Assembly: GCA_034006035.1 (NCBI GenBank)
Contig: JAVETN010000005.1
Span: 62,001 to 126,000 of the forward strand
Direction: 5' to 3'
Length of the DNA: 64,000 nucleotides
Source: Desulforegulaceae bacterium
Lineage (GTDB): Bacteria > Desulfobacterota > Desulfobacteria > Desulfobacterales > JACKCP01
The notes beneath the pieces are model-generated. The model was given only the letters and a program-made list of their open reading frames with translations. It did not search any database and had not been told where the DNA came from. The stretch's first letter is position 1. The number at the start of each line of letters is the position of its first letter. Shown in pieces: positions 1 to 64,000 of the stretch. A program made the translations under genes and the position numbers.

Positions 1-905
1 TCATTTAAAATCTCTTGAATTTCACTGTTTTTTATAAATCTTGATTCTTTTTCAAAAAAAAGTCTATGGGATGATGCCCAGGGTAAAACATTTTTAATGT
101 CTTCTGGAATTAGAAAATCTCTTTTGTAAATATAGGCCCTGGCTTTGGCTGATTGAAGAATGCTTATTCCTGCTCTTGGAGAAAGTCCGTTTTTAAAATA
201 TCCGCAGTTTCTTGTAAATTCAATTATATCTTGGAGATATTCAATTACAGGGTCACTTGTTTTTATAAGCTTAATTTTTTTTTGGATTTCTAAAACTGAT
301 TTAGAATCAAGGACAGGATTTATCAGGTTTGATTTATGTGAAATTGAATTTTTTTGAAGCAAAATTTGTTTTTCAGAGTCCCTGTCAGGATATCCCAGAT
401 TAATTTTAAAAAGAAACCTGTCAAGCTGAGATTCAGGAAGAGGAAAGGTACCTGCCTGTTCTTTTGGATTTTGGGTTGCTATTACAAAAAAAGGTTTTTT
501 AAGTTGATAAGTGCTGCCTTCAATAGTAATTTGTCTTTCTTCCATTGCTTCAAGCAAAGCACTTTGGGTTTTAGGAGTTGTTCTGTTTATTTCATCTGAA
601 AGAAGAACCTGGGTGAATACAGGGCCTGGATGAAATGTAAAGTTTCCGTTTTTTTGGTCAAAAACTGAAGTCCCAAGGATATCTCCGGGGAGCATATCGC
701 TTGTACATTGAATTCTTTTGAATTTCAGTCCCATTACCCTTGAAAGAGCATTGGCAAGTGATGTTTTGCCTATTCCAGGCAGATCTTCAATCAAAAGATG
801 TCCGTCAGCAAGAAGGCAGGTAAGACTCAGGATGATTTTTTCCCTTTTACCAAGGATGATTTTCTCAACTTCACTTATTATTTCTTTAACTTGAGTGTTT
901 ATCAT
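1..905 (-). CDS. MoxR-family AAA+ ATPase, C-terminus cut by window edge
   Basis: The reverse strand reads open from an ATG at 905 to the window edge, about 301 residues. Visible motifs are a Walker A (DLPGIGKT, near residue 43), a Walker B with DEINR, a sensor-1 stretch (FVIATQNP) and the LDRF motif, in the order and spacing of MoxR-type AAA+ ATPases. Such ATPases act as chaperone-like activators, usually beside genes for DUF58 and von Willebrand factor A proteins; those partners would lie outside the window. The residue before PGIGKT is Leu where many family members have Val. It is divergent from the next gene with only 58 bp between them, so both promoters must lie in that gap. Family call is firm; the substrate is unknown. 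Confidence 0.9.
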   Translation of the reverse strand, partial: MINTQVKEIISEVEKIILGKREKIILSLTCLLADGHLLIEDLPGIGKTSLANALSRVMGLKFKRIQCTSDMLPGDILGTSVFDQKNGNFTFHPGPVFTQVLLSDEINRTTPKTQSALLEAMEERQITIEGSTYQLKKPFFVIATQNPKEQAGTFPLPESQLDRFLFKINLGYPDRDSEKQILLQKNSISHKSNLINPVLDSKSVLEIQKKIKLIKTSDPVIEYLQDIIEFTRNCGYFKNGLSPRAGISILQSAKARAYIYKRDFLIPEDIKNVLPWASSHRLFFEKESRFIKNSEIQEILN

Positions 906-963
906 TATAAGCTCTTTAAAATTAGGGATAATTTAACAAACCAATCACAGGCATAGTATATCA

Positions 964-2208
964 ATGTTAACTCCTTTTGAAGTATATGCGGTAATTATTT
1001 CATTATTAAGTCTTTTTTTTCTTGGCTTTCTTTTTAAATTCAAGGGAATTTTTGAATGGAAGATATCCCTTGGTAAAAGACTAGAAAGTCTTAAAAAAAA
1101 GTCAGAATCTTGTATTGATGAAAAAGAAAGAAAAGCCTATGAATACGTTTATAAAGAATGCAAAAAAATATATAAAAAAAACTATTATTTCAATTCAGAA
1201 GTTATAAGTTTAATTGATTTTATAGAAAATATTTCAGTAATTTACAATCCTGAAAGCAAAACACCTTTACTTGAAATAGACCTGGGTCAATTTTTGTACT
1301 TTTCAAATTTAACCTCTGAAAAAATAGAAAATATTTTAAACAGAAAATCATTGAAAGTCGTTTATAATTTAAGGCTTAAAAAATTATATTTTGGATTTAA
1401 TTTAATAAATATTTTTTTGAACAATAAGTTTTTAAACAGTTTTTTGTTTGTATGGAAAAATTATTCAATCTTACAAATAATTGTTTGGTTTAATCCTTTA
1501 ACTCTTCTTGTCTTTTTATCTTTAAGTCTTTTGAGAATGAGTATTGTTAAATTCATTGTAACAGATTTTTTTATTTTTGCCGGGGAAAATTCTATTCTGG
1601 CATATTCTGAGAAATCAGAAAAAAATTTTTACCAAAGTAAAAAATTAAAAAAATTCAAGTTTTTGGAAAAAAAGAAATTATTTAAAAACAAAGATTTAAA
1701 AAAAATCAAAAAAGATTTTTTATTTAGAACTTTGATTTTTGGTAATCTGCCTTCAGTTAAAAGCTTTAAAAAAGCTTTGTCAGATTCGGCTTTGGTTGTT
1801 TCAGCAAGTTATTATCCAGATTCAAAAACTCCTTTAAAAGAAGCAAAAATTGGCCTTATACTTGAAAGAACCGCTCATTGGCTTGGTGTTTTGTCAAATT
1901 TGAGCAAAAAAAGAATTGTAAAATATTTTTTCAATATAAAATTATCTTTAATTTTCAATGTTTATGATTTTCAAAAAAAACATTTACCCCGTTTTTTAAA
2001 TAAACCTAAAAAAATATTTGGAAAATCTGTTACAATTGCAAATTATTCAAGGATTATTTTCAAGGTTTCCAAGTCAGGGACACCATTTAGTTTTTTATCC
2101 TTTGCCGGCAGTGAATATGGAAGAAACTTTTTAGTGTTTTATATTTTAAAAACTTCTTATGAAAAAATGATTTTAGAAATAGATTATGTATATAAAAACA
2201 GCCAATAA
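964..2208 (+). CDS. unrecognised membrane protein with an internal repeat
   Basis: I do not recognise this 414-residue protein. It has an N-terminal hydrophobic segment (about residues 8-26), a second hydrophobic block (about 168-206) that could cross the membrane once or twice, and very Lys-rich linkers (about 218-252). A short motif occurs twice: YNPESKTPLLEIDLG at 94-108 and YYPDSKTPLKEAKIG at 283-297, 189 residues apart, suggesting two related lobes on either side of the central membrane block. It is divergent from the MoxR ATPase and ends 16 bp before the LUD-domain gene, so it may be co-transcribed with the latter. No catalytic motif is evident, and AT-biased, Lys/Phe/Ile-rich composition matches the neighbourhood. 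Confidence 0.75.
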   Translation: MLTPFEVYAVIISLLSLFFLGFLFKFKGIFEWKISLGKRLESLKKKSESCIDEKERKAYEYVYKECKKIYKKNYYFNSEVISLIDFIENISVIYNPESKTPLLEIDLGQFLYFSNLTSEKIENILNRKSLKVVYNLRLKKLYFGFNLINIFLNNKFLNSFLFVWKNYSILQIIVWFNPLTLLVFLSLSLLRMSIVKFIVTDFFIFAGENSILAYSEKSEKNFYQSKKLKKFKFLEKKKLFKNKDLKKIKKDFLFRTLIFGNLPSVKSFKKALSDSALVVSASYYPDSKTPLKEAKIGLILERTAHWLGVLSNLSKKRIVKYFFNIKLSLIFNVYDFQKKHLPRFLNKPKKIFGKSVTIANYSRIIFKVSKSGTPFSFLSFAGSEYGRNFLVFYILKTSYEKMILEIDYVYKNSQ

Positions 2209-2224
2209 AAGGGGAGTTTAAAAA

Positions 2225-2878
2225 ATGAATAAATCAATAGAGAAATACTGGTTAAAAAAACTTGAACATACAAAAGAAAGCCTGGAATCAAATAATTTTA
2301 AAGCCTTTGTAGCAGAAGATGAAAAAGAAGCTTCAAGAATTTTTTTTGATGAAATTATGAATGATTTATCCCCGTCTTCAGTTTCTTGGGGTGGTTCCCT
2401 TACTTTTAAGGATTCAGGCATTTATGATAAATTAAAAGAAAACAGCAATCTTCAAATTTTAGATACCTATGACCATTCATTGTCAAATAAGGAAAAAGAT
2501 GAGTTAAGAAGAAAAGCTCTTTTATCCGATCTTTTTATAACAGGAACCAATGCTGTTACAGAAACAGGAGTTCTTATAAATCTAGATATGATTGGAAACA
2601 GGGTAGGGGCAATTACTTTTGGTCCTAAAAATGTTGTTATTATTGTTGGACGAAACAAAATTGTTAGTGATATTCAATCTGGAGTAGATAGAATAAAAAA
2701 CTATTCAGCTCCTGTAAACTCAATGAGGCTTGAGAAAAAAACACCATGTGCCAAAACTTGTGTATGCTCGGATTGTTCAAGTCCTGAAAGAATATGTAAT
2801 GTCTGGGTGGTAACTGAAAAATCTTTTCCTAAAAAAAGAATTTCTGTTATTTTGATTAATAAAGATTTGGGGTTTTAG
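2225..2878 (+). CDS. LUD-domain (DUF162, LutC/YkgG-like) protein
   Basis: The 217-residue product carries the LUD core: TGTNAVTETG at 107-116, then a stretch ending GNRV at 124-127 and the FGPKNVVIIVG strand. LUD domains form the LutB/LutC parts of lactate-utilisation complexes, but many stand-alone members exist with unknown function, and no lutA or lutB is adjacent here. A C-terminal cluster of five cysteines (175, 179, 181, 184, 191) looks able to bind metal or an iron-sulfur centre; this is inference. The start is preceded by AGGGGAG-like sequence about 7 nt upstream. The gene follows the unknown membrane protein by 16 bp and converges on purA across a terminator. Confidence 0.85.
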   Translation: MNKSIEKYWLKKLEHTKESLESNNFKAFVAEDEKEASRIFFDEIMNDLSPSSVSWGGSLTFKDSGIYDKLKENSNLQILDTYDHSLSNKEKDELRRKALLSDLFITGTNAVTETGVLINLDMIGNRVGAITFGPKNVVIIVGRNKIVSDIQSGVDRIKNYSAPVNSMRLEKKTPCAKTCVCSDCSSPERICNVWVVTEKSFPKKRISVILINKDLGF

Positions 2879-2900
2879 AATAAAATATTAAAAAAACAAA

Positions 2901-2930
2901 GGCCGGCTTTTTAAACCGGCCAAATAAATT
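2901..2930 (-). terminator. rho-independent terminator of purA
   Basis: GGCCGG (2901-2906) pairs with CCGGCC (2916-2921). Read on the minus strand the stem is followed by a T-rich run just past the end of purA; the plus-strand tail is weaker but could also stop the convergent LUD-gene transcript. Confidence 0.75.
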
Positions 2931-4223
2931 TTATCTAAATAAAGGTTTTATTTCAATTGTTTCTTCTCTTCCAGGGCCAACAGAAGCTATTTTTACTTCT
3001 GTTTCAGAAATTTCTTCAATTCTTCTTATATATTTAATTGTGTTTTCTGGAAAGTCTTCAAATCTTCTAACCTTAGTAAGATCTTCTTCCCAACCCTCAA
3101 GAGCTTCATATTGTGGAACAGCCTTTGCGGTATTTTGAACAAGTGCTGGAAAATAAGATGTGATTTCATTTCCAATTTTATAGGAAGTACAGATTTTAAG
3201 TTGTTTAATTCCTCCAAGAACATCAAGCTTTGTAAGAACAAGTCCTGTTAAAGAGTTGAGTTGAACTGCGTTGTTTAAAATAACAGTGTCAAGCCAGCCG
3301 CATCTTCTTTCTCTTCCTGTGGTGGCTCCAAATTCTGCCCCTTTTTTTTGGATAAACCTTCCGGTTTCATCTAAAAGCTCAGTTGGGAAAGGTCCTGCAC
3401 CAACTCTTGTTGTATATGCTTTTACAATTCCAAGCACTTCCTGGATTGCTTTTGGGCCAACACCGGAACCGCAGGCAATATTTCCTGAAATAGTATTTGA
3501 TGAAGTCACAAAAGGATATGTTCCATGATCTATATCAAGGTGAGTACCCTGAGCACCTTCAAAAAGGATTTTAGAATTATTTGTCAAAGCCTTGTTAAGC
3601 TTTGCAGATATATTTGCTATATGGGGCCTTAGTTTTTTGGCAAATTCTGAATAGGTTTTATAAATTTCATCAAAATCAGGGATTTCATTATGGGAAAAAA
3701 CTTTACTTAAAACTTTTGATTTTTCTTCTACATTTATTTTCAGCATTGATTTAAAAATATCATCTTCAAGAAATTCGGCAAATCTTATTCCATTTCTTGA
3801 AGCCTTGTCTTCGTAGCAAGGCCCTATCCCTCTTCCTGTAGTGCCGATTTTATTAGCTCCGGCACTGGCTTCACGGGCATTATCCAACATTTTATGGTAT
3901 GGAAAAATTACATGGGCTTTTTCGCTGATTAAAAGTTTTTCAGGACTTACATCTATTCCTTTACCTTTAAGATATTCCATTTCTCCCAATAACACTGAAG
4001 GGTCAACAACAACGCCGTTTCCTATCATACATTTTTTACCCTGGATTATTCCTGAAGGCACAAGGTGACTGATTATAGATTCACCATCAATAACCATTGT
4101 ATGACCTGCATTGTTTCCTCCCTGAAACCTTACAACATAGTCTGCACGGTCTGATAAGAGGTCAACTATTTTACCCTTGCCTTCATCTCCCCACTGGGTT
4201 CCAATTACGGCAATACTTGACAC
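2931..4223 (-). CDS. purA: adenylosuccinate synthetase
   Basis: PurA joins IMP and aspartate with GTP to form adenylosuccinate, the first committed step to AMP. The 430-residue length is standard. The N-terminal GTP-binding and catalytic loop GDEGKGK lies at 12-18 (catalytic Asp13), NNAGHT at 37-42 supplies His41, and the base-recognition loop TTGRERRCGWLD is near residue 300. The gene begins 2 nt after the tadA stop codon and is followed by a GC-rich terminator, so tadA-purA forms a two-gene operon. Nothing is unusual in the sequence. Confidence 0.98.
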   Translation of the reverse strand: MSSIAVIGTQWGDEGKGKIVDLLSDRADYVVRFQGGNNAGHTMVIDGESIISHLVPSGIIQGKKCMIGNGVVVDPSVLLGEMEYLKGKGIDVSPEKLLISEKAHVIFPYHKMLDNAREASAGANKIGTTGRGIGPCYEDKASRNGIRFAEFLEDDIFKSMLKINVEEKSKVLSKVFSHNEIPDFDEIYKTYSEFAKKLRPHIANISAKLNKALTNNSKILFEGAQGTHLDIDHGTYPFVTSSNTISGNIACGSGVGPKAIQEVLGIVKAYTTRVGAGPFPTELLDETGRFIQKKGAEFGATTGRERRCGWLDTVILNNAVQLNSLTGLVLTKLDVLGGIKQLKICTSYKIGNEITSYFPALVQNTAKAVPQYEALEGWEEDLTKVRRFEDFPENTIKYIRRIEEISETEVKIASVGPGREETIEIKPLFR

Positions 4224-4225
4224 TT

Positions 4226-4690
4226 TTATTCTCCTTTTTTAATCTTTCTTTTGTTAAGAAAAAAGTCCTGAAGAAGTTTTTTACATTCTTTTCCTAAAAC
4301 TCCTGAGACTATTTCAGGTCTGTGATTCAAATTTTTATTTTCATGAAAGCTGTACAAAGAACCACACCCGCCCCATTTATGGTCGAATGCACCAAACACA
4401 ACTTTTCTTATCCTGGAATGAACAATGGCTCCCATACACATAATGCAAGGTTCTATTGTTGAATACAAAACAGTATTGGGCAACCTATAGTTTGAAAGCT
4501 TTTGAGAAGCTTTTTTTATGGCATTTATTTCAGCATGGGAACAAGGATTGTTTTCTGTGATAACAAGATTATATCCTTTTGAAATGATATTTCCTTCAAG
4601 GTCTGTAATTACAGCACCAATTGGAACTTCATCTGCTGATTTTGCCTTTAATGCTTCTTTTAAAGCAAGTTTCATAAAAACTTCATCCAT
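4226..4690 (-). CDS. tadA: tRNA-specific adenosine deaminase
   Basis: TadA deaminates A34 to inosine in the wobble position of tRNA-Arg(ACG); that tRNA is encoded just upstream at 4956-5032. From the ATG at 4690 the protein has 154 residues, with the cytidine-deaminase zinc site HAE (His52, catalytic Glu54) and PCIMC (Cys82, Cys85). The frame stays open to a TTG at 4744, but a promoter -10 box lies at 4751-4756, which puts the transcription start about there, and a G-rich ribosome-binding stretch lies about 10-15 nt upstream of the ATG. I therefore take the ATG. It is the first gene of the tadA-purA operon. Confidence 0.95.
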   Translation of the reverse strand: MDEVFMKLALKEALKAKSADEVPIGAVITDLEGNIISKGYNLVITENNPCSHAEINAIKKASQKLSNYRLPNTVLYSTIEPCIMCMGAIVHSRIRKVVFGAFDHKWGGCGSLYSFHENKNLNHRPEIVSGVLGKECKKLLQDFFLNKRKIKKGE

Positions 4691-4750
4691 CAGTTTATTA
4701 CCCCAAACCTTTAATGCGATATCTTGAGACAAACAAAGAGTCAACTCATA

Positions 4751-4779
4751 ATTATAAAAAATATAACTAAGACTTACAA
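4751..4779 (-). promoter_or_regulatory. sigma70-type promoter for tadA-purA
   Basis: On the minus strand TTGTAA (4779-4774) is followed after 17 nt by a perfect TATAAT (4756-4751). The expected start, near 4744, is about 55 nt upstream of the chosen tadA ATG. Confidence 0.65.
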
Positions 4780-4912
4780 GACGAAGATTTAAAATATATT
4801 TATTAGAAATTAAAGTCTTTAAATTTAAAAATATAAATTTTGCCTTAGTTTTTATTTTATAAAATTTTATGAATTAAAAAGACAGGTTTAGAAACTTTCA
4901 AAATTTTTGGCA

Positions 4913-4942
4913 TTGACAATCATACACTTATTGTTTTATATG
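4913..4942 (+). promoter_or_regulatory. sigma70-type promoter for tRNA-Arg
   Basis: A consensus TTGACA at 4913-4918 is followed after 18 nt by TATATG at 4937-4942. The predicted start falls a few nucleotides before the tRNA 5' end. Confidence 0.65.
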
Positions 4943-4955
4943 GATTTCAGATTTT

Positions 4956-5032
4956 GTGCCTGTAGCTCAGCTGGATAGAGTATCTGACTACGAATCAGAG
5001 GGTCGGGGGTTCGAATCCCTCCAGGCGCGCCA
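4956..5032 (+). tRNA. tRNA-Arg (anticodon ACG)
   Basis: A full cloverleaf folds by eye: 7-bp acceptor stem (4956-4962 with 5022-5028, one G-U pair), an anticodon arm with loop CTACGAA and anticodon ACG at 4990-4992, and a T-arm with loop TTCGAAT and stem 5005-5009/5017-5021. CCA is encoded at 5030-5032. A34 is the substrate of TadA, whose gene lies just upstream on the other strand. The tRNA has its own promoter and terminator. Confidence 0.96.
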
Positions 5033-5040
5033 CTAACAAT

Positions 5041-5079
5041 AAGGCTTTCAGCAGGTTTTTGCTAAAAGCCTTTTTTTTT
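5041..5079 (+). terminator. rho-independent terminator of tRNA-Arg
   Basis: AGGCTTT with AGC pairs to GCT with AAAGCCT across an AGGTTTTT loop, and is followed by nine T residues (5071-5079). Confidence 0.85.
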
Positions 5080-5601
5080 GTTGGGCTCGGCAAATAATGA
5101 TATCCCAGGCTTTTCCTCAAAAAAATTAAAATATCAAAAATTCATAAAAATCCTTATAAACAACCAAACTAAGAATTAACAAAAAATTGGAAACTCTTTA
5201 TAGAGCTGGTTTTTAGCAATTGCTTATTTTAAATTCAAACCTGGGCCAACCTGAAAATTTCAAACTTAATCAGTGTTTATTAAATATTAATTTATAAAAA
5301 ACTTTAAAAATGCTTTAAACGAGCTTCCTTTTGATATCGATTAGGTATTGAGAGGTTAGTAAGAATAAATAGGAAAGCTGTATTTGTTTGATAACTCTAA
5401 TTATTTTACTTAACTTGTTTGATTTGTTTGTAATTTAATTTCTTGATTCAATTTGTATTTCATTAAGTTTAAAGTTTGGCTTTAAAGCTGATTATTAAAT
5501 TTTAATAGGATTAAATTGGTTTTATTTTGAAAACAATGCCTGAAGTAGCTCTTCTTTTTAAAAAAGTTAGAAATAAAAAACTGAATAAAACAGGTGTAAA
5601 T
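5080..5601. other. 522-bp AT-rich intergenic region
   Basis: No convincing gene, RNA or repeat is seen. It must hold the promoter of the diguanylate cyclase gene, but I cannot single out one pair of boxes with confidence. The upstream in-frame extension of that gene to a TTG at 5527 lies here. Confidence 0.5.
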
Positions 5602-7437
5602 ATGAATAAAAGTTTTGTATCAACAATTGTTGAAGAATCTTCATTTGCCTTTGCTTACTATAAAATAATTAAAGATGATAAAAACAACCCTTGCGATTGT
5701 GAGTTTATAGATGTTAATCAGGCTTTTTTTGATATTACAGGTCTTTCAAATCAAATGATTGTTGGAAAAACTTTACTTGAAATTATGCCTGCTCTTAAAA
5801 ACTTTAAGTCCCAAGGGATAAAGTTTTATGAGGAACTTTCAATTAAGGGAGGAATCAAAACTTTTGAAAAGTATTCAAAGTCTTTGAAAAAATGGTTTAA
5901 AGTACAGATTTTTTCACAAAGGGATGGTTATTTTTCAACTGTTTTTACTGATATTACTTCAGCTAAGCAAAAGCCAGAAGAAAAACTTTTTTATTATTCT
6001 AAAATGCAGCATATTTTAATGGATATTGCTTCAAAATATATAAATATCGGGCTTGATGAAGTTGAAATGTCAATTAACAAAGCCTTGAGTGAAATTGGAA
6101 ATCATTTTGGAGCAGACAGGGTTTATATTTTTGATTATGATTTTAAAAATCAGACCACATCTAATCTTTTTGAGTGGTGCAATAAGGGAATAAACCCTCA
6201 TATTAATGAACTTCAAAGTGTTCCCCTTAAAGTCCTGGAAAGTCTGGACGATTGGATTGATACTCATTTAAAAGGAAAACCCGTATTTGTAAGGGATGTT
6301 TCTGCTCTTCCTGAGGGGAATTTAAAAAAGGTTTTAGCTCTCCAGGATATTAAAACCCTTATCACAGTACCATTGAAGGATAATGACAATATTTTGGGAT
6401 ATCTTGGTTTTGACTGGGTAAAAAGCTATCATGAATACACAGAAATTGAAATTGACCTGCTTTATCTTTTTGCACAAATACTTGTAAATATAAAACTTAG
6501 AATAGAGGCAGAAACTTCTCTTGTACAAGAAAGGGAAAGGCTTGCTCTTGCATTGAAAGGTACAAACGCAGGCCTTTGGGACTGGCATATTCAAACTGGA
6601 GAAGCTGTTTTTGATAACCGCTGGGCAGAAATTGGAGGTTATTTATTGTCTGAACTTGAACCTGTAAGCATAAATACCTGGCTCAACCTTTGTCATCCCA
6701 AAGATTTGAAAATTTCAAAAAAAGCATTAAACGAGCATTTTTCCGGTAAAACTGATTTTTATGAAGCTGAATTAAGAATGAAGCATAAAAACGGTGGCTG
6801 GGTTTGGATTTTGGACAGAGGTCGTGTTGTTAGATGGGATAAAGCCGGAAAACCTTTGAGAATGACAGGAACCCACGTTGACATATCACAAAGAAAAAAA
6901 GCTGAAGAAATGATAAGACATCTTGCTAATCACGATGCTCTTACAGGGCTTTCAACAATCAGGCTTGCAAAAGACAGAGCTTGTGTTGCAAATGAAAAAG
7001 CTAAGAGGAATAACAAAAAAACAGCTTTTATGTTTATTGATCTTGATGGGTTTAAGCTTGTTAATGACAGCTTTGGTCATGAAGCAGGGGATTTTGTTTT
7101 AAAAGAAGCTGCCCTAAGGTTTAGCTCCTGTGTAAGAAAATCTGATACAGTTTCTCGTATTGGAGGAGATGAGTTCCTTGTAATAATAGATGAAATAGAA
7201 AGTTTGAATCCTGTTGAATACATTGCAAAAAAGATAATTTCAAAATTTTCCATACCTTTTATATACAACAGCAATGAAATAAAGATTGGATCCAGTATTG
7301 GAATTTCAATTTATCCAGATAATGGAGAAGAGATTAAAGAGTTGATAAAAAAAGCTGATGAAGCAATGTATTCAATTAAACGATCCGGTAAAAACAATTT
7401 TGCCTTTGCAGTGAAAAATCAACAACGCTCTAAGTGA
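5602..7437 (+). CDS. PAS-GAF-PAS-GGDEF diguanylate cyclase
   Basis: The predicted product is a cytoplasmic sensor that makes cyclic di-GMP from two GTP. Taking the ATG at 5602 (611 residues, AGGTG 7 nt upstream), domains run PAS (about 10-125), GAF (about 140-305), PAS with PAC (about 313-435) and GGDEF (about 443-605). The active-site GGDEF is intact at about 521-525 and is preceded, five residues before, by RKSD, the RxxD product-inhibition site. The family motif DALTGLPNR reads DALTGLSTIR here; the missing Asn is a known GGDEF subfamily variant, so I would not call it inactive. No transmembrane segment is present. The frame is open up to a TTG at 5527. Signal sensed is unknown; the gene looks monocistronic. 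Confidence 0.92.
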   Translation: MNKSFVSTIVEESSFAFAYYKIIKDDKNNPCDCEFIDVNQAFFDITGLSNQMIVGKTLLEIMPALKNFKSQGIKFYEELSIKGGIKTFEKYSKSLKKWFKVQIFSQRDGYFSTVFTDITSAKQKPEEKLFYYSKMQHILMDIASKYINIGLDEVEMSINKALSEIGNHFGADRVYIFDYDFKNQTTSNLFEWCNKGINPHINELQSVPLKVLESLDDWIDTHLKGKPVFVRDVSALPEGNLKKVLALQDIKTLITVPLKDNDNILGYLGFDWVKSYHEYTEIEIDLLYLFAQILVNIKLRIEAETSLVQERERLALALKGTNAGLWDWHIQTGEAVFDNRWAEIGGYLLSELEPVSINTWLNLCHPKDLKISKKALNEHFSGKTDFYEAELRMKHKNGGWVWILDRGRVVRWDKAGKPLRMTGTHVDISQRKKAEEMIRHLANHDALTGLSTIRLAKDRACVANEKAKRNNKKTAFMFIDLDGFKLVNDSFGHEAGDFVLKEAALRFSSCVRKSDTVSRIGGDEFLVIIDEIESLNPVEYIAKKIISKFSIPFIYNSNEIKIGSSIGISIYPDNGEEIKELIKKADEAMYSIKRSGKNNFAFAVKNQQRSK

Positions 7438-7644
7438 GTTCAATTCTGATATCTGCTTATAAGCTTTGTTAAAATAAGCAAAGTTTCTATGGGTGAATTT
7501 TTATTGTTTTATGTATAGCTTAATTTAATAGTTACAATTGGTTTTTACCATGATGGTCTGATGTAATATAAAAAATAGAAAAAATTGCTTAAATTTTAAT
7601 AGAAACATTTTAAACTCCTGTTTAAAATATAAGGATTTATTAAA

Positions 7645-8754
7645 GTGAATAAAATAGGTTTTAAACATGCAAGATTTGGCGAAAAAGGCAGAAGACTTCA
7701 ACGTTCATGGGAAACCCTGATTTTGCTTTCAAGTAGTGAAGTTCCTCTTAGTGCAAAAGAAATAAATGAAAAAACTCATAAAAAATATCCTTTTAATGAA
7801 AATAAATGTAGTGTTCAGACAACAAGGGAAGACTTGAAACTTTTAATTGAATGTGGTTTTCCAGTAATAATGACAGACAAAAATGGCAATAAAATTGATC
7901 TTGAAGAATTTGAGGATTTAAGGGGAAAGTTTAAAAACACAGGTTATCTTTTAAGCGATCCTCTTAAAACCAGTGAGTATAATTTCTCTCCTTCATCATT
8001 TGATATAATTACTCTTGCAATTTCAAGAGCAGCAGCAGAATCAGATTTATCAGAAAAGTTTTATCTTAAAAAATATTTTACAAAAATGAATTCTCTTTTT
8101 TATGAAAAAATTAATGAAAGGCTTAAAAGCGGTAAAAAACCTGAACTTTTGTATGTGAAATCTGTTTTAGAAATCGGAAAAAAGTATTCAGGTGAAAAAA
8201 TTTCAGAAAAAGTCCTTGAAGCTCTTTTTGAGGCTATTGCAAGGAATCAAGTTTTAGAAGCAAAATATATAAATAGAAATAATGAAGAAAAAGAATCTGT
8301 TTTTCTTCCCTTAAGAATTTGGATTTCTCAAAACAGGCTTTATCTGATCACAGCAGGAGCTCCAAGCGGTAAATATTTCACTTGGAGAATCGATAAATTT
8401 AAAGATATTAAAGAAGTTAAAGGAATTGAAGTTCCTGAAATAAACAGGAATGAAGTTGATGAAATTGTAAATAAAAGTTTTGGAGGTTTTACTTCAGAGC
8501 CTGAAACAATAAAATTAAAAGTAATGCCTGAAGCAGCCTATCTTTTTGAAGAATTTTCCTATCATTCCACACAAAAAATTTTAGAAAATAAAGACAAAAC
8601 CCTGGATGTTGAAATAACAGCTCCAATAAACTGGGCTCTTGAAGAATGGATTTTAGGTTTTGGAGAATTTGTAATTGTGGTTTCACCTGATAGTTTAAAA
8701 AAGATTATCAAAGATAGAATTTTTAAAAGCTTACAAAATTATGACAATTTTTAA
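7645..8754 (+). CDS. WYL-domain transcriptional regulator
   Basis: The 369-residue protein has an N-terminal helix-turn-helix region (about 18-75, starting RRLQRSWETLILLSS), a WYL sensor domain (about 185-265, with the strand PLRIWISQNRLYLITA in place of the classic PLRL-x-WYL stretch) and a C-terminal WCX extension (about 280-365). WYL regulators of the YafY/PafC type bind nucleic-acid or nucleotide ligands and often control DNA-damage or defence genes. The start is GTG with AAGGAT 8 nt upstream. No obvious target operon is adjacent: the next gene downstream is selC on the opposite strand, so its regulon is unknown. Confidence 0.85.
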   Translation: MNKIGFKHARFGEKGRRLQRSWETLILLSSSEVPLSAKEINEKTHKKYPFNENKCSVQTTREDLKLLIECGFPVIMTDKNGNKIDLEEFEDLRGKFKNTGYLLSDPLKTSEYNFSPSSFDIITLAISRAAAESDLSEKFYLKKYFTKMNSLFYEKINERLKSGKKPELLYVKSVLEIGKKYSGEKISEKVLEALFEAIARNQVLEAKYINRNNEEKESVFLPLRIWISQNRLYLITAGAPSGKYFTWRIDKFKDIKEVKGIEVPEINRNEVDEIVNKSFGGFTSEPETIKLKVMPEAAYLFEEFSYHSTQKILENKDKTLDVEITAPINWALEEWILGFGEFVIVVSPDSLKKIIKDRIFKSLQNYDNF

Positions 8755-9202
8755 ATTTGATAAAAGAAATTATAAAAAAGAAAACTTTTAACAAAGAAGT
8801 TTATATTAGATATCCTTGAAAAAACTGTAAAATATGGAGTCAAACCTCCAAATAAAATTATGATTATTGAAATGCCTGGATTGGAAAAAGTTTTATAGCA
8901 AAAGCTGATTTACAATATTTTTAATAAACCTTAGATGACCTGCTAAATGAAAAAAAATGCAAAACCTGTGTCTACCTCACTATTTAAGGATGAAATTAAA
9001 AATCTTTTAGACTTTAATTTTTTAAAGCTAAATATCCATTACTTTGATTTCATCTAACTTTTTAAAAAACAATATAGTTCAATCTGATAATTTAGCTTTT
9101 AGATTCGTCTGGATGCAATAGTATTTTGGTTAAAAATGAACAAAGGTTAATTTATTTGTTTTTTATGAAATGACTGGCTCTAAGTGTTTGAAATGAAAAA
9201 AA
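8755..9202. other. 448-bp intergenic region with a possible gene remnant
   Basis: At 8776-8898 a 40-codon stretch is open on the plus strand with protein-like composition but no start codon; it could be the tail of a decayed gene. The rest is AT-rich with no recognisable feature. No clear terminator for the WYL gene or for selC was found. Confidence 0.4.
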
Positions 9203-9299
9203 TGGCGGAAATGCATGGGAATCGAACCCACCCGGGACGGTTCTAGCGCCCCACACCGGATTTGAAGTCCGGGAGCCTCACCAGAGACTACGCACTTCC
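9203..9299 (-). tRNA. selC: tRNA-Sec (anticodon TCA)
   Basis: The 97-nt reverse-strand sequence has the tRNA-Sec hallmarks: an 8-bp acceptor stem (GGAAGTGC with GCATTTCC, one G-U), an anticodon arm CCGGA/TCCGG with loop CTTCAAA and anticodon TCA (plus-strand 9263-9265), a long variable arm closed by GC-rich pairs, a T-loop TTCGATT and encoded CCA (9203-9205). It carries selenocysteine to in-frame UGA codons. The cell must also have SelA, SelB and SelD, none of which lie in this window. It has its own promoter facing away from the M20 peptidase gene. Confidence 0.96.
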
Positions 9300-9321
9300 G
9301 TATTTTTGTTAACAGAAAAAA

Positions 9322-9351
9322 ATGATATAGATTATTTGGGTAAAATGTCAA
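9322..9351 (-). promoter_or_regulatory. sigma70-type promoter for selC
   Basis: On the minus strand a perfect TTGACA (9351-9346) is followed after 18 nt by TATCAT (9327-9322), about 22 nt before the tRNA-Sec 5' end. Confidence 0.6.
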
Positions 9352-9375
9352 TCTTTATTTAAAAAAGAGGATAAA

Positions 9376-10530
9376 ATGATAAATGAATTAAGGTTAAAAC
9401 AGATGTTTGAAGATTTGGTCAGAATTGATTCCCCTTCAGGTCATGAAAAAGAAGTTTGTATCTGGATTAAAAACTATATTGAAAATATTGAAATAAGAAC
9501 AAAAGAAGACAATGCTTCAGAAATTTTAAACACAGAGTCAAACAATCTTATAGGGTATTTTGACGGAAACATAGATTTACCGCCTCTTATGCTTTGTGCC
9601 CATATGGATACAGTTGAGCCTGGAAGAGGAGTTGAACCTGTATTTGAAAATGGAGTTTTTAGAAGTAAAGGTGATACAATTCTTGGTGCTGATAACAAGT
9701 CGGCAATAGCAGTGATTCTTGAAGTTATTAATGTTATAAAGGAAAATAATCTTAAAACTTGTCCCATAGATCTTGTATTTACTGTATTTGAAGAAGGAGG
9801 ACTAAAAGGAGCCAAAGCTTTTGACACTTCTCTTATAAGGGCAGATTTTGGATATATTCCAGATTCAACTGATCCTGAAGGAATTGTGGTAAGTTCTCCT
9901 TCATGCAGTCAAATAATTTTTGAAATAACAGGAAAGTCTGCCCATGCAGGAGCTGAGCCGGAAAAAGGTGTTAATGCTATAATTACAGCTGCAAAAGCTC
10001 TTTCACAAATTAAAAGCGGTAGAATTGATGATGAAACAACTTGCAATATAGGAATAATCAAAGGCGGGAAAGCAACAAATATTGTTCCTGATAAAGTTGT
10101 TATTAAAGCCGAGGCAAGAAGCCATGATCCCGAAAAACTTGAAAAAGTTATTGAAACAATGAAGTCTGTGTTTGAACTTGTAATTAAAGAAGAAAAACAG
10201 AAAAGTCCTGATAAAAATTTTCCAGCACTTGAAATTAAAGTTGAAGATGATTTTAAAAATGTTTCTTTATCCAGAGATGAAAAGGTTTTTAAACTTGCAG
10301 ATAAAGCAGCTGAAAACCTTGGGTTTGAATTAAAAGGGAAAAAAATAGGCGGTGGAGCAGATGCCAATGTTTTTTTCCATAAAGGAATAAAGGCAGGAGT
10401 AATAGGAACAGGAATGAAAAATATACATACAATAGATGAAAATATTTCATTAAAAGATATGGTAGATTGTGCTAAATTTCTTCTTGAAATTATCAATGTT
10501 TATTCATTACAAACTCTGGAAAACAACTAA
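9376..10530 (+). CDS. M20-family metallopeptidase (PepT-like)
   Basis: The 384-residue protein shows the complete two-zinc site of M20 peptidases: HMDTV (His76, with catalytic Asp78), the bridging Asp106 in GADNKS, the catalytic Glu pair FEEGG (139-140), Asp163 and a C-terminal His351 in IHTIDE. The dimerisation lid sits between, with GKSAHAGAEPEKG marking its start. Relatives cut tripeptides or short peptides in the cytosol; the exact substrate cannot be told. An AGAGGAT ribosome site precedes the ATG. Its stop codon overlaps the start of pgpA by one base (TAATG), so both are translated from one message, probably continuing into thpR-recA-alaS. Confidence 0.9.
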   Translation: MINELRLKQMFEDLVRIDSPSGHEKEVCIWIKNYIENIEIRTKEDNASEILNTESNNLIGYFDGNIDLPPLMLCAHMDTVEPGRGVEPVFENGVFRSKGDTILGADNKSAIAVILEVINVIKENNLKTCPIDLVFTVFEEGGLKGAKAFDTSLIRADFGYIPDSTDPEGIVVSSPSCSQIIFEITGKSAHAGAEPEKGVNAIITAAKALSQIKSGRIDDETTCNIGIIKGGKATNIVPDKVVIKAEARSHDPEKLEKVIETMKSVFELVIKEEKQKSPDKNFPALEIKVEDDFKNVSLSRDEKVFKLADKAAENLGFELKGKKIGGGADANVFFHKGIKAGVIGTGMKNIHTIDENISLKDMVDCAKFLLEIINVYSLQTLENN

Positions 10531-10982
10531 TGAAACTTGACCAGGATAAAATTATTCTTTTTTTTGCCTTGGGTGGATACTCGGGTAAATCTCCTGTTTC
10601 TCCGGGAACAATAGGCAGTTTTTGTTCAATTCCCCTTATAATTGCTGTTTCTTTTATTCCTGAGAGTTTTACAGGGATTTTTCTTACATTTTTTATTTTG
10701 TTTTCTGTATATGTTTCAGATAAAGCATCAGTTATTTTAAAAAATGAAGATCCAAAAGAAGTTGTTATTGATGAATTTGCAGGATTTATGGTCGCAATGT
10801 CTGGGATTGGTATTAGCTTTTTTTCTTTGGGTTGTGGTTTTTTGCTGTTTAGATTTTTTGATATATTAAAACCATGGCCGATTAAAAAAGCTGAAACAGT
10901 TTTTAAAGGAGGAAGCGGGATTGTTTTTGATGATCTAATTGCAGGCGTTTTTGCAAATATAATCTTGAGATTGATTATATAA
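10530..10982 (+). CDS. pgpA: phosphatidylglycerophosphatase A
   Basis: PgpA removes phosphate from phosphatidylglycerophosphate to give phosphatidylglycerol at the inner membrane. The 150-residue product has the signature SPVSPGTIGS (21-30), the acidic VIDEFAGF motif in the middle and a C-terminal FDD-x-IAG motif, with three or four hydrophobic helices, all as in the family. It overlaps the M20 gene by 1 bp and is followed 23 bp later by thpR. In many relatives cinA lies between pgpA and thpR; it is missing here. Confidence 0.93.
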   Translation: MKLDQDKIILFFALGGYSGKSPVSPGTIGSFCSIPLIIAVSFIPESFTGIFLTFFILFSVYVSDKASVILKNEDPKEVVIDEFAGFMVAMSGIGISFFSLGCGFLLFRFFDILKPWPIKKAETVFKGGSGIVFDDLIAGVFANIILRLII

Positions 10983-11005
10983 ATTTAGATATGGGCTGAC
11001 TAATA

Positions 11006-11578
11006 ATGGGAAAACAGATCAGAACTTTTATAGCTGCAAAAATTCCACCCGAGGAATGTGAAAAAATAAAAAATCTTCAAGGGCTTTTAGGAAACGAGCT
11101 CAAAAGTATAAAATGGGTGAAACCTGAAAATATACATTTGACGCTGAGGTTTTTGGGAAATATTAATGAGTTGTCAAAATCTGAAATTATTGAAAATCTT
11201 GATAGTGCTTTAGAAGGTTTTCTGGCATTAAATATGGGTTTTTCAGGTTTTGGGGTTTTTCCTGATAAAAAAAGGCCAAGAGTTTTGTGGACAGGCCTTG
11301 AGGGAGATTTATCCCCTTTATCTTTAATGACTGTAAAAATAAGAGAAAATCTTGAACACCATGGTTTTCAAAAAGATAAGGAGCATTTTCATCCCCATAT
11401 AACAATTGGAAGGTTTAAGAAAAACAAGGAGGTAAAAAATCTTTTTGATGTTCTTGATAAATACAATTCTTTATTAAGAGGTTTTTTTGTTATAGATGAA
11501 ATAGTGTTTTATAAAAGTGAGCTTTTCTCTTATGGAGCAAAGTATTCAGTTTTATTTATAAAAAAACTTAAAAAATAA
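11006..11578 (+). CDS. thpR: RNA 2',3'-cyclic phosphodiesterase
   Basis: ThpR (LigT family, 2H phosphoesterase) opens 2',3'-cyclic phosphate ends of RNA. Both HxT motifs are present: HLT at 44-46 (within HLTLRF) and HIT at 131-133 (within HPHITIGRF). The 190-residue length is normal for the family. It sits 23 bp after pgpA and 20 bp before recA, an order seen in many Desulfobacterota and Firmicutes, so transcription of recA probably reads through from here. Confidence 0.93.
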   Translation: MGKQIRTFIAAKIPPEECEKIKNLQGLLGNELKSIKWVKPENIHLTLRFLGNINELSKSEIIENLDSALEGFLALNMGFSGFGVFPDKKRPRVLWTGLEGDLSPLSLMTVKIRENLEHHGFQKDKEHFHPHITIGRFKKNKEVKNLFDVLDKYNSLLRGFFVIDEIVFYKSELFSYGAKYSVLFIKKLKK

Positions 11579-11598
11579 ATATATAGGAGAAATTAAAT

Positions 11599-12645
11599 AT
11601 GTCAGTATCTGACAAGGCAAAAGCCATAGACTCTGCAATGGGGCAAATTGAGCGGCAGTTTGGTAAAGGTTCAATTATGAAGCTTGGCAGCCGTGAGGTT
11701 ATAGAAGTCCCTGTGATTTCAACTGGTTCTGTTGCTTTAGATAAAAGTCTTGGAGTAGGCGGAATTCCCAAGGGAAGAATTACAGAAATTTATGGTGCTG
11801 AATCTTCAGGTAAAACAACCCTGGCTCTTCATGCCATAGCAGAAGCTCAGAAAAAAGGCGGAGTTGCCGCTTTTATTGATGCAGAGCATGCTCTTGATAC
11901 TGCATACGCAAAAAGGCTTGGAGTAAATTGTGACGAGCTTCTTGTTTCCCAGCCCGATACAGGAGAGCAAGCCCTTGAAATAGCTGAAATGCTTGTAAGA
12001 AGCGGGGCAGTTGATATTTTAGTAATAGATTCTGTTGCAGCCCTTGTCCCCCGGGCTGAAATTGAAGGGGAAATGGGTGATTCACATATGGGGCTTCAAG
12101 CAAGACTTATGTCCCAGGCTTTAAGAAAACTTACAGCAACCATAAGCAAAACAAATACAGCACTTATTTTTATAAATCAGATAAGAATGAAAATTGGAGT
12201 TGTTTTTGGAAACCCTGAAACAACAACAGGTGGAAATGCTCTTAAGTTTTACTCTTCAGTAAGATTGGAAATAAGAAGATCAACTCCAATTAAGGACGGT
12301 CAGGAAATTACAGGAAATAGAACAAGAGTCAAAATAGTAAAAAACAAACTTGCACCTCCTTTTAAAGAAGCAGAATTTGATCTTATGTATGGAGAGGGAA
12401 TTTCAAAAACAGGTGAAATTATTGATATAGGGGTTGAACTTGAATTAGTTGAAAAAAGCGGAGCCTGGTATTCCTACAATTCAAACCGCATAGGTCAGGG
12501 ACGTGAAAATGTTAAGAAATATCTTATTGAAAACCCTGAAGTTTACAATCAAATGTTTGAAGCAGTAAGGACAAAAATGGGCCTTTCAATTGAAAAGGAA
12601 AAGACTCCTGAAAAGGAAGAACCGGCTAAAACTAAAAAACAGTAA
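11599..12645 (+). CDS. recA: recombinase A
   Basis: RecA forms filaments on single-stranded DNA, drives strand exchange and triggers LexA cleavage. The 348-residue sequence has the Walker A GAESSGKT at 66-73, a Walker B ending VIDSVAAL, loop L2 around NQIRMKIGV, and an acidic-lysine C-tail. AGGAG lies 8 nt before the ATG. No LexA box is visible in the 20 bp separating it from thpR; any SOS control would have to act further upstream. recX is absent between recA and alaS. Confidence 0.99.
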
Positions 12646-12665
12646 TTTCTAAGGGTTTTTATATA

Positions 12666-15299
12666 ATGATAAGTTCAAAAGAAATAAGAAGAAAGTTTGT
12701 TGAATATTTTGAAAAACATAACCATAAGAATATAAGAAGTTCTTCTCTTGTTCCTTCTGATGATCCCACTCTTTTGTTTATAAATGCCGGGATGGTCCAG
12801 TTCAAAAGAGTGTTCATGGGCGAAGACAAAAGAGATTATTCAAGGGCAGTAACTTACCAAAAATGTGTTCGTGCGGGAGGAAAGCACAATGATCTTGAAA
12901 ATGTGGGTTATACTGCAAGGCATCACACTTTCTTTGAAATGCTTGGGAATTTTTCCTTTGGGGATTATTTTAAGGAAGATGCAATAAAATTTGCCTGGGA
13001 GCTTTTAACAGAGGGGTATAAACTTCCAAAGGAAAAGCTTCTTATTTCAATTTACGAAGATGATGATGAAGCTTTTGAGATCTGGAATGAAATTATTGGC
13101 ATTCCAAAGGATAAAATCCATAGAATGGGCGAAGAGGATAATTTCTGGGCAATGGGCGATACAGGCCCTTGCGGTCCTTGTTCTGAAATTCATATAGATA
13201 GAGGTTTAGAGTATGGATGCGGCTCTCCTGATTGCAAACTTGGATGTGAATGTGATAGATTTCTTGAACTTTGGAATCTTGTTTTCATGCAGTTTAATAA
13301 AGACGAGTCCGGTGCTCTTACTCCTCTGCCAAAACCAAGCATTGATACAGGGATGGGCCTTGAAAGAATAGCTTCTGTAATGCAGGAAACAAAAACAAAT
13401 TATGAAACAGATCTTTTTATTCCCATAATAAAAAAAGTTGAAGAGTTATCAGGCAAAAAAATAGGGCAGTCAGAACCTGTGGATATTGCAATGAAAGTAA
13501 TTGCTGATCATAGCAGGGCGGCTTGTTTTCTTATTGGTGACGGAGTTCTTCCATCAAACGAGGGAAGAGGATATGTTTTAAGAAGAATAATGAGAAGAGC
13601 CATAAGATATGGAAGACAGCTGGGACTTCACAAGCCTTTTTTGAATGAAACTTCAAAGGTTGTTTTGGAAATGATGAATGATGTTTTTACTGAGCTTAGG
13701 GATTCAGGCAGCTTTATTATGAATGTGATTGAAAACGAGGAAAAAAGATTTTCGGAAACCCTTGATTTTGGATTGAAACATCTTGATGAAGCAGTGGCTG
13801 AGCTTGAAAAAAACAACAAATCAGAAGTTCCTGGTGATCTTATTTTCAAACTTTACGACACCTATGGATTTCCCCCTGATATAGTCAAGGATATTTTAAA
13901 AGATAAAAATTATAGCCTTGATATGGAAGGTTTTGAATCCTGTATGGAAAAGCAAAGGCAGATGTCAAAAAAAGATGTCTTATTTACTTCTGCAATAGAT
14001 GCTTACAAAGAGCTGGCATCCCAGGGTTTTAAAACTGAATTTGAAGGATATTTTTGTACTGAGTCAAATTCAGAACTTGTAAAGATTGTAAAAGAAGGAA
14101 AGGAAACAGACTCAGCTTCAAAAGGTGAAACCATTGACATGGTTTTTAAAAATACCCCGTTTTATGCCCAGGCTGGAGGTCAGGCAGGAGACAGTGGAAT
14201 TGTAAGAAAACAAGGATTTAAAGGAGAAGTTTTTGATACAATAAACGATCCTTCAGGAATAAGAGTTCACAAGGTCAGGGTGGTTGAGGGTGAAATAAAA
14301 AAAGGGGAATCAGTTTCTCTTTTGGTTGACCCAGAAAAAAGAAAAAACACAGCAAGAAACCATACAGCAACTCATCTTCTTCATTCCGCTCTTAAAAATA
14401 TTTTGGGTGATCATGTAAAACAGGCTGGTTCTCTTGTTTCCCATGACAGGTTAAGGTTTGACTTTGCTCATTTTTCTCCTGTGAGCCCAGGTGAAATTGA
14501 AAAAATTGAACAATGGGTAAATTCTAAAATAATAGAAAACTATGAAGTTTCAGTAAATGAGATGTCAATGAATGAGGCTATTAATTCTGGTGCAACAGCT
14601 CTTTTTGAAGAAAAATACGGGGAAAGAGTAAGGGTTGTTTCTTTAGATGATGTTAGCATGGAGCTTTGCGGAGGAATTCATACATTAAGATCCGGTGATA
14701 TTGGTCTTTTTAAAATTTTGTCTGAAACCGGGATTGCTGCCGGAGTAAGAAGAATGGAAGCTCTTACAGGCCAAAAAGCTTTGTTCTATGTTCAGGAGCG
14801 TGAAAGACAGCTTGCTGAAGCAGCATCTTTGCTAAAGGAAAGACCTGAAAGTCTTGTTTCAAAGCTTGAAAGGCATTTAAAACATTCAAAAGAAGTTGAA
14901 AAAGAAGTTGAAAAGCTAAAGACAAAACTTGCCGAATCAAAATCAGGTAATTTTGAAGAGGAAATAAAAGTTATAAATGGAATAAAAGTTCTTTCAAAGG
15001 AAGTGGAAGCAGACAATCAGGGTTCTTTAAGAGATCTTGCAGACAAGCTTAAAAATAAAATTAAATCAGGTATAATTCTTCTTGGTGCAAAATCAGGAGG
15101 AAAAGTTATGCTTACAGCAGGAGTTACCAAAGATCTCACTAATAAATTTAATGCAGGTAAATTAGTAAAAGAATGTGCAGCCATTGTGGGTGGAGGCGGT
15201 GGAGGAAGGCCTGATATGGCTCAGGCTGGAGGTAGTGATCCTTCAAAGCTTGAAGATGCTTTAAGCCTTATTTATGAACTTGTTGAAAAAAACAATTAA
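12666..15299 (+). CDS. alaS: alanyl-tRNA synthetase
   Basis: AlaS charges tRNA-Ala in the cytosol. The 877-residue protein is full length: class II aminoacylation core with RHHTFFEMLGNFSFGDYF, editing domain with zinc-binding HTATHLLH and CGGIHT, and a C-terminal DHHA1-type domain ending near the glycine-rich GGGGGGRPDMAQAGG. It follows recA by 20 bp and ends at a strong terminator, closing the operon that starts at the M20 peptidase. Confidence 0.99.
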   Translation: MISSKEIRRKFVEYFEKHNHKNIRSSSLVPSDDPTLLFINAGMVQFKRVFMGEDKRDYSRAVTYQKCVRAGGKHNDLENVGYTARHHTFFEMLGNFSFGDYFKEDAIKFAWELLTEGYKLPKEKLLISIYEDDDEAFEIWNEIIGIPKDKIHRMGEEDNFWAMGDTGPCGPCSEIHIDRGLEYGCGSPDCKLGCECDRFLELWNLVFMQFNKDESGALTPLPKPSIDTGMGLERIASVMQETKTNYETDLFIPIIKKVEELSGKKIGQSEPVDIAMKVIADHSRAACFLIGDGVLPSNEGRGYVLRRIMRRAIRYGRQLGLHKPFLNETSKVVLEMMNDVFTELRDSGSFIMNVIENEEKRFSETLDFGLKHLDEAVAELEKNNKSEVPGDLIFKLYDTYGFPPDIVKDILKDKNYSLDMEGFESCMEKQRQMSKKDVLFTSAIDAYKELASQGFKTEFEGYFCTESNSELVKIVKEGKETDSASKGETIDMVFKNTPFYAQAGGQAGDSGIVRKQGFKGEVFDTINDPSGIRVHKVRVVEGEIKKGESVSLLVDPEKRKNTARNHTATHLLHSALKNILGDHVKQAGSLVSHDRLRFDFAHFSPVSPGEIEKIEQWVNSKIIENYEVSVNEMSMNEAINSGATALFEEKYGERVRVVSLDDVSMELCGGIHTLRSGDIGLFKILSETGIAAGVRRMEALTGQKALFYVQERERQLAEAASLLKERPESLVSKLERHLKHSKEVEKEVEKLKTKLAESKSGNFEEEIKVINGIKVLSKEVEADNQGSLRDLADKLKNKIKSGIILLGAKSGGKVMLTAGVTKDLTNKFNAGKLVKECAAIVGGGGGGRPDMAQAGGSDPSKLEDALSLIYELVEKNN

Positions 15300-15316
15300 A
15301 GTTTTGTTTTTAAAAA

Positions 15317-15356
15317 TTGCGGAATTAATCCACAAAATTGGTTCCGCAAATTTTTT
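15317..15356 (+). terminator. rho-independent terminator of alaS
   Basis: TTGCGGAA (15317-15324) pairs with TTCCGCAA (15342-15349), followed by six T residues. Confidence 0.85.
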
Positions 15357-15439
15357 AATTTTCCCAAATTAAATCACTTCTAATTTTATCTATGTCTTTA
15401 AATTTTAATTTGTATAAAATCTGAAGGAATTGAAAAATA

Positions 15440-15952
15440 ATGGAAAACCATTTTTTTTCCAAAAAAGAAATTAATCTTTTAAACGGGATTATTTTGAGAT
15501 CTGAAGAAATGACGGCAGATTTTTATAAAATGTCGGATTCCGATTGGAAAAAACTCAAATATGATTTTAAAACCTTAAAAGAATTAAAACCCCATGAAAT
15601 AGTTCCAGATGTTTTTGCTCAGGTTGTAAAGTATGATGCAAAGCCCTGGGGCAGTCCTTTTAATTCTTCTGTTTATACTGTTTATAGAGTTTGCATTCAG
15701 GATAATACAATTCTTGACAGGGTGAAAAAATTTAATTTATCAATAGAACCGTTTTTAGTTTATATAATAGTTCATGAGCTTATTCATGTTTTAAGATTTT
15801 CAAAATATATTAAAAAATTTGAAGCAAATCAGGAAGAAATGTTTAAAGAAGAAAAACTCGTTCATAAGATTACAAAAAACATAATGGAAAAAAATTCAAT
15901 CCAATATAGGCAACAAATTTTTGATTTTTTTAAAAAACACCTCTTTTTTTAA
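15440..15952 (+). CDS. uncharacterised protein with HExxH motif
   Basis: I do not recognise the family. The 170-residue protein contains VHELIHVLRF, a zincin-type HExxH at 112-116, with several downstream acidic residues (FEAN, EEMFKEEK) that could supply a third metal ligand. The N-terminal half has no signal peptide or membrane span, so a cytosolic metallohydrolase is possible but unproven. It precedes the FmdB gene by about 100 bp in the same direction. Confidence 0.7.
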   Translation: MENHFFSKKEINLLNGIILRSEEMTADFYKMSDSDWKKLKYDFKTLKELKPHEIVPDVFAQVVKYDAKPWGSPFNSSVYTVYRVCIQDNTILDRVKKFNLSIEPFLVYIIVHELIHVLRFSKYIKKFEANQEEMFKEEKLVHKITKNIMEKNSIQYRQQIFDFFKKHLFF

Positions 15953-16059
15953 CCCTCTTTTTTTCAAAATTTTTTTTTGCCAGGGCTTGACAACCTGAAA
16001 AACCTGACTAATTTTAACATGAATTTGAAAAGAGACCTATTTAAACATGGAGACTTGAG

Positions 16060-16335
16060 ATGCCCATTTATGAGTATGGATGTAAAAATTGCGGTAAAGT
16101 TGATGAAGTTATTCATGGTTTTTCCGAAGAAGGTCCGCAAACATGCAGGTTTTGCGGAAAAGGGCCTGTTAAAAAACTTATTTCAAGAAGCAGTTTTCAC
16201 CTTAAGGGAACCGGTTGGTATGTAACAGATTATGCAGATAAAAAAACTTCTGCAGAAAAAAACAATAGTCCAACCCCAGATTCTGTTCCCGCGGGGAATC
16301 TGGCAAATAATCCGGCTTCAGGGCCTGAAGAATAA
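16060..16335 (+). CDS. FmdB-family zinc-ribbon protein
   Basis: The 91-residue product starts [13 protein letters not shown], the classic FmdB/CxxC_CXXC_SSSS opening, with zinc-binding pairs Cys8/Cys11 and Cys29/Cys32. The stretch [12 protein letters not shown] is the conserved end of the ribbon domain; the last 25 residues are low-complexity (Pro, Asn, Ala). FmdB proteins are named after a regulator of formamidase but their role is mostly unknown. GGAG sits 9 nt before the ATG. In sulfate reducers this gene is often near groESL, as here. Confidence 0.88.
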
Positions 16336-16347
16336 AAAAATATTTTT

Positions 16348-16376
16348 TTGACCCTTTACAATTGAAAATTTATGCT
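16348..16376 (+). promoter_or_regulatory. possible promoter for groES-groEL
   Basis: TTGACC (16348-16353) and TATGCT (16371-16376) are separated by 17 nt, just after the FmdB stop. The leader to groES would be about 195 nt. No CIRCE inverted repeat and no clear heat-shock sigma box is seen, so heat control is not evident. Confidence 0.35.
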
Positions 16377-16577
16377 TAAATTCCCTCACGTTGGCAGGAT
16401 GAATTAATGATTGGGCAAAACAGTTTTTTTTCTTCCTTTACAAAAATAAAAATTTAACAAAATAAAAGCCTAAGTCTTTTTTAGTTAAGTTTTTAATTTG
16501 TCTCAAGGAAGGGACAGTAAAAGTTTAGTCCAGAAAATAAATAATAATTTAACAGTAAAATACAAGGAGAAGTAAAG

Positions 16578-16865
16578 ATGAACATTAAGCCTCTTCAAGA
16601 TCGTGTTGTTGTAAAAAGAACGGAAGAGCCCACAAAAACAAAGGGTGGAATTATTATCCCTGACACAGCAAAAGAAAAGCCTTCTGAAGGAGAAGTTGTA
16701 GCTGTTGGAAATGGAAGAGTTACCAATGAAGGCAAAATAATACCTATGGAACTTAAAGTAGGAGATAAAGTTTTATTCAGCAAGTACGGCGGACATGAAC
16801 TTAAGCTTGACGGTGAAGAATATATCATAATGGGTCAGGATGATATCTACGCAGTTGTAGAATAA
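16578..16865 (+). CDS. groES: co-chaperonin GroES
   Basis: GroES caps the GroEL ring during protein folding. The 95-residue length is typical; the N-terminus ([13 protein letters not shown]) and the mobile loop ([19 protein letters not shown]) are clear. AAGGAG lies 7 nt before the ATG. groEL follows after 78 bp, forming the usual bicistronic unit that ends in a strong terminator. Confidence 0.98.
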
Positions 16866-16931
16866 TTCAACCTCCCTGTTGTATTTCAAATATCTACCTT
16901 GTTTTATTAATGTTTAACTTTAAAAATTTAA

Positions 16932-18590
<1,659 letters not shown>

Positions 18591-18621
18591 TTTCTGCTTA
18601 AAAATCCCATTTAATATATTA

Positions 18622-18655
18622 AAAGAGCTCTTAATTATTTAAGAGCTCTTTTTGT
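18622..18655 (+). terminator. rho-independent terminator of groEL
   Basis: AAAGAGCTCTTAA (18622-18634) pairs perfectly with TTAAGAGCTCTTT (18639-18651) across a 4-nt loop, followed by T residues. Confidence 0.88.
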
Positions 18656-18770
18656 TTGTGGGCAATCACTAATTTAAATCTCTAAAAAAGTTATAAAAAA
18701 ATCTTTTTGATTGAACTTTTTACTTATTTGATTAACAAAGTTATAAACTCAATCATTTAAAAGAGAAATT

Positions 18771-21397
18771 ATGGATGAATTAGAGGAAAAATTTAAAAAT
18801 ATTCTTACCATAGATTTTGAAGCTGTTCCTGGAAAAGAAATTTATGAAATAGGGGCTGTGTTTAAAGGAAAAAAATTCAGATCAGGTAAAATAAAAAATA
18901 TAAAAAAATATTTGATGAACTTGATGCTTTTTCATCAGGTGCTGATTATATTCTTGGGCATAATATTATAAACCACGATCTTTTAATTGCAGAAGATCTT
19001 TGTCCTGAAGCTTCTTTTTTAAAGCTTCCAGTAATTGACACACTTTTTTTATCTCCCCTGGCCTTTCCTGAAAATCCCTATCACAAACTTGTAAAAGACT
19101 ATAAAATTGTAAGAACAGGTAAAAGTGATCCTGTGGAAGATTCTTTATTGTCTTTTTCAATTTTTCAAGATCAGATAAATGCTTTTTGTTTAAAGAAAAA
19201 AACAAATCCAAAGCTTTTGTCATTTTATTCATTTGCTTTTAAAGATGTTTTAATAAGAGGAAATGAAAATAGTTTTAAGGGTATTTTTGATTTGTTTTCA
19301 AGTATGGCTCCGGAAGTTGTAAATGAAATAAAGGCAATAGAAATTTTTAAAAGTCTTTCCCATGGAAAAATTTGTGTTAATGGGTTGGAAAAAATAGAAG
19401 AAAATTATTTTTACAATAAAATTAAAAAACCCATTCTTTCATATCTCCTTTCATGGATTCTTGTATCAGGGGGAAATTCTGTTCTTCCTTCCTGGGTAAA
19501 ATTTGAGTTTCCAGAAATTGCAGAATTAATAAGAACTTTAAGGTTTTATTGTGGTAATGAGAATTGCTCTTATTGTAAAGAAAATAATAATTCTAAAAAA
19601 TTACTTAAAAAATATTTTGGATTTGGAAGTTATAGAACTCTTTCTGACAAAAGAGAGCTTCAAAAACAAATAGTTGATGCAAATTTAGAAGAAATCTCTA
19701 TCCTTGGAATCCTCCCCACCGGAGGAGGGAAATCTATCTGCTATCAGATTCCGGCCCTTCACAGGTTTGAAAGGCTTGGAGATCTGACAATTGTAATTTC
19801 TCCTTTAAAAGCTCTTATGAAAGATCAGGTTGATAATTTAAACAAAAACACCAATACAGTTTGTGCCGATACAATAAACGGAAGCCTTACTCTGCCAGAG
19901 CGAGGTGCTGTAATGGAAAGGGTAAGACTTGGTTATTCAGGACTTTTATATATTTCCCCTGAACAGCTTAGAAATAAAAGCATTGTGTCACTTCTTGAAT
20001 CAAGAGATATTGGATGTTTTGTTTTTGATGAAGCCCATTGTATTTCAAAATGGGGACATGATTTCAGACCTGATTACCTTTATGTTTCAGAATTTATAAA
20101 TAAATACTGTACAAAAATGAATAGAAACCCTTTTGTCTGTGCCTATACTGCCACTGCAAAAATGGATGTGGTAGAAGAGATAAAATCACATTTCATGGAA
20201 GCTCTTGGAATTGATATTCAAGTATTTGCAGGAGGTGTAGCAAGGGAGAATCTATTATATTCTGTGTGGCCTGTGAATTCATCAGTTAAAAATGATATAA
20301 TATTTAGTATTCTCAATGATAAGCTTAAAGAAAATGGCGGTGCTGGAATAGTTTATTGTTTAACTCGTAAAGGGACAGAATTTTTAAGCTCATTTTTAAA
20401 TTCAAAGGGACTTGAATCTCAACATTTTCATGCAGGTCTTTTAGAACCTCAAAAAAGAAATATCCAAGATGATTTTATAGATGGTAAAATTCCAGCTATT
20501 TGTGCAACCAATGCTTTTGGTATGGGAATTTCAGATATTTTTTGACTATATTGAAAAAAATATTGAAAAAAGTATTTTACCTTCACAAATTAAAAAGGAT
20601 TTTTTAAAATTATTTGAAAATGAAAATATCTGGACAAAGCAGATTTTTGAGCTCCTTGATATTTGGGAGGGAATTACAGGTGAAATTGCTGTTTCAGTTT
20701 TAGAGCTTAAAAAGTTTTTTTTGAAGCTTTTGCAGAGGAAAAAAGAGATCCAAAAACTGGAAATGGAGTTTTTCTTGGAACTGTTCACAGTGTAAAAGGG
20801 ATGGAATTTAAATATGTTTTCATAACCGACGGAGGTTGGGACAGGTTAAATTTTTCGGAAATTGAAGATGAAACAAGGCTTTATTATGTTGGAATAACAA
20901 GGGTAAAAAAAGGATTGTTTCTTTATAGTTTAAAAGGGCAGAAAAATCCCCATACAAAAAAGTTTCATAAATTTCCATATATTTATGAAAAAATGGCAAA
21001 AAATTCAAAAATTAAAGGTTACAAGTCAGGAGTTAAAGTATCTATAATTGGGATGAAAGATCTTTTTATAAGTTATGGTGGATATTTTCATAAAAATCAT
21101 GAAATTCATTCTAATTTAAAAAATTTAAATCCAAAAGATAGAGTCTATTTAGAATTTGAAAACTTAAAATATGGGAAAGTAATTGTTTTAAAAGATAAAA
21201 ATCAAAATAAAATTGGAAGACTTTCTAATCATGGAATAAATAGATGGAAAAGTGTTTTAGAAAAAGAGGCTAAGCCTGTTGGAAGGGTGCTTGCAATTAT
21301 TCAAAGACAAAAAGAAGACGATGAAGATATTGAAAGAAGAAAAAACATTAAGGCAAATCAATGGGAGCTTCCTATTATAGAAGTTTTACATGAATAA
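18771..21397 (+). pseudogene. decayed exonuclease-RecQ-UvrD_C fusion helicase
   Basis: Fragments of one long helicase lie in order. The first frame (18771-about 18908) begins a DEDD exonuclease domain (TIDFEAVP). The next (about 18905-20545) continues it (LGHNIINHD, DTLFLSPL, YHKLVKDYK) and then gives RecQ motifs: GILPTGGGKS, TIVISPLKALMKDQ, FVFDEAHCISKWGHDFRP, YTATA and NAFGMGI. It stops where the family normally reads GMGIDKP. After a third short frame (about 20545-20720), the last frame (about 20720-21397) holds the UvrD motif TVHSVKGMEF and VGITRVKKG. Breaks fall in A7 (18902-18908), T6 (near 20537) and T8 (20715-20722) runs. At least the C-terminal RecQ region is gone, so the total (about 875 codons) is much shorter than intact relatives. 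I call it a pseudogene; sequencing indels cannot explain the internal deletion. Confidence 0.8.
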
Positions 21398-22422
21398 AAG
21401 TTTAAAATAATTTCAGCGTTTTTAAGGGGATCGTCTTTTTCAAGATTTATTGTTGAATTGTTTTCATGGTAATCAATTTTTTTCATATAGTAGGAGTAAC
21501 CCTTGTCATAATAAGTTAAAAGTATTTTTATGGTTTCCTCAATTTCATTGTTATAAAGATGAAAAATAGCTTTTTTTAAATTTTCAGGGCCAAGTTTTTT
21601 TTGAACTTTTTTTATTCTTTCTTCTAAAAAGGCCTGGTTAAATTGTCCATATTCCTTTTTAATTCTGTTTATTCGCTCTTTTGCTGGAAGTTCAATATTT
21701 ATCAAAGGAGCATTTTTCATATTGTTTCTTATCTCCAATGGAATAAAAAGATTACCTATTCCAGGACTTTCATTTTCAACCCATATAGGCATTTCAAAAT
21801 TAAAATTAATAATTTTATAAAAAATATTATTTTCAAACTGCTGGGGTGAAGGTTGCTTTTTTTGGCCTAAATCACCAAAAGCAGATCCTTTGTGGCAGGC
21901 AAGTTTTTCCAGATCAAGAACCTGTTCTCCTTTTTTTGCAAGTTCTGCCAAAATTTTTGTTTTTCCAGTGCCTGTTTTTCCGTTGAGAAGAATAAACTTC
22001 ATTTTTTTACCAAGGGTATCAAGGACAAACTTACGAAAACCCTTATAACCAGAGTCAAGTCTTGTAACCTTAAAGCTTGATGTATGAAGCAGCCACCCAA
22101 AAGATTCGCTTCTTAGCCCTCCTCTATGACAATAAACAAAAATTTCTTGGTCCTGGTCTTTTGAAGTAAGTTCATAAATTTGACTGACAAAGGAATAAAG
22201 CTTTGGCTGAACATATAAAAGCCCTTTTAATACAGCTTCTTTTTTTCCTGTAGTTTTGTATATTGTTCCAATATCTTTTCTTTCTTCATTGGAAAAAAGA
22301 GGAATATTTATTGAGTTTGGGATATGTCCTTTGGAATATTCTATGGGAGATCTAACATCTATTATGAGTTTATTTTCAGACTTTTTGATAAACTCATCTG
22401 GTTTTAAAGAATTCAATGTCAT
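21358..22422 (-). CDS. selU: tRNA 2-selenouridine synthase
   Basis: SelU (MnmH/YbbB) replaces sulfur by selenium in the wobble base of tRNAs for Lys, Glu and Gln, using selenophosphate after geranylation. The 354-residue protein has the N-terminal rhodanese domain with active Cys98 in FVYCHRGGLRS and a P-loop GKTGTGKT at 148-155, the same two-domain layout and length as the Escherichia coli enzyme. It is monocistronic and its 3' end overlaps the last 40 bp of the convergent helicase remnant. Together with selC it shows that the cell makes selenophosphate. Confidence 0.94.
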   Translation of the reverse strand: MTLNSLKPDEFIKKSENKLIIDVRSPIEYSKGHIPNSINIPLFSNEERKDIGTIYKTTGKKEAVLKGLLYVQPKLYSFVSQIYELTSKDQDQEIFVYCHRGGLRSESFGWLLHTSSFKVTRLDSGYKGFRKFVLDTLGKKMKFILLNGKTGTGKTKILAELAKKGEQVLDLEKLACHKGSAFGDLGQKKQPSPQQFENNIFYKIINFNFEMPIWVENESPGIGNLFIPLEIRNNMKNAPLINIELPAKERINRIKKEYGQFNQAFLEERIKKVQKKLGPENLKKAIFHLYNNEIEETIKILLTYYDKGYSYYMKKIDYHENNSTINLEKDDPLKNAEIILNFYSCKTSIIGSSH

Positions 22423-22560
22423 TTAAAAAACTGCCTTCAAAAATTTAATTCAGGTGAATATATATTGAACAAAATCTCTTTGGTCAAGGTGTGATTTTTG
22501 AATAAGGATTTGTTTTTATCATTAGGGAACAAAAAAGTTTAAAAATATAAGTTAAGTTTG

Positions 22561-22600
22561 AAAACTGCCTGCTTTATAAGGTTATAAAACAGGCAATTTA
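22561..22600 (-). terminator. rho-independent terminator of tpx
   Basis: TGCCTG (22567-22572) pairs with CAGGCA (22591-22596), extended by T/A pairs; on the minus strand it directly follows the tpx stop and ends in a T-rich stretch. Confidence 0.75.
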
Positions 22601-22602
22601 TT

Positions 22603-23118
22603 TTAAATTAGTTTTTTTACAGATTGGATTATCTGGTTGTAGTCAGGTTCTTTAGTTACTTCATCAAGGATTACCATGTTTTGAATAATTCTATGTTTAT
22701 CAAGAACAAAAACAGCTCTTGCTAAAAGCCTGAGTTCTTTTATAAGAACTCCAAAAGCCATTCCAAAAGAAGCTTCCTTATGATCGGAGAGAGTGATGAC
22801 TTTGTCAATATTGTTGGCTCCGCACCATCTTTTCTGGGCAAATGGAAGATCCATACTGATTGTAAGAATTTTTATATCATTATTAAGTTTTCCAGCTTCA
22901 GAATTAAATCTTTGTGTTTCAATATCGCAAACAGGTGTGTCAAGTGATGGCACTGCTGATATGACAAGAACTTTTTCCTTAAAATCACTTAAAGATACAT
23001 TGTTCATTTCATTGCCCGTAACATTGAACTCTGGAGCTTTTTCGCCAATTTTAAGTTCCGGGCCAATAAGTGTAAGCGGATTTCCTTCTATTGCTGTTAA
23101 ACCGGTTCTTTCCTGCAT
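22603..23118 (-). CDS. tpx: thiol peroxidase
   Basis: Tpx is a thioredoxin-dependent atypical 2-Cys peroxiredoxin that reduces hydroperoxides. The 171-residue product has the peroxidatic Cys64 in SLDTPVCD and the resolving Cys99 in KRWCG, at the usual spacing. Both are cysteine, so this is not one of the selenocysteine variants of the peroxiredoxin fold. AGGAGC precedes the ATG by about 7 nt. Monocistronic, with its own terminator, and divergent from the MerR gene. Confidence 0.96.
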   Translation of the reverse strand: MQERTGLTAIEGNPLTLIGPELKIGEKAPEFNVTGNEMNNVSLSDFKEKVLVISAVPSLDTPVCDIETQRFNSEAGKLNNDIKILTISMDLPFAQKRWCGANNIDKVITLSDHKEASFGMAFGVLIKELRLLARAVFVLDKHRIIQNMVILDEVTKEPDYNQIIQSVKKLI

Positions 23119-23343
23119 ATTTTGCTCCTTAGGTTTATGTTGTCAGTGAATAATAAGTTAATACTTTAATGATTAAGGTCAACATTAAAAATTATTTAAA
23201 ATCGAGTTGGTTTTTTTGTGGCAGATAAGCAAGTCAGGAGTTTTAGCTTTTTTTACACGGCTGATAAAAGCTTTTGTATTTTATTTTTTTATAATTTTTC
23301 TAAATTTTTTTCTTATTTTTTATTGATATAAAATAATAAAACA

Positions 23344-23360
23344 GTTAAGTTAAACTTAAC
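23344..23360. promoter_or_regulatory. 17-bp palindrome, putative MerR operator
   Basis: GTTAAGTT, one centre base, AACTTAAC: a perfect inverted repeat ending 18 bp before the ATG of the MerR-type gene. Position and dyad form suit an autoregulatory operator; this is inference. Confidence 0.5.
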
Positions 23361-23378
23361 TTTAAGTTTGAGGTGGAA

Positions 23379-23765
23379 ATGAAAAAGAAAAAATATTCAA
23401 TTTCAGAATTGGCCTCAGAATTGGAAATCAGCCCTTCATCCATAAGATTTTATGAAGAAAAAGGAATTATAAGTCCTGAAAGAACAAAAGGAAATCAAAG
23501 GATTTATTCCTTAAAGGACAGGGCAAGACTTAAGCTTGTGTTAAGAGGCAAAAGGTTTGGATTTTCACTTTCTGAAATTTCAGAGATGATAGGTTTTGCA
23601 GATTCAGAGCCTGAAGAAAAAAAGCAGATTCAACGCTCTCTGGAATATGCTGAAAAAAAATTAAAAGAGATTAGCCAAAGAAAAGATGAACTTGAGCTGG
23701 TTGAAAAAGATCTTTTGGAAATGAGGGATAAGTTTATAAAAAGACTGGCAAACTTAGAAAATTAA
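23379..23765 (+). CDS. MerR-family transcriptional regulator
   Basis: The 128-residue protein (ATG at 23379; GAGG 5-6 nt upstream; a GTG at 23373 lies inside that ribosome site) has the MerR winged-helix start YSISELASELEISPSSIRFYEEKGII, followed by a long coiled dimerisation helix and no cysteine-rich metal site. This matches the LiuR/AdhR-like branch, which often controls acyl-CoA or branched-chain degradation genes. It is followed 12 bp later by an acyl-CoA dehydrogenase, its likely target. A palindrome lies just upstream of its own start. Confidence 0.88.
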   Translation: MKKKKYSISELASELEISPSSIRFYEEKGIISPERTKGNQRIYSLKDRARLKLVLRGKRFGFSLSEISEMIGFADSEPEEKKQIQRSLEYAEKKLKEISQRKDELELVEKDLLEMRDKFIKRLANLEN

Positions 23766-23777
23766 AAGGAGAAATCC

Positions 23778-25022
23778 ATGTTTGACTATTTGATGAGTCC
23801 GGAAGCACTAAAGTTAAGGGATGAAGTAAGGGCTTTTGTAAAATCTGTTCCAAGAGAAATGTTAAATGAAATGGATCAGGAAAAGATTCGCTTTCCAAAA
23901 GAATTTTTAAAAGAAGCTGGAAAAAGAAATCTTTTTGGATGTCGCTATCCTGTGAAATGGGGAGGACGAGGGCTTGATTGGGTCACTACAGGAGTTGTAA
24001 TGGAAGAGGTGGGAGTGTTGGGCTATATAATGGCTTGCACCTTTGGTGTTGGAGCTGAGCTTGTATGTGACGCCATAGTTTCTCATGGAACTGATTTTCA
24101 AAAAGAAAAATATGTAAAGCCTTTGTTAAAAGGAGAAATCTTTGCAGCTGAATGTCTTACCGAACCAAGAGGAGGTTCTGATTTTTTTGGAACTACATCC
24201 ACAGCAGAAGATAAGGGAGATTATTTTTTGTTAAACGGGCAAAAGAGATTTATAGTTGGGGGAGAAGGAGCTGATTATTTTCTTGTTTATGCAAAAACAG
24301 ATCCTGATGCAAAGCCTCATAAATCACTGACCTGCTTAATTGTTGATAGGACAGAAGGTGTAAATGTTGAATATCTTTATGGTCTTATGGGATGCAGGGG
24401 AGGAGGAACTGCAAGAATTGTTTTTAAGGATGTAAAGGTTCCAAAGGAAAATATTGTAGGTGAAGTAAACAATGTTTTACCCGTGTTTAATACTATGATG
24501 ATACCTGAAAGACTTGGAACTGCAGCCATGACCATCGGAGCTGCAAGGCCAGCTTTAGAGATTGCAACAAGATACACCACAAGAAGAAAAGCCTTTGGAA
24601 AGGAAATAGCCAGGTTTCAGGGAGTAAGCTTTCAAATGGCTGAAGCTGCCATGAAACTTGATGCTTCAAGGTCATTTATTTATACAGTTGCTTCAGCAGT
24701 AGATGCTGGAATTGAACAGGGCAGAATAAGAAGACTTGTTTCAGAAGCCAAAAAATTTGTTACTGAGTCCTGCCAGGAAGTTGTTCATAAATCAATGCAG
24801 GTAATGGGAGGAATTGGTTATACTAATATTTATCCCGTTGAAAAAATTTACAGGGATATCAGGCTTTCAACAATTTGGACCGGTTCAAATGAAGTGATGT
24901 CCATGATTATTGCCCATGAATGGTATAAAGAATTAATGAAACAGGTGGAGGATAGAACAGTAAGAGATTGTGAGTTTGACTGTGAAGAAGCCCATGCTGA
25001 TAATGAAAAAATTTATGAGTAA
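23778..25022 (+). CDS. acyl-CoA dehydrogenase
   Basis: This FAD-dependent enzyme oxidises an acyl-CoA to the 2-enoyl-CoA. The 414-residue protein has the three usual domains, FAD-contact stretch ECLTEPRGGSD, and the C-terminal MQVMGGIGYTNIYPVEKIYRD motif. The catalytic-base position used in short- and medium-chain enzymes (Glu in YEGT) is Thr368 here (IWTGSNEV), while Glu244 in PERLGTAA aligns with the base used by isovaleryl-CoA and long-chain enzymes. It is co-transcribed with the MerR gene. A branched-chain substrate is a reasonable guess, not proven. Electron-transfer partners are not in the window. Confidence 0.92.
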   Translation: MFDYLMSPEALKLRDEVRAFVKSVPREMLNEMDQEKIRFPKEFLKEAGKRNLFGCRYPVKWGGRGLDWVTTGVVMEEVGVLGYIMACTFGVGAELVCDAIVSHGTDFQKEKYVKPLLKGEIFAAECLTEPRGGSDFFGTTSTAEDKGDYFLLNGQKRFIVGGEGADYFLVYAKTDPDAKPHKSLTCLIVDRTEGVNVEYLYGLMGCRGGGTARIVFKDVKVPKENIVGEVNNVLPVFNTMMIPERLGTAAMTIGAARPALEIATRYTTRRKAFGKEIARFQGVSFQMAEAAMKLDASRSFIYTVASAVDAGIEQGRIRRLVSEAKKFVTESCQEVVHKSMQVMGGIGYTNIYPVEKIYRDIRLSTIWTGSNEVMSMIIAHEWYKELMKQVEDRTVRDCEFDCEEAHADNEKIYE

Positions 25023-25033
25023 AGGTTTGTTTC

Positions 25034-25073
25034 TTGTCTGGTTTTTTTATTGTAAAACCAGACAATGTTTTTT
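25034..25073 (+). terminator. rho-independent terminator of acyl-CoA dehydrogenase gene
   Basis: TTGTCTGGTTTT (25034-25045) pairs perfectly with AAAACCAGACAA (25054-25065), followed by TGTTTTTT. Confidence 0.85.
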
Positions 25074-25620
25074 AATTGGTAGTTTTTTGCAGATCAACAA
25101 TCTTTTTTTTAACTTTTTCAAGCTCCAAATAAATTTTGGCTGAGTCAGGGTTTGATTTAATAGTTTCTTTTTTAAGTTTTTCCTCAAGCTCACTTTGAAG
25201 GGTGCGAATTTTATCATCAGTCAGAGTTGCCTGTTTTGCTTTATAAAATTTATGGGATTCCTCTTTATATTCAGCCATAAATTTGTTTTTCTCTTCTTGG
25301 GCCAGCTCTTTGTTTTTAATTTTTTCTTCAAGACTGGTTAGTTTTTCAATATCAACATTGTAAAGTTCAGCATTTTCCCCCCAGGTTTTGGTTACTATTT
25401 CACTGATTTCTTTAATTTGAGACTGAAGTTTTGGGCTTTTGTCAATAATTGGTTTTTGAATTTCCTGGATCTGCTGGTGGAGTGTTTTGTATTCTTGAAA
25501 AAACTTAAGGGTACTTTGTCTGTCAATTGAATTATTGGTTTCTGAAAATCCGGGAACAGAAAAAAAACCGGTTAAACAAATAAAAATCAGTATAACTTTT
25601 TTGAATTGGCTGATTAGCAT
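25072..25620 (-). CDS. secreted coiled-coil protein of unknown function
   Basis: The 182-residue product starts with a clear signal peptide (basic LISQFKK, hydrophobic VILIFICLTGFF, likely cleavage near residue 26 at FSE). The rest is rich in Glu, Lys and Gln and predicted helical, with heptad-like spacing suggesting a periplasmic coiled coil. I do not recognise the family and there is no cysteine pair or lipobox. An AAGGAG site lies upstream. It is convergent with the acyl-CoA dehydrogenase and probably monocistronic. Confidence 0.7.
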   Translation of the reverse strand: MLISQFKKVILIFICLTGFFSVPGFSETNNSIDRQSTLKFFQEYKTLHQQIQEIQKPIIDKSPKLQSQIKEISEIVTKTWGENAELYNVDIEKLTSLEEKIKNKELAQEEKNKFMAEYKEESHKFYKAKQATLTDDKIRTLQSELEEKLKKETIKSNPDSAKIYLELEKVKKKIVDLQKTTN

Positions 25621-26008
25621 AAATCTCCTTTTCTAACCATTGTTAATATAATTTTGCTAACCTAGCATAAGATAAAATCAATGTGAAGAAAGGTTTTAGC
25701 AGAAATTTATCTGTTTGGAAGTAATAAAGGGGTTTGTCAAGTATTCTTGTTTCAACATTGTATTTGGGTTAATTTGTTTTTTTATTGTAAAAAAAAGCAA
25801 GGTCTGGCTATGCAAGTTTAAACAAAGCCTTTTTAATTTTTTTTTGTTAAGTCTTGAAGTATTTGGATTTACTTTTGTACTATTTTGCCTTTTTTCTTAA
25901 AAAAGAATAATTCCACATTCAACAGAAAGATTAATTGTAATTAAAGTGCAATCAACTTGCTTTTTTTAATTTAATAGGATTCATCTTTATTATTTAAAAA
26001 AAATATTG
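25621..26008. other. 388-bp AT-rich intergenic region
   Basis: Only a weak TTG-initiated 61-codon hydrophobic frame (25715-25900) is open and I do not support it as a gene. The promoter of the secreted protein gene should lie near its left end. No structured RNA was seen. Confidence 0.4.
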
Positions 26009-26770
26009 TTAGAATAGCAGATTAACTATAGAAGCAAAATATTCATTAAGACCTAATGAAAAAATTGTGTTGTGGCCTGCACCCGGGATTTTTACAAGTT
26101 TTTTGTTTTCTGCACCTGAATTTTCAAATAGTTTTCTACCTTCTGAAAAAGGTATGATTTCATCAAACTCTCCATGAATTATCAGTACTGGATTTTTAAA
26201 AGATGAAACTTTTTGTTCATGGTTTAAGGGGTCATCGAAATTTTCATATTTTTCATTGTAAAAACCAAGATTCCTCAATAGTTTTTTAAAACTAAAAAAC
26301 CCCGATTCAATTATAAGAGCATCAAAATAATCTTTGGAATATCCAAGTTCAATAGCTGAAGCTGAACCAAGGGACCTGCCCATTACAGCAAATTTACCCG
26401 TAAAATTATTTTCTTTTCTGTATTCATGGACAAAATCGCCAATTTTACCTGCGTCTGAAATCATTGAAGAAAGAGTTGGAGTACCATTGGAAAATCCATA
26501 TCCTCTGTAATCAACAGGCATAAAGTTTATATTTTGCTGGGCAAAAACTAATCCAAGCTCGTCATAGTCATTTACAATTTCGCCGTTTCCATGGAAATAG
26601 AGAATAAATGGAGCTTCTTTTGAAGCTTCAAATAAAGAGGCTCCTATTATTATATTTTCATCTACATTGATTTTAATTCTTTTTACATCTGAAGAATCAG
26701 GGCTTGCCTTTGATGGATGAAAAACATAGGAGTTAATTTCCGGGGTATCAAATTTTTTTAAAAGATCCAT
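26009..26770 (-). CDS. alpha/beta hydrolase, third gene of guaA operon
   Basis: The 253-residue protein has an alpha/beta-hydrolase triad: oxyanion loop YFHGNGE, nucleophile Ser133 in GRSLGS, Asp203 in HGEFDEIIP and His233 in GAGHN. No signal peptide is present, so it is cytosolic; it resembles the bacterial BEM46/YfhR-like group, substrate unknown. It starts 4 nt after the preceding coiled-coil gene and so is translated from the guaA transcript. Confidence 0.85.
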   Translation of the reverse strand: MDLLKKFDTPEINSYVFHPSKASPDSSDVKRIKINVDENIIIGASLFEASKEAPFILYFHGNGEIVNDYDELGLVFAQQNINFMPVDYRGYGFSNGTPTLSSMISDAGKIGDFVHEYRKENNFTGKFAVMGRSLGSASAIELGYSKDYFDALIIESGFFSFKKLLRNLGFYNEKYENFDDPLNHEQKVSSFKNPVLIIHGEFDEIIPFSEGRKLFENSGAENKKLVKIPGAGHNTIFSLGLNEYFASIVNLLF

Positions 26771-26774
26771 TTTA

Positions 26775-27533
26775 TTATTCTATGTCCTTTTCAATAAGAT
26801 TTTTTTCAGAAAAACCTGAGTGTTCAAAGTTTTTAGTTTCCAAAAATTTTTCCATCTGGTCAAGTCGTTCTTCAATTATTCGTTCTTTAATTTCTCTTTT
26901 TTTAATTTCTTTATAAATATTTTCTATTTGTTCCAAAGCATTATTTGAATTAATCTTGGTTTTTAATAACTCTATTTCCTTGGAAAGAGAGACAGCTGTT
27001 TTTGAAAATTCAGCTGTTTTTGAACTTAAAGCTTTGATTGAATTTTGAGTTTCCAAAAGGGTTTTTGAAATTGATTTTATTTCACTTGAATTTTTATCAC
27101 CAGCGTTTTTGATATTTGAAACAGAGCCTGAAATAGAATTAATTAAAAGGGAGTTCTTGTTTATTTTATCTAAACCTGGATTTAATTGTTTTTCTATTCC
27201 AGAGTCAAGTTTGGAAATTTTTTTATCCAAACTTAAAATATCCTGGGAAAAAGTTTTTATTTTATCTTCAAAATCTGTAATTTTACTTTCAATTTTTTCT
27301 GTTTTTGAGGCATTTTTAAAAATTGTATTTTCAAATTCTGAAGACATCCTGGTCAGACTTTTTTCTTTGTTTGAGTTTAGCTCATTTATTGAGTTTTTAA
27401 GTTCAGCATACCCAAAAAAGCCTATGGCAACCAGAACTACAGGTATTAATACAGAGACAACAACAAGAGAAAACCCAAGTCTTTCAGTTTTTTCTTCAAG
27501 AAGTTTTGTTTCAAAGGAGTTGTCCATATTCAT
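26775..27533 (-). CDS. membrane-anchored coiled-coil protein
   Basis: The 252-residue product has one N-terminal transmembrane helix (about 20-43, LGFSLVVVSVLIPVVLVAIG) after a short cytoplasmic tail, then a long coiled coil to about residue 235 with few prolines. The family is not recognised; architecture recalls spacer or scaffold proteins of the envelope. It begins 6 nt after guaA and ends 4 nt before the hydrolase gene, so all three share a message. The link between GMP synthesis and this protein is not explained by sequence. Confidence 0.75.
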   Translation of the reverse strand: MNMDNSFETKLLEEKTERLGFSLVVVSVLIPVVLVAIGFFGYAELKNSINELNSNKEKSLTRMSSEFENTIFKNASKTEKIESKITDFEDKIKTFSQDILSLDKKISKLDSGIEKQLNPGLDKINKNSLLINSISGSVSNIKNAGDKNSSEIKSISKTLLETQNSIKALSSKTAEFSKTAVSLSKEIELLKTKINSNNALEQIENIYKEIKKREIKERIIEERLDQMEKFLETKNFEHSGFSEKNLIEKDIE

Positions 27534-27539
27534 TTGAAA

Positions 27540-29063
27540 TTATTCCCATTCTATTGTTGCAGGGGGTTTGGAGCTTATATCGTAGGCAACTCTATTAATT
27601 CCCCTTACTTCGTTTATTATTCTGTTTGAAACCTTTCCAAGAAATTCATATGGAAGTTTAGCCCAGTCTGCTGTCATTGCGTCTTTACTTTCAACAGCCC
27701 TTATCACAGCAGTGTTTTCATAGGTTCTTTTGTCTCCCATCACACCTACTGTTTTTATGGGAAGAAGAACAACAAATGCCTGCCAAAGGGATTTGTAAAG
27801 ACCTGCTTTTTTTACTTCTTCCCTTAAAATTGCGTCTGCTTCTCTTAAAATGTCAAGACGTTTTTTTGTAATTTTTCCAAGAATTCTTATTGAAAGACCA
27901 GGTCCTGGAAAAGGCTGTCTCCAGACTATTTCATCTGTAAGTCCAAGGGATTTTCCAAGTTCTCTTACCTCGTCTTTAAACAAATATTGTAAAGGTTCTA
28001 AAAGATCCAGCTCCATTTTTTCAGGAAGACCTCCAACGTTATGGTGAGATTTTATTACAGAAGATGGTCCTCCAAATGCTGACTTTGATTCTATTACATC
28101 TGGATATAATGTTCCCTGGGCAAGAAAAGAGGCTCCTTCAATTTTTTTTGCACTTTCTTCAAATACATCTATAAAAAGATTTCCAATTATTTTTCTTTTA
28201 AGTTCAGGGTCTGTAACTCCTTCTAATGCTGTTAAAAATCTTTCAGAGGCATCAATAAACTCTATGTTTACATTTAAATGTCCATGAAGAGTTTTTTCAA
28301 GGAGAAGTCTTTCGTCTTTTCTTAAAAGCCCATTGTCAACAAAAATGCAATTCAAATTGTCTTTAATCGCCCTGTGAATAAGAACTGCAGCAACAGAAGA
28401 GTCAACCCCTCCGCTTAAGCCAAGAATTACTTTTTTGTCTTTAACTGAATCTTTTATTTCCCTGATTGATGATTCTGCAAATGAATCCATTGTCCAGTCT
28501 CTTTTGCATCCACAGGTGGAAATGAAGTTGTCTATCATTTTGGAACCTTCAACAGAGTGGACAACTTCAGGGTGGAATTGGAATGCAAAAAAAGATTTGT
28601 CCTGGTTTTCCATTGCAGCAATTTCTGTATTTTCTGTGGAACCTGAAATTTCAAATCCACTTGGAAGTTTTGTTACTGAATCTCCATGGCTCATCCATAC
28701 TGTGCTGTCAATTATATTTTTAAAAAGGCCGTTTTTAATTTTTATATCTATTTTAGAAAATCCATATTCACTTTTATCTGATTTTTCAACACTTCCTCCA
28801 AGAATTTCTGCCATAAGATGCATTCCATAGCAGATTCCAAGCACAGGAATTCCTAAGTTAAATACCTCAGGATCGCATTTTGGGGCATTTGAATCATAAA
28901 AGCTTGCAGGACTTCCTGAGAGAATAATTCCCTCGGGGTTTGCTTTTTTTATTTGATCCATTGAAAAACCCGGTGGCTCAATAATACAGTATACATTATG
29001 CTCCCTTACCCTTCTTGCTATAAGCTGGGTGAATTGAGAACCGAAATCTATTATTAAAATCAT
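27540..29063 (-). CDS. guaA: GMP synthase (glutamine-hydrolysing)
   Basis: GuaA aminates XMP to GMP with glutamine and ATP. The 507-residue protein is complete: class I glutamine amidotransferase domain with catalytic Cys78 in GICYG and the FHPEV motif, the ATP-pyrophosphatase P-loop [10 protein letters not shown], and the C-terminal dimerisation domain ending PPATIEWE. It is the first gene of a three-gene operon. guaB is not adjacent, unlike in many bacteria. Confidence 0.98.
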
Positions 29064-29249
29064 TGGTTAGACCTTTCTTTTTATTTGAGATAATCAACAA
29101 AAATTTATTTATTTTTTTGGAGTATCCAGGTTTTTTTGACAAGAAGATTTTTATCAGGTTGATTAGTTAAATCAAGTCAGTACTTTTTCCGATAAAAAGT
29201 CTTAAATTGCAAGGATAAACAATAGCAAAAGGATAAAGATTAATAATGT

Positions 29250-29289
29250 TTGACACCTTTTTGACGAGTGATATACTAATTTATATTAT
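29250..29289 (+). promoter_or_regulatory. two overlapping sigma70-type promoters
   Basis: TTGACA (29250-29255) is followed after 16 nt by TATACT (29272-29277), and TTGACG (29261-29266) after 17 nt by TATTAT (29284-29289). Both point to the gene at 29483 and would give leaders of about 190 nt. Confidence 0.55.
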
Positions 29290-29390
29290 ATCGACAATCC
29301 ACTAAAACAAAATTTTTCTCCCAAATGAATTGGTTTTTTAGCTTTAATTAAATTGAGCTTGTTTTTTGTTTAATATACAAAGTTTGTTAT

Positions 29391-29416
29391 TTTGTTATTT
29401 TGTTATATTGACGATC
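29391..29416 (+). repeat. three tandem 8-bp TTTTGTTA-like units
   Basis: Direct reading shows TTTGTTAT, TTTGTTAT, TTTGTTAT in a row just before ATTGACGAT, about 75 bp upstream of the next gene start. Confidence 0.6.
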
Positions 29417-29482
29417 TCAATTTCTGAGTTTGCAGTTTTAATAAATTTCCTAAAAAATTGTTTCAAGGGGTAAGGGGTGTAA

Positions 29483-30052
29483 ATGAACGAATTTTTAAAA
29501 CAATTAAGAAGCCAGCAAAAGGACAAATATCCAGGTTCATACAGATCTCCCATGGATAATAAAAGGCCCTATCCTCATCCAGACAGGCGAAGCAAAGGGG
29601 GAGATAGAAGACAGCCCCATTCAAAATCTGACTTAGACTTGATTTTGAATGAATTTGCCAAACTTATTCCAGAATTAATGGTTGTGATGAGTAGAATAAC
29701 CGAGACCAATGAAAAGATTGTGGACGCCCTGGATCATAAGATAGAAATTGAGGAAGAAAGAAATTTAATTTTTGGATCTTTAGCTCGCTCCATTGAACTT
29801 CTTGCTGAAAAAGGTGGAAGTTTTATTGATGCTTCAAATTCAGAATCAGTCAAAATAAAAAAAGCTTCTAAAGAGCAAAAGAACAAAGTTTTAGACCTTA
29901 TTGTTTCTCTAAGGGAAGATAAGAGCACATATGAGGAGATTGCAGATTATCTTGAAGCCCAAGGGATTCCAACTTTTTCAAACAAAGGCCGCTGGCATGC
30001 CCAGACAATTCACAGGCTTTATCAACAAAGAAAATCAGAGCTTGACTCTTAA
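29483..30052 (+). CDS. unknown protein with serine-recombinase-like C-terminal segment
   Basis: The 189-residue protein has a charged N-terminal tail with repeated DRR (DRRSKGGDRRQP), a central helical region and a C-terminus (about 138-182) reading EEIADYLEAQGIPTF then RWHAQTIHRLY. This segment resembles the helix-turn-helix-like end of the Recombinase domain in large serine recombinases, but no catalytic serine domain is present. A DNA-binding role is therefore plausible. GGGG lies before the ATG. Its stop codon overlaps the 3' end of the convergent aminopeptidase gene by 4 bp. Confidence 0.75.
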   Translation: MNEFLKQLRSQQKDKYPGSYRSPMDNKRPYPHPDRRSKGGDRRQPHSKSDLDLILNEFAKLIPELMVVMSRITETNEKIVDALDHKIEIEEERNLIFGSLARSIELLAEKGGSFIDASNSESVKIKKASKEQKNKVLDLIVSLREDKSTYEEIADYLEAQGIPTFSNKGRWHAQTIHRLYQQRKSELDS

Positions 30053-31263
30053 ACCATAAATTTTCCGTTTTTGTAAATTATTTTTTCTTTACCTGATTTT
30101 AAAAGGGCTGTAACAGTTTTTTTCTCTGTATTTACAATGTCCCAATGAATTGAAGACTCATTAAAGCCAAGTTCTTTTTTAAGGTTTTTATCAAGCTTTT
30201 CAAGATCTTTTGAAAAACTGTCCGAATATGAGTTTCCAAGAGCTATGTGAACATTACCAAAATCTCCTCCATAGTTTTCATCATAAAGAGTATTTGCCAT
30301 AAAGGTGTTGATTTTTGAAAATTTTTTATCAGTCATGGAAAATTCTCCCAGTCTTTTTGCACCTTCATCTGTTTCAATGGTTTTCAGTAGATAGTTTTCT
30401 CCTTTATTAGCACTTGCTGAAACTATTTCGCCATTTTTAAACTCCAGTTTTATATCTTCAACAAGATTTCCGTTTCTAAATGAGGGCTGGTTAGCATAAT
30501 ATTTTCCTGAAGTGAATCTGCAATCAGGGGTTATAAATATTTCAAAGCTTGGAATGTTTCTTCCTGAAAGTCCAAGCCATTTTCTTTTTTCTCCCTGTTT
30601 TACATAAAGGTCTGTATTTTCAGATTTAATATGGAAATAATCTATTTCAAGCTGAAGAAGTTTGTTTTTAGTTTTTTCTATTTGTTCTGCTGTTTTTTCC
30701 CAGGTTTTTATAGGATTTTTTTCTCCAAGAAAACAGGCTTTGGATACTAATTGTGCATATTCACTAAGTTTTTTTCCAGCAGCATCAGCAAGTGTTTTTG
30801 TAGGATAGATGCATAATGTCCAGGAATAATCTCCCAACTTTTCCCTTTCATTTAAAATACTTCTTAAATTTTTTCTTGATTTTGAAAACTCTGAAAGGTT
30901 TGTAAAGTCAACATCTTTTAGGTGGTTTAAAGAAAGCGGGGCAATAATAGTTATAGATCCGGAGATGTTTTTTAAATATTTATCATATCCAGGTTTGATT
31001 GAACAAATTTGATCAAGGTTTGCGTTTTTGAAAAAATACTTTTCAAGATCCGGGTTTTTTAAAAGATTAAGATCTGGGTTAAAACCTTGCAAAAGAAGTT
31101 TTTGATAAATTTTTTCTGCAAGGGCTGCGGCCTCATGGTCGTATTTTATTTGAACAAAAGAATTTTTTTCCAAAGCTTTTTTCTTTGCTCTTTTAAGCCC
31201 CCAGATCATTATATCTGCATAGTTTTCAAGCTCAGCTTCAGAAAATATGTTTTTATTATTCAT
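30049..31263 (-). CDS. M29-family metallo-aminopeptidase
   Basis: The 404-residue protein (ATG at 31263) resembles AmpS/AmpII aminopeptidases of family M29, which use two metal ions to trim N-terminal residues in the cytosol. Conserved C-terminal landmarks are GEFSM, NTLYDENYGG, NVHIALG and the metal-binding IHWDIV. The frame runs on to 31308, but the ATG at 31263 leaves an 8-bp overlap with the stop region of the upstream 85-codon gene, typical of translational coupling, so I prefer it. Confidence 0.85.
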   Translation of the reverse strand: MNNKNIFSEAELENYADIMIWGLKRAKKKALEKNSFVQIKYDHEAAALAEKIYQKLLLQGFNPDLNLLKNPDLEKYFFKNANLDQICSIKPGYDKYLKNISGSITIIAPLSLNHLKDVDFTNLSEFSKSRKNLRSILNEREKLGDYSWTLCIYPTKTLADAAGKKLSEYAQLVSKACFLGEKNPIKTWEKTAEQIEKTKNKLLQLEIDYFHIKSENTDLYVKQGEKRKWLGLSGRNIPSFEIFITPDCRFTSGKYYANQPSFRNGNLVEDIKLEFKNGEIVSASANKGENYLLKTIETDEGAKRLGEFSMTDKKFSKINTFMANTLYDENYGGDFGNVHIALGNSYSDSFSKDLEKLDKNLKKELGFNESSIHWDIVNTEKKTVTALLKSGKEKIIYKNGKFMV

Positions 31264-31513
31264 GGGTTCCGTCTTTAAGAAAATATTTATGGTATTCGTC
31301 TTCTTCAATATGATTTTTTAAAAGAGTAAAAATCAAATCATGGAGGTATTCAAGCTCTTTATCTTCAAGCTTTGGGAGAAGGAGCTTCATAAAATTATCT
31401 TCTGAAAGTTTTTGAAGATAATAATGAATTGCTTCTTCATTTTGTTTTCTTGAGAGTCCAAAGGCTGGATCACCGTAATTTTTTGCAAATTCGTAGGAAT
31501 GTTTTTCTTCCAA
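31256..31513 (-). CDS. small conserved hypothetical protein
   Basis: An 85-residue, highly charged, helical protein without signal peptide or cysteines. Sequence such as HSYEFAKNYGD and LKNHIEEDEYHKYFLKDG is reminiscent of a short cytosolic family that I recall from sulfate reducers; function unknown. It precedes and overlaps the M29 aminopeptidase gene by 8 bp, so both are in one operon. Confidence 0.65.
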   Translation of the reverse strand: MEEKHSYEFAKNYGDPAFGLSRKQNEEAIHYYLQKLSEDNFMKLLLPKLEDKELEYLHDLIFTLLKNHIEEDEYHKYFLKDGTHE

Positions 31514-31645
31514 TTTAATTATCTTTCTATTATTGGTGAGTATTTGATTAACAATTTAAAGCAAATTTAATTATAAATTATAATTGATGATGAAATTATC
31601 AGAAAATCATTTTTAGGCAATAGAAACTTTATTTGGAAATTAAAA

Positions 31646-32554
31646 ATGGAAGATTGGGAAATAAGTATTAAAGATTATTTTAAGGGGTATGATTCTAAAA
31701 AAATAAGATACGGAGTTTTTGGAAAAAAAGACTATTCTAAAGTAATTGTTATTTTACAGGGCAGAGCTGAGTATTTTGAAAAGTATCATCATATTGTAAG
31801 GCATTTTGTTGAAAAAGGCTTTCTTGCCGTTTTAATGGATTGGAGAGGGCAGGGAGGTTCTTGTCGTGAGCTTTTAGACAAAGATAAAGGCCATGTAAAT
31901 GATTTTTTGGATTATCAAAAGGATTTGTCTTTTTTTTTAAAAAAGATTTCAAACTTTATTAAACCTGGAGATCAAGTATATGGGTTGTCACATTCAATGG
32001 GTTCCCATAATTTGATGAGGTATTTGATAGAAAATAAAAACAGCATTTTTAAAAAAATTGTTTTTTCTTCTCCCATGGTTGAGATAAGGACTTTTCCACT
32101 TTCTCAAAGTCTTGCTAAACTTTATGTAAATACATTTGTAAAATCAGGATTAGGTGATTCATATTTAGTTGGTACAGGTAAATACAAGGAAATTAAATTT
32201 AAAAACAACAACCTTACTTCAAACAAAAGAAAGTTTTTTGAAAATATTTTTTACCTGAGAAAAAACAAAGACCATGCCATTGGAGGACCAACAAACTCAT
32301 GGGTTTTCAATGCCTTTTTATCAATGGATTATCTTAAAAAAAATATTTCAAAAATTGATCCTGAAGTTAAAACAAAAATTATTTATGGCTCTAAAGAAAG
32401 TGTTGTGAAAATTGAAGTTTTAAAAAAAATCTCAAAATTTATGAGTGAGCCTTCTCTTGAAATAAAAAATGCAAGACATGAGCTTATGATGGAAAGCCCG
32501 GAGCTTTTAGAGATTTTTTTTCAGTCTGTGGATAAGTTTTTTGGAATTAAATGA
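31646..32554 (+). CDS. alpha/beta hydrolase, lysophospholipase/monoglyceride lipase-like
   Basis: The 302-residue protein begins with QGRAEYFEKY, the HGxxEHxxRY-like motif of PldB and monoacylglycerol lipases, then DWRGQGGS and nucleophile Ser117 in SHSMG; the final His is in NARHELMME. No signal peptide is seen. Likely acts on lysophospholipid or monoglyceride esters; exact substrate unproven. Its 3' end overlaps the convergent ogt gene by 34 bp, with no room for a terminator between. Confidence 0.85.
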   Translation: MEDWEISIKDYFKGYDSKKIRYGVFGKKDYSKVIVILQGRAEYFEKYHHIVRHFVEKGFLAVLMDWRGQGGSCRELLDKDKGHVNDFLDYQKDLSFFLKKISNFIKPGDQVYGLSHSMGSHNLMRYLIENKNSIFKKIVFSSPMVEIRTFPLSQSLAKLYVNTFVKSGLGDSYLVGTGKYKEIKFKNNNLTSNKRKFFENIFYLRKNKDHAIGGPTNSWVFNAFLSMDYLKKNISKIDPEVKTKIIYGSKESVVKIEVLKKISKFMSEPSLEIKNARHELMMESPELLEIFFQSVDKFFGIK

Positions 32555-33189
32555 TTATTTTCTCTTAAAATATAAATTATTTTTCTTTCTATTCCTCCTG
32601 AATAAAAACCAAGGGTTAAATTTGATTTTATAACTCTATGGCAGGGAATTAAAAAAGGAATTGGATTTTTTTTCATTGCTGTTCCAACAGCTCTGTGGGC
32701 ATTTGAAAAACCAGCTTTTTTTCCAAGTTTTTTGTATGAAATAAGCTCTCCAGAATTTGTTTGAGATAAGGCTGTTAAAATTTTAATGAAAAAATCACTT
32801 CCCTTAATCCCTGTTTTTATTGAGACTTTTTTTTGTGAGTAAAAGATTTTTTCAAAAAACTTTTCACAATAAATTTTTGATTCTAAAAGTTTTGAGTCAG
32901 GAAAATTTTCAAATATATATGAATTGTTATTTTTGGTTTTGTCAAAATCAATTGCTAAAACCTTTGATTTATCAGCAAATATTCTTATTTTTCCAAAACT
33001 TGAATTAAAACTATAAAAAAATATTTCAACAGGATTTTTTTCAATTTTTTCAACTAAAGCCTTTGGCTGAGCTGATTTAAGGTTTAAAAAGTTTTTTAAA
33101 ACTTTATCAGCTGAAATTATTTCTAAAGACTTTGGTTTAATAGAATTTATTTTAGTGTTTATAAGCTTACTTTCTATTTGGTTCAACAT
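32521..33189 (-). CDS. ogt: methylated-DNA--protein-cysteine methyltransferase
   Basis: This suicide enzyme takes the methyl group from O6-methylguanine. The 222-residue protein has the active-site IPCHRVI with acceptor Cys183, the DNA-binding helix containing AHRAVGTAMKKNP, and an N-terminal ribonuclease-like domain with no AdaA part, so it is an Ogt type. It overlaps the upstream CDF transporter gene by 23 bp and the convergent lipase gene by 34 bp. Confidence 0.93.
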   Translation of the reverse strand: MLNQIESKLINTKINSIKPKSLEIISADKVLKNFLNLKSAQPKALVEKIEKNPVEIFFYSFNSSFGKIRIFADKSKVLAIDFDKTKNNNSYIFENFPDSKLLESKIYCEKFFEKIFYSQKKVSIKTGIKGSDFFIKILTALSQTNSGELISYKKLGKKAGFSNAHRAVGTAMKKNPIPFLIPCHRVIKSNLTLGFYSGGIERKIIYILRENNHLIPKNLSTD

Positions 33190-34060
33190 GGATAATTATA
33201 TCCTCAATATCCGGGTTTTTTTTCATAATCTGTTCTTTTACAGACTTTGCTATTTCATGGCCTTGTCTTACACTTATATCTCCGTTTACAATAAGGTTTA
33301 AGTCTGCAAAAACTTTCATTCCATTATATCTTGTTCTTAAGTTTTCAGCTCTTATTACTTGGTCAGTTTTTTCAGCAGTTTTTATTATTGATTTACATTT
33401 ATCTTCTGAGGCTCCTTTTCCTAAAATTTCCTCTAGTCCCGGCCAGAGAATTTTTATTGCAGCTTGAAAAATAAAAACAGAAACAATTAATGCTCCTCCA
33501 AGATCAAGATATTTGATTTGTGGAAAAAGAATAGCACCTGCCACTGCAAAAGAAGCAGGGATCGAGCTTAAAGCATCTAGTCTGTGATGCCAGGCATTTG
33601 CTATAAGAGCAGGGCTTTTTATTTTTTGTCCATATTTATTTGTAATTTTGTATAAAATTTCTTTAACAATAATGGAAATAAGTGCTGCATAAAGAGCAAT
33701 GGCTCCTGGCACTGAAGTTTTTACTTTCCCAAAATTTTTAAATGCATCATATCCAATTGCCAGGGCTGCACCAATTAATACAAATCCAAGTATAAGAGTG
33801 GTTATTGTTTCAAATCTTCTATGGCCGTAAGGGTGTTTTGCATCAGGAGGTTTTGTCCAGAAAAACACTCCTACCATTATAATTATGTCTGTGATTGAAT
33901 CGCTGAGGCTGTGAACTGAGTCTGCAATTAAAGTCTTGCTGCCTCCGTAGTATCCGGCAAAAAATTTTAAGGCGGACAATAAAATATTTATGATAAAACC
34001 CAGACCCAAAATCAGTTGGGTTTTTTTAAATTCTTTGTTAAATCTCATAGAAAATCTCAT
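33167..34060 (-). CDS. cation diffusion facilitator family transporter
   Basis: The 297-residue protein has six predicted membrane helices, the TM2 metal site with Asp47 and HSLSD (50-54), the TM5 site HHRLD (about 158-162), and a cytoplasmic C-terminal domain ending IIHVEP. CDF proteins export Zn, Fe or Mn in exchange for protons. The metal cannot be assigned. It is the first gene of an operon with ogt (23 bp overlap). An alternative Met lies four codons inside. Confidence 0.93.
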   Translation of the reverse strand: MRFSMRFNKEFKKTQLILGLGFIINILLSALKFFAGYYGGSKTLIADSVHSLSDSITDIIIMVGVFFWTKPPDAKHPYGHRRFETITTLILGFVLIGAALAIGYDAFKNFGKVKTSVPGAIALYAALISIIVKEILYKITNKYGQKIKSPALIANAWHHRLDALSSIPASFAVAGAILFPQIKYLDLGGALIVSVFIFQAAIKILWPGLEEILGKGASEDKCKSIIKTAEKTDQVIRAENLRTRYNGMKVFADLNLIVNGDISVRQGHEIAKSVKEQIMKKNPDIEDIIIHVEPNRK

Positions 34061-34322
34061 TTAATAGTTAACTTAAAGAAAAGGTTGTTTTATTATTTTT
34101 AGATAATCATCACCTGTGCCTGATAAAATAAGTATTTATCATTCAAGGATAATAAAGACAATCAAGAATAAATTTAGACAAATTAAGGGTTTTAGCAAAG
34201 ACTTTTTAAATATCAGGATTTGTTTTATTGTGTTATTTAAAAATTAAAGTTGAATAAAAACGTTTAACTTTATATCAAATATAAGATTTGAAAATTGTTT
34301 AATTTTAGAAAAGGAGTAAAAA

Positions 34323-35081
34323 ATGGGAGAAAAAATAGCAGCAGCTTTTTTTTTCATAATTGTAGGGTTTAGTTCAATCTTTTTTTTCACAGGAGCTCTT
34401 ATTTTAAGAATAGTAACCAGGCTTTTTGATCCAAAACTAAGAATTTTGCACCTTTATACCTGTTTTTGGGCAAGTGTTTATATATGGATGATGAAGTGCT
34501 GGAAATATGAAGTAAGAGGAAAAACTAACATAAAAAGAAATAAAACCTATGTGATTGTTTCAAATCATCAGTCCCAGCTTGACATTCTTCTTGCATTTAC
34601 AAGTTTCTTTCATTTTAAGTGGGTGTCAAAAATTGAAATCTTTAATTTTCCTCTTGTAGGGTGGAATATGAGACTTAACAATTATATTCAACTAAAAAGA
34701 GGAGATAAAAAAAGTATTGAAGAAATGATGGAGGTGGCAGAAAAAACTTTAAAATCAGGAAGCTCTGTTTTCTTTTTTCCTGAAGGCACCAGATCAGAAA
34801 CAGGGGTTTTAAGGCCTTTTAAACCCGGAGCTTTTATTCTTGCAAAAAAACTCAAGCTTCCCATTCTTCCCATTACAATAAACGGCACAATTAATGCCCT
34901 TCCCAAATACAGTATAGATTATCACGGGGTTCATCATATGGTAATGGAAATTTTAGAGCCCATTGAATATGAAGTTTTTAAAGATATGGAAGTTGATGAA
35001 TTATCAGAATATGTAAGACAGATCATAGCAAAAAGAGTAACAGCCCACTTAGCTGGCGGATATTTGAATGAAAAACTTTAA
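34323..35081 (+). CDS. plsC: 1-acyl-sn-glycerol-3-phosphate acyltransferase
   Basis: PlsC acylates lysophosphatidic acid to phosphatidic acid at the inner membrane. The 252-residue protein has an N-terminal hydrophobic anchor (about 8-32), the catalytic NHxxxxD as NHQSQLD (81-87) and FPEGTR (152-157). AAAGGAG lies 8 nt before the ATG. Its stop overlaps the start of recC by 14 bp, so plsC heads the recCB transcript. Confidence 0.93.
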   Translation: MGEKIAAAFFFIIVGFSSIFFFTGALILRIVTRLFDPKLRILHLYTCFWASVYIWMMKCWKYEVRGKTNIKRNKTYVIVSNHQSQLDILLAFTSFFHFKWVSKIEIFNFPLVGWNMRLNNYIQLKRGDKKSIEEMMEVAEKTLKSGSSVFFFPEGTRSETGVLRPFKPGAFILAKKLKLPILPITINGTINALPKYSIDYHGVHHMVMEILEPIEYEVFKDMEVDELSEYVRQIIAKRVTAHLAGGYLNEKL

Positions 35082-38000
35082 TCTTTGTTTTTCAAACAAA
35101 ATTGAAGTTTTACTTGAAAGACTTGGTAAGTCTTTAGAAAAGCCAGAAGGCGGTGTTTTTGAACCTGAAATAATTGTAGTTCAAAGCAAGGGAATGGAAA
35201 AATACCTTTCCCTTAAGCTTTGTGAAAATCTTGGAATCTTATCCAATGTTTTATTTTTATATCCAAATTCCCTGATTGAATATTGCCTTGAAAAGACAGG
35301 GTTTTTAGAAAATTCATCTTTTAAACCGGGTGCTGAAGCTTATACCTGGACAATAATGGATTTGATTTATCAGTTTAAAGATGAGGAAAACTTTAAGGAA
35401 GTTTTAAATTATATAAAAACTTTGGATGGAAAAATAAGTATAGAAAAGCTTTATCAGTTTTCTTCAAAAGTTTCCCGTCTTTTTATGGAATATCAGATAT
35501 TTAGACCAAAATGGATTTTATCATGGGAAGAAGATGAGACTAAAGCAGGATGGCAGTCTTTTTTATGGAACAGACTATGTAAAACCCTTGGTTTGAATTA
35601 CCCTTTAAAGCAAATCAACAATCTTTTTGAAAAGTTTGATACAGAAAAGGAGGTTTTAAATAATCTACCCAAAAAAATTTCAGTTTTTGGAATTTTTTCA
35701 CTTCCCCAGATTTACCTTGAAACCCTGAATTTTTTTTCACAAAACTCAGAAATTAACCTTTATCTTTTAAATCCATGTCTGGATTATTGGGGTGAGATTT
35801 TACCTAAAAGCACAATTGATAATTTACAAAAGAAATCTAAAGGAACAGAGCTTTACCTTGAATATGGCAATTCTCTTCTTGCTTCTTTTGGTAAAACAGG
35901 GAAGGTTTTTTATGAAACAATTAATGATTATCCAATAAATAAAATTGATGAAACTTATATCCCGCCCAAGGAAACCTCGCTTTTATCATCTATTCAGAAT
36001 TCAATTCTAAATCTTTTTGATTATTCAGATACCAGTAAAAAAAATATAAGCTTAAATGACAACTCCATTAGAATTCATTCATGTCATGGTCCCATGAGGG
36101 AGATGGAAGTTTTAAAGGATAATATTTTATATATTCTTGATACAGATAAAAACATTCAGCTTTCAGATATAATTGTAATGATTCCTGATATTGAAAAATA
36201 TTCTCCATATATAAAATCAGTTTTTGGAAGATCAAATGATAATTATAAACTAACTTTTTCCATAGCAGACAGATCCTTTAAATCTGAAAATAAAGGGCTT
36301 GATTCTTTTTTAAAACTCGCAGGAATATTTACCACAAGATTTGAAGCTTCAGTTGTTATAGATCTTTTGGAAGATAAATTTATTCATCAAAAATTTGGAT
36401 TAAATGAAGAAGAAGTTGAAAAAATAAAACAATGGGCCTTGAAATTAAATATATCCTGGGGCCTTGATGAGGATTTTAAGGAAAATTTTAATCTTTCTTC
36501 TGAAATTTCAGGAACCTGGAAAAAAGGCATTGATCTTATTTGTCTTGGTCATGCATTAAATCCTGATGATTTGGTTTTTTTCAACAACCTTTTACCTGTT
36601 TTTGAACTTGATACTTCTGAGCAGGAAACAGCATCAGGGCTTATGGAGTTTTATTATAAGCTTAAAAAATACAGTAAAAAAATTATTGGTAAAAAACATT
36701 TGGCAGCTGAGTGGGCAGATATTTTTTTAAATATTTGCGATGATTTTTTATATTTTGAAAAAACAAATGAGTTTGACTTTATAAATCTTAAAAAAATTTT
36801 TACAGATTTAAAAGAAGAAGCAATTTATTCACAAACCAGTTTGAAAATTCCTTTTATAGTGATCTATCAAAGAATAGAACAAATTGCTTTATCAGCTTCT
36901 TCTGGTTATGGTTTTTTGGATGGAAGACTTACTTTTTGTGCCATGCTTCCAATGCGAAGCATTCCTTTTAAAATGATTTGTGTTTGCGGGTTAAATCAGG
37001 GAGATTTTCCAAGAAATTATTATCCTCCAAATTTTGATCTAATGGGAAAAAACAGACAAAAAGGAGATCGTCATATAAGGGATGATGATAGATATCTTTT
37101 TTTGGAAACCATAATTTCAGCAAGAAATTACCTTTATTTAAGTTACACAGGAAAAGATCAGGAAACAGATTCAATAATTCCCCCTTCTCCCATTTTATCA
37201 GAGCTAATTGATTATATAGAAGATAATTTTATTTCCCCAGAAAATATAATAGAGCAGATTACAAGAAACCACCAGGCTTCTTCATTTTCTTCATCGTATT
37301 TTTCTTTTGATAATTCAGGAGAAGCTGATTTAAGTGGCTCTTTGTTTTCCTATTCAAAAAGATTAATGGAACTTTCAAAAGACATTAATTTGGAAAAGCC
37401 TGAAAGCTTTGTTTTTATTGATCAGCCGTTAAAAAAAGATGAAAAGTCTGAAAGTGAATTTCTAGATTTAAATTCTTTTATAAGTTTTTTTAAAAATCCC
37501 CAGAAGTTTTATTTAAAATTCAATTCCATAGAAACAGAGCAGAGCTTTGATTTTTTTGAAGACAGGGAAGCTTTTAATCCTGGAAATCTTTTTGAATATA
37601 TTATTTCAAATGATCTCCTTGAAATGTTTTTAACAGGAAAAGATGAAGAAATTTCTAAAAAAATTTTTAAAAGCCAAAATAAACTCCCCTATGGTAAAAC
37701 AGGTGAAGTTTTTTACAATAAACTTAAAGAGGATATTTTTTTCTTTTTAAACAAACTTGAAAATTATCTTGAAAAACCAGAAAAAGTTTCCTTGTCTTTA
37801 ATTAGTGATAAACTCAAAATTAAAGGAAACTTAAGTCTTTACAATGGAAAAATCATTCTTTTCAGATATGGAAGAATAAACCCTAAGAATTTAATAGAGC
37901 TTTGGCTAAAACATGTTCTTGCACTTTACAGTGAAATAGCCCAATTTAAAAATTTGTCAATTTTTGCAGGCAGTGAGAAATCTGCTTTTATAAAAAGCAA

Positions 38001-38340
38001 ATTTGAAAATCTTGAAAAGGATCGGGTCTATATAGAAGAACTTGGTAAACTTTTTGAAAAAGGCTGTGTTAGTCCCTTAAATTTTGATCCTGATCTTTCA
38101 TTTAGTTATGTAAAAGGAATTCAAAACTCAGTTAAAAAAGATTTTTCAAAAATTACAGATGAAATACGGGAAATAAATTTATCAAAGGTAAAAAATGAAA
38201 TTAGTTCAGCAAATTCTTTTAAGGATTATTCCCTTATTGAAAAAAATTTCAGGGGAAAAGATTTTTTTGACGATAAGTTTATTGAAATTTCAGAAAAATT
38301 TTTTCTTCCAATCTTTAAAAGTTTAAATGAGGTAAACTAA
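35068..38340 (+). CDS. recC: RecBCD subunit RecC
   Basis: RecC is the Chi-scanning, DNA-splitting subunit of exonuclease V. The 1090-residue protein has the family N-terminus (ILVVQSKGMEKYL-like, here IIVVQSKGMEKYLSLKL), a degenerate helicase core and typical middle motifs such as RSIPFKMICVCGLNQGDFPR and DDDRYLFLE. It starts inside the end of plsC and is followed 7 bp later by recB. No Walker A is present, as expected. Confidence 0.94.
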   Translation: MKNFNLCFSNKIEVLLERLGKSLEKPEGGVFEPEIIVVQSKGMEKYLSLKLCENLGILSNVLFLYPNSLIEYCLEKTGFLENSSFKPGAEAYTWTIMDLIYQFKDEENFKEVLNYIKTLDGKISIEKLYQFSSKVSRLFMEYQIFRPKWILSWEEDETKAGWQSFLWNRLCKTLGLNYPLKQINNLFEKFDTEKEVLNNLPKKISVFGIFSLPQIYLETLNFFSQNSEINLYLLNPCLDYWGEILPKSTIDNLQKKSKGTELYLEYGNSLLASFGKTGKVFYETINDYPINKIDETYIPPKETSLLSSIQNSILNLFDYSDTSKKNISLNDNSIRIHSCHGPMREMEVLKDNILYILDTDKNIQLSDIIVMIPDIEKYSPYIKSVFGRSNDNYKLTFSIADRSFKSENKGLDSFLKLAGIFTTRFEASVVIDLLEDKFIHQKFGLNEEEVEKIKQWALKLNISWGLDEDFKENFNLSSEISGTWKKGIDLICLGHALNPDDLVFFNNLLPVFELDTSEQETASGLMEFYYKLKKYSKKIIGKKHLAAEWADIFLNICDDFLYFEKTNEFDFINLKKIFTDLKEEAIYSQTSLKIPFIVIYQRIEQIALSASSGYGFLDGRLTFCAMLPMRSIPFKMICVCGLNQGDFPRNYYPPNFDLMGKNRQKGDRHIRDDDRYLFLETIISARNYLYLSYTGKDQETDSIIPPSPILSELIDYIEDNFISPENIIEQITRNHQASSFSSSYFSFDNSGEADLSGSLFSYSKRLMELSKDINLEKPESFVFIDQPLKKDEKSESEFLDLNSFISFFKNPQKFYLKFNSIETEQSFDFFEDREAFNPGNLFEYIISNDLLEMFLTGKDEEISKKIFKSQNKLPYGKTGEVFYNKLKEDIFFFLNKLENYLEKPEKVSLSLISDKLKIKGNLSLYNGKIILFRYGRINPKNLIELWLKHVLALYSEIAQFKNLSIFAGSEKSAFIKSKFENLEKDRVYIEELGKLFEKGCVSPLNFDPDLSFSYVKGIQNSVKKDFSKITDEIREINLSKVKNEISSANSFKDYSLIEKNFRGKDFFDDKFIEISEKFFLPIFKSLNEVN

Positions 38341-38347
38341 GGTTTAT

Positions 38348-41300
38348 ATGAAAGTTTTTGATCCTTTTGAAACAAATATAAAAAATTCTACAACCCTTAT
38401 AGAAGCAAGTGCAGGAACAGGAAAAACCTATACAATAACTTCCCTTATTCTAAGACTTGTACTTGAAAAAGACCTTTCAATAAAAGAAATTCTTGTTGTT
38501 ACTTTTACTGAAGCAGCAGCCCTGGAATTAAAGGACAGAATTTTAAAAAGACTTAGAGAAACCCTTAAAGGATTTGAAAGTTTAATTAAAGATAAAAAAG
38601 AAAATATTAAAGATCCTTTTATTTTAAAGCTTGTAGATTCATACCCTGATCCAAAAGAGGGAATGGTTAAAATATCTTCTGCAATAAGAGATTTTGATCT
38701 TTCCTGTATTTTTACAATTCATGGGTTTTGCTATAAAGTTCTTTCAGAATATGCCTTTGAAACAAAAAACTTTTTTGAATCTGAAATTTTGGGTGATGAA
38801 TCTGTGCTTATTGGAAAAAGTGCTGATGATTTTTATAGAAACTATATTGATTCTTCAGATTCCAATAAATCCCGTTTTCTTTTTTTAAATAATTTAGGCC
38901 CTGATTATATAGCTGATTTGGTAAAAAAATATATGTCTTATCCAGAGCTTAAAATTATTGCTAAAAAGCCTTCTGATAATCTTAATGAAATTAATGATGA
39001 ATTTTTTCAATGTGAAAAAGAAGCTGGGCAAATTTGGGAAACTGAGCAGTCTAAAATAAGGGAAATTTTAACTGATTCAGATATTTTTAAAAAAACAATC
39101 AGTGGAAACTTTGAAGAAAGAAAAGAATATCTTGATAAAGTTTTTGAATCGAAAAAAAATTTAAGTTCTGTTTACACCAAGGAAAAAATAAACAGAAAAA
39201 ACAATCCTTTTATGTATTTTAAGTGGACTGAAGTAGAAAAAGGAGCAAAAAAAGGAAAAGAAGCTCCTTTTCATATTTTTTTTGAAAAATGCGAAGAACT
39301 CCACAATAAAGCTTTAGAGCTAGAAGAAGAAACTTTAAAGTTTCTTTCATTATTTAAAAAAACAGGATTTAAAGAAACCTTAAAAATTCTTTCCAATTTA
39401 AAAGATGAGCAAAAAGTTCTTGGGTTTGGAGATTTTTTGTTTAAGGTTAAGTATTCAATTGAAAATGACAATCAAGATGTTTTTAAAAACACTTTGAGGA
39501 CAAGATATAAATCAGCTCTTATTGACGAATTTCAAGACACTGATCTTGTTCAGTATGAAATTTTTAAAAAAGTATTTAAAGGCTATTGTCCTCTTTTTTT
39601 TATTGGGGATCCTAAACAGGCAATTTACAGATTCAGGGGAGCAGATATTTATGCCTACCTTAATGCTAGAAAAGATGCAGATCATATTTTCACCCTTAAT
39701 AAAAACTATAGATCTTCAATTCAGGCAGTAAATTCAGTAAATAATGTTTTTTCATTCTCAGCCAATCCTTTTTGCATTGAGGAAATTAATTATTTTGAAA
39801 TCGGGGCTGTAAAACCTGAATCTGATTCAATTTTTGAAGAAGAAAAGCCTTCAGGAGGAATGGAGTTTGTTTTGATGTCTGAAAAAACAGGCACAAATCA
39901 AACTCAAAAAGAAAATTTTATTTTAAAATATATTGTTTCTGAAATTACAAATATTTTATCCAGGTCTCAAAATAAAAAAATAAAAATTGAAGATAAAGAA
40001 ATTAAACTTTCAGATATTGCTATCCTGGTAAGGGATAATAAGTTTGGAAGGAAAGTAAGGAAATATCTTGAAGAAAACAATCTTCCTTCTGTACTTACCA
40101 GTGAAGAATCTGTTTTTGATACAGAAGAAGCCCAAAATATTCTTGAATTTTTAGACTGTGCTGAAAATCCGGCAAATGATCGAAAAATAAAAAAAGTTCT
40201 TACAGGAGGACTTTTTTTAATGCCTGCTTCCAAATTGAATAAAGTTCTTGAAGACGAATCAAAATGGGCAGAAATTTTAGATAGATTTAAAAATTTCAAT
40301 AGATTATGGACAGAGTTTTCCGTAATGGAAATGCTTGATTGTCTTTTTTATGAACATAATATTTTAAATATTCAGGCAAAGCTTGTTTCAGGTGAAAGAA
40401 GAATAACCAACTTAATCCATATTTTTGAAATTCTTCATGAAGAGGAAGTGAAAAACAGGCATGGGAAAAAATCTCTTGTAAACTGGTTTGCTGAAAAAGT
40501 TTTGAACAACACCAGTTTTTCAAAGGAATATCAGCTCAGAATGGAAAGCGATAAAAAAAAGCTTAAAATTATGACTGTTCATAAAAGTAAAGGCCTTGAG
40601 TTTCCCATAGTTTTTTGTGGTTTTCTACCTAAAAATGTCAGGGTTAAAAATGAATTTGGAATTTTATACCATGATGAAGAAACAAAAGAGCTTATTCTTG
40701 ATTTTAACTCAGGAATAGATGAGAAGCCCGGGTATCTTTTAAAGGAAGAAAGTATTGCTGAGGATTTAAGGGTTTTTTATGTAGCAGTTACAAGAGCAAA
40801 ATATAAAACTTATATATTTCTTGATGAAGATAAGAAAAAAACCGACACTTATGCTACCAGACTTTTTAAAAATGAAGATGGAAATCTTTTTTCTGCAATA
40901 GAAAATATTTCAAAAACCTCTAAAGGATCAATAAATTTTAAAATTTATGATTCCTCTGAAAGTTTAAAAACTTATGATTATCTTCCCTTTAAAGAAAACC
41001 TGGAATTTAAAAACTGTGTGTTTAAAAAGGAATTAAAAAAAAGCTTCCAGATTTCATCTTTTTCACTTGTGTCTTTAAATAAGGAAAAAGATGATGAAAG
41101 ATTTGATTCATTCAGTGATGAAAAATTTGAAATCCCTGTGGAAAATCAGGATGAGTTTAATATTTTTAATTTTCCCAAAGGTGCTTTTTCAGGAATATTT
41201 TTTCATTCCATTTTTGAGGATTTAAATTTTTGTGCATTAGACGATGAAATTGAAGAGTTGGTGAAACTCAAGCTTGAGAAATTTGGATTTGATAATCAAT

Positions 41301-41854
41301 GGCTTTCCTGTGTTTGTGAAATGGTAAGAAATGTTTTAAATAAAGAATTAAAAAAAGGCCTTTTTTTAAAAAACATAAATAAGAATCAAAAAATTACTGA
41401 GCTTGAATTTTATTATCCCTTAAAAGAAAAAGAAATTAATTTTTTTTTAAGAAATCTTTGTTTACTTGATTTGAATGAAGAATTTAAAAAAAGGCTTGAA
41501 AACATTACTGCCAATGAATCCAAGGGCTTTATGAAAGGATTTATAGATCTTGTTTTTGAGCATGACAGCAAGTTTTATATTCTTGATTGGAAATCAAATC
41601 ATCTGGGGTTTTTATACAAAGATTATAAAAATGAAAATCTTTTTAAAGAGATTTGCAACAGCCTTTATTTTCTTCAGTATTATATTTATTCTTATGCCCT
41701 GGATAAATATCTTAAATACCGGCTTGGAAAAAACTACTCATTTGAAAAAAATTTTGGAGGAGTTTATTATCTTTTTTTAAGGGGGATAGATTCTTCTGAA
41801 AACACAACCGGTGTTTTTTATGATTTGCCTTTGTTACCATCAACTGAGGTTTAA
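38348..41854 (+). CDS. recB: RecBCD subunit RecB
   Basis: RecB is the 3'-5' helicase and nuclease subunit. The 1168-residue protein has the Walker A EASAGTGKT (19-27), helicase motif II IDEFQDTD (about 392-399), motif IV GDPKQAIYRFRGAD, motif VI VAVTRAK, and a C-terminal nuclease domain with GFIDLVF (about 1063) and DWKSN (about 1080), so helicase and nuclease are both intact. recC precedes by 7 bp; the lipoprotein gene follows after 1 bp. Confidence 0.96.
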   Translation: MKVFDPFETNIKNSTTLIEASAGTGKTYTITSLILRLVLEKDLSIKEILVVTFTEAAALELKDRILKRLRETLKGFESLIKDKKENIKDPFILKLVDSYPDPKEGMVKISSAIRDFDLSCIFTIHGFCYKVLSEYAFETKNFFESEILGDESVLIGKSADDFYRNYIDSSDSNKSRFLFLNNLGPDYIADLVKKYMSYPELKIIAKKPSDNLNEINDEFFQCEKEAGQIWETEQSKIREILTDSDIFKKTISGNFEERKEYLDKVFESKKNLSSVYTKEKINRKNNPFMYFKWTEVEKGAKKGKEAPFHIFFEKCEELHNKALELEEETLKFLSLFKKTGFKETLKILSNLKDEQKVLGFGDFLFKVKYSIENDNQDVFKNTLRTRYKSALIDEFQDTDLVQYEIFKKVFKGYCPLFFIGDPKQAIYRFRGADIYAYLNARKDADHIFTLNKNYRSSIQAVNSVNNVFSFSANPFCIEEINYFEIGAVKPESDSIFEEEKPSGGMEFVLMSEKTGTNQTQKENFILKYIVSEITNILSRSQNKKIKIEDKEIKLSDIAILVRDNKFGRKVRKYLEENNLPSVLTSEESVFDTEEAQNILEFLDCAENPANDRKIKKVLTGGLFLMPASKLNKVLEDESKWAEILDRFKNFNRLWTEFSVMEMLDCLFYEHNILNIQAKLVSGERRITNLIHIFEILHEEEVKNRHGKKSLVNWFAEKVLNNTSFSKEYQLRMESDKKKLKIMTVHKSKGLEFPIVFCGFLPKNVRVKNEFGILYHDEETKELILDFNSGIDEKPGYLLKEESIAEDLRVFYVAVTRAKYKTYIFLDEDKKKTDTYATRLFKNEDGNLFSAIENISKTSKGSINFKIYDSSESLKTYDYLPFKENLEFKNCVFKKELKKSFQISSFSLVSLNKEKDDERFDSFSDEKFEIPVENQDEFNIFNFPKGAFSGIFFHSIFEDLNFCALDDEIEELVKLKLEKFGFDNQWLSCVCEMVRNVLNKELKKGLFLKNINKNQKITELEFYYPLKEKEINFFLRNLCLLDLNEEFKKRLENITANESKGFMKGFIDLVFEHDSKFYILDWKSNHLGFLYKDYKNENLFKEICNSLYFLQYYIYSYALDKYLKYRLGKNYSFEKNFGGVYYLFLRGIDSSENTTGVFYDLPLLPSTEV

Positions 41855-41855
41855 G

Positions 41856-42443
41856 ATGAAACTAAAATATTTTTTTATTTTTGTCCTTGTTTTTGTTTTT
41901 TTTTCAGGCTGTTCATGGAAAACAAATAGTTTTAGAACTGATGAGGTTTTTAAAAAAGAATTTCTTATTACCGATAATCAGCCTTTAAATCTTTGTGTTA
42001 AAAAAGACTCCCATGTTTTATTGAAAAATTCTGATTTTTCAGTTGAATATCTAAGCCCTTTTGTTGTTTCTTCAATTGATTCTCAATGTGTTCCAGAAAT
42101 TATCTGGGTTTTTAAGATAAAATCTTTTTACGGGTTTTATCCGAAAAAAGTTCAAATTTCAGAGGTTAATTATGGCTGTTTTAAAAAACCTTTAATAATT
42201 GATCAGAATTTAGTTTTTAAAAAAAGATTAATAAATTTAAGAACCAATGGAACTCTTGCTGTTTCTGACACGAACAAGTGGCTTTTTAATAATAAAGATG
42301 AGTTTTTGGTTTTTAAAATAGAAATGTTTGAAAATAAGAATAAAAGCTCTTTGCTTTATCAGCCCTTTTTTTTGTCTTTAGAGGAAAAAAAGAGATATTT
42401 AAGGGCAGTAACTAAAATTAAATCAAACAAAAACTGCCCGTAA
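41856..42443 (+). CDS. putative lipoprotein of unknown function
   Basis: From the ATG at 41856 (GAGG 7 nt upstream; the frame is open further into recB but that lies in coding sequence) the product has 195 residues. Residues 1-18 form a lipoprotein signal peptide and FFSGC gives the lipobox with Cys19. The mature part shows no family I recognise. It is separated from the recB stop by a single base and so is co-transcribed with plsC-recC-recB; any link to RecBCD is unproven. Confidence 0.75.
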   Translation: MKLKYFFIFVLVFVFFSGCSWKTNSFRTDEVFKKEFLITDNQPLNLCVKKDSHVLLKNSDFSVEYLSPFVVSSIDSQCVPEIIWVFKIKSFYGFYPKKVQISEVNYGCFKKPLIIDQNLVFKKRLINLRTNGTLAVSDTNKWLFNNKDEFLVFKIEMFENKNKSSLLYQPFFLSLEEKKRYLRAVTKIKSNKNCP

Positions 42444-42449
42444 AAGTAT

Positions 42450-42989
42450 TTATAAATTGGTTTTTATAAATTCAGTTTGTTCCAAGGCAATTTCAATTAA
42501 AAAAGGTTTGCCATTTATTTTGAATACAAGTCTTCTGTGAATTTGGTACTCACAATCTATTATAAGGGTAATTGCACTGTTTAAGGCAAGAGCTTTGGGC
42601 TGTCCGCAAAAAGATGAAAGGTCATATTTGTCTTCTATAGTTCTCATGAGAAGACCCATGATTTGGTTTGTGATTTCTCCTATACTGTCTGCCACCTCGC
42701 TTGAGGTAAAGTCTTTTGCAAGTTCATCTTCTGGCATTCCCATTGTTTTCATATAAGAGGTGTAAACTTCCATGGCAGCCGCCTCAGTAAGATTAATTAC
42801 AACAAGTCCGTTGTAATTGCCTGTAAACTGGACAAAGCATCCAATGTCGGGAGTCATGGTAACCTTTGGGATTTTTTGAAATGTTTTTGAGTATTCAACT
42901 TTTTGTTTTGTGCTTGTTTCTATTATATGTTTTGTAGCTTTGCAAAGAAGGGTTGCAATTTTATCTATTGTTTGCGGCTCGTTGTTCAT
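42450..42989 (-). CDS. DUF3334 / CheX-CheC-like protein
   Basis: The 179-residue product closely matches DUF3334 members by its middle section (PDIGCFVQF, GLVVINLTEAAAMEVY, GMPEDELAK). DSIGEITNQIMG (101-112) carries the ExxN phosphatase motif (Glu105, Asn108) of CheC/CheX-type chemotaxis phosphatases, so dephosphorylation of a response-regulator-like partner is possible. No chemotaxis genes are near. It stands alone on the minus strand between the recCB operon and recD, converging on the lipoprotein gene. Confidence 0.85.
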   Translation of the reverse strand: MNNEPQTIDKIATLLCKATKHIIETSTKQKVEYSKTFQKIPKVTMTPDIGCFVQFTGNYNGLVVINLTEAAAMEVYTSYMKTMGMPEDELAKDFTSSEVADSIGEITNQIMGLLMRTIEDKYDLSSFCGQPKALALNSAITLIIDCEYQIHRRLVFKINGKPFLIEIALEQTEFIKTNL

Positions 42990-43046
42990 GGTATTGTAGA
43001 CCTTTCAAATCAATTAATATAAATTTAAAATACATAAAGATATAAC

Positions 43047-44891
43047 ATGAAAATAAAGGAATTAACAAATCAAGATTTTCACCATGAACTTTTTCAAGAC
43101 TTTAAAGAAGAATACGGTTTTAGTTTTTTAGATTTTTATTTTTCCCAATTTTTAATGGAAAAAGAGGATGATAAGAGTTTTATTTCAGCCTTTTTTCTTA
43201 TGTACTTGAGCATGGAAACAAGAAAAGGAAATATTTGCATTGATTTAAATTCTGATCCTAAACTTTTTAAGTTCGTAAAAAACTACAATATTTCCATTGA
43301 TCAATTTAAAAATGAAATTATAGCCTGCGAAGCTGTAGGTAAAGACAGCAGCAAGTCCCCTATTGTATATGAAAATGATTTTTTTTATTTAAACAGGTAT
43401 TATAACTATGAAAATTTTTTTTCAAAATTTATAATCTCAAGGGCTTTAAATAAAAACTATGATAAAAAAACAATTTCAAAACTTAATCAGATAATTCCAA
43501 AATATTTTAAAGACTCCAAATTAAATCCAGACTGGCAGATGTTTGCTGCTCTTACAGCATGCTTTTCCCAGTTTTGTGCTGTTTCAGGAGGGCCGGGCAC
43601 AGGTAAAACCACAGTTATAGTAAAAATAATTGCAGTGATTTTTGAACTTTGGTATCCAAAGATTCCTGAAATAATTTTGTGTGCACCCACTGGAAAAGCT
43701 GCTTCAAGACTTGTTGAAGCAATTAACAATACAATCTCCTCCATAAATTTAAATGAAGAAATTAAAAAAAATTTCCCCTCAAAAGCATCTACCATTCACA
43801 GACTTCTTGGTTTTTCATCAAAAACAAACAGATTTGTATTCAATAAAAATAACAGGCTTAAAGCTGATGTAGTAATTGTTGATGAAGCTTCAATGATAGA
43901 TATGAAGCTAATGGCCAATCTTTGCGAAGCACTTGAAGATCATTCAAAACTTATTCTTTTAGGTGATAGATTTCAGCTTGCTTCTGTTTCTCCTGGTTCT
44001 GTGTTTGGTGATATTTGTAAAAGAGGAGAAAAAACAGGGTGCTCAAATAAATACATTGAGGTATTAAAAAATTTTTTTGATGAAAAAGGCTTAAGTCAAA
44101 TCCCTTGTTCAGATGATGGCAAAATTTCAGATTCCATAGTTGAGCTTAAAAAAAGTTATAGATTTGATAAAAAAAGTGGAATTGGCAAACTGGCAGAAGC
44201 TGTTAAAAATATGGATACTCAAAAATGTTTTGATATTTTTGATTCAGGTTTTAATGATATTGAATTTATTGAAACAAAAAACTATTCAGATTTTAAAACC
44301 AGGATTCTTGGTTTTGCAGACAAATATTATAAAAGACTTGGTTTAGTTAAAGACCCTGAGCTGGCTTTTAAATATTTTTCAGAGTTTATGATTTTATCTC
44401 CCTTAAATGACAATGAGTATGGAGTTTCAGGGCTTAATTTGATAATTGAAAATCTTTTTACAAATAAAAAAAGTTTGGAAGAAAAACTTTGGTACAATGG
44501 AAAACCTGTAATTATAACAAAAAATGATTATATAAATAATCTTTTTAATGGGGACACAGGGATTTGTTTAGAAGATCGAAACGGTGAAAACAAGGTTTTT
44601 TTCCAATCTTCTGATTTGGCTTATAAAACTTTTCACCCTCTTAGATTAAATAATTGCCAAAGTGTTTTTTCAATGACTATTCATAAAAGCCAGGGCTCTG
44701 AGTTTGACAATGTTTTAATTGTTCTTCCAGAATATGAAACAAGTGTTTTGTCAAGGGAGCTTATTTATACTGCTGTAACAAGGGCTAGAAAAAAGGTTTA
44801 TTTTTTGGGCAAAAAGTCTATTTTCCAAACTAGTATAAAAAGGTCTGTTTCAAGAAGTTCAGGTCTTTATTCAAGACTTTGGAAAAAATGA
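43047..44891 (+). CDS. recD: RecBCD subunit RecD
   Basis: RecD is the 5'-3' helicase subunit of exonuclease V. The 614-residue protein has an N-terminal RecB-interaction domain, Walker A GGPGTGKTT (about 182), motif II VIVDEASMID, GDRFQLASV and the C-terminal SMTIHKSQGSEFD and YTAVTRAR. Unlike the common recC-recB-recD order, two genes separate it from recB, one on the opposite strand, so it needs its own promoter in the roughly 57-bp gap before it or beyond. Confidence 0.95.
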   Translation: MKIKELTNQDFHHELFQDFKEEYGFSFLDFYFSQFLMEKEDDKSFISAFFLMYLSMETRKGNICIDLNSDPKLFKFVKNYNISIDQFKNEIIACEAVGKDSSKSPIVYENDFFYLNRYYNYENFFSKFIISRALNKNYDKKTISKLNQIIPKYFKDSKLNPDWQMFAALTACFSQFCAVSGGPGTGKTTVIVKIIAVIFELWYPKIPEIILCAPTGKAASRLVEAINNTISSINLNEEIKKNFPSKASTIHRLLGFSSKTNRFVFNKNNRLKADVVIVDEASMIDMKLMANLCEALEDHSKLILLGDRFQLASVSPGSVFGDICKRGEKTGCSNKYIEVLKNFFDEKGLSQIPCSDDGKISDSIVELKKSYRFDKKSGIGKLAEAVKNMDTQKCFDIFDSGFNDIEFIETKNYSDFKTRILGFADKYYKRLGLVKDPELAFKYFSEFMILSPLNDNEYGVSGLNLIIENLFTNKKSLEEKLWYNGKPVIITKNDYINNLFNGDTGICLEDRNGENKVFFQSSDLAYKTFHPLRLNNCQSVFSMTIHKSQGSEFDNVLIVLPEYETSVLSRELIYTAVTRARKKVYFLGKKSIFQTSIKRSVSRSSGLYSRLWKK

Positions 44892-44954
44892 TTTAAATCT
44901 ATGAAATGTTTAATTTAGGTTTTAGTTAATTGGGGTTTATATTTGGAGAAAAAA

Positions 44955-45899
44955 ATGATTTTTTTAAGAAAAACAGTAGCATTTTTTATAATTGTTTTAA
45001 TTTTATCAGGGTGTTCAAAAGCTAAGGTTTATGATTCTTCAATTGAAAGATTAAGGAAAAATTCAGATCTTGAAGTTGAAACAATAAAGCTGGCAAATGG
45101 TGAAATTTCCTATCTTAATAATTTTGGATTTAAAGACCCTGAAAGCAATCAGGATTATCTTATAATGATTCATGGGTTTGGTTCAAACAAAGATACCTGG
45201 CTCAATTTTTCAAAAGAGCTGACAAAAAAATTTAAAATTATTGTTTTGGATCTTCCTGGCCATGGAGAAAGTTTTTCAGAACTGTCCAATGAATATACAA
45301 TTAAAAATCAGGTGGAATGGTTAAAAGATTTTTTAACTTCACTTGAAATTGAAAAAGCACATTTAATCGGCAGCTCAATGGGTGGAGCAATTGCCTTAAA
45401 ATTTACAAGTAAATATCCTTTAAAAGTTAATTCTCTTACCTTAATTAACAGTGCAGGAATTTATAAAACAGAAACCAAGTTTACCAAAAGTCTTGAAAAA
45501 GGTAAAAATTTACTTGTGGTTGAAAATAAAAAAGAATTTAAAGAATTAATGGATTTGGTAATGGAAAATCAGCCATATATTCCATCTATGTTTTTTAAGG
45601 TTTTAACCGAAAGAAAAATCAAACGGAAAGCAATTGACCAAAAAATATTTGATGACATGTCCAAGGATCTGATTGATTTGTCAGGTAATGTAGAAAAAAT
45701 AAAAACTCCAACTTTAATTTTGTGGGGAGAAAAAGATCAGGTGCTTCATCTTGATAATGCCTATGAATTTAAAAATAGAATTAAAACAAGCAGTCTTGTT
45801 GTTTTTGAAGATACCGGACATCTTCCAATGATGGAAGTTCCCAAAAAGACTGCTTCTGCATTTGTGGGTTTTGTTTCTGGAAGCTCAATTGGCAACTGA
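44955..45899 (+). CDS. lipoprotein alpha/beta hydrolase
   Basis: From the ATG at 44955 (GGAG 6-10 nt upstream; a TTG at 44943 lies in the same frame) the product has 314 residues. It begins with a lipoprotein signal and lipobox LILSGC with Cys20. The catalytic triad is visible: HGFGSNKDTW oxyanion loop, nucleophile Ser141 in GSSMGG, Asp in WGEKDQV and His in DTGHLPM. It is thus an envelope-anchored hydrolase or lipase; substrate unknown. It follows recD by about 60 bp in the same direction. Confidence 0.87.
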   Translation: MIFLRKTVAFFIIVLILSGCSKAKVYDSSIERLRKNSDLEVETIKLANGEISYLNNFGFKDPESNQDYLIMIHGFGSNKDTWLNFSKELTKKFKIIVLDLPGHGESFSELSNEYTIKNQVEWLKDFLTSLEIEKAHLIGSSMGGAIALKFTSKYPLKVNSLTLINSAGIYKTETKFTKSLEKGKNLLVVENKKEFKELMDLVMENQPYIPSMFFKVLTERKIKRKAIDQKIFDDMSKDLIDLSGNVEKIKTPTLILWGEKDQVLHLDNAYEFKNRIKTSSLVVFEDTGHLPMMEVPKKTASAFVGFVSGSSIGN

Positions 45900-45932
45900 C
45901 TTTTTGTTTTAATTGATAAATTGTTTGATTGT

Positions 45933-45970
45933 AAGTTTTGCTTCTAAAATGTTTTTTGGAAGCAAAACTT
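45933..45970. terminator. hairpin between convergent genes, probable terminator
   Basis: AAGTTTTGCTTC (45933-45944) pairs perfectly with GAAGCAAAACTT (45959-45970) across a T-rich loop. It lies between the convergent hydrolase and pepA genes; the T-tails are poor on both sides. Confidence 0.5.
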
Positions 45971-45978
45971 TACTTAAA

Positions 45979-47451
45979 TTATCTGCTTAAAATATATTCA
46001 GCAATAAGTCTTACTCCAAACCCTGTTCCGCCTTTGTTTGTATAATAATTTGCTTCCTGGCTAAAGGCAGGGCCTGCAATATCAAGATGAACAAAATCTG
46101 TTTTTTCTACAAATTCTTTTAAAAAAAGAGCTGCTGTAATTGCTCCTCCGTATCTGCCTCCACCTATGTTTTTAAGGTCTGCAACATCACTTTTTAATCT
46201 TTTTCCATATTCTTTAAAAACAGGAAGCATCCAGCAGGGTTCATTTATTTCCTGTCCTTTTTTTACAATTTCTTCACCAATTTTTTCATTATCTGTAAAA
46301 ACTCCAGCAATTTTGTCGCCCAAAGCCACCATACATGCACCTGTAAGTGTTGCAGCATCAATTATAAGGTCTGGATTAAAAAGTTTTTCAGTATATGAAA
46401 GTGCATCAGCAAGAAGAAGTCTTCCTTCAGCATCTGTATTTAACACTTCAATTGTTTTTCCTGAATAGGATTTTAAAACATCACCTGGTCTATAGGCATC
46501 TCCTGAAACCATGTTTTCAGCTATTGGAACAACAACAATTATTTTTTTGTTTATTCCAAGTTTAGCCAGAGCAGCAGCAGCTCCTGTAACAGCGGCAGCT
46601 CCCCCCATGTCAAGTTTCATATCTTCCATTCCAGATGGCGGCTTAAGATCAAGACCTCCTGAGTCAAATGTTATGCCTTTTCCCACAAGGGCAATTGTTT
46701 CATCATAATCTTTAGGAGTATATTCCATTATTACAAGATATGCCCCTTCAGTACTTCCCTTTGCAACTCCTAAGTGGGAATTAAATCCAAGTTCTTCAAG
46801 TTTTTCATTATCAAGTACTTTTGTTTGAAGTCCTGATTTTGATGCAAAATCAACTAAAAGATTTTTAAGTTGTTCAGGTCTTTTGTCCATTGGAGGAGTT
46901 GAAACAATATTTCTTGCAAAAAATACACAGGAACATATTTTTTCTGATTTTTGTGCAATGTTTTTAAATTGCTCAAAGTTTTCATCCAAAACAGGAATTT
47001 TTATTTCCTTTAAAGGAGAATCTTCTTTTTTGGATTTGTATTCATTGAAATTGTAATTTGAAAGATAGGCTCCTTCACATAAAGCTTTAAAAACATCTTT
47101 TTTGTCTAGGTCTGTTTTTTGTGTTTCAGGGATTATAAGATCAAGAGATGAAGCCTTTAATGAGATTGCCTTTTTTACAGCATTGGAAGCAAATTTTCTA
47201 AAGGATTCAATGGAAAGTTTTTCTTTTTTTCCAAGCCCGCATAAAATAATTTTTTTGGCGTTTATGTTTTCAGGTGAATAAAAAACAATAGATTTGTCTT
47301 CCTGGCCTTTAAACTCTTCAAGATCCCTTGCTTTTTGTTCCCAAGGATAATATTTTTTATCCCCTGAAAATTCATTGATGTTTTCACTTACAGCAATTGC
47401 TGTAACTTCAGAACCAGAGTCAAGTTCAGAAAATTTAATAATTTTAATCAT
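45979..47451 (-). CDS. pepA: leucyl aminopeptidase
   Basis: PepA (family M17) removes N-terminal residues using two metal ions, forms hexamers in the cytosol and in some species also binds DNA. The 490-residue protein has the metal-site stretch GKGITFDSGGLDLKP and the NTDAEGRLLLADAL signature, all intact. It starts 12 nt after glpX in the hydrolase-glpX-pepA operon. Confidence 0.95.
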   Translation of the reverse strand: MIKIIKFSELDSGSEVTAIAVSENINEFSGDKKYYPWEQKARDLEEFKGQEDKSIVFYSPENINAKKIILCGLGKKEKLSIESFRKFASNAVKKAISLKASSLDLIIPETQKTDLDKKDVFKALCEGAYLSNYNFNEYKSKKEDSPLKEIKIPVLDENFEQFKNIAQKSEKICSCVFFARNIVSTPPMDKRPEQLKNLLVDFASKSGLQTKVLDNEKLEELGFNSHLGVAKGSTEGAYLVIMEYTPKDYDETIALVGKGITFDSGGLDLKPPSGMEDMKLDMGGAAAVTGAAAALAKLGINKKIIVVVPIAENMVSGDAYRPGDVLKSYSGKTIEVLNTDAEGRLLLADALSYTEKLFNPDLIIDAATLTGACMVALGDKIAGVFTDNEKIGEEIVKKGQEINEPCWMLPVFKEYGKRLKSDVADLKNIGGGRYGGAITAALFLKEFVEKTDFVHLDIAGPAFSQEANYYTNKGGTGFGVRLIAEYILSR

Positions 47452-47463
47452 TTATCTCTCCGC

Positions 47464-48453
47464 TTATTTGCTTTCGTATTTAATTGAACTGAATTTCATA
47501 AGTTTTGTAAAATTGTGAATAGACTTTATATATCTGATCGTTCCTGTTCTTCCTCTTATTACAAGGGATTGAGTAACAGCACCTTTTCCTGTATAGGTTA
47601 CTCCCGATAAAAAAGATCCCCCTGAAATTCCTGTAGCTGCAAAGAAAACATCATCACTTCTTACAAGATCATTTACATTTCTTACTTTTTTAAGATCTGC
47701 CCCTTCCTTTTGAAGAGCTTCAATTTCATCTTTGTTCTGGGGATCTAATCTCGTATAGATTTCTCCATTAAGTCCTTTAATAGCACAGGCTGCAAGAACT
47801 CCCTCTGGAGTTCCTCCTGTTCCCATCATCAGGTCTATTTCAGAGGCTGGATCAATTGCCATAAGTGCACCTGCAACATCACCGTCTGTATGAAGCTGAA
47901 TTCTTGCACCTGCTTTTCTTATTCTTTCAATAAGTTCTTTGTGCCTTGGTTTGTCCAGTACAAAAACCATTAAATCTTCCACACTTTTTCCAAGGGCCTT
48001 TGCTATTTTTAAAAGATTATCTTCAACTGGAGCTTCAATATCTGCAACATCTTTAGCAGCTTCAGGAACAACAAGTTTTTCCATATAATAGCTTGAGCCA
48101 GGGGTAAACATAGTGCCTTCAGGCGACACTCCAACAACTGCTATAGCGTTTGGTCTACCATAGGCAAGAAGATTGGTTCCTTCAACAGGGTCAACTGCAA
48201 CATCAACTGAAGGCCCATTTCCTGTTCCAAGAGTTTCACCATTGTAAAGCATTGGGGCTTTGTCTTTTTCGCCTTCCCCGATAATTACCCTTCCTTTAAT
48301 ACCTATTGAGTTAAAAGAAAGCCTCATGGCATCCACTGCAGCCTGATCTCCGTTTTCTTTTTCACCTTTTCCAAGCCATCTTGCTGAAGCAAGGGCGGCA
48401 GTTTCAGTAACTCTTACAAGATCAAGACCCAGATTATGTTGGGGATATTCCAT
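47464..48453 (-). CDS. glpX: class II fructose-1,6-bisphosphatase
   Basis: GlpX hydrolyses fructose 1,6-bisphosphate to fructose 6-phosphate in gluconeogenesis. The 329-residue protein has GEGEKDKAPM, the metal-binding DPVEGTN and TGGTPEGVLAA motifs of the family. GGAG precedes the ATG. It lies between a hydrolase gene (15 bp upstream) and pepA (12 bp downstream). No class I fbp is present in the window. Confidence 0.96.
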   Translation of the reverse strand: MEYPQHNLGLDLVRVTETAALASARWLGKGEKENGDQAAVDAMRLSFNSIGIKGRVIIGEGEKDKAPMLYNGETLGTGNGPSVDVAVDPVEGTNLLAYGRPNAIAVVGVSPEGTMFTPGSSYYMEKLVVPEAAKDVADIEAPVEDNLLKIAKALGKSVEDLMVFVLDKPRHKELIERIRKAGARIQLHTDGDVAGALMAIDPASEIDLMMGTGGTPEGVLAACAIKGLNGEIYTRLDPQNKDEIEALQKEGADLKKVRNVNDLVRSDDVFFAATGISGGSFLSGVTYTGKGAVTQSLVIRGRTGTIRYIKSIHNFTKLMKFSSIKYESK

Positions 48454-48468
48454 AAAACACTCTCCATT

Positions 48469-49194
48469 TTAATTTAAATATTTAATAAACCAGTTTACTG
48501 ATTCTTTTAACATAGTTTTTTGATCTTTTGGATTGGTTATCCTGTGATCTCCATTTTTAATTCTTAAAAGTTTTTTGTCATTATCAATTTTTGAGAAAAG
48601 AATTTCACCATTTTCAAAAGGTACAATCTCATCTTTATCTCCATGGATAACAAGAGTGTTTTTTACTTTATCAAGCTCAGCCAAAAGGTCAAAATCAATA
48701 TTGTTTTTAAAAAAACTTTTTGAAAGCCCTGTTTCTTTCATTAAAATATCAATGCTTCCTGTAAAAGAATTTTCCATGGATTGTCCAATAATTGGAGAAG
48801 CAGCAAGAACCATGGAGTTGGGATTAATTTCCTTGGAGGAAAAAATACAGGTGGCTCCTCCCATACTGCTTCCAAAAAGTCCGATTTTTTTTATTGTAAA
48901 TTTTGATTTAAGATAATCATAAGCCGATAAAATATCTTTTTTCCTTGTTAAGAGATTTGTTTTTTCAAGATTTCCCTCGCTTTTGCCACAGCCCCTGTGA
49001 TTAAACCTTAAATAACCTATGTTAAATTTTGAAAGCTCGTCTGCCAAGGCAATTTGTTTTCTGCTTTTTGCATCGCTTAAAAGCCCATGAGAGCCTATAA
49101 CAATAGAATTTGAAAAGTTTTTTGGGATATGAAGATATCCGTTTAATTTAAACTTGGCTGAATTAAAATAAATTTTTTTAAAATCTGAGGACAT
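48469..49194 (-). CDS. alpha/beta hydrolase
   Basis: The 241-residue protein has the hydrolase motifs GSHGLLS (oxyanion loop), NHRGCGKSEG, nucleophile Ser110 in GSSMGG, Asp in HGDKDEIVP and His in GDHRIT. It has no signal peptide and resembles the cytosolic serine-aminopeptidase-like (S33) hydrolases; the substrate cannot be given. It is the first gene of an operon with glpX and pepA, so its promoter lies in the region shared with the divergent leuA leader. Confidence 0.85.
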   Translation of the reverse strand: MSSDFKKIYFNSAKFKLNGYLHIPKNFSNSIVIGSHGLLSDAKSRKQIALADELSKFNIGYLRFNHRGCGKSEGNLEKTNLLTRKKDILSAYDYLKSKFTIKKIGLFGSSMGGATCIFSSKEINPNSMVLAASPIIGQSMENSFTGSIDILMKETGLSKSFFKNNIDFDLLAELDKVKNTLVIHGDKDEIVPFENGEILFSKIDNDKKLLRIKNGDHRITNPKDQKTMLKESVNWFIKYLN

Positions 49195-49264
49195 TATTTA
49201 ACCTTTTTAAATTTATGGGTTCTATATAGATAAATTAATAAAAGTGATTATCATTAACATAAAA

Positions 49265-49292
49265 TTGGACTTTTTATTTAAAAGAATACTAT
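49265..49292 (+). promoter_or_regulatory. possible promoter of the leuA leader
   Basis: TTGGAC (49265-49270) and TACTAT (49287-49292) are separated by 16 nt. A start near 49299 would give a leader of about 160 nt before leuA. Confidence 0.4.
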
Positions 49293-49333
49293 ATAGAACA
49301 TTTATTTTTAAAATTAAAGATGTGGAGGATAAT

Positions 49334-49420
49334 TTGGTTTGTATAGGGTTTAAAACCGCGGGCAGAAAGATTTGTATAACCCCGCGGTCCATGCTCAGAC
49401 TTTTTGGTTTAGAGATTTGA
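49334..49420 (+). CDS. putative leuA leader peptide
   Basis: A 28-codon frame starts at a TTG 5 nt after a perfect GGAGG (49324-49328) and ends in TGA 40 nt before leuA. Its last part, also readable from an internal ATG at 49391, is MLRLFGLEI with three Leu codons of three kinds (CTC, CTT, TTA) in nine. This resembles ribosome-stalling leaders of amino-acid biosynthetic operons. The Leu density is modest, so this is a hypothesis. Confidence 0.4.
   Translation: MVCIGFKTAGRKICITPRSMLRLFGLEI
49355..49404 (+). promoter_or_regulatory. GC-rich hairpin in leuA leader, possible attenuator
   Basis: ACCGCGGG (49355-49362) pairs perfectly with CCCGCGGT (49381-49388) across 18 nt. In this AT-rich setting such a stem is striking. 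A short T run follows 12 nt later (49401-49405), too far for a classic terminator. It lies inside the putative leader frame, so translation would melt it. Confidence 0.45.
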
Positions 49421-49460
49421 TTTAACTAAAAATTAACAATTAAGCTGAAAAGGAAAAAAA

Positions 49461-51005
49461 ATGAGCAACAATAGAATAATTATATTTGATACTACTCTAA
49501 GGGACGGGGAACAATCTCCCGGGGCAACTATGAATATTGCCGAAAAAGTAAGAATTGCAAACAGACTTGAAGAGCTTGGAGTAGATGTTATTGAAGCTGG
49601 GTTTCCAGCAGCATCTGACGGAGATTTTGAAGCAGTGTCAGAAATTGCAAAAAATTCAAAAAAAGCCCAGATTGCAGGACTTTGCAGGGCAAACAATTCT
49701 GACATAGAAAGAGCCTGGGAAGCTGTTAAGCACGCAAAATACCCAAGACTGCACACTTTTATTGCAACTTCAGATCTTCATATGAAATACAAACTTGAGA
49801 TGGAACCTGAAAAAGTTCTTGAAAAAGCTGTTGAAGCAGTAAAATATGCCAAAACTTTTACTGATAATGTGGAGTTTTCAGCTGAGGATGGTTCAAGAAG
49901 TGATAAGGATTTCTTGTGCAGGGTGGTTGAAGCTGTAATAGATGCCGGTGCTACCACTGTAAATATTCCAGACACGGTTGGTTATGCACTTCCAGACGAA
50001 TATGGAGCCCTTATCAGTTACATAATGGATAATGTAACAAATATTAGTAAAGCCGTAATAAGCGTTCATTGCCACAACGACCTTGGACTTGCCACTGCAA
50101 ATACACTTTCAGCAGTCAAAGCCGGAGCAAGACAGGTTGAGGTTACAATAAACGGAATAGGGGAAAGAGCAGGAAACACCTCCCTGGAAGAATTTGTAAT
50201 GACTCTTAATACAAGAACTGAAGATTTGGGCTATACTACAGGTATAGATACCACAAAAATTTATCCAACAAGCAGACTTGTGTCAATGATTACAGGAATT
50301 ATGGTTCAGCCAAATAAAGCAATAGTTGGTGCAAACGCCTTTGCCCATGAATCTGGAATTCATCAAGACGGTATTTTGAAAAATCCCATGACCTATGAAA
50401 TCATGAAGCCTGAAACAATAGGTTTAAGATCCAATAAAATGGTTTTGGGTAAGCATTCAGGAAAAGCTGCTGTAAAATCAAGGCTTGAATCCATGGGATA
50501 TAAGCTTACAGATGATGAAATAGCTGTGGTTACAAAAGAATTTAAATCCCTTTGTGACAAGAAAAAGGAAATTCTTGATGAAGACCTTGAAGCCCTTGTA
50601 AATGAAGGTATTTTAAGAATTGAAGATGTTTATAAGCTTGAGTATATTCATGTTTCTACAGGAACTACAATCTTTCCTACAGCAAGTATAAAGCTTCTTG
50701 TAGAAGGAGTTGAAAAAATAGAATTCAGTGAAGGAACCGGCCCAATTGATGCAGTTTTCAATGCCATCTCAAAAATTACAGGAAAAAAGCCTGAACTTTT
50801 AAGATATTCAATTACAGCCCTTACAGGCGGTACAGATGCTCAGGGTGAAGTTACTGTAAGACTTAAAGATGAAAATGGGAAAATTGCACTTGGAAAAGGA
50901 GCTCATCCAGATATTCTTACAGCCAGTGCAAGGGCCTATATCAACGGTCTTAATAGACTTGTAAAGCTTAGCCTTTCGAGTGTAATTGAAAAAGTTGAAA
51001 TTTAG
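49461..51005 (+). CDS. leuA: 2-isopropylmalate synthase
   Basis: LeuA condenses 2-oxoisovalerate with acetyl-CoA, the first step of leucine synthesis. The 514-residue protein has the N-terminal [13 protein letters not shown], the metal site SVHCHNDLG, the GIGERAGN motif, ESGIHQDG, and a full C-terminal LeuA allosteric domain that senses leucine. AAAGGA precedes the ATG. It stands alone: leuBCD are not adjacent. The long leader suggests expression control in addition to feedback inhibition. Confidence 0.95.
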
Positions 51006-51024
51006 ATTTAAAATAAAAACATCA

Positions 51025-51067
51025 AGATTACCCTGGTTTTTTTACTGGGGTAATCTGATTTTTAAAA
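51025..51067 (+). terminator. rho-independent terminator of leuA
   Basis: AGATTACCC (51025-51033) pairs with GGGTAATCT (51048-51055), followed by GATTTTT. It lies between convergent leuA and azlD. Confidence 0.75.
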
Positions 51068-51388
51068 AAAACTTGTTCCTGCCCAATAAAAAAACATTCC
51101 TGAAACAAGTGTAATTCCAAGAGACTTTGTAAACCAGGCAATAATAAAACAAGGGATAAATGCTGCGGTTTCAGCTGAAACAAGACTAAATTCCTTGGTC
51201 TGGGGATTTACAAGAAGAGCAGGGAAAAGCAAAGCACTTAAAATTGATACAGGTATGAGTTCAAGCCATTCCACCATAGGTTTTGGAAGTTCTTTTTTTG
51301 AAAGATAAAACAAAGGAAACCATCTTGGAATGAAACTGACAATTCCCATTCCAGCAATCAGAAGAAAATACTGGGTATTACTCATCAT
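51062..51388 (-). CDS. azlD: branched-chain amino-acid exporter subunit AzlD
   Basis: The 108-residue protein has three to four membrane helices and the family marker RWFPLFYLSKKELP near its start. AzlD is the small partner of AzlC in branched-chain amino-acid export. It overlaps the end of azlC by up to 11 bp (a second Met codon follows directly, giving 8 bp). Facing leuA, it may help to balance leucine levels. Confidence 0.88.
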   Translation of the reverse strand: MMSNTQYFLLIAGMGIVSFIPRWFPLFYLSKKELPKPMVEWLELIPVSILSALLFPALLVNPQTKEFSLVSAETAAFIPCFIIAWFTKSLGITLVSGMFFYWAGTSFF

Positions 51389-52097
51389 TTTTAATTAACC
51401 TTTTTTTGATAATAACCCCAAGGGAGGCTGCAATAATGGAAGCAATTACTATGTATGAATTTCCTGGAAGAGTCATTGAAAGAAATACAGCTATAAGCCC
51501 TGAAATTACTGCCGAAACAAAATAAATTGAACCATTGAGCTGAAAAACCAGAAGGCAGATAAACATGGCAATTAGGGCATAGTCTATTCCAAAAGCTCCT
51601 TCGGGAATGAATTCTCCAAAATAACATCCTGCAAAAGTACTTAAAGCCCAGGCTGAGTAAGCAAATAAATTAACTGAAATTGATCGTCTTGGGCCCCAAT
51701 CACCTTTTTTTAATTTTTGAATATTTACAGCAAAAGTTTCATCCACAATTCCATAGCTTAAAATTGCAAGTTTTTTTGATGAAACATTTTTTAAGTAAAC
51801 TCCAAGTGATGAACTCATGAGAAGATGTCTTAAATTAATCATAAATACTGTCATTATAATTGAAATAGAGCCAGCACCTGCAGAAATCATGGAAACTGCA
51901 ATAAATTGCCCGCTTCCTGCAAATACAAAAAGAGACATTGCAATCACCTGGAGGGGAGAAAGCATTGCTTTTTGGCCTAAGACTCCCAGGGCAATTCCAA
52001 GAGGAATATAGCCAACGCAAATTGGCCATACTGCACTAAATCCATCTTTAATATAGGCTTTGCCTTGTTTTTTTTCAATTTTAGCTGATAAATTCAT
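51378..52097 (-). CDS. azlC: branched-chain amino-acid exporter subunit AzlC
   Basis: The 239-residue membrane protein has the AzlC hallmarks: GFSAVWPICVGYIPLGIALG at the start, FAGSGQF and MINLRHLLMS in the first half, and about seven hydrophobic helices. With AzlD it forms a two-part exporter of branched-chain amino acids in the inner membrane. It is first in the operon; azlD overlaps its end. Confidence 0.92.
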   Translation of the reverse strand: MNLSAKIEKKQGKAYIKDGFSAVWPICVGYIPLGIALGVLGQKAMLSPLQVIAMSLFVFAGSGQFIAVSMISAGAGSISIIMTVFMINLRHLLMSSSLGVYLKNVSSKKLAILSYGIVDETFAVNIQKLKKGDWGPRRSISVNLFAYSAWALSTFAGCYFGEFIPEGAFGIDYALIAMFICLLVFQLNGSIYFVSAVISGLIAVFLSMTLPGNSYIVIASIIAASLGVIIKKRLIKNDE

Positions 52098-52447
52098 AAC
52101 TCATCTTTATGATTGTTTTAAAAACAAATTAATTTATGTTTAAATTTAAAAATTCAGAAATAGATAACTAACTATATTGATCAAATAAAATCAAGCTATC
52201 TTTTGTTCTTAGATAAACAAAAATTCTATCTATTTCATGTTTGGTCTAATTAAAATTTGAATCTCAAGAATAATTAAAGCTGTTAATCATCAAGGGAAAA
52301 ACAATAAAGATTAGAACAGGCTGAAAATCAGGAGTTTGTTTTAGTGTCAAAAGATTTAAAATTATTTTTTATAAAAATCAGAAGATTGCAAGAGTTAAGT
52401 TTGATCCTGAATTTAACAAGTTTTAAGCCCAGCCTGGGTTTCTATTG
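52098..52447. other. 350-bp AT-rich intergenic region
   Basis: Between the antiporter stop and the azlC start on the same strand. It should hold the azlC promoter. A short palindrome CCCAGCCTGGG lies next to the antiporter stop and could be part of a weak terminator. Nothing else is recognised. Confidence 0.4.
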
Positions 52448-53899
52448 TTATTCCAGCTCACATGTTTGTGAAACATTTAATTTGAGGTTGATCTCATCTA
52501 TTTCAGCTGAATGAGCCAGGAGATAGATTATATCATGTGATTTTAACTTAACATTTCCTTTGGGCATGATAATTTTATCGTCTCTTACAATAGAAGTTAT
52601 CAAAGCTTCAGCACCCAGGTTTAAATCAGCTATTTTTATATTTGCACTGGGAGCATCTTCTACAATATGTATTTCAAACATGTCTATATCACTTTTTGTG
52701 ATTGAATGAAGTTCTACTGTATAAGGGCTTGTGGGTAAGGGTTTTTCAGCAAGTTTAAATATTTTTGACAGTATCCCAAGAGTTGAACCTTGAATTATAC
52801 ATGAGAGAAATACTGCAAAGAAGATAATATCAAAAACAATTCCGTTTTCATCAAGATTATAGGCGGAGGGATATGTGGCAAGAACGATGGGAACAGCTCC
52901 TTTTATTCCTCCCCAGCCTAAAAAAAGTTTTTCTTTGATAGAATATTTGAATGGAATTGTACAAAGAAAAATTGCAACCGGCCTTGCAATAAATATCATA
53001 ATCAGAGCAATAATCACTCCTTCTTTCCATATATGAATAAATTTACTTGGAAAAGCAAGCAAACCAAGCATGAGAAACAATGAGAGGTTACACATAGTTG
53101 AAATACTTTCAAGGAAATTGCTTACCCCCCTTTTTGCTATAAAGTCACTGTTGCCAAGCCAGTAGCCCATAAAAAAGACAGCAATTATTCCATTTGCCTT
53201 TGCTAGCTCGGACAAGCCATAGGCAAGAAGAATTACACCTATTAAAAGTACATTGTAGTTTCCCCTGTTTTCAGATTTTAGATGGTCATAAAGAAAAACT
53301 GAAATTTTATAAACAGCAAATCCCACACCAGCTCCTCCAAGAAATTGCCAGATCAGGTGTAAAGCTGCGATAGTTGGGGATTGAATTTCTCCGATCATTA
53401 TTTGAATAAATGTCATTGTTAACAAAATTGCCATGGGGTCGTTTGCCGCAGATTCCACATTTAATGTTGTTGAAATACGGGACTTGATGGGGTTTTGCTT
53501 GGTAAGCATAAGTACGGCTGCAGCATCTGTTGAGGAAATAATTGATGCGATCATCATTGAATGTATAAAATTAATTTTAAATGCAAAGTGAATAAATAGA
53601 CCCAAAACAAGTGCAGTTAATCCAACTCCTAAAGTTGCAAGGGTAAGAGCTGGTCCAGCCACTGATTTAAAGCTGTTTTTTGATACTTGGAACCCTCCTC
53701 CAAAAATTATAAAAACCAGTAAAATATCTGCTATTCTTTTTGTTAGAACAGCATCATCAAAATAAAACAGATTTAATACATCACTTCCAACAACAATACC
53801 GATTATTATGAATATAATAAGAAGGGGAATTCCGTACTTGGCACTTATTTTAGTTGATAAAATTGATAAAATGATTAAAGCAGAAAAGAAAATTACCAT
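52448..53899 (-). CDS. CPA1-type K+/H+ antiporter with TrkA-C domain (NhaP2/CvrA-like)
   Basis: The 483-residue protein has about twelve membrane helices, the ion-site motif AANDPMAILL and SSTDAAAVL of the CPA1 family, and a C-terminal cytoplasmic RCK/TrkA-C part (about 400-475). This architecture matches NhaP2/CvrA, which exchange K+ or Na+ for protons and help in osmotic and pH balance. The cation is not determined by sequence. It appears monocistronic, with about 270 bp to the upstream speB. Confidence 0.9.
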   Translation of the reverse strand: MVIFFSALIILSILSTKISAKYGIPLLIIFIIIGIVVGSDVLNLFYFDDAVLTKRIADILLVFIIFGGGFQVSKNSFKSVAGPALTLATLGVGLTALVLGLFIHFAFKINFIHSMMIASIISSTDAAAVLMLTKQNPIKSRISTTLNVESAANDPMAILLTMTFIQIMIGEIQSPTIAALHLIWQFLGGAGVGFAVYKISVFLYDHLKSENRGNYNVLLIGVILLAYGLSELAKANGIIAVFFMGYWLGNSDFIAKRGVSNFLESISTMCNLSLFLMLGLLAFPSKFIHIWKEGVIIALIMIFIARPVAIFLCTIPFKYSIKEKLFLGWGGIKGAVPIVLATYPSAYNLDENGIVFDIIFFAVFLSCIIQGSTLGILSKIFKLAEKPLPTSPYTVELHSITKSDIDMFEIHIVEDAPSANIKIADLNLGAEALITSIVRDDKIIMPKGNVKLKSHDIIYLLAHSAEIDEINLKLNVSQTCELE

Positions 53900-54169
53900 G
53901 TATGCAAATCCAATTGAAAAAATAAAGGTCGTTTACCAGCTTTTTAGCTGTTGAATGGTTTTTACCAATCGCTAAATTAAAAGGTTTGTTCCAGTGAAAG
54001 GCAAATCCAAAAAGTAAATATAATAATAAATTATTCCATTGGTTAGCAAATTAAATTAAAAAAGTCATTATTTTAAAAAAACAATTATTTTATTTTTTTT
54101 AAGAGAGGAGCTTTAGTTTTGATGGTTTCTGAGTGTTTTTTAATAAGTTTTTAAATTAATTAATCCAGG

Positions 54170-55045
54170 CTAAATCATCCCCATGATTTGATAGATAAGT
54201 CTTGCACAGGTAAATTCAGGAAAGTGAAGGTTTTGAATAGGAGACAGCTCAACAATATCAAATCCGATTATTTTTTTTTCTTTTGAAATTTTTTTTATGA
54301 TTTCAAGGGTTTCATACCACATAAGCCCGCCTGGTTCAGGAGTTCCTGTTGAAGGCATTATGGATGGATCAAGACCGTCTACATCAATTGTAAGGTAAAT
54401 TTCTTCAGGGAACTTTTTTGGAAGAATTATATCAGGGATATTTTTGTTTAGTTCTTTTGCATCAAGATATTTTATGTTTTTTTCTTTTCTAAGTTCAACT
54501 TCATAGGGCGAAAGGCTTCTTACTCCAAGCTGAAAGATATCAAGTCCAAAATCTAAGGCTCTTTTCATTACACAGGCATGACTGAATTTACTTTCTTCAT
54601 AAGTGTCGCGAAGATCTGCATGGGCATCTATTTGAACTATTCCGGGTTTTTTGCCGTTTTTCATAAAAGAATTGAACGCTCCTACTGAAACAGTGTGTTC
54701 TCCTCCAAGAATTACAGGGATTTTAAAAAGTTTAAGAGTTTTGGATATGGCTTGATCCATAAGTTTAAAAAGATCTTTGTGGTTATCTGCAAACAAAGGG
54801 GAATGGGTATAAATACCTTTGGCTGAGGGATTGGAGTATCCGTCAAACACTTCAAGCTGTGAAGATGCTTCAAGTATTTTTAAAGGGCCGTTTTTTGTTC
54901 CTCCTCCGTATGACACGGTTTTTTCATAGGGAACAGGAATAATATGGAAAAACGCATTTTCAGGTGAAACTTTGCCTATTTCATCTTCAAGAAAACAAGG
55001 ATAACTTGCTTTATGATAGTCTTGATTTAAAGTCTTCATATCCAA
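54170..55045 (-). CDS. speB: agmatinase
   Basis: SpeB splits agmatine to putrescine and urea with a two-Mn centre. The 291-residue protein has all ligand motifs: GGEHT (His117), DAHADLRD (Asp140, His142, Asp144) and DVDGLDPS. It is the last gene of the polyamine cluster and its start overlaps the end of nspC by 35 bp (29 bp if the second Met is used). With SpeA, it produces the putrescine used by the dehydrogenase encoded upstream. Confidence 0.93.
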   Translation of the reverse strand: MDMKTLNQDYHKASYPCFLEDEIGKVSPENAFFHIIPVPYEKTVSYGGGTKNGPLKILEASSQLEVFDGYSNPSAKGIYTHSPLFADNHKDLFKLMDQAISKTLKLFKIPVILGGEHTVSVGAFNSFMKNGKKPGIVQIDAHADLRDTYEESKFSHACVMKRALDFGLDIFQLGVRSLSPYEVELRKEKNIKYLDAKELNKNIPDIILPKKFPEEIYLTIDVDGLDPSIMPSTGTPEPGGLMWYETLEIIKKISKEKKIIGFDIVELSPIQNLHFPEFTCARLIYQIMGMI

Positions 55046-56156
55046 ATTCTTTTATAAGCTGAATGCTTTTTGTTTCTGGGTCATAAATATTAATATCAGG
55101 CAAACCTATTCCGTTAAATGTGTTTGTCTTTACCATTGTATAATGGGCCATGTCGGTAAATATCACTTTTGAACCCGGCTTGAGCTGATAATCAAAACTG
55201 TATTCTCCAATAACATCTCCAGCTAGACATGAAAGCCCTGCCAGTCTATATGAGTGCTTTTTTATGCTATTAAAATCAGAATCTATGGCAAAAGGTCTAT
55301 AGGGCATTTCCATTATATCAGGCATATGAGCAGCTGCTGAAGTATCAAGAACAGCAATTTTCATATCACTTCCCTTAATTACATCCAAAACAGTTGAAAC
55401 CATAAAGCCTGTATTCAAGGCAACTGCCTCGCCTGGTTCAAGATAAATTTCAAGGTTATATTTTTTTTTAAAATCAATTATTGTCTTGCAAAGAAGATTA
55501 ATATCATAATCATTTCTTGTAATATGATGTCCTCCCCCAAAATTTACCCATTTCATTTTATCAAAATATTTGCCAAATTTTTCTTCAAAAGCATTTAATA
55601 CAGTAATAAAAGGGTGAACATTTTGTTCGCAAAGACAATGAAAATGAAGACCGTCTATACCTTCTAAATTATTTTCTTCAAAATTTTCAATTCTTACTCC
55701 AAGCCTTGAGCCAGGAGCTGAAGGATCATAAATTGGTACAGAGCCCACAGATTTTTCAGGGTTTACTCTAATTCCAAAGGAAAGGTCTTTATTAATTTGT
55801 TTTGCTTTATCAATAAATTTGTTTTTTTGGGCAAAAGAATTAAAAATTAAATGGTCACTGTATTTTGAAATTTTTAAAATATCAGATTCAGAAAAACCAG
55901 CAGCATAGGAATGCACCTCGCCTTTAAATTCTTCATGTCCAAGCCTTGCTTCGTTTGGGGAACTTGCACAGGTTCCGTTTAAATATTTTGAAATTAAAGG
56001 AGCAAAGGAAAACATGGCAAAGCTTTTTAAGGCAAGAAGAATTTTTGCTCCTGTTTCTTGTTTAACTTTTTTAAGAATTTCAAGATTTTTTATTAAAAGG
56101 CCTTTGTCTACAACAAAGGCCGGAGTTTTTAATTTTTCAGGGTCAAAATTTAACAT
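55011..56156 (-). CDS. nspC: carboxynorspermidine/carboxyspermidine decarboxylase
   Basis: NspC is a PLP enzyme of the alanine-racemase fold that decarboxylates carboxyspermidine to spermidine (or carboxynorspermidine to norspermidine). The 381-residue protein has the PLP lysine Lys44 in LLALKSFAMF, the VNFGGGHH phosphate-binding loop and a C-terminal active-site Cys in GLSCLAGDVIGEY. It overlaps the dehydrogenase gene by 7 bp and speB by 35 bp, so these three are translationally coupled. Confidence 0.93.
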   Translation of the reverse strand: MLNFDPEKLKTPAFVVDKGLLIKNLEILKKVKQETGAKILLALKSFAMFSFAPLISKYLNGTCASSPNEARLGHEEFKGEVHSYAAGFSESDILKISKYSDHLIFNSFAQKNKFIDKAKQINKDLSFGIRVNPEKSVGSVPIYDPSAPGSRLGVRIENFEENNLEGIDGLHFHCLCEQNVHPFITVLNAFEEKFGKYFDKMKWVNFGGGHHITRNDYDINLLCKTIIDFKKKYNLEIYLEPGEAVALNTGFMVSTVLDVIKGSDMKIAVLDTSAAAHMPDIMEMPYRPFAIDSDFNSIKKHSYRLAGLSCLAGDVIGEYSFDYQLKPGSKVIFTDMAHYTMVKTNTFNGIGLPDINIYDPETKSIQLIKEFGYEDFKSRLS

Positions 56157-57328
56157 ATATCATATTTCCATGGTAACCCGTATTTGTTCAAATCTTCCAT
56201 AAAAGGATCAGGATCCATTTGTTCCATGTTAAATACTCCTTTTCCTCTCCATTTTTTTTCTAAAATCATTTTGGCTCCTATCATTGCAGGAACCCCTGTA
56301 GTATATGAAATTGCCTGGGATTCAACTTCTTTGAAACACTCTTCGTGATCGCAGATATTGTAAATATAAACGGTTTTGTTTTTTCCGTCTTTTTTCCCTT
56401 TTATAAGACAGCCTATGCAGGTTTTACCTTTTGTTGTTTTTCCAAGGCTTCCGGGATCTGGTAAAACAGCTTTTAAAAACTGCAATGGTACAATTTCAAC
56501 TCCATTGTATTTTACAGGCTCAATTGAAGTCATTCCAACATTTTGCAAAACTTCAAGGTGGTTTAAATAATTATCTGAAAATGTCATCCAAAACCTTGCT
56601 TCTTTTATTGACGGAATATGTTTTACAAGGGACTCAAGCTCTTCGTGATACATCAGGTATATTTTTTTCTCTCCTATGTTTCCAGGAAAATCAAAAGTTT
56701 TTGATTCTGAAAGAGGAGGGGTTTCAACCCAGTTACCGTCTTTATAAAATTTCCCTTTAGCAGTGACTTCTCTTATATTTATTTCAGGGTTGAAGTTTGT
56801 GGCAAAAGGATGGCCATGGTCTCCAGCGTTACAGTCAATTATATCAAGGATTTCAATTTCATCTAAAAGGTGTTTGTTTACATAAGCTGTAAAAACATTG
56901 GTAACTCCTGGATCAAATCCACTTCCAAGAAGAGCCATTATTCCTTTTTCCTTAAATCTTTCATGATAGTCCCATTGCCATTTATAGCAGAATTTTGCCT
57001 CATCCTTTGGCTCGTAGTTTGCTGTATCAAGGTAGTCGGTTCCTGTTTCAAGGCAGGCGTCCATTATGGGAAGGTCCTGGTAGGGCAGGGCGACATTTAT
57101 TACAAGTTCAGGCTTAAAAGATCTTATCAGATCTGCAACCTGCTTTGAATCATCAGCGTCAACCTGGGCTGTTTTGATTGGAGTTTTTGTTTTTTTTGCA
57201 ATTTCATCGCATTTAGACTTTGTTCTGCTGGCTAGACAAATATCAGAAAACACTTCGGGAAGCATTGCACATTTTTTTGCAACAACGTTTCCAACGCCTC
57301 CGGCACCGATTATAAGAACTTTTGACAT
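56150..57328 (-). CDS. carboxynorspermidine/carboxyspermidine dehydrogenase
   Basis: The 392-residue protein belongs to the saccharopine-dehydrogenase-like family, with NAD(P) loop IGAGGVGNVVAKK near the start, GSGFDPGVTNVF in the middle and a conserved HGHPFATNFNPEINIRE stretch. In the alternative polyamine pathway it condenses putrescine (or diaminopropane) with aspartate semialdehyde and reduces the imine. The overlap with nspC makes this assignment firm over lysine metabolism. AAGGAGAC lies before the ATG. Confidence 0.92.
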   Translation of the reverse strand: MSKVLIIGAGGVGNVVAKKCAMLPEVFSDICLASRTKSKCDEIAKKTKTPIKTAQVDADDSKQVADLIRSFKPELVINVALPYQDLPIMDACLETGTDYLDTANYEPKDEAKFCYKWQWDYHERFKEKGIMALLGSGFDPGVTNVFTAYVNKHLLDEIEILDIIDCNAGDHGHPFATNFNPEINIREVTAKGKFYKDGNWVETPPLSESKTFDFPGNIGEKKIYLMYHEELESLVKHIPSIKEARFWMTFSDNYLNHLEVLQNVGMTSIEPVKYNGVEIVPLQFLKAVLPDPGSLGKTTKGKTCIGCLIKGKKDGKNKTVYIYNICDHEECFKEVESQAISYTTGVPAMIGAKMILEKKWRGKGVFNMEQMDPDPFMEDLNKYGLPWKYDIC

Positions 57329-57436
57329 TGAAGAGGTCTCCTTGTTTTAGATGAATTTAATCATTGTAAATTTCTTGAGTATAAATTGTATTAAAACTTA
57401 AAATTCAGGTTGTATTTTTAAGATGAATAAATTTAA

Positions 57437-59344
57437 TTAATATTCATAATATGTATAGCCTCTTAAACCTCTTTCATAGGCTTTTACAATATTAAATCTT
57501 TCCTTGACGCTGATTTGTCCAAGTTTAACTGACTCTTCAGCACTTTCTCTAAATCTTCCCAAAAGACTTTTTGAGTTATATCCAACTGTGGCTAGAACGC
57601 TTTGGACTGTATCCCCTTCGATTTCTTTGGTGAAATCATAGCTTCCATCCTCGTTTACTCTTATGCTTACAACATTGGTATCTCCAAAAAGATTGTGAAG
57701 ATCCCCAAGGGTTTCCTGATAGGCGCCCACAAGGAAAACTCCAAGATAATAAGGTTTTGAAAAGTCCAGTTCATGGAGAAGAATGGATCTTTTTATTCCA
57801 TGGATATCAATAAATTTATCAATTTTACCGTCACAATCACAGGTTATGTCTGCAACTGTGGCATATCTTTTGGGTTCTTCATCAAGTCTTTGAAGGGGCA
57901 TTATGGGGAAAAGATGATCTATTGCCCATGAATCTGGAATTGATTGAAAGACTGAGAAATTTCCATAATAAATATCAGCCAGAGCAGAATCAAGATCTTG
58001 AAGTTCTTTTGGAATATGCTTAAGTTTTTTTGAATTTTTGACAATAGTTGAAATTATATGCCAAAAAATTGTTTCTCCAATGGCTCTTTCCCTTAGATTA
58101 ATATCTCCGTGCTTGAATTTTATTCTTAGTTCGTCTCTATAATAAATTGCGTCGTTAAAGCACTCCTGGATATTTTTAAGTGAAATTGAATGCAAAACCT
58201 CAATAAGGTTGTCAATAACTTCAGGTTTGTTTTGATCAAGTTCATCAAGAAAAGGTTGAGGGTCAAAAGTTGTGGTGTCAAGAATGTTAAATAAAAGAAC
58301 AGAGTAGTAGGCAACAGTTGCCCTTCCTGATTCTGTTATAATTATTGGATGCTCAACTCCTTTTTCATCCATTACATTCATCACACTTTCAATTATATCG
58401 GCACAATATTCCTCAATGGTATAGTTTCTGCTGTTTGAAAAGTTTGTATGGGAGCCGTCATAGTCAACTGCAAGACCTCCACCCAGGTCAAAATATTTCA
58501 TATTTGCACCTTCATCAACCAGGCCTGTATAAATTCTGCAGGCTTCCATTACAGAATTTCTTATATCCCTGATATTGGGGATTTGGGATCCAAGATGATA
58601 GTGAAGAAGCTGAATTGTATCAAGCATGTTTTCTTCTTTTAAAACATCTATTGTCTGGACCACCTGGCTTATATTCAGTCCAAATATGCTTCTGTCCCCT
58701 CCTGATTCTGTCCAATGTCCTCCGGCTTTTGAAGAAAGTTTTATTCTTACCCCTAAAAGAGGCTTTATTCCAAGTTCTTTGGAGCGTTTTATTATAATGT
58801 CAAGTTCGCCGGGCATTTCAATTACAATAAAGCATTTAAATCCCATTTGTCTGGCGTAAAGGGCAAGATCAATAAATTCTTCATCTTTATAACCATTGCA
58901 GATAAGACAAGCTTCCTTTGACTTCATATATGCAAGAGCTGCTATAAGCTCAGCTTTTGATCCAGCTTCAAGGCCGTGGTGATTTTCAATTCCAAAGTTT
59001 GTAATTTCTTTTAAAACCTGTTTTTGCTGGTTTACTTTTATTGGATAAACCCCTCTATAACAGCCTTTGTATCCAAGCTCGTCAATTGCTTTTTTAAAAC
59101 TTTTGTGAAGATATTTGAGCTGGGCATCAAGAATGTTTTGAATTCTTAAAAGCACAGGCATATCAAAACCTCTTTGGATTATTCCCTGAATAACTTCGGG
59201 AATACTGACTGCAACGCTTTTATCTTCAAGAGGAGTTATTACAACCTCACCCTTTGCGTTTATTCCAAAGTATTTTGCACCCCAATTGTCTATACCGAAA
59301 AGATCAGCAGACTTTTCTGTTGTCCATCTTTCAAGTGTATTCAA
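57437..59344 (-). CDS. speA: biosynthetic arginine decarboxylase
   Basis: SpeA converts arginine to agmatine with PLP. The protein (635 residues from the TTG at 59344) has YPIKVNQQKQV with the PLP lysine, GLEAGSKAEL, the DLGGGLAVDY loop and the C-terminal DLHNLFGDTNVV. The frame opens at a GTG at 59365, but an AAGGAG ribosome site (plus-strand 59354-59359) lies inside that extension and 9 nt before the TTG, giving the family-like start NTLERWT. I choose the TTG. It lies 108 bp upstream of the dehydrogenase gene, completing the polyamine cluster. Confidence 0.93.
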   Translation of the reverse strand: MNTLERWTTEKSADLFGIDNWGAKYFGINAKGEVVITPLEDKSVAVSIPEVIQGIIQRGFDMPVLLRIQNILDAQLKYLHKSFKKAIDELGYKGCYRGVYPIKVNQQKQVLKEITNFGIENHHGLEAGSKAELIAALAYMKSKEACLICNGYKDEEFIDLALYARQMGFKCFIVIEMPGELDIIIKRSKELGIKPLLGVRIKLSSKAGGHWTESGGDRSIFGLNISQVVQTIDVLKEENMLDTIQLLHYHLGSQIPNIRDIRNSVMEACRIYTGLVDEGANMKYFDLGGGLAVDYDGSHTNFSNSRNYTIEEYCADIIESVMNVMDEKGVEHPIIITESGRATVAYYSVLLFNILDTTTFDPQPFLDELDQNKPEVIDNLIEVLHSISLKNIQECFNDAIYYRDELRIKFKHGDINLRERAIGETIFWHIISTIVKNSKKLKHIPKELQDLDSALADIYYGNFSVFQSIPDSWAIDHLFPIMPLQRLDEEPKRYATVADITCDCDGKIDKFIDIHGIKRSILLHELDFSKPYYLGVFLVGAYQETLGDLHNLFGDTNVVSIRVNEDGSYDFTKEIEGDTVQSVLATVGYNSKSLLGRFRESAEESVKLGQISVKERFNIVKAYERGLRGYTYYEY

Positions 59345-59353
59345 TTTGTTTTT

Positions 59354-59359
59354 CTCCTT
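59354..59359 (-). promoter_or_regulatory. ribosome-binding site deciding the speA start
   Basis: AAGGAG on the minus strand, 9 nt before TTG at 59344, and within codons 3-4 of the longer GTG-initiated frame. Confidence 0.6.
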
Positions 59360-59545
59360 CGGCACTGATTCATGCTGACAATTAATAAAAAACTGACTTT
59401 ATTTTCAGTGAATTTAAGAATTAATCTTCAAATATGCTAAAAGCTAAAATTTAGATTTTTATAATAAATAAAATAAAACTAGGATTTTATATAATTCTTA
59501 CTTAATAAACTCTATTGGCAAATAAAAAGGGAAGTGTCAAAATAA

Positions 59546-60424
59546 TTAATCTTTATTTTTAAATAAATTTCCTAAATATTGAATAATAAAGTTTTTTGAG
59601 GTTAAAAATAAAATAGAAAAATAAAAAACTCCGGCAGTAAGAATTATTGCAGGCCCTCCTGGAAGGTCGTATTTAAAACTTATCCCTATTCCTGAAATTA
59701 CAAAAAATGCTGATAAAACAATACTTAAAATACTCATTGAAAAGAAGTTTTTTGAAAGTCTTGATGCTGAAGCAGGGGGAAGGGTAAGCATTGCTATTAT
59801 CATTATAATTCCCACTATTCTTATCATGAGAACAATTGTAAGGGCAGTCATTATTAAAAGCATGAGATTGTAAATATCTGTTCTCACACCCCTTATTTTT
59901 AGAAATTCTTCATCAAAAGATGCTGCTATAAGTTTGTTTTGAAATAAAAATGCTGTAAAACAAATTAAAGATGAAAATAGAGCAATTACAATTAAATCAG
60001 TTTTTGTTACCATTAATATATTCCCGAAAAGATAGGACATAGGATCAATATATCCTGGAGTAAGAGCAATAAATATAATCCCTCCAGCCATTCCTGTTGC
60101 CCATACCGCACCAAGAAGAGAATCAAGCCTTTCCTTTGAATACTTTTCAGCAAACCAGATTAACACTGCTGAAAAAATTGAAGCTGCAACAGCTCCTGAA
60201 TAGGGGGTAATCCAGGGGATATTGAATTTTGCTGAAATAAAAAGGGCAAATCCTATCCCTCCAAGTACTGAATGTGAAATTGCACCTGCCATATAGCTTA
60301 TTCTTTTTACCACAATATAGCTTCCTGTTATTCCAAAGGCAAAAGATGAAAAAATTCCTGCAAGAAGTGAATATTTTAAAAAAACAAGGGTTGGGTCACT
60401 AAAAACTTCTACCAGAAAATTCAT
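59546..60424 (-). CDS. znuB: zinc/manganese ABC transporter permease
   Basis: The protein (292 residues from the ATG at 60424) is an ABC-3 family permease with eight or nine hydrophobic helices and the family stretch GAISHSVLGGIGFALF. Such permeases bring Zn or Mn across the inner membrane. The ATG at 60424 overlaps the TGA of znuC (ATGA), so I prefer it to the in-frame ATG at 60448. No gene follows closely downstream; the metal-binding lipoprotein is absent. Confidence 0.9.
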   Translation of the reverse strand: MNFLVEVFSDPTLVFLKYSLLAGIFSSFAFGITGSYIVVKRISYMAGAISHSVLGGIGFALFISAKFNIPWITPYSGAVAASIFSAVLIWFAEKYSKERLDSLLGAVWATGMAGGIIFIALTPGYIDPMSYLFGNILMVTKTDLIVIALFSSLICFTAFLFQNKLIAASFDEEFLKIRGVRTDIYNLMLLIMTALTIVLMIRIVGIIMIIAMLTLPPASASRLSKNFFSMSILSIVLSAFFVISGIGISFKYDLPGGPAIILTAGVFYFSILFLTSKNFIIQYLGNLFKNKD

Positions 60425-61203
60425 CTTATATGTCCTTTGTCTGAACATCTATGGTCATGTCTTATGAGCTGAATTGAGGAAGAATTGTATGTTTCTTGAA
60501 TTGTCTTGCCGGAAAGTTTGTTTGTAGGATGAATAACAAGGGTTTTGTTTATGCAAAATACTGAGGTTACAATTTCAGACACAAAGCCCATATCATGGGA
60601 AACCATTACTATTGTTTTATTCTTTTTTTCATTTAAATCTTTTAAAAGGGAAATAAAATTATCTTCTGTTTCATAGTCTACATTTGCAGTTGGCTCATCA
60701 AGGACAAGAATTTCAGGGTCTGAAATAAGAGCTCTTGCAATGAGAACTCTTTGTTTTTGTCCACCTGAAAGAGCATAAAAAGGTTTTTCTATTAAATTTT
60801 CCATTTTTACCTTGGCAAGGGCTTTTTTGCATTTTATTTTATCGTTTTTTGAATACCAGCCAAAGATTGAGGTAAGGTTTTTTTTGCCCAAAATCCCCAT
60901 TAAAACAACATTTTTAACTGAAATTGGAAAAGAATTGTCATAATGAACGCTTTGGGGCATATAGCCAATTTTTTCTCCGTTTTCTCCGGGAGATGAACCA
61001 AAAATTTCTATTTTTCCTTTATCAGGTTTTAAAATGCCTGAAATAAGTTTAAGTAAAGTGGTTTTTCCCCCTCCATTAGGTCCTACAATACATACAATTT
61101 CTTTTTTAAAAATTTCAAAATTAATGTTTTCAAGTATTGGAGTTGAGTTGGGTAAATAGGAATAACTTACATCCTTAAATTTAATTATTTGATCTTTCTT
61201 CAT
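60421..61203 (-). CDS. znuC: zinc/manganese ABC transporter ATPase
   Basis: The 260-residue protein has Walker A GPNGGGKT (41-48), signature LSGGQKQR, Walker B ILVLDEPT and the switch His in VSHDMG. The C-terminal tail (RHDHRCSDKGH) is rich in His and Cys, as in many zinc importer ATPases. It energises ZnuB, to which it is coupled by an ATGA overlap. The preceding gene is a cyclase 90 bp away on the same strand. Confidence 0.92.
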   Translation of the reverse strand: MKKDQIIKFKDVSYSYLPNSTPILENINFEIFKKEIVCIVGPNGGGKTTLLKLISGILKPDKGKIEIFGSSPGENGEKIGYMPQSVHYDNSFPISVKNVVLMGILGKKNLTSIFGWYSKNDKIKCKKALAKVKMENLIEKPFYALSGGQKQRVLIARALISDPEILVLDEPTANVDYETEDNFISLLKDLNEKKNKTIVMVSHDMGFVSEIVTSVFCINKTLVIHPTNKLSGKTIQETYNSSSIQLIRHDHRCSDKGHIR

Positions 61204-61293
61204 TTTTTTACCTTAGTTGTTTGTAAAAACATTTTGTATAGTCTGAATTAAATGATTTTACTTTTGCCGTATGTAAAGGCAAGTTTTGCCAGG

Positions 61294-63489
61294 CTATTTT
61301 GTTTGAAACTCAAATACTCCATCCCAGGTGTTTAAGGGAGTATTTTTTAGTTTTTCTATTCTTTCAAGATATAGTTCATAAATAAAAAAACTGTCTTTGT
61401 GTTTTAATTTTTTTATAATTTCTTCTGCTTTAGTAAAATTGCCATTATGGTAATTTTTTAAAGCCAAATTAAAAGTTTTTACCTTATCTTCAGTTTCAGG
61501 GTCAAAGGGTAAAATAGAAATTGGTTCATAAATTTCAACTGGTTTGGTTTTTCCCTTAACCTTAACCCAATCTGTTTTTCTTGTAAGAATTTCATCTTTA
61601 ACAAGATTGTTTGTATTTTCAGTAATAAGAATATTTGCTGAATAAAATTTTGTAAGACCTTCAACCCTTGAGGCAAGATTTACATTGTCACCAATTGCAG
61701 TATAGTCAAACCTGTCATTACTTCCAAAATTACCTATTCTTGCTTCACCAGAATTTATTCCTATTCCAAGTTTTATAAATGGAAAGTTTTTCTTTTCCCA
61801 TTCCTTGTTAAGTATTTCAACTCCTTTAAGTATTTTCATTGCTGAAACAACACTGTCCATTCCATGGTTTTCATTTTCAAGGGGAGCTCCCCAAAAAGCC
61901 ATTACAGCATCTCCAATAAATTTGTCCACCACTCCTTTGTTGCTTTGTATTATTTCGCTTATTTTTGAAAAATACAGATTTAAAAGCTGACCCAATTCAT
62001 GGGGGGCAAGCTTTTCAGATATTGTAGTAAAACTTCTTATATCTCCAAACATAATAGAAATTGTTTTAGTTTCTCCTGAAAGGGAAAGTTTGTCAGGATG
62101 TTTTATAAGTTGATTTACAATTTCTGGAGAAACATAATGTGAAAATGCAGTTTGAATGAATTTTTTTTCCTTTTCCCTGAAAAAATAATTGGAAATTATA
62201 ACTGCCATGGAAAGGGTTCCAAGGGAAGAAACAGGAAAAGAAAATCCTGCTATTAAATTGTTTTTAAAGAGGAAAAAATAATTTAGAAGAAAAATTCCAC
62301 AGATATTTATAATTGTAATAATTGCTGCTGAAATAGGCCCTGAAAAAAGAAGAAGAATTGTTGTAAAAATTCCCAAGGGTACCAAAATCATATAGGAAAC
62401 AGCAGTTTCAGTAAATTTATCAAAATTCATAAAATCTTTGTTTAAAAGATTGTCAATTATATTTGCATGGATTTCAACTCCTGGGCATGTTCCTGAAAAA
62501 GGAGTTGCTTTAAGATCAAGAAGTCCTGCTGCAGAAGTTCCTATAAGTACAATTTTATTTTTAAGATTTATATTGGGTTTGTCATTTAAAATATCTGAAG
62601 CTGAAAAATAATTATAAGAAAAGGGTTTTCCTTTGAAATTTATAAACATTTGGGCATCAATATCTGTTTTTATAAAGTCATTGCCTGAATATAATCCAAG
62701 AATTGCGTGTTTTGATCCTGATTTTTGGTTTGAGGGCTTGATAACAAATGAGTCAGAATCTTTGGAAAGCCTGTAAAGTTCAAGTGCTAGAGAAGGGTAG
62801 GGCAGGTTGTTGTACATTATAAAAAGAGGCACTTTTTTTACTGCCCCTGATGATTCAGGAAAAACATTTATAAATCCTTCTGTTACAGAAGTTGATAATT
62901 CAGGGATGTTTAATATAAGATTTTTTGCCTGATTTATATTGAGCTCACTGAATTTTACATTTTCTAAATCAATTTTTATTGATGCTGATGAAAAAGGGAA
63001 ACCGTTGTTTCTATTGGTTTTTTTAAAATCAAACATATAACCCATTACAAGATTTGACTGGGCAATCTGGGCTCCAAGAATTTGGTCATAGTCTGGGAGA
63101 TTGTTTTTGTTTAAATCTTTTATCTCAAACTTTTCAAGAATAGTTGCAGGTGAGGTTCTGTCTTTTTCAGGAAAAAAAATATCAAGGCCTATAACCTTGG
63201 CTTCTTTTGAATCTATTTTTTCTATAAGACCGGCTAGGATATTTCTTGACCAGGGCCATTGGCCGATTTCTTTTAAGCTTTTTTCATCTAAATCAATAAT
63301 TGCAATTTGTTTAGATGGGGGAAGCTCTCCTCTTATTCTGAACATTAGGTTGGTTATTTCAAAATCAAGGGTTTTAAATATGGAATTTGTTGTTGAGGCG
63401 TAAAAATGAAACACTAGAACAGATGAAATTATAACAACAATCCCTGCTAAAGCAGGGATTGATTTTTGAAAATTGATTTTACGGCTCAT
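61294..63489 (-). CDS. CHASE2-domain class III adenylate cyclase
   Basis: The 731-residue protein has an N-terminal membrane helix, a large periplasmic CHASE2 sensor (about 30-340), three membrane helices (about 365-435) and a cytosolic class III cyclase domain (about 478-660). Catalytic motifs are intact: FGDIRSFT and IGDAVMAFWG supply the two metal-binding Asp, KFIGD the purine-selecting Lys and DYTAIGDNVNLASR the Asp and transition-state Asn/Arg, indicating ATP use. A short TPR-like tail follows. It starts 6 nt after the upstream beta-barrel gene, so the two form an operon. The periplasmic signal is unknown. Confidence 0.92.
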   Translation of the reverse strand: MSRKINFQKSIPALAGIVVIISSVLVFHFYASTTNSIFKTLDFEITNLMFRIRGELPPSKQIAIIDLDEKSLKEIGQWPWSRNILAGLIEKIDSKEAKVIGLDIFFPEKDRTSPATILEKFEIKDLNKNNLPDYDQILGAQIAQSNLVMGYMFDFKKTNRNNGFPFSSASIKIDLENVKFSELNINQAKNLILNIPELSTSVTEGFINVFPESSGAVKKVPLFIMYNNLPYPSLALELYRLSKDSDSFVIKPSNQKSGSKHAILGLYSGNDFIKTDIDAQMFINFKGKPFSYNYFSASDILNDKPNINLKNKIVLIGTSAAGLLDLKATPFSGTCPGVEIHANIIDNLLNKDFMNFDKFTETAVSYMILVPLGIFTTILLLFSGPISAAIITIINICGIFLLNYFFLFKNNLIAGFSFPVSSLGTLSMAVIISNYFFREKEKKFIQTAFSHYVSPEIVNQLIKHPDKLSLSGETKTISIMFGDIRSFTTISEKLAPHELGQLLNLYFSKISEIIQSNKGVVDKFIGDAVMAFWGAPLENENHGMDSVVSAMKILKGVEILNKEWEKKNFPFIKLGIGINSGEARIGNFGSNDRFDYTAIGDNVNLASRVEGLTKFYSANILITENTNNLVKDEILTRKTDWVKVKGKTKPVEIYEPISILPFDPETEDKVKTFNLALKNYHNGNFTKAEEIIKKLKHKDSFFIYELYLERIEKLKNTPLNTWDGVFEFQTK

Positions 63490-63495
63490 TTATGC

Positions 63496-64000
63496 TTATC
63501 TTTTTCCTTGGAAAGTACCGATGTATCTGCCCGTACTGTGTTCAGCATTAAAATTACCTCCCACTGCTTCTGCATTGGGACCAAAGAAACTGCCGTTTAG
63601 GTTCCCATGGAAAGAATTGTTAGAAGAGGTGTCAAGGATTTCGCTTGCATTTATTCTTGATTCTTTAATTTGTCCTTCATACTTAAAAGTCAAGTCATTT
63701 GTAGGTTTTATTTCAGCCTTGATCTCAAGAGTGTCTGGATAAACATCCATTGAAAACCTTCCGTTTCGCAAATCTTTTTTTTCATTGAAGTTTTTAATTA
63801 AAATTGTATTTGTAGTGCCTTCATAATTAAGAGTTGTACCCTTGTTTTTAAGCTCACCCATTACAGTTTCAATATTTTCTGTAGGCTGGCCAGCTATGAA
63901 AAAACCTTTAGCAGGATTGGGCGTGTGGGTTTCTTCTCCGTAACCTTCATGATTATACGAAGCTTTCCAATTACCCCAGGTGAGATATTCATTTTTACCC
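63496..64000 (-). CDS. C-terminus of a TbpB-like beta-barrel domain protein, N-terminus outside window
   Basis: The frame is open from the window edge to the stop at 63496, about 167 residues. It reads as alternating short strands rich in Gly, Asn and Thr, with TWGNWKASY, FFIAGQPT, a repeated G-x-F pattern (GNLNGSFFGPNAEAVGG) and ending YIGTFQGKR. This is the 8-strand barrel pattern of TbpB/factor-H-binding-type lobes, which in Desulfobacterota are often fused to N-terminal FecR domains. That upstream part cannot be seen. It ends 6 nt before the CHASE2 cyclase gene. Confidence 0.7.
   Translation of the reverse strand, partial: GKNEYLTWGNWKASYNHEGYGEETHTPNPAKGFFIAGQPTENIETVMGELKNKGTTLNYEGTTNTILIKNFNEKKDLRNGRFSMDVYPDTLEIKAEIKPTNDLTFKYEGQIKESRINASEILDTSSNNSFHGNLNGSFFGPNAEAVGGNFNAEHSTGRYIGTFQGKR

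Follow-up and report, generated by a model that had tools for sequence, protein, structure and literature searches.

WRN is a eukaryotic fusion of an exonuclease to a RecQ helicase. As WRN is commonly described, the gene family considered here has the same order, exonuclease then RecQ, but unlike WRN so described it has a UvrD motor after RecQ. With E. coli-type RecQ, the copy that we studied has the core in common (TIGR00614, 228.7 bits in the RecQ piece against a cut-off of 219.8), while its TIGR01389 score is far under the cut-off (269.9 against 640.2 bits); the family differs from E. coli-type RecQ in that an exonuclease and a UvrD motor are part of its chain, and the present copy is cut before motif VI. 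The PADLOC profiles DpdF and GajB match the RecQ and UvrD parts of an intact relative (L016), partially and over the helicase cores only, and, compared with DpdF and GajB systems, the fusion-family loci are without conserved neighbors. With the large fusions annotated as RecQ on plasmids (for example NZ_CP072750.1) and the intact relatives L014 and L016, all the pieces remaining in our copy are collinear, and its exonuclease-RecQ part is 60% identical to L014 and L016; whole copies, however, keep a single open frame and the ~849 residues that ours lacks. Literature searches on such fusions or related helicases found no paper on this fusion family.

The copy lies at 18771-21397 of a 64,000-nucleotide stretch (the window) from the draft genome of a Desulforegulaceae bacterium (GCA_034006035.1, contig JAVETN010000005.1; 2,638,986 bases in 31 contigs, 97.7% complete). 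We consider it likely to be a recently inactivated pseudogene of an exonuclease-RecQ-UvrD fusion. Decay at this locus is ordinary, in a family that is known and patchily distributed, and alone it matters little: it is a young pseudogene between loss of function and loss of sequence, and to annotate its fragments as helicase genes in their own right would be a mistake. The intact family is widespread, and a DnaQ-fold exonuclease with SF2 and SF1 motors in one chain merits a biochemical look.

The intact family

Relatives encode the fusion as a single open frame, with 69 full-length frames of 1601-1922 codons, and, contrary to one of the refuting conditions named by an earlier, sequence-only reading of the window, the region after the GMGI motif is present in these intact homologues. 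Our references were L014 (1744 codons) and L016 (1755 codons), counted stop to stop. Intact L016 has, in order, the exonuclease (residues ~27-205), the RecQ DEAD and Helicase_C domains (PF00270, PF00271), a winged-helix-rich middle, the UvrD N-terminal motor with its Walker A motif (PF00580), and UvrD_C.

The exonuclease domain has no Pfam match in L016 and weak matches in a few of 42 members. Its structural model (pLDDT 89.3) matches DnaQ-fold nucleases, the best Foldseek match being E. coli Pol II (E 2.1e-4). VIA Z scores of ~10-12 were obtained against DnaQ domains, Pol II, oligoribonucleases and RNase T, including a DnaQ domain (8h2f; Z 11.5, rmsd 3.5, 131 aligned) and E. coli Pol II (3k59; Z 11.3, rmsd 3.0, 135 aligned). 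Residues D15, E17, G63-N65, D70 and D124 are invariant in 42 sequences, alignments A1 and A2 holding 42 of the 69 full-length relatives. DEDDh enzymes carry His five residues before the last Asp; family-wide the majority residue there, at the end of the exonuclease domain (L016 ~145-150), is Asn, which may mean an unusual or weakened exonuclease in every member. For the fold of the middle region there was no Foldseek match at E <= 0.001, and the winged-helix matches from VIA reached Z 10.5 (rmsd 2.6, 78 aligned), so we call this region just winged-helix-rich; a PDB sequence search with it yielded nothing convincing.

The parent of the window copy would have been a stand-alone accessory gene for a DnaQ-fold 3'-5' exonuclease joined to two motors, RecQ (SF2) and a complete one of UvrD type (SF1). 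Going by its domains, the probable work of the intact enzyme is to unwind DNA and to trim 3' ends, either in repair or against foreign DNA.

Of 57 other genomes in a first sample, 4 had the long form, and in a second sample 50 of 290 other genomes had a family match. At E <= 1e-60 the family occurs on 32 plasmid records, annotated where named as 'RecQ family ATP-dependent DNA helicase' among the matches listed. E. coli genomes searched with the DNA of one relative gave no match. No conserved neighbors or operon partners appeared across the collected loci: the largest cluster of neighboring ORFs (12 loci) includes helicase pieces themselves, from truncated or broken copies, and in the next (7 loci) the distances to the gene vary. 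One could imagine that the intact family is an uncharacterized single-protein nuclease with two motors, directed against foreign DNA and gained and lost rapidly as defense genes are, but we hold this to be improbable. If it were true, the patchy spread, the lack of conserved neighbors, the plasmids and the repeated internal deletions would be signs of defense-gene-like turnover.

Pieces, breaks and the missing half

Table 1. Features at the locus and beside it, in window coordinates
Feature	Position	Strand	Basis or remark
groEL	16944-18590		adjoins 18771-21397 on one side; Cpn60 family
N-terminal piece, start of DnaQ-fold exonuclease, motif I (DFE)	18771..18908	+	L016 residues ~26-72
Break 1, A7 run, frame change	18902..18908	+	stops and alignment
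Exonuclease remainder (motifs II, III), RecQ domain 1A and most of 2A	18909..20530	+	up to L016 residue 613
Junction of internal deletion, GGAATTT, frame changes	20525..20531	+	bases fit both flanks
Short piece from inside UvrD-like C-terminal part	20526..20714	+	L016 residues ~1463-1525, E 5e-11
Break 3, T8 run, frame change	20715..20722	+	stops and alignment
End of UvrD_C and C-terminal tail of fusion, to stop	20723..21397	+	UvrD_C 43.7 bits, UvrD_C_2 32.5 bits
mnmH-like gene	21358-22422	opposite to pseudogene	Rhodanese and weak AAA_18

The sequence-only reading had seen fragments of one large helicase, in order, at 18771-21397, and four tblastn matches (E 0.0 to 1.5e-10) bear this out. Against L016, the first match pairs window positions 18768-18959 with residues 26-89 (E 1.5e-10; trustworthy up to residue ~72), and the second pairs 18869-20530 with 60-613 (E 0.0, identity 60%). 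The third joins 20508-20747 to 1457-1537 (E 5e-11), and the fourth joins 20702-21406 to 1522-1745 (E 2e-49; identity 40% to L016 and 45% to L014). The four pieces are collinear with intact L014 and L016, as is the homology over exonuclease, RecQ and UvrD C-terminus with the fusion family. The domain labels of that reading also stand, the exonuclease by a predicted and matched fold and RecQ and UvrD_C by family models, while its three frames reduce to two: the coordinates of the pieces modulo 3 are 0, 2, 0, 2, the two frames alternating. Where relatives have a single open frame of ~1,600-1,900 codons, the window copy has four pieces and three breaks.

Within the pieces, much is retained. The N-terminal piece keeps the invariant Asp and Glu of exonuclease alignment A1, and the DnaQ-fold (DEDD) exonuclease motifs DxE, GHN...D and late D are all present. 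The RecQ piece carries DEAD and Helicase_C matches and the SF2 core motifs I to V, with GGGKS, DEAH and ATNAFGMG, and it ends at GMGI (motif V; 20519-20530). It has no stop in 543 codons, whereas its two alternative frames contain 41 and 56, and no in-frame stop lies within any remnant piece.

Homopolymer runs had been proposed as the sites of all three breaks. The A7 and T8 runs are upheld. The chance that two random breaks both fall <=3 bases from a run of >=7 is ~0.001, a rough figure, the break positions having been taken by eye from the alignment. At break 1 the left frame is open to a stop at 18969 and the right frame is open from a stop at 18887; at break 3 the right frame is open from a stop at 20708 and the left frame is open to a stop at 20793. 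The middle break had been placed at a T6 run near 20537, but a separate indel there (20538-20543) was rejected, as the run lies wholly inside the downstream piece, and the break is instead a deletion junction. The left piece fits relatives to GMGI, ending at 20530, and the right piece fits them from 20526 in another frame; the downstream frame, which is open from the stop at 20478 to that at 20793, reads E-F-Q-I-F-F-D-Y from 20526, which aligns with E-I-Q-S-F-I-T-Y of L016 at the right side of the gap. Because GGAATTT fits both flanks, we take it to be the deletion junction, the deletion being of itself the cause of the frame change. The flanks have ~5-7 bases in common at this point, and the deletion may have arisen between such short direct repeats; the A7 and T8 breaks would be slippage indels in an AT-rich genome.

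The missing part amounts to ~849 residues (L016 ~614-1462), or ~2.5 kb, about half of the gene. The deletion removed RecQ motif VI and C-terminus, the winged-helix-rich middle, the whole UvrD N-terminal motor and part of UvrD_C; the earlier claim of a loss after GMGI thus holds for the RecQ C-terminus, while the UvrD loss goes beyond the 'front part' that had been named. After 20530 the RecQ motif VI and C-terminal part are absent, where L016 has QEAGRAGRD, and PF00580, present in L016, has no match in the window pieces. Since the deletion alone takes both RecQ motif VI and the nucleotide-binding motor of UvrD, no reading of the A7 and T8 runs restores either helicase. A search of the organism's own genome with the whole L016 protein did not find the lost part elsewhere. 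The other matches were a RecQ of 704 codons on contig C6 and ordinary UvrD/Rep-like and DEAD-box helicases, and a gene split or relocated within the genome was rejected on the ground that only ordinary helicases match elsewhere.

A shortened product, exonuclease with partial RecQ ending at 20545 and expressed via slippage at A7, might be imagined to be maintained, as exonuclease motifs I-III are all retained and there is precedent in endosymbionts, where some broken genes have 12-50% of their transcripts corrected by slippage at poly(A) runs (PMC5009743). We regard this as extremely unlikely: RecQ motif VI and the entire second motor are gone, and no other whole gene among the copies examined ends just after GMGI.

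Decay weighed against error

The main pieces are, judged by their residues, under constraint until recently. In the RecQ piece all 71 columns invariant in the 69 full-length relatives are kept, and in the C-terminal piece 10 of 10; for columns conserved at the 95% level the counts are 99 of 101 and 11 of 13. The count used 69 of 80 loci, omitting L015, L028, L069, L072, L074 and L076 as broken and five further loci whose frames are shortened by contig ends. Identities to L016 and L014, respectively, are 0.61 and 0.60 for RecQ (0.69 between L014 and L016), 0.41 and 0.47 for the C-terminus (against 0.52) and 0.44 and 0.50 for the first piece (against 0.61). The short middle piece is lower, 0.32 and 0.30 against 0.58, with a few residues left of the junction included, and would fit a somewhat older decay of that part. 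The retained invariant residues, together with the lack of in-frame stops, indicate that inactivation was recent.

Such well-conserved pieces fit a misassembled intact gene as well as a young pseudogene. The sequence-only reading had left decay and assembly collapse side by side, and here true decay is the better supported. An assembly collapse or chimera in place of a true deletion, with the living gene whole, would accord with remnants that look fully constrained and with a draft in 31 contigs, yet we judge it very unlikely, because the flanks share just ~5-7 junction bases, a length far below usual assembly word lengths and too few for graph collapse. Moreover, no other contig of the genome carries the missing part, and two more frame breaks are located outside the junction.

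A deletion that is real, with the frame change at A7 and/or T8 due to sequencing or polishing error, has somewhat more in its favor. Both changes fall at A/T runs of at least 7, which make up 1.9% of this gene, and another public copy (L015) breaks at A9. Against this, 159 A/T runs of >=7 are unbroken in the window's remaining open frames, 48 ORFs with 53,994 bases in all, while 2 of the 7 such runs in this gene coincide with breaks. This argues against general homopolymer error, although the comparison is biased by the choice of frames for being open. A Pfam scan of 10 of these ORFs found no split genes. Error at one or both runs therefore seems to us unlikely, and inactivation by real deletion and real indels remains our preferred reading.

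Other broken copies and the surroundings of the locus

Among the best 80 of 583 candidate loci from a public genome collection, 6 are broken (the six omitted above): L015 at A9, L072 by a stop and L074 by two internal deletions. L076 has several frame breaks from repeated short direct duplications within the gene, which look like an assembly fault. At E <= 1e-75, 51 of 291 genomes of the class hold the family; by a table classified by hand, 41 copies are whole, 6 are cut by contig ends or split over contigs (the placing of G267 among these being a guess) and 4 are broken, the window's included (G000, G144, G157, G208). The stops counted 'inside' five whole copies are taken as genuine ends, since they accompany alignments that extend beyond query residue 1718.

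Internal deletions have occurred independently in L074, L106 and L107. The deletion in G144 starts directly behind GMGIDKK, close to where the window copy's deletion has its left end; G157 has lost ~780 residues; and the fragment lengths of G208 are identical to those of L015. On contig C37 of G144, the broken copy (L106) lies on the reverse strand at ~1987 and 3038-3400, and further on there are gene fragments out of order.

In the nearest clade 3 of 5 copies are broken, while the remaining loci have 3 broken in 75 (Fisher p = 0.002 with the window left out; best 80 of 583). Clade-specific decay was nevertheless dropped, as the wider sample of 291 genomes, classified by hand, gave 3 broken and 15 intact in the near group (copies of >=56% identity, window included) against 1 and 26, p = 0.29.

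In the collected loci the gene is not flanked by groEL, mnmH or the other window neighbors, with scattered matches only in L020, L021, L042 and L092. At their 3' ends the pseudogene and the mnmH-like gene, which converge, have 40 bases in common (21358-21397). Elsewhere in the window, UvrD-family motors (PF00580 matches) lie in ORFs 38348-41854 and 43047-44891, and 35068-44891 is a probable recBCD-type cluster, whose genes we take to be recC, recB and recD. On the minus strand at 54170-57328, Arginase-family, PLP-decarboxylase and saccharopine-dehydrogenase-like genes are adjacent, as in polyamine synthesis.
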